Below the pieces are notes generated by a model. The model searched no databases. It saw nothing but the letters and a program-made list of their open reading frames with translations, and was not told where the DNA came from. The position numbers and the translations under genes were made by a program. This document shows positions 1 through 14,358 of a DNA stretch of 14,358 nt, one piece after another (within the stretch, counting starts at the first letter, position 1; every line of letters begins with the position of its first letter). This stretch comes from Halieaceae bacterium. GTDB taxonomy: Bacteria > Pseudomonadota > Gammaproteobacteria > Pseudomonadales > Halieaceae. The stretch lies in the NCBI GenBank assembly GCA_009886815.1, contig QXYP01000209.1, positions 1 through 14,358 of the forward strand, in the 5' to 3' direction.

Positions 1-291
1 CATGGCCTCACGGCCTAATCCTTGACCCCGGTTATCCGGAGCCACGGCCACGCGCCCGATAGACAGCTCGGGATAAACCGCCCCTGGAGGCGCAATTCTC
101 AAGCAGGCAACGAGTTGTCCCTGTAACAGTCCCTCAAGGTGCCAGCAGTCTGGGTCCTTGCCATCGGGGTCTAAATAGGGGCAGGTTTGCTCGACGACAA
201 AAATACTGCTCCTCAGGTTTAGCATGGCGTGCCATTGTGATGCGCTGAAGAGATCGAAATGGCGAAAACGCCAATTGAGGGTATGAGACAT
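1..291 (-). CDS. elaA: ElaA-family GNAT N-acetyltransferase, 3' end cut off by the window edge
   Basis: This leftward gene begins at the ATG complementary to 289-291, and 97 codons run in frame to the edge without a stop. The protein contains LRSSIFVVEQTCPY, then a D-x-DGKD stretch, a CWHLEG strand, LVACLRI and IGRVAVAPDNRGQGLG. The last segment is the acetyl-CoA-binding motif A of GNAT enzymes (Q/R-x-x-G-x-G/A). The FVVEQ-CPY-D-DG signature near residues 25-37 closely resembles E. coli ElaA, a small cytoplasmic acetyltransferase of about 150 residues, so roughly the last third is missing here. The substrate of the family is not firmly known. The gene is divergent from the cyclic-nucleotide-binding-like gene, with a 99-base gap between them. 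The family call is confident; the precise function is not. Confidence 0.85.
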   Translation of the reverse strand, partial: MSHTLNWRFRHFDLFSASQWHAMLNLRSSIFVVEQTCPYLDPDGKDPDCWHLEGLLQGQLVACLRIAPPGAVYPELSIGRVAVAPDNRGQGLGREAM

Positions 292-390
292 AGTGTTGCC
301 AGTTTTTTGCCATCGAATGCGCCCTTTTCAGGACACAGATAGTTTATCGGGTTAGGATTCAATCGGACAGGCATTATAGGGCTGCAGAGT

Positions 391-1203
391 ATGCTGACCA
401 CTGGGCAAGTACAGGACGACATCGGTCTTCTCAACAGCGCGGCAAGGCAATCGTTGTCGGGGGTTTTTGTCGGCCTCGATATTGAATCGAATTTGGTAGA
501 GCTGCCTGCGAGCCGGTCGGTGCATTTTACGCCCCTTCCCAACCACACGATTGCCACGGTGGAATCGGGTCTTGTATCGGTTCTCCACGAGCAAACGGTG
601 GTCGGCGTTTTAGAGCCCGGTGATCTTGTTTTAGGCGATAGCGCTCAGGTACCAGCAACCGTGACCGCGCTGCAATTTGGCTCAGACGAAGGCGCTACGG
701 TTAGAACTTGGGAACAAGATTCTTTTTTGCGCGCTATCAGTAACGACACGGCTCGCCAAAAGCACTGGTTGGCCGCTCTGATACAAACGCAATCTCTGAT
801 GTATCGCATGAGTGGCCTGAATATTCAGCGACAAGCCGGGCTGGGAGGTGATACCGAGGTGTACTCTCCGGGTGCGGTCATTATTCAGCAGGGAGACCCG
901 GCCGACGATGTGTTTTCTATGGTGGCGGGTGTTGCGCAGGTATTAGTGGATGAGCAGCCCGTGGCCAGAATTGCCACCGGAGAGTTGTTTGGCACCATGG
1001 CGGCGCTCACGAACGGGCACAGGAATGCTACCGTTACTGCTTTGGAGCGCTGTTCGGTACTGCGTGTTCCCAAGGATCGATTTTTTGAAATTATTCGCAC
1101 ACGTCCAGAAGCGGTGCAGGGTTTGTTGGTGGATATGGCGCGCTCTATTACCGCACTTAACGGAGAGGTTGTGACCTTGCGCCAGCGGTTAGCACAAACT
1201 TAA
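391..1203 (+). CDS. Cyclic-nucleotide-binding-domain protein, probably two tandem CNB-like domains
   Basis: This 270-residue cytoplasmic protein has no signal peptide and no membrane segment. Residues about 150-250 form a recognisable cyclic-nucleotide-binding (CNB) fold: YSPGAVIIQQGDPADDVFSMVAG, then GELFGTMAAL and RNATVTA, which is the phosphate-binding cassette. In cAMP- or cGMP-binding cassettes a Glu normally follows FG. Here it is Thr202, while Arg211 is kept, so ligand binding is doubtful or altered. Residues about 25-110 look like a second, weaker CNB/cupin-like barrel (TIATVESGLVSVLHEQ followed by GVLEPGDLVLGD). The C-terminus (about 245-268) is a short amphipathic helix. There is no helix-turn-helix, so it is not a CRP/FNR regulator. 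The gene ends 41 bases before parC in the same direction and may be co-transcribed with it. Its role is unknown; a regulatory partner protein is one possibility. Confidence 0.75.
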   Translation: MLTTGQVQDDIGLLNSAARQSLSGVFVGLDIESNLVELPASRSVHFTPLPNHTIATVESGLVSVLHEQTVVGVLEPGDLVLGDSAQVPATVTALQFGSDEGATVRTWEQDSFLRAISNDTARQKHWLAALIQTQSLMYRMSGLNIQRQAGLGGDTEVYSPGAVIIQQGDPADDVFSMVAGVAQVLVDEQPVARIATGELFGTMAALTNGHRNATVTALERCSVLRVPKDRFFEIIRTRPEAVQGLLVDMARSITALNGEVVTLRQRLAQT

Positions 1204-1244
1204 ATCCTATCCCTGTTATCAATAACTACTGAGAGTTCCAGTTC

Positions 1245-3503
1245 ATGTCTGATCCGGTAATGGGCGCTACAAGCCCTGAAACCCTGTCGTTACGCGAATA
1301 TGCAGAAAAGGCTTACCTCGATTATTCGATGTACGTCATTCTTGATCGTGCTCTGCCCAACATCGGTGACGGGCTTAAGCCGGTCCAGCGACGCATTGTG
1401 TATGCGATGAGTGAGCTGGGGTTAAAGGCTACCGCGAAGTTTAAAAAATCAGCCCGCACCGTCGGTGACGTTATTGGTAAATTTCATCCCCATGGCGATA
1501 GCGCAGCCTATGAAGCCATGGTGCTTATGGCCCAAGATTTTAGCTATCGCTATCCCTTAATCGATGGCCAGGGTAATTGGGGTTCACCCGATGATCCTAA
1601 GTCATTCGCCGCCATGCGTTACACAGAATCCAGGCTCACGCACTACGCAGATATTCTTCTGGCCGAATTGGGGCAGGGGACGGTTGATTGGCAGCCAAAC
1701 TTTGATGGCACCCTTGATGAGCCTATGGTGCTACCCGCCCGCGTACCTAATTTACTGCTCAACGGTACCACGGGAATTGCTGTGGGAATGGCTACTGATA
1801 TTCCACCACACAATTTGCGCGAGGTCGTCAGGGCCACCATTCGGTTGCTGGAGGCGCCTCGTGCGGCTATCGAAGAGCTCGATGACATTATTCAAGGCCC
1901 CGATTTTCCCACCGAGGCAGAAATTATTACCCCGCGCGCTGAAATTAGCGCGATGTATAAAACCGGTCGCGGTTCTCTTAAGATGCGCGCGGCATGGCGA
2001 GTAGAAGACGGCGCCATTGTCGTTCATGCCCTGCCACATCAAGTCTCGGGATCGAAAGTTCTCGAGCAAATTGCGGCGCAAATGCAGGCCAGAAAGTTGC
2101 CCATGGTTGGGGATCTGCGGGATGAGTCGGATCATGAGCATCCAACACGATTTGTGGTGGTGCCCCGCTCAAACCGCGTTGATCTCGATGCCCTGATGAG
2201 TCACTTGTTCGCGACGACAGACTTAGAACGAAACTATCGTGTGAATCTCAATGTGATTGGCATCGACGGCCGTCCCGGGGTTAAATCTTTGGCCACGATT
2301 TTGCTCGAGTGGCTGGAATTTCGCAGGGCCACTGTGCGCCGTCGCCTCGAGTATCGGTTAGAAAAGGTTCTCAAAAGACTTCATATTCTTGAGGGCTATC
2401 TCGTTGCCTACCTCAATATCGATGAAGTGATTCGGATCGTTCGTGAAGAAGATGCGCCCCGACCAGCCCTTATGGCAAGATTTGAGCTCACCGAGGTGCA
2501 AGCCGACGCTATTCTCGATTTAAAGTTGCGCAACCTCGCGAAGCTGGAAGAAATGAAAATTCGCGGCGAGCAAAATGAATTGGCTGAAGAGCGCGATGAC
2601 CTCGAAAAGACCCTAGGTAGTGATGCGCGGCTAAAAACACTCATTAAAAAAGAGCTGGAGGCCGTTGCCAACGATCATGGCGATGAGCGACGCTCGCCAA
2701 TAGTGGCCCGGGAAGAAGCTAAGGCCTTCAGTGAGCTGGAGTTAACCACGGCAGATCCGCTGACCATTGTTTTGTCTGAAAAGGGCTGGATAAGAGCGGG
2801 CAAGGGACATGATATTGACCCTGAAACCCTGAGTTATAAATCTGGAGATGCTTTTAAATTGGCCGCAAAAGGCCGAAGTAATCAGCCTACAGTGGTCTTT
2901 GACTCTACCGGCCGTTCATACAGTTTACCGAGTCATCAACTGCCTTCAGCCCGGGGCCAGGGCGAGCCATTGACCGGGCGTATTAATCCCCCATCGGGTG
3001 CGACTTTCGAGGCCCTGCTAACTGGGGTAGATGCTGACCGTTATTTATTGGCTAGCGATGCGGGTTACGGTTTTATCGCTCGGTTCGCTGATCTTCAGAC
3101 AAAAAATAAGGCCGGCAAAGCGGTTTTATCCCTGCCTAAGGGTGCGGGGGTGCTCCAGCCCGGAAGCGTTGGCAGCGCAGACGAGGCGGCAATGGTTGCC
3201 GCGGTGACCAATGAGGGTCGGCTCTTGGTATTTCCTCTGACCGACCTCCCCGAGCTTTCGCGAGGAAAGGGCAATAAAATTATTGGCATTCCAACGCCAA
3301 GGGCGGCTGCCCGAGAGGAATTAATGGTGGGTGCAGTCGTTCTGGTCCCAGGCACTGTGCTGCAAATTACCGCCGGTAAGCGGCATTTAAAGCTCAAGTT
3401 TAGTGACCTTGAAAATTATCGGGGTGAGCGCGGTAGGCGTGGTAACAAACTGCCTAATGGTTTTCAGAAGGTCGTTGCTGTTGGCGTCGTAGGGGCTGAC
3501 TGA
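1245..3503 (+). CDS. parC: DNA topoisomerase IV subunit A
   Basis: ParC is the breakage-reunion subunit of topoisomerase IV, which with ParE decatenates daughter chromosomes. At 752 residues it is the normal length for gammaproteobacterial ParC. The N-terminal winged-helix/tower region runs from [18 protein letters not shown] through [11 protein letters not shown]. The catalytic tyrosine is Tyr126 in [10 protein letters not shown]. The quinolone-resistance-determining region reads [12 protein letters not shown]; Ser86 and Glu90 correspond to E. coli Ser80 and Glu84 and are the susceptible-type residues. A coiled-coil gate region covers about 370-490, and a shortened beta-pinwheel C-terminal domain follows (IRAGKGHD onward). 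It lacks the GyrA box of gyrase A, which supports ParC over GyrA. The upstream gene ends 41 bases before it. Downstream it converges with a leftward gene, leaving only 9 bases between the stops. Confidence 0.97.
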
Positions 3504-3512
3504 AGGCTAAAG

Positions 3513-4772
3513 TCAGTCTTCGGGTTCGTCACTGATAATGAGCGCTCGTAGCAGAATTTCGCGCTGGCGCTCAACGAGGTCTCTGTGGCCGTCGGCGAAT
3601 TGTCCTAGCCGATAACGCCCCGGTGGCGCCTCTTCGATGCCTACGCGGTTCATGAGCTGGACATCCTGTGTCAGGGTCTCAGACAGGTGAATTTCGTTTC
3701 CTGACTGACGTGCTAAGGCTTCCAGTTCATCTACCGCGGCTTGGGTGTAGAGGCCCGGGTAAATGTCTTCGCCATCGCCGCGTCCTAGTTCACTGCCACC
3801 GACGGCGAGCCCCAGCCCAACGGACAATCTCAGCTGCTCCTCTAGTTTTGGTGCTGTCTGTTGAATTAACCAGGCGCAGCTTGCTGCCCGGACGGTCGGT
3901 GAGGCAATTTTATGTTTACCGTTAAACCATACGGCAATACCGAACTGGCGAACGACCTGCAGCTCACCGTTATAAAAACCTGCAGCACCGTAGATCATGC
4001 GATGTATGTGAGCGACATAGCGCTGTAACCGTCGCTCATCTACCGTTTCCAAATAGCCAGGAAGACTTCTGAAGTGGATAAATAAAATGGCGGTTTCGAC
4101 GTAGTGTTGATCCCCCAGACTTTGCTGTTGTGTGGGAGGCTTGAGTAGGTCCAGCGGCAGCGCGGCAACACGCTCTCTCAGTGCTTCGATCTCGTTGGCA
4201 CTCACCTGCTCAGTATCCCCAACAACCCCAAGCTCGGCGGCTACGGCCTGTAAATTTTTACCCAGCCGTAAAGCCAGAGTTCGGGTGATCAAATAAACCG
4301 CAATGCTCAGTAAAATTGCCAGACCCGATAGGCTGAGCACAAATTGGAACTGTGTACTGTCACTAATGGCTGTACTGAGGGCGACTTCGGCAACACCGGC
4401 CTGATCACCCGCAATCATAATGGGTGCCTGGAAAATCGAACTGCTAGACTTTTGATCGCCAACTGCCACGAGTTCGCGCTTATCAACATCGAGTGCTCTG
4501 GCCGCAACGATACGCTTCTGTTCGGCAAGTTTGTTCAGCTCGCCTGCAATACCCAAGCGATCACCGGTTGCCATCTCTGCACCGAGTCGCCGCGCTAATT
4601 GCTCGGCCACGGCCTGTCCATACTCCCCTTGAAGGGTGGCCTGACTGTGACTGCTGGACTGTGCGGCTAACCCTACCAGCGCAAGACTAGAAATCAGACA
4701 GCAAAGGCATGCGGTTGCTGCCAGCTGCTGGTGCAGGGGTAGGCGACTAATGACTGTTGCAAGTGCGCGCAC
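3513..4772 (-). CDS. Two-TM membrane protein with degenerate nucleotide-cyclase-like domain (SMP/AhpA position next to serB)
   Basis: The 419-residue protein has an N-terminal membrane helix (about 17-37), a periplasmic region (about 38-142), a second helix (about 143-164) and a HAMP-like linker (about 165-210). A cytoplasmic domain (about 226-370) has the layout of class III adenylate/guanylate cyclases: AILFIHFRSLPGY, a helix, GFYNGELQVVRQFGIAVWF, and LRLSVGLGLAVG. The two metal-binding aspartates expected in such domains appear replaced, His233 for the first and Phe277 for the second, so catalysis is unlikely. It is divergent from serB with a 79-base spacer. E. coli ytjB/smp (SMP or AhpA family) occupies the same place, and an uncharacterised protein does so in Pseudomonas. 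A role as a membrane sensor or scaffold is an inference. The family name rests on context and architecture, not on a strong motif. Confidence 0.7.
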   Translation of the reverse strand: MRALATVISRLPLHQQLAATACLCCLISSLALVGLAAQSSSHSQATLQGEYGQAVAEQLARRLGAEMATGDRLGIAGELNKLAEQKRIVAARALDVDKRELVAVGDQKSSSSIFQAPIMIAGDQAGVAEVALSTAISDSTQFQFVLSLSGLAILLSIAVYLITRTLALRLGKNLQAVAAELGVVGDTEQVSANEIEALRERVAALPLDLLKPPTQQQSLGDQHYVETAILFIHFRSLPGYLETVDERRLQRYVAHIHRMIYGAAGFYNGELQVVRQFGIAVWFNGKHKIASPTVRAASCAWLIQQTAPKLEEQLRLSVGLGLAVGGSELGRGDGEDIYPGLYTQAAVDELEALARQSGNEIHLSETLTQDVQLMNRVGIEEAPPGRYRLGQFADGHRDLVERQREILLRALIISDEPED

Positions 4773-4851
4773 TGTTATCGGCCTTATTTGAAGTAGCCCG
4801 CAGTATAAACGTCACGTCTGCGCTATGCTTGTCATCCTCAAGGATTAAACT

Positions 4852-5775
4852 ATGACGAACACGCGATACACGCTGACTGCGATCTCAGCGAATGGTCAGC
4901 CGGATGCTTTTGCGCCGCTGAATAACGCCTTACGGGCTTTTTCGGCGACAACCTTAGAGGTGCGAGTTTTGCCCGTGCCTCGATCCCTGGCGGGGCGCAG
5001 ATCAGCCCAGAGTTATTCTTTGCCCGCCGACTACGATGTCGATCTTCTGGCTCGATCCTTGAGAGAGCTTGACCGAGAGGCGGCACTGGATTGGGCAATA
5101 CAGACCGTGACTTCTCGAGTGCGCCCCTATCGTCTTGCGGTATTTGACATGGATTCTACGCTTATTCAGTGCGAGGTTATTGATGAGCTAGCGCGGGTCG
5201 CGGGGGTGGGGGCGCAGGTTGCCGCTATTACAGACCGTGCCATGCGCGGCGAGCTCGACTTCCAGGAAAGCTTTATAGAACGGGTGGCATTGCTTAAGGG
5301 CTTGGAGCTCAATGCGGTTGATCGCATTCTAGAGGTCATGCCGATTACGGAGGGTGTGAGTGAGCTGCTGTTGACTCTGCGTGCAAGAGGCGTTTACACC
5401 GCCATTTTGTCCGGTGGCTTCTTACCTTTTGCCCAGTATTTACAGCGAAGGTTTGGTTTTGATGAAGTTCATGCCAATGGTCTCGATAGCGATGGGGGCG
5501 TGCTGACGGGAAAAGTACAGGCGCCGATTGTTGATGGTGACTACAAGCGCAAGGCCTTATTAGACATTGCTGAGCGAAAAAATATTGCTCTCGAGGACAC
5601 CATAGCTGTTGGTGACGGTGCCAATGATCTACCCATGCTGACGGCTGCGGGCCTGGGTGTGGCTTATGCCGCCAAGCCACTGGTGCAGGCACAGGTAGAT
5701 TTACAACTTAACCATGTTGGGCTCGATGGTGTCTTGTACTACCTCGGTGCCGGCAGTGAACTCAATGACGCATAG
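4852..5775 (+). CDS. serB: Phosphoserine phosphatase
   Basis: SerB performs the last step of L-serine synthesis, hydrolysing phosphoserine to serine and phosphate in the cytoplasm. The 307-residue protein has an N-terminal ACT-like regulatory region (about 1-80) and a HAD-superfamily phosphatase domain (about 92-300). HAD motif I is FDMDSTLI, with nucleophile Asp99 and acid/base Asp101, followed by CEVIDELA. Motif II is LSGGF (Ser187). Motif III is the Lys in YKRKALL (about 232-234). Motif IV is GDGANDLPML (Asp255, Asp259). This set is diagnostic of SerB rather than other HAD enzymes. The ATG is preceded by AAGGAT at ribosome-binding-site distance. It is divergent from the membrane-protein gene, and the 59-base gap before efp suggests efp is separately initiated or only partly read through. 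Confidence 0.97.
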   Translation: MTNTRYTLTAISANGQPDAFAPLNNALRAFSATTLEVRVLPVPRSLAGRRSAQSYSLPADYDVDLLARSLRELDREAALDWAIQTVTSRVRPYRLAVFDMDSTLIQCEVIDELARVAGVGAQVAAITDRAMRGELDFQESFIERVALLKGLELNAVDRILEVMPITEGVSELLLTLRARGVYTAILSGGFLPFAQYLQRRFGFDEVHANGLDSDGGVLTGKVQAPIVDGDYKRKALLDIAERKNIALEDTIAVGDGANDLPMLTAAGLGVAYAAKPLVQAQVDLQLNHVGLDGVLYYLGAGSELNDA

Positions 5776-5800
5776 CGCTGAAGTCTTGGCAATGCTGCGG

Positions 5801-5828
5801 TATGATTCGCGGCGACTGACGTAAGGAG
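5801..5828 (+). promoter_or_regulatory. Possible efp promoter -10 and strong ribosome binding site
   Basis: The serB-efp gap holds a good -10 hexamer, TATGAT (5801-5806), but no convincing -35 at the right distance (CTGAAG at 5778-5783 is weak). TAAGGAG at 5822-5828, with 6 bases to the ATG, is a near-perfect Shine-Dalgarno. It is the strongest one I noticed in the window, which suits an abundant translation factor. The ribosome binding site is solid; the promoter is tentative. Confidence 0.35.
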
Positions 5829-5834
5829 CGCCCT

Positions 5835-6407
5835 ATGGCCAATTTTTCCACCAACGAATTCAAGTCCGGTCTAAAAGTGATGCTCGATGGCGAGCCGTGC
5901 TCGATTCTCGAGAACGAGTTTGTGAAGCCGGGTAAAGGCCAGGCGTTTAACCGCGTTAAGTTGCGCAACTTGCGCTCGGGCCGGGTATGGGATCGCACCT
6001 TTAAATCGGGGGATTCGTTGGAGGGTGCCGATGTGCTCGACGTAGAGCTCGAATACTCCTACACCGATGGTGAGTTTTTCTACTTTATGGACCCGGTTAG
6101 TTTCGATCAGCATGCTGCGAGTGCCGATGCCGTGGGGGATACCCAAAAGTGGCTAAGGGAGCAGGAAAAGTATGAGGTGACCCTGTACAACGGTGCCCCT
6201 ATTACCGTGAGCCCGCCTAATTTCATTGAGTTAGAAATTACCGAAACTGATCCTGGCTTGAAGGGCGATACCGCACAGGGTGGCTCCAAGCCAGCAACGT
6301 TGACGACGGGTGCGGTGGTTCGTGTTCCCCTGTTTATCTCCCAGGGTGAGAGTATTCGTATTGACACGCGAACCGGAGATTACGTCAGTCGCGCCAGCAA
6401 AAACTGA
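5835..6407 (+). CDS. efp: Translation elongation factor P
   Basis: EF-P binds ribosomes stalled on polyproline stretches and promotes peptide-bond formation. At 190 residues it has the usual length with three beta-barrel domains: an N-terminal KOW-like domain (1-65), an OB domain (about 66-130) and a C-terminal OB domain (about 131-190). The loop reads [11 protein letters not shown]. Lys34 at its tip is the residue that EpmA modifies with beta-lysine in E. coli, in contrast to the rhamnosylated Arg32 of Pseudomonas. The C-terminal signature [10 protein letters not shown] and the ending TRTGDYVSR are typical. A strong ribosome binding site and the ATG at 5835 fix the start. The modifying enzyme EpmA is encoded 9 bases downstream. 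EpmB, the lysine 2,3-aminomutase that supplies beta-lysine, is not encoded in this window. Confidence 0.98.
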
Positions 6408-6416
6408 AAACCAGCG

Positions 6417-7367
6417 GTGACAGACTGGCGCCCAGGGGCTAACCACGTCATCCAGCGGCAGCGTGCCGCTTTGCTTGCCGATCTCAGAGACTACTTCGCA
6501 AAACAACGTGTTATGGAAGTCGAAACCCCGCTGCTGTGTCGGGCGGGTGTATCAGACCCTGCCTTGGAAAATTTTGAAGTGCCCTGCGGTCATGAGATGC
6601 GCTTTTTACAGACCTCACCTGAGTACGCTATGAAACGCCTGTTAGCGGCGGGTAGTGGTGATATTTTTCAAATTTGTAAGGCCTTTCGTTGGGAGGAGCA
6701 GGGGGTGCGTCACAACCCCGAATACACCTTGCTCGAGTGGTACCGCCTAGGTATTGACCACTATCAACTGGCACGGGAAGTGGGAGAGCTCGTGGCGGCT
6801 GTGCTAGAGCGCCCGGGCTGGCAAATTTGGTCATGGCAGGCGATTTTTCAGGAAGTCCTCGGTGCAGGTGCTCACACGGCTCCTCGGGAAGAACTTGAGG
6901 CGCTGGCTATGGGCCATCTGGGAGAAATCCCCTTGGGCCTTGATCGCGATAGCTTGCTCGATTTATTGATGAGTCACTGCGTGGAGCCTGCGATAAACGA
7001 TTGGGGTATTGTTTTTATTATTGACTATCCGGCATCTCAGGCGGCGTTGGCACAACAGATTCTTGACGTGGCAGGGGAGCCTCGGGGAGCGCGCTTTGAG
7101 TGTTATGTAGACGGCACAGAGCTTGCAAATGGCTATTGGGAGTGCGGTGATGCTGCTGAGCTCAGGGCACGTTTTGCCGAAGATAACAGTTTGCGGAAGG
7201 CGCGAGGCCAAAGCGACCGTAGGCCTGACGAGCAACTTTTAGATGCTTTAACAGCAGGTTTGCCTCCTTGTGCAGGCGTTGCGTTGGGCGTAGATCGTCT
7301 GCTGGCGCTCAAAACAGGTGCCCAGGATTTAGATGCTGTCCTGAGCTTTGCGTGGTCACGGAGCTAA
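6417..7367 (+). CDS. epmA: EF-P--(R)-beta-lysine ligase EpmA (GenX/PoxA/YjeA)
   Basis: EpmA is a paralogue of class II lysyl-tRNA synthetase that activates (R)-beta-lysine with ATP and attaches it to EF-P Lys34. At 316 residues it consists only of the catalytic domain, without the tRNA anticodon-binding domain, as expected for EpmA and unlike LysS. Visible signatures are VMEVETPLL (32-40), TSPEYAMKRLLAAG (66-79), class II motif 2 FQICKAFRWEEQ with HNPEYTLLEWYR (84-110), TELANGYWE (234-242) and motif 3 GVALGVDRLLAL (287-298). The start is a GTG 9 bases after the efp stop with no clear Shine-Dalgarno, so translation may be coupled to efp. Its stop TAA (7365-7367) overlaps, tail to tail, the TAG of the leftward thioesterase gene. 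Confidence 0.95.
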   Translation: MTDWRPGANHVIQRQRAALLADLRDYFAKQRVMEVETPLLCRAGVSDPALENFEVPCGHEMRFLQTSPEYAMKRLLAAGSGDIFQICKAFRWEEQGVRHNPEYTLLEWYRLGIDHYQLAREVGELVAAVLERPGWQIWSWQAIFQEVLGAGAHTAPREELEALAMGHLGEIPLGLDRDSLLDLLMSHCVEPAINDWGIVFIIDYPASQAALAQQILDVAGEPRGARFECYVDGTELANGYWECGDAAELRARFAEDNSLRKARGQSDRRPDEQLLDALTAGLPPCAGVALGVDRLLALKTGAQDLDAVLSFAWSRS

Positions 7368-7816
7368 AGGGGCTCGAGGTTGAGCACGACAGGGCCGTAT
7401 CGATCTATGAAGTCTTGGGGGGGACGGCGCGGTTTGCCCGAGGAGATTTCAATACAGACGAACTGGTGTTTGGCCCGAAGCACCGTTTCACCTGAGCGAC
7501 TATCTATGATTTGAAATTGGCGCTCCATGGTCAGCCTTCGGTCCCACCGGGTAATCCAGGTGCCAACCTGAAGTTCATCGTTTTCATGGGTTGCCCGCAG
7601 ATACTGGTATTGCGCCTGTGTGAGTGCCATTGCGCGGTTCAGCGATCGATACTGAGCCTCCCCGAGGCCTAGGGCACTGGTGTGGGACCAAGCGGCCTGT
7701 TCGCACCAGTTGACGTAAACGCCGTTGTTGGTATGCGACAGCGCATCGATATCCTCGGGACAGACGGTCACCAAAATCATATGGGGATTAGGGTAGTCCC
7801 AGTCGAGGTTCGTCAT
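7364..7816 (-). CDS. Acyl-CoA thioesterase, 4HBT (hot-dog) family
   Basis: This 150-residue hot-dog fold protein probably hydrolyses an acyl-CoA or acyl-ACP thioester in the cytoplasm. The family signature is near the N-terminus: DIDALSHTNNGVYVNWCE, with candidate catalytic Asp24 and the H-x-N-N motif at 28-31, as in YbgC/FadM-type enzymes. It continues with the expected strands (LTQAQYQYLRATHENDELQVGTW and LTMERQFQI). I chose the ATG at 7816 rather than an in-frame start further upstream because it forms a 4-base ATGA overlap with the antiporter stop, and the family motif falls at the usual distance from it. It is the last gene of the apparent operon running from 12562. Its substrate is unknown; the context suggests trimming or recycling of modified fatty acyl chains. 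Confidence 0.85.
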   Translation of the reverse strand: MTNLDWDYPNPHMILVTVCPEDIDALSHTNNGVYVNWCEQAAWSHTSALGLGEAQYRSLNRAMALTQAQYQYLRATHENDELQVGTWITRWDRRLTMERQFQIIDSRSGETVLRAKHQFVCIEISSGKPRRPPQDFIDRYGPVVLNLEPL

Positions 7817-9237
7817 ATCGCCGTTACAGGCTCTGCGGGTTTCTGCGCAATCACCAGGTAGCCGAGAGTGATCGCGACGAGTGGGCAAACATAATTGAAA
7901 ACGGCGAAGGGTAAGTATTCAAGGGTCATAACACCTAAGGTGGCGCTCATATAAGCGCCACAGGTATTCCAGGGAATGAGCACTGAGGTCAGTGTGGCAG
8001 AGTCTTCTAGCGATCTTGAAAGGTTCAGTCGGCTCAATCCACGCTCGTCAAAGGCGACCGTAAACATGCGTCCTGGTAGCGCAATGGCTAGAAATTGATC
8101 TGCGGCGAGAACATTGGTGATAACCCCGCCTGTCACTGTCGCTAGTATCAAATCGCCCGTGCTGCGCACCCTCTTGAGGGCAGCATTTAACAAGTGCGCC
8201 AGAATGCCTGTTCGCTCAAGAACACCGCCGAAGGACAGCGCAGTCACGATCAACCATACCGTGTTCAGCATGCTTGCCATGCCACCTTTACTGAGTAGTT
8301 CATTAAGGGATGGGTCTGTACTGCTGCCGGTATAACCCGCAAACAATACCGTCCACAACCCTCTTACAATGGGTGCAGGACCCTCTTTGTCTAGGCTTTC
8401 CCCGAAACGCTGTACCGCGTCGGGCTGCACCAAAAGGGCAAAGACAATACCGATAGCGGTTGAGAGTAAAATAGCAGGGTAGGCGGGTACTCTGAGAAAA
8501 ATAAGCATCAGCATGCCGACCAACGGTAGCAGGCTGTACCAGGCAACATCGAACTCCGCCGCGAGTGCTGTGCGCAGCTGCGCGATATCCTCGGGTGGGC
8601 GAGTGGCTTGCTCACTGTTCATCATTAGAAAAAAGATGAGCGCAATGGCAAAGGCCGGAACAGTTGTCCACAGCATATGGCGAATGTGCTGAAATAAATC
8701 GACACCGGCACAAGCCGCTGCAAGATTCGTGGTATCGGATAATGGCGACAGTTTATCGCCAAAATAGGCGCCGGAAATAATGGCCCCCGCGGTCATAGCA
8801 CTCGAGAGACCAAAGCTCTCGGCGATACCAATAAGGCCTATCCCCAGTGTGCCGGCGACGGTCCAGGAGCTGCCAATACTGATGGATGCCAACGCGCAGA
8901 TCACCGCAGAGGCGGCGTAGAACAGGGCGGGGTCTAGCAGGGCAACGCCGTGATAAATCATGGCTGGCACGGTGCCGGCCAAAATCCAACTGCCGATCAA
9001 TGCGCCGACAGCGAGCAAGATAAGAATAGGTCCAAGTCCGACCTGAATGCCATCGGTTAGCGCTTTCTGAATGTCGGCCCAGCTAAGACCACGGCGCAAC
9101 CCCACCAGAGCTGCAACCCCTGTGGCAACGACAAGAACGATCTGATTCGGTCCGTAGGACGCATCGGAACCAAACAGCTGTACGGCGCCTGCCAGCATAG
9201 CCACCAGCAGGACTATGGGCACAAGAGAAAGTAGCAT
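7813..9237 (-). CDS. nhaC: NhaC-family Na+/H+ antiporter
   Basis: This polytopic inner-membrane protein of 474 residues has about 11-12 hydrophobic segments. The NhaC family exchanges Na+ for protons; some relatives exchange organic acids such as malate and lactate. The diagnostic stretch is GAYFGDKLSPLSDTTNL (156-172) followed by AGVDLFQHIRHM, preceded by SISIGSSWTVAGTLG (118-132). A second-half repeat includes LSFGGVLERTG and NVLAADQFLAIALPGRMF. The start ATG lies only 3 bases after the upstream methyltransferase stop, and its end overlaps the thioesterase start by 4 bases (ATGA), so it is almost certainly in the same transcript. An ion antiporter inside a ChrR-linked lipid operon is unexpected. 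The family is clear; the transported ion or solute is not. Confidence 0.93.
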   Translation of the reverse strand: MLLSLVPIVLLVAMLAGAVQLFGSDASYGPNQIVLVVATGVAALVGLRRGLSWADIQKALTDGIQVGLGPILILLAVGALIGSWILAGTVPAMIYHGVALLDPALFYAASAVICALASISIGSSWTVAGTLGIGLIGIAESFGLSSAMTAGAIISGAYFGDKLSPLSDTTNLAAACAGVDLFQHIRHMLWTTVPAFAIALIFFLMMNSEQATRPPEDIAQLRTALAAEFDVAWYSLLPLVGMLMLIFLRVPAYPAILLSTAIGIVFALLVQPDAVQRFGESLDKEGPAPIVRGLWTVLFAGYTGSSTDPSLNELLSKGGMASMLNTVWLIVTALSFGGVLERTGILAHLLNAALKRVRSTGDLILATVTGGVITNVLAADQFLAIALPGRMFTVAFDERGLSRLNLSRSLEDSATLTSVLIPWNTCGAYMSATLGVMTLEYLPFAVFNYVCPLVAITLGYLVIAQKPAEPVTAI

Positions 9238-9240
9238 CGG

Positions 9241-10497
9241 TTATTCCGGACGGTAGCCGGGTTTTGCCATGGTTATTTGAAAAGTTCCAATGATTCTTTC
9301 GCGAAAACCACCTTCACAGTAGCTGAGATAGAAGCGCCACATGCGAATAAACCGATCATCAAAGCCCATCTCTTTCACCTTTTCAGTCTGCCCCAGGAAG
9401 CCATGGTGCCATGCTTCTAAGGTGCGTGCGTAGTCTAGGGTGATGTCGCGCAGCTGAGTGATCTGAAGATCCGTGTGCTTGGCAAGGTTTTCGCTAATGA
9501 CTCTTAAGGACGGCAGGCAACCCCCAGGGAAAATATAGCGCTTGATGTAATCAACGGATTGCCGGGCAAAATCATAGCGCTGATCAGGAATAGTAATGGC
9601 CTGAATGACCGCTTTGCCGGTGGGTTTTAGTAGCTTGCTGACACAGCGAAAGTAGCTTTCGTAAAACTCATGCCCCACTGCTTCAATCATTTCAATGGAG
9701 ACCAGTTTGTCAAAGGAGCCCTCTAATTGGCGATAGTCCTGGCACAGCACCGTGATTTGGTTTTCTAAGCCCGCGGCTTTTACCGCCTCCAGAGTATATT
9801 GATATTGCTCTTTAGAAATTGTCGTCGTAGTGACTTTGCAACCGTATTGCTGGGCGGCGTACATTGCCATGCCACCCCAACCCGTCCCTATCTCAATCAA
9901 TTCATCCTCAGGCTTAAGTTCCAGTGACTGACAAATGAGCTCGAGTTTGTGCACCGCAGCTTCATCGAGGGTTGCCGAAGCACTGGGATAGGCGGCTGAC
10001 GAATACATCATGGTGGGGTCAAGAAACAGGTTGAAAAAATCATTTCCCAAGTCGTAGTGCGCGGCAATATTTGCTTTCGAGCCCGTCTCTGTGTTGCGAC
10101 GACCAAAGTGCGCGAGCTTTAAGCCTATTTGCATGATCCAGCTCTGCTTATCTTTCATTGCCATCATGGTTTCCATGTTGGCACTGAACAATCGAGTGAC
10201 TTCAGTGAGATCTCGGCTACTCCACTCGCCATCAATATAAGCTTCACCCGAAGCTATCGTTCCGCCAGTGAGGATGCGCCAGTAGGTCCTATCGTCATGC
10301 ACATCGACGTGTGCGTGGGGTGCTTCGGGCCGCTCATCGTTACCAAGAGCAAACACCTCTTCACCGTCGTGCAGCGTCAGCGTGCCGACACGAATATTTT
10401 TAAGCAGGCGTAAAAGTAGCTCTCTAGCCACTTTGGGCTGTACTGCTCGGCTGAGAGTGGGCAGCTTTAAAATGTTTCGCACACTGGATTCAGACAT
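9241..10497 (-). CDS. Cyclopropane-fatty-acid-synthase-like SAM methyltransferase
   Basis: The 418-residue protein belongs to the Cfa/mycolate cyclopropane synthase family (COG2230 type), which transfers a methylene or methyl from SAM to an unsaturated acyl chain in membrane phospholipid. An N-terminal lipid-binding region carries GEAYIDGEW (84-92). The catalytic domain begins with HYDLGNDFFNLFLDP (147-161), has SAM motif IEIGTGWGG (201-209) and EMIEAVGHEFYESYF (269-283), and continues YIFPGGCLPS and DYARTLEAWH. By my alignment from memory, the Cys and His of the E. coli bicarbonate site are Ser167 and Ala300 here, while Glu272 and Tyr356 are kept. A methyltransferase without ring closure (as in furan fatty acid synthesis) is therefore possible. 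I chose the ATG at 10497, with GAGG 8 bases upstream, over a TTG at 10527. A 41-base gap separates it from the DUF1365 gene. Confidence 0.9.
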   Translation of the reverse strand: MSESSVRNILKLPTLSRAVQPKVARELLLRLLKNIRVGTLTLHDGEEVFALGNDERPEAPHAHVDVHDDRTYWRILTGGTIASGEAYIDGEWSSRDLTEVTRLFSANMETMMAMKDKQSWIMQIGLKLAHFGRRNTETGSKANIAAHYDLGNDFFNLFLDPTMMYSSAAYPSASATLDEAAVHKLELICQSLELKPEDELIEIGTGWGGMAMYAAQQYGCKVTTTTISKEQYQYTLEAVKAAGLENQITVLCQDYRQLEGSFDKLVSIEMIEAVGHEFYESYFRCVSKLLKPTGKAVIQAITIPDQRYDFARQSVDYIKRYIFPGGCLPSLRVISENLAKHTDLQITQLRDITLDYARTLEAWHHGFLGQTEKVKEMGFDDRFIRMWRFYLSYCEGGFRERIIGTFQITMAKPGYRPE

Positions 10498-10538
10498 GGG
10501 GGTAACCTCGGTGGTTCTCTTCAGCAAAAATTACGGGG

Positions 10539-11282
10539 CTATCCTCGGTTCGGATGAGGATGAAACGGAACCCCTTTTAACCAAAGTTTCAGCGCTTGCC
10601 AATAGATAGCAACAATGACCTTCAGCGTCATAAATGGAAGTCCCCAAATAGCCCGGTTCAGCTGAGTCGCCGAAAACGGGTGGGCCTCCAAAGATAAGGT
10701 GGCATCAAAAATCTTTTCGTTGTCCTGAAAATTGCTCAGTTTTATGGCCAGCTGATCGCCGGGCGCGCTGCTAGACCAATGATAAACCATATCCATGGGG
10801 TTGAATGGAGAAACATGCAGGGTCTTTTGAAATTTTGTGTGGACTTTGCCCTGGGAGTCGGTCACCGGAATCACATAGCTTCGACGCTCATCCCAGGGGG
10901 TATTGGTCACCTCAGCAACAACAAACTTTAGGGTATGGCCATCGGGGGCATAGCAGAAGTAGCAGGCAATAGGGTTGGCCTGAATGCCAAAGTAGCGCCA
11001 GTTCGCTAGGAGATAAATAGAGCCTAGATCCTGGGGCCCACACTGCTCTGCAATGCGGTTTTTGACCGCGTCAACGAGGGGAGTTTGCGCGTCTCCCAAA
11101 AAGTCGCTCCGTCGGAACGCCGCGGGAGCCCAGCGCCGTGCAGACCAAAAGGGGATGTCATCGGTCAGGCCTGGAAGGGCGTCTAACTGCACCAAGGGCA
11201 TAAAGACTTTGTAAGAAAATCGGTGTTGCTTTGGGCTGTGGCGGCAGTGAAACAAGGTGCCACGGTATAACTTTGAAATCAT
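10539..11282 (-). CDS. DUF1365 family protein
   Basis: This 247-residue protein has the DUF1365 pattern: it opens with [24 protein letters not shown], has [21 protein letters not shown] (about 93-113) and [13 protein letters not shown], and then [18 protein letters not shown] hydrophobic stretch near the C-terminus (about 213-231, [19 protein letters not shown]) could associate with the membrane. The biochemical activity of the family is not established to my knowledge. It recurs next to FAD amine-oxidase-like and Cfa-like genes, often with sigma-E/ChrR, so a step in fatty acid modification is inferred. Its ATG overlaps the stop of the FAD gene by 4 bases (ATGA at 11279-11282), indicating translational coupling. 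The histidine-rich N-terminal part might bind a metal, but that is speculation. Confidence 0.9.
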
Positions 11283-12562
11283 GCGGCCATTGAGTCCGTC
11301 TCAGCTAAGGCTTCTGCAACCCTTAGACCGCTGACTAGACCATCTTCGTGAAAACCATTTCGCCAATAGGCGCCACAGAACCAAGTGTTGTTAACGCCAT
11401 TGATTTCCTCCCAGCGGCTCTGTGCTTCAACCCCGGCCACGGTGAACTGGGGGTGGGCGTAGTTGAATCGACCCAGAATGCGCGCGGGGTTAATAGATTC
11501 AGTATCGTTCAGTGTGACGCAGAAGGTTTCCGGCGCTTCAATCCCTTGGAGTATGTTCATGTTATAGGTGACGACTGCTCTGTCATTGCCGGGGCGCATG
11601 CGATAGTTCCAGCTCGACCAGGTACGCCGGTTGCGGGGGAGTACTCGATCGTCCGTGTGTAAGACCACATCGTTGTCGCGATAGGGTATGGCGCCAAGAA
11701 TCGCTTTCTCCTTGACTGATGGCTCAGCCAGCATGGCGAGGGCCTGATCCGAATGGGTGGCGATCACAACTTGGTCGAACTGGCGCTTTGTGCCGTCCTT
11801 AAAGTGAAGCTGTACGCCTCTGCCAGGTATGCGTTCAACCCTCTGAACCGGATGGTTTAAAAAGATTCTGTCTTCGAAGCCGAAGGTTAGGGGCGGAATA
11901 TACTCTCGGCTGCCACCCTCTATAACACGCCATTGAGGGCGGTTGGCCACTTGCAGTAACCCGTGATTTCGAAAGAATCGAATAAAAAATTCTACCGGAA
12001 AATCTCTGGCGTCTGAAAAATCAGCTGACCAAATGGCAGAAGTCATAGCCAGCAAATAGTCTTTACAGAAGGCAGGGCTATAGCGTCTTCTATCGAGATA
12101 GGTGCCTAGGGTTTCCCCTGTTGCAAGCTTCCCTGCGTCCAAGTCTGCAACCGACTCTTTATTGAAGCGCAAAATGTCTTTCACCATAGAAAGAAATCGG
12201 GGGGAGACCAAGTTTTTCCGTTGCGCAAATAGGGCATTCAGGTTGTTTCCGGCATATTCCAAGCCGGTTGTATCATCGGAAACCGAAAAGCCCATGGCTG
12301 TGGCCCGAGTGGCCACGCCCAAACTCTCAAGGAGTTCAATAAAGTGAGGGTAGGTGTGATCGTTGTAGACAATAAAGCCGGTGTCAATGGCGTAACGACG
12401 GGCCCCCAGCTTCACGTCATAGGTGGCTGTATGACCTCCTATACGATCGGCTGCTTCAAAAACAGCAATGTCGTGTCTGAGAGCTGCCAGCCGGTGGGCG
12501 CAGCCCAAGCCGGAAATGCCCGACCCGATTATTGCAACCTTCACCCGCGTGTCACCTGCCAT
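11279..12562 (-). CDS. FAD-dependent amine-oxidase-like oxidoreductase (COG2907 type)
   Basis: This 427-residue flavoprotein has a Rossmann nucleotide-binding motif at the N-terminus: [19 protein letters not shown] (GxGxxG at 13-18) with an acidic residue at the end of the second strand (Glu36) and then [10 protein letters not shown]. The C-terminal FAD motif is [20 protein letters not shown] (about 396-415). The substrate region includes [16 protein letters not shown]. Relatives are often annotated as cyclopropane or cyclopropene fatty acid synthesis proteins because they sit beside Cfa-like genes and belong to sigma-E/ChrR regulons. An oxidation or desaturation of a methylated fatty acid is a reasonable inference, not shown here. 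It is the first gene of the leftward operon and is preceded by a candidate ECF promoter. It is divergent from the sigma factor gene. Confidence 0.92.
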
Positions 12563-12581
12563 ACTTAAGTTATTGGTATCA

Positions 12582-12611
12582 GGGTTACGTGCTGCTAGGG
12601 GCCGCGGATCA
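12582..12611 (-). promoter_or_regulatory. Candidate sigma-E/ChrR-type promoter for the divergent lipid operon
   Basis: On the minus strand TGATCC (12611-12606) is followed after 18 bases by TAACCC (12587-12582). The known -35 of the sigma-E/ChrR group in Rhodobacter is TGATCC, with a TAAG-like -10 at about this spacing; here the -10 is TAAC, so the match is partial. Transcription would begin roughly 10-15 bases before the ATG of the FAD gene, giving a very short leader. I found no equally good site on the plus strand for the sigma gene itself. Confidence 0.45.
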
Positions 12612-12679
12612 ACGTGGTTGTGATGGCGGCAGCTTCGTGTATGCTGAATGTCGAAATTTCACAAGTTTTGCGGTGCGGT

Positions 12680-13303
12680 ATGGTTGAAGTTAAAAACGAT
12701 GGCGAGGCAGACTCGGGGCGTGGCTCTGGGAAGTGGACCGTGCCTACTGGGCGACGGACCGACGAATGGAGCGAATGCTTGGTATTAATCGGGAAAAGTA
12801 ACGATCGCGCATCGTTCACCCGGTTTTTTAGGCATTTTGCACCCCTTATTAAAGCGTTTGCCTTGGCTGGCTCGAGTATGTCCGCAGCCCATGCCGACGA
12901 GTTGGTTCAAGAGGTTATGCTCAAGGTTTGGCAAAAAGCGAGCGGTTTCAACCCAGAAAAAGCGGCTGCCAGTACCTGGATCTACACGATTGCTCGAAAT
13001 TGCCGGACAGATATGTTTCGTCGGCTACAGAAGTTTGACACGCCATTGGCGGCAGACGATCTCAACATTGAGCTTGAGGGCGAAGAGCCCTTCACTGTAT
13101 TGCATACCCGCCGTGGCTCAGACCGCATCAAAGATTTGATGGGGCAGCTACCTCCAGATCAGGCGCAAATTTTGGCCAAAGTCTACATGGAGGGTAAGTC
13201 GCACTCAGAGGCGGCGGCTGAGCTCGACCTGCCCTTGGGCACTGTTAAGTCTCGAGTTCGGCTGGCTATTCAAAAACTACAGGTACAAATGGACAGGCAG
13301 TAA
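12680..13303 (+). CDS. rpoE: ECF RNA polymerase sigma factor, RpoE/ECF11 type
   Basis: This is an alternative sigma factor expected to be held inactive by the ChrR protein encoded next to it. Region 2 runs from FTRFFRHFAPLIKAFAL through ADELVQEVMLKVWQKASGFNPEKAAASTWIYTIARN (DNA melting and -10 recognition). Region 4 includes LPPDQAQILAKVYMEGKSHSEAAAELDLPLGTVKSRVRLA (the -35-binding helix-turn-helix). The start is uncertain. The reading frame is open from 12614 (GTG), with ATGs at 12623, 12641 and 12680 and a GTG at 12740 that has GGGAAG 6 bases upstream and would give a 187-residue protein of typical length. I list the ATG at 12680 (207 residues); none of the ATGs has a good Shine-Dalgarno. 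The conserved part begins near TDEWSECL. The partner gene follows after 89 bases. Confidence 0.9.
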   Translation: MVEVKNDGEADSGRGSGKWTVPTGRRTDEWSECLVLIGKSNDRASFTRFFRHFAPLIKAFALAGSSMSAAHADELVQEVMLKVWQKASGFNPEKAAASTWIYTIARNCRTDMFRRLQKFDTPLAADDLNIELEGEEPFTVLHTRRGSDRIKDLMGQLPPDQAQILAKVYMEGKSHSEAAAELDLPLGTVKSRVRLAIQKLQVQMDRQ

Positions 13304-13348
13304 ACCGATTGATGAGCTGAGACGTAGGACTCTGAAACAATCAGTAGG

Positions 13349-13375
13349 TATTTCGGACTTCTCTAAGCCGAAATA
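13349..13375 (+). promoter_or_regulatory. Hairpin in the sigma - anti-sigma intergenic gap
   Basis: TATTTCGG (13349-13356) pairs perfectly with CCGAAATA (13368-13375). Inside it, CTT (13358-13360) pairs with AAG (13365-13367) around a CTCT loop, leaving A13357 bulged. There is no T-run after it, so it is not a standard terminator. It ends just before the AAGGG ribosome binding site (13378-13382) of the anti-sigma gene and could set the sigma to anti-sigma expression ratio or act as an RNA processing site. Confidence 0.5.
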
Positions 13376-13392
13376 TTAAGGGCAACTCAGCT

Positions 13393-14043
13393 ATGGCAAA
13401 ACATCATCCTTCCAACGACCTCTTAATGGAGCACGCAGCCGGCAGTCTTCCGGTTGCCCAGGCGGCTTGCGTAGCCGCGCACTTGTCTTACTGCGAGCGC
13501 TGCCGGCGCATCGACAGTCAACTGCGAACACTCGGGGGAGCCATGCTGGAGCGGCTTGAACCCGTGTCAGTATCCGAGGCACTGCTCGATAATGTCTTGG
13601 CCCGGCTGGAGGACCCAGCGCCGTTGTCCTACAGCGATCAAACCAAGGGCACCGAGCTGCCGGGTTTGCTTGAAAGGCTGATAAATAAAGACTTTAGCCA
13701 GTTAGTATGGAAGCGAGTTACCCGCGCCTTGAGCGTGAGCTATCTGTCTACGGGCGACACCAATCATGAGTTTGCACTGTTGCGCATTGCCGAGGGTGGT
13801 CGTATTCCAGAACATACCCATGGCGGCAACGAGATGACACTGGTCCTTGAAGGGGGATTCAGTGACGGTAGAGACAGTTATCACCCCGGAGATTTTATCT
13901 TCCGGTCGAGTGAAGACAAGCATGCCCCGGTTGCCCTCGACGGCGAAGACTGTATTTGCCTGACCGTGCTGGATGCGCCTTTGCGCTTTACTAGCTGGCA
14001 GCATCGTTGGCTCAACCCGTTCCTTAAACTTCGCGCCAGCTGA
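13393..14043 (+). CDS. chrR: ChrR-type zinc-binding anti-sigma factor with cupin domain
   Basis: In Rhodobacter sphaeroides ChrR holds sigma-E inactive and releases it in response to singlet oxygen. This 216-residue protein has both ChrR domains. The N-terminal anti-sigma domain has the zinc ligand pattern His5, His30, Cys34 and Cys37 (H-x24-H-x3-C-x2-C). A linker (about 55-105) leads to a C-terminal cupin (about 110-198) with PEHTHGGNEMTLVLEG and DSYHPGDF, giving His141, His143, Glu147 and His177. These are the numbers of the zinc ligands reported for R. sphaeroides ChrR, and Cys187 and Cys189 are also present. AAGGG lies 10 bases before the ATG. It follows the sigma gene in the same direction, with a hairpin in the gap. 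This is the strongest pointer to a photo-oxidative stress role for the locus. Confidence 0.95.
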   Translation: MAKHHPSNDLLMEHAAGSLPVAQAACVAAHLSYCERCRRIDSQLRTLGGAMLERLEPVSVSEALLDNVLARLEDPAPLSYSDQTKGTELPGLLERLINKDFSQLVWKRVTRALSVSYLSTGDTNHEFALLRIAEGGRIPEHTHGGNEMTLVLEGGFSDGRDSYHPGDFIFRSSEDKHAPVALDGEDCICLTVLDAPLRFTSWQHRWLNPFLKLRAS

Positions 14044-14095
14044 ATATGTTGGTTGGACAAAGACCCTAAATTCAGTGCGCCTAACTTTTGCGAGA

Positions 14096-14124
14096 CGTGA
14101 ATATTCACATTGTGTACACTCACG
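14096..14124. promoter_or_regulatory. Operator-like 29-base dyad upstream of pntA
   Basis: A perfect 12-base palindrome GTGAATATTCAC (14097-14108) is followed by a perfect 8-base palindrome GTGTACAC (14112-14119). The whole block from CGTGA to TCACG is itself an imperfect inverted repeat centred on 14110, with 11 of 14 positions pairing. A -10-like TACACT (14115-14120) lies inside it, so a bound protein would block or shape pntA transcription. The binding protein is not recognised. Confidence 0.4.
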
Positions 14125-14160
14125 CGCCCCCAAACATAAAAAATACTAGGTTAAGACACT

Positions 14161-14358
14161 ATGCGACTAGCGATACCCCGTGAGACGCACCCCGGTGAAA
14201 ACCGTGCGTCTGTCACTCCGGAGACGGTAAAAAAACTGGTTCGACTCGGAGCCGATCTGGCCATAGAAAGCGGCACCGGTGCTGGCGCCGGCTTTAGTGA
14301 TGAAGCATACGCTGCAGAAGGGGCCTCAGTGGTCACTGACCGTGATGCCTTACTGGGC
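14161..14358 (+). CDS. pntA: NAD(P) transhydrogenase subunit alpha, 5' part only
   Basis: PntA is part of the proton-translocating transhydrogenase that uses the proton gradient to reduce NADP+ with NADH. Only the first 66 residues are present before the window ends. They match the N-terminus of the PntA / alanine dehydrogenase-like domain I: MRLAIPRETHPGENRASVTPETVKKLVRLG, then LAIESGTGAGAGFSDEAYAAEGA. Alanine dehydrogenase has a similar N-terminus, so that alternative is not fully excluded, but IPRE and the ENRASVTPETV pattern favour PntA. It lies 117 bases after chrR and downstream of the operator-like dyad, so it probably has its own promoter. AGG at 14147-14149 is a weak ribosome binding site. 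Confidence 0.85.
   Translation, partial: MRLAIPRETHPGENRASVTPETVKKLVRLGADLAIESGTGAGAGFSDEAYAAEGASVVTDRDALLG

Follow-up and report, generated by a model that had tools for sequence, protein, structure and literature searches.

A putative sigma-E/ChrR singlet-oxygen switch facing a predicted ufaD-ufaO-ufaM operon in a Luminiphilus-like bacterium

In R. sphaeroides, ufaD and ufaO (RSP1091 and RSP1090) are targets of the ECF11 sigma factor sigma-E, and are located beside rpoE-chrR in an operon with RSP1087-1089; its ufaM is found elsewhere (RSP2144). Furan fatty acid production has been demonstrated for the R. palustris genes RPA2571-2570-2569, arranged in the order ufaD-ufaO-ufaM (PMC7380195), and three consecutive ufa genes also form the cluster of Halomonas sp. 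YLGW01. A chrR-ecf pair divergent from FAD oxidoreductase-DUF1365 genes is present in Azospirillum lipoferum, Ensifer adhaerens and Qingshengfaniella alkalisoli, the last without an adjacent ufaM. Among four alphaproteobacterial loci scanned, TGATCC-N16-CGTA was found in both directions in Azospirillum and Qingshengfaniella, towards the sigma gene only (within its annotated start) in Ensifer, and in neither direction in Rhizobium tropici. For Pseudomonas syringae PSPTO_1043 and Shewanella RpoE2, the same promoter consensus and a target cluster containing cfa/ufaM, together with phrB and other genes, are described (PMC5507510, PMC4336711).

We analysed a stretch of 14,358 nucleotides (the window) from a Luminiphilus-like assembly of the Halieaceae, 86% complete, in which an ECF sigma/ChrR pair (12680-14043, plus strand) is divergent from five minus-strand genes (7364-12562) for FAD oxidoreductase, DUF1365, Cfa-like methyltransferase, NhaC and thioesterase. 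The features are as follows.

7364-7816, minus: thioesterase of the 4HBT type (4HBT_2 domain)
7813-9237, minus: NhaC-type Na+/H+ antiporter (TIGR00931, 415.8 bits against a cut-off of 370)
9241-10497, minus: ufaM-like SAM-dependent fatty-acyl methyltransferase, Cfa-like (CMAS PF02353, E 2.4e-85)
10539-11282, minus: ufaO-like DUF1365 protein, predicted furan-forming oxygenase (PF07103, E 3.8e-77; PMC7380195)
11279-12562, minus: ufaD-like FAD oxidoreductase, predicted fatty-acyl desaturase (Amino_oxidase PF01593; PMC7380195)
12586-12611, minus: sigma-E promoter TGATCC-N16-CGTA ahead of ufaD, exact consensus match (PMC5507510)
12637-12645, plus: GTGTATGCT element 5' of the sigma gene, putatively -10-like (30/33 loci of the genus, 0/21 other Halieaceae loci)
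12680-13303, plus: ECF11-type sigma factor (RpoE/sigma-E), closest solved structure R. sphaeroides sigma-E (2q1z/2z2s)
13348-13376, plus: hairpin in the sigma-chrR gap (z -3.5 for 13330-13380)
13393-14043, plus: ChrR zinc anti-sigma factor (TIGR02451, 182.8 against 124.5; ligand residues)

All seven genes lie where the original prediction had placed them. Its claim of close packing, by ATGA overlaps or gaps of 41 bases or less, also holds: ATGA overlaps join ufaD to ufaO and NhaC to thioesterase (the thioesterase ATG at 7816 overlaps the NhaC stop), and the remaining minus-strand gaps are 3 and 41 bases. The whole system is of a known kind. Most probably, the organism, itself a likely aerobic anoxygenic phototroph, places a complete furan-fatty-acid operon, ufaD-ufaO-ufaM, under the control of an ECF11 sigma-E/ChrR singlet-oxygen switch. 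The locus differs from R. sphaeroides in having ufaM within the operon, and from R. palustris and Halomonas sp. YLGW01 in carrying NhaC and thioesterase genes behind the ufa genes.

The sigma-E/ChrR pair and the site ahead of ufaD

The likely start of the sigma gene, ATG at 12680, was chosen by conservation. The best solved match of its product was R. sphaeroides sigma-E (2q1z/2z2s, E 9.2e-31), followed at a distance by the next-best match (E 1.8e-13). When ChrR was aligned with the solved R. sphaeroides protein (2z2s) for residue comparison, all the zinc ligands expected by the original prediction were present: H5, H30, C34 and C37 of the anti-sigma domain are each numbered one below H6, H31, C35 and C38, and H141, H143, E147, H177, C187 and C189 of the cupin domain carry identical numbers. 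The protein thus has the HX24HX3CX2C motif together with cupin H141/H143/E147/H177 that mark an ECF11 sigma-E/ChrR pair, in agreement with the TIGR02451 and solved-structure matches that bear out the predicted identity. We take H5, H30, C34, C37, H141 and H143 to be ligands. E147, H177, C187 and C189 are named as such in PMC6852236.

Upstream of ufaD, the TGATCC-N16-CGTA site at 12611-12586 is exact. It was exact in 22/22 loci of the window's type and in 18/21 other Halieaceae loci; among shuffled intergenic sequences, the exact motif was found in 1/5300 and a motif within one mismatch in 31/5300. A competing reading is that another light regulator such as LitR/MerR drives the ufa operon, leaving the TGATCC site as a relic. 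In its favour, a related Pseudomonas cluster is reported to be light-induced via LitR-type sites, TGTACA-N12-TGTACA (PMC9758184), and the TGATCC site is gone from 11/11 loci of one subclade of the window's genus. Against this, the site stays exact in all 22 loci of the window's type despite a varying spacer, and we regard this reading as highly improbable. The R. palustris gene order behind the promoter upholds the proposed link to furan fatty acids, and the core idea of the original prediction is well supported.

Further targets were sought in the same assembly and its relatives. The assembly contains three copies of the exact N16 motif, which does not exceed the approximately five estimated by chance, and over N15-N19 the count was 11, the reversed control pattern giving 6; a clear excess was not found, and the genome-wide count was dropped as evidence for a regulon. 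Within one mismatch, no sigma-E site was detected at the three photolyase loci, one of which has two-mismatch sites. An RND membrane-fusion gene is at most a lead for a second target, the upstream site (one mismatch or less) being present in 5/27 congeners, closest kin only.

Three ufa genes and two neighbours

At the level of sequence, the first three minus-strand genes from the promoter match the furan-fatty-acid operon ufaD-ufaO-ufaM: UfaD-like (FAD oxidoreductase), UfaO-like (DUF1365) and UfaM-like genes are all present, in the same order as RPA2571-2570-2569. The ufaD, ufaO and ufaM homologues were co-stranded in 79 of the 80 loci fetched around DUF1365 (L043 is without ufaM), indicating an association beyond chance. 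Orthology with the proven UfaM, UfaD and UfaO enzymes of R. palustris and R. sphaeroides is putative, being argued from domain content, gene order and a tree that includes other operon-linked copies. In this tree (26 ufaM-like and 8 cfa-like rows), the window methyltransferase groups with operon-linked UfaM-like proteins, apart from E. coli Cfa (split 95/91). At the Cfa bicarbonate-ligand positions C139, E239, H266, I268 and Y317 it carries S, E, Q, I and Y. Q at the H266 position is shared by 119/126 rows of an alignment that was not de-duplicated and holds at least two repeats; the seven rows without it comprise E. coli Cfa itself and six CMAS proteins retrieved in the search with that protein.

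Could the methyltransferase be an ordinary cyclopropane synthase, so that the operon yields cyclopropane rather than furan lipids under stress? It has a CMAS domain with E. coli Cfa (6bqc) as best solved match, and cyclic acids were also detected in E. coli expressing Halomonas ufaM (PMC12089945). Cotton cyclopropane synthases carry the identical S/Q pair at C139/H266 (PMC3132707); the pair is therefore a marker of clade, not of chemistry, and the lost ligands were ruled out as proof of furan chemistry. However, the tree parts the protein from Cfa, its Q at H266 agrees with the other operon-linked rows and not with the Cfa-like ones, and its gene is encoded together with UfaD and UfaO. In addition, the column of the published fatty-acid table that fits the description of Luminiphilus syltensis lists no cyclopropane acid (PMC3679898). 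Cyclopropane production is thus very unlikely, and UfaM remains the preferred assignment; the protein is the sole long CMAS match in the 86% complete assembly, beside two short ones at 30.9 and 18.9 bits. Against the furan reading, the same table includes no furan or methyl-branched acid either, although it describes cells grown on plates, with no known induction, of a strain that may lack the locus (PMC3679898).

NhaC lies directly behind ufaM in 35/36 genomes of the window's genus but in 0/72 genomes that have a DUF1365 match and belong to other Halieaceae genera, and NhaC plus thioesterase stand directly behind ufaM only in this genus; many Halieaceae loci have a thioesterase homologue after NhaC. 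The five genes might instead be one functional lipid or pH-homeostasis unit, with NhaC and thioesterase working for the furan pathway, for instance in oxidised acyl-chain clearing or proton balance. Within the genus their tight packing is conserved: ufaM and NhaC are 2-18 bases apart in all 32 loci measured. Yet NhaC is never adjacent in the 72 other genomes, opposite-strand frames intervene between ufaM and NhaC in 14/14 annotated non-genus loci (L165 and L166, outside these 14, hold NhaC at about 1 kb), and no exact sigma-E site was found within 400 bases of 16 non-genus NhaC genes, one having a one-mismatch and two a two-mismatch site. Such a unit is unlikely; rather, NhaC and thioesterase would be carried along by the ufa promoter in the window's genus, a caution that operon neighbours can be newcomers. 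The predicted "five-gene lipid-modification operon" is consequently unsupported as a functional unit. As to the "compact variant" also proposed, the adjoining of NhaC and thioesterase to ufaM is indeed particular to the genus, but a three-gene ufa unit is an ordinary form.

The locus provides a compact set of three ufa genes from a gammaproteobacterium whose assembly contains the bacteriochlorophyll reaction-centre genes pufL and pufM. UfaO homologues were found in 41/42 genomes with PufL/M matches and also in 67/78 Halieaceae genomes without them; the pathway is therefore not tied to phototrophy. In the proposed working, bacteriochlorophyll, light and oxygen would generate singlet oxygen, and loss of ChrR would free sigma-E, as known in R. 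sphaeroides, for RNA polymerase to use the site ahead of ufaD. UfaM would then methylate cis-vaccenate in phospholipid, UfaD desaturate the product and UfaO insert oxygen to give the furan, as the corresponding enzymes of R. sphaeroides and R. palustris are known to do, and the furan lipid would be consumed by singlet oxygen.

Promoter of the sigma gene and the sigma-chrR gap

An autoregulated rpoE-chrR is the usual, though not strictly defining, trait of ECF11 sigma-E/ChrR pairs. A sigma-E self-promoter within one mismatch was present in 15/21 other Halieaceae loci and in 27/34 further loci, as against 0/33 loci of the window's genus; of the five phototrophic loci fetched from other genera, L136 and L143 have it exact, L139 has it with one mismatch, and L127 and L164 are without it, which gives no clear tie between its loss and phototrophy. 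In the window, the 300 bases 5' of the sigma gene held no TGATCC-N16-CGTA site at up to two mismatches, unlike the R. sphaeroides regulon, Shewanella, where RpoE2-chrR is autoregulated, and PSPTO_1043, which carries the site. Instead, the genus carries the GTGTATnCT element, at a distance of 54-73 bases from the aligned start of the sigma gene. Neither this element nor TGT-N12-ACA was found at the two pufL/pufM loci. Sigma-70 and terminator scans were uninformative: there were 7 promoter-like sites, none of them the GTGTATGCT element, where shuffles gave 4.7, and 7 terminator-like sites where shuffles gave 6.9.

These patterns suggest that positive autoregulation of the sigma gene has been lost in the genus, so that sigma-E and ChrR would be made without positive feedback. 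Alternatively, autoregulation is kept through a degenerate or differently spaced sigma-E promoter: the scan covered a single spacing, TGATGG at about 12621 is -35-like, and absence may come easily, since no site at one mismatch or less is present in 6/21 other Halieaceae loci either. This is rather doubtful given the complete absence across the 33 genus loci, the replacement by a different conserved element, and the nature of the only two-mismatch sites, which are in L014 (overlapping the ufaD site read backwards) and in L004, the locus of HTCC2080 (in the coding region, by a wider scan).

Loss of the loop may belong to a wider change. It is conceivable, and we propose it tentatively, that the Luminiphilus switch was rewired from self-amplifying to constitutive or even self-limiting, with the sigma-E promoter replaced by the sigma-70-like GTGTATnCT, sigma and ChrR separated by a long gap, and NhaC and thioesterase captured into the stress operon. 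In the window, the ufaD -35 (12606-12611) and the element at 12637 are so close together that sigma-E polymerase engaged at ufaD could block the sigma gene and make the feedback negative instead of positive; such blocking is less likely in loci with longer intergenic stretches. If rewired, a phototroph producing singlet oxygen daily may gain from a graded response, and a genus of marine phototrophs with the loop seemingly cut and the target promoter exact would be a natural experiment on the purpose of autoregulation.

The sigma and chrR genes, which overlap by 4 bases in Azospirillum, Ensifer and Qingshengfaniella, are separated by a gap that is widened in the window's genus and unusually long in the window. 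An Rfam search gave nothing at the gathering threshold. Over the whole gap the hairpin z is -2.3, and the outer stem was not conserved in relatives as judged by eye. Inverted repeats related to the gap hairpin were seen, also by eye, in L004 and L005, and in weaker form in L003.

Genes of the locus and identity of the Cfa-like enzyme

Pfam, NCBIfam and PDB sequence searches confirmed all seven genes of the original prediction, and the following features are referred to below.

3513-4772, minus strand: frame of 419 codons, no Pfam match at E 0.001
7364-12562, minus strand: ufaD, ufaO (DUF1365), ufaM (Cfa-like), NhaC and thioesterase genes
12611-12586, minus strand: exact sigma-E site, TGATCC-N16-CGTA
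12680-14043, plus strand: sigma and chrR genes

The expected zinc ligands of ChrR were kept as predicted, with the same residue numbers as R. sphaeroides ChrR in the cupin domain and numbers one lower in the anti-sigma domain. The proposed link to furan fatty acid genes also held, the order ufaD-ufaO-ufaM being equal to that of R. palustris RPA2571-2570-2569. According to PMC7380195, UfaM, UfaD and the DUF1365-carrying UfaO (RPA2569-2571 in R. palustris) convert phospholipid cis-vaccenate to furan fatty acid in R. sphaeroides and R. palustris. The gammaproteobacterium Halomonas has three consecutive ufa genes, and its ufaM in E. coli gave 11-methyloctadec-12-enoate, with cyclic acids detected too (PMC12089945).

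Of 126 aligned rows (not de-duplicated, at least two rows being repeats), 119 carry Q in the column that corresponds to H266 of E. coli Cfa; the seven exceptions are E. coli Cfa itself and six CMAS proteins obtained by searching the family with E. coli Cfa. Three alphaproteobacterial operon copies carry Q, and one Rhizobium Cfa-like protein carries H. In a tree of 34 rows, the 26 rows that we labelled ufaM-like split at 95/91 from the 8 labelled cfa-like, two of the latter being long branches. The same substitutions are common to cotton cyclopropane synthases (PMC3132707), and therefore these residues speak for the clade and not for the product. By alignment and tree, the Cfa-like protein of the window is assigned to the ufaM-like clade and not to Cfa, its product not being told by the residues. 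A second, weak Cfa-like match was observed close to ufaD in L018, L024, L057 and other clusters outside the genus.

The genus of the window (g1 in genome searches) is here taken as Luminiphilus, because the nearest named loci by DUF1365 are those of Luminiphilus MAGs and strain HTCC2080 (88 and 86% identity).

Predicted promoters of ufaD and the sigma gene

The consensus TGATCC-N16-CGTA was derived from P. syringae ChIP-seq (PMC5507510), and such sites lie upstream of mapped transcript starts in Shewanella (PMC4336711). In the window, the ufaD start codon follows the exact site by 23 bases. The motif count in the whole assembly was close to chance (three exact copies at N16; 11 over N15-N19 versus 6 for the reversed control pattern), and thus the evidence for the ufaD site is its position and conservation. 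All 22 loci that share the window's type carry the exact site. Among 21 other Halieaceae loci, 18 carry it exactly, and two more as well as L135 have it with one mismatch. Of 5300 shuffled intergenic sequences, 1 matched exactly and 31 with one mismatch. In L092, L202-L205 and L207, an HlyD/RND membrane-fusion gene is likewise preceded, at a distance of about 100-150 bases, by an exact or one-mismatch site; among the 27 congeners with this gene, five, the closest kin only, have the site.

A sigma-E site within one mismatch upstream of the sigma gene itself was detected in none of 33 genus loci, as opposed to 15 of 21 other Halieaceae loci (six being without it) and 27 of 34 further loci; L010, which has no sigma gene, was left out of these counts. 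Instead, the element GTGTATnCT precedes the sigma gene in 30 of 33 genus loci and in none of the 21 others, the expectation from shuffles being about 0.1 in total. Its distance to the aligned start of sigma is nearly constant, at 54-73 bases. This element may represent the -10 of a housekeeping promoter, a reading we infer only, because the -35 is poorly conserved across loci and a simple sigma-70 scan did not include the element among its matches. As the loci are related by descent, the counts represent one clade trait and not 33 events.

In one subclade of the genus (L144, L146-L155), the ufaD site is gone from all 11 loci, two of which hold two-mismatch sites. Gene order, sigma and ChrR are kept, as are the sigma recognition region and ChrR ligands in the nine loci aligned, and the ufaD/sigma intergenic region contains, in place of the sigma-E site, a conserved block that includes TTGACA and TGTATAT. 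Regulatory rewiring appears to go further here than in the rest of the genus. Regulator changes are known for a related cluster, since LitR runs it in Pseudomonas (PMC9758184).

Gene order in the genus and beyond

The gap between sigma and chrR was 88-219 bases in all 31 measured genus loci versus -8 to 44 in 21 others. A hairpin lies in this gap near the chrR start (13348-13376; z -3.5 for 13330-13380), and a 35-codon open frame was seen by eye right behind the sigma stop codon in L009, L011, L012, L013 and L015.

In a comparison of gene order, the junction of ufaM and NhaC in the predicted five-gene operon was confined to the genus. NhaC stands directly 3' of ufaM in 35 of 36 genus genomes with DUF1365 (on a separate contig in the 36th) and in 0 of 72 genomes from other genera. 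Of the latter genomes, 33 have NhaC on the ufaO strand, 2.3-15 kb further downstream. Opposite-strand frames intervene in all 14 annotated NhaC-holding loci from other genera; Pfam identified these frames in two loci as helicase, VRR-NUC/FAN1-type protein and EamA transporters. Hence a deletion or rearrangement in the genus line most likely placed NhaC and thioesterase behind ufaM.

Relation to known systems and phototrophy

Azospirillum and Qingshengfaniella share the divergent layout, with sigma-E sites in both directions, so that layout and self-promoter are probably old. Ensifer has this layout with a site only towards sigma, inside the annotated start, and Rhizobium tropici has none in either direction. 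The window is assigned to the known ECF11 kind with furan genes, ECF11 being conserved in alpha- and gammaproteobacteria with furan genes in its core regulon (PMC6852236). Among the open-licence literature matches listed, none described the Halieaceae locus or a missing ECF11 self-promoter; therefore the lost self-promoter, untied sigma-chrR and captured NhaC/thioesterase form a variant not found described among those matches.

For plate-grown Luminiphilus syltensis, PMC3679898 gives 9.7% 18:1 w7c, the UfaM substrate, in the column fitting its description, and lists no cyclopropane or furan acid; this composition neither proves nor excludes an inducible furan pathway. The assembly (2.7 Mb, 374 contigs, 86% complete; the window is on contig C123) contains pufL and pufM, and thus the source organism is very likely an aerobic anoxygenic phototroph. 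Of 120 Halieaceae genomes drawn, 105 had ChrR, 110 NhaC, 42 PufL/M and 108 the DUF1365/UfaO homologue, the last occurring with or without reaction-centre genes.
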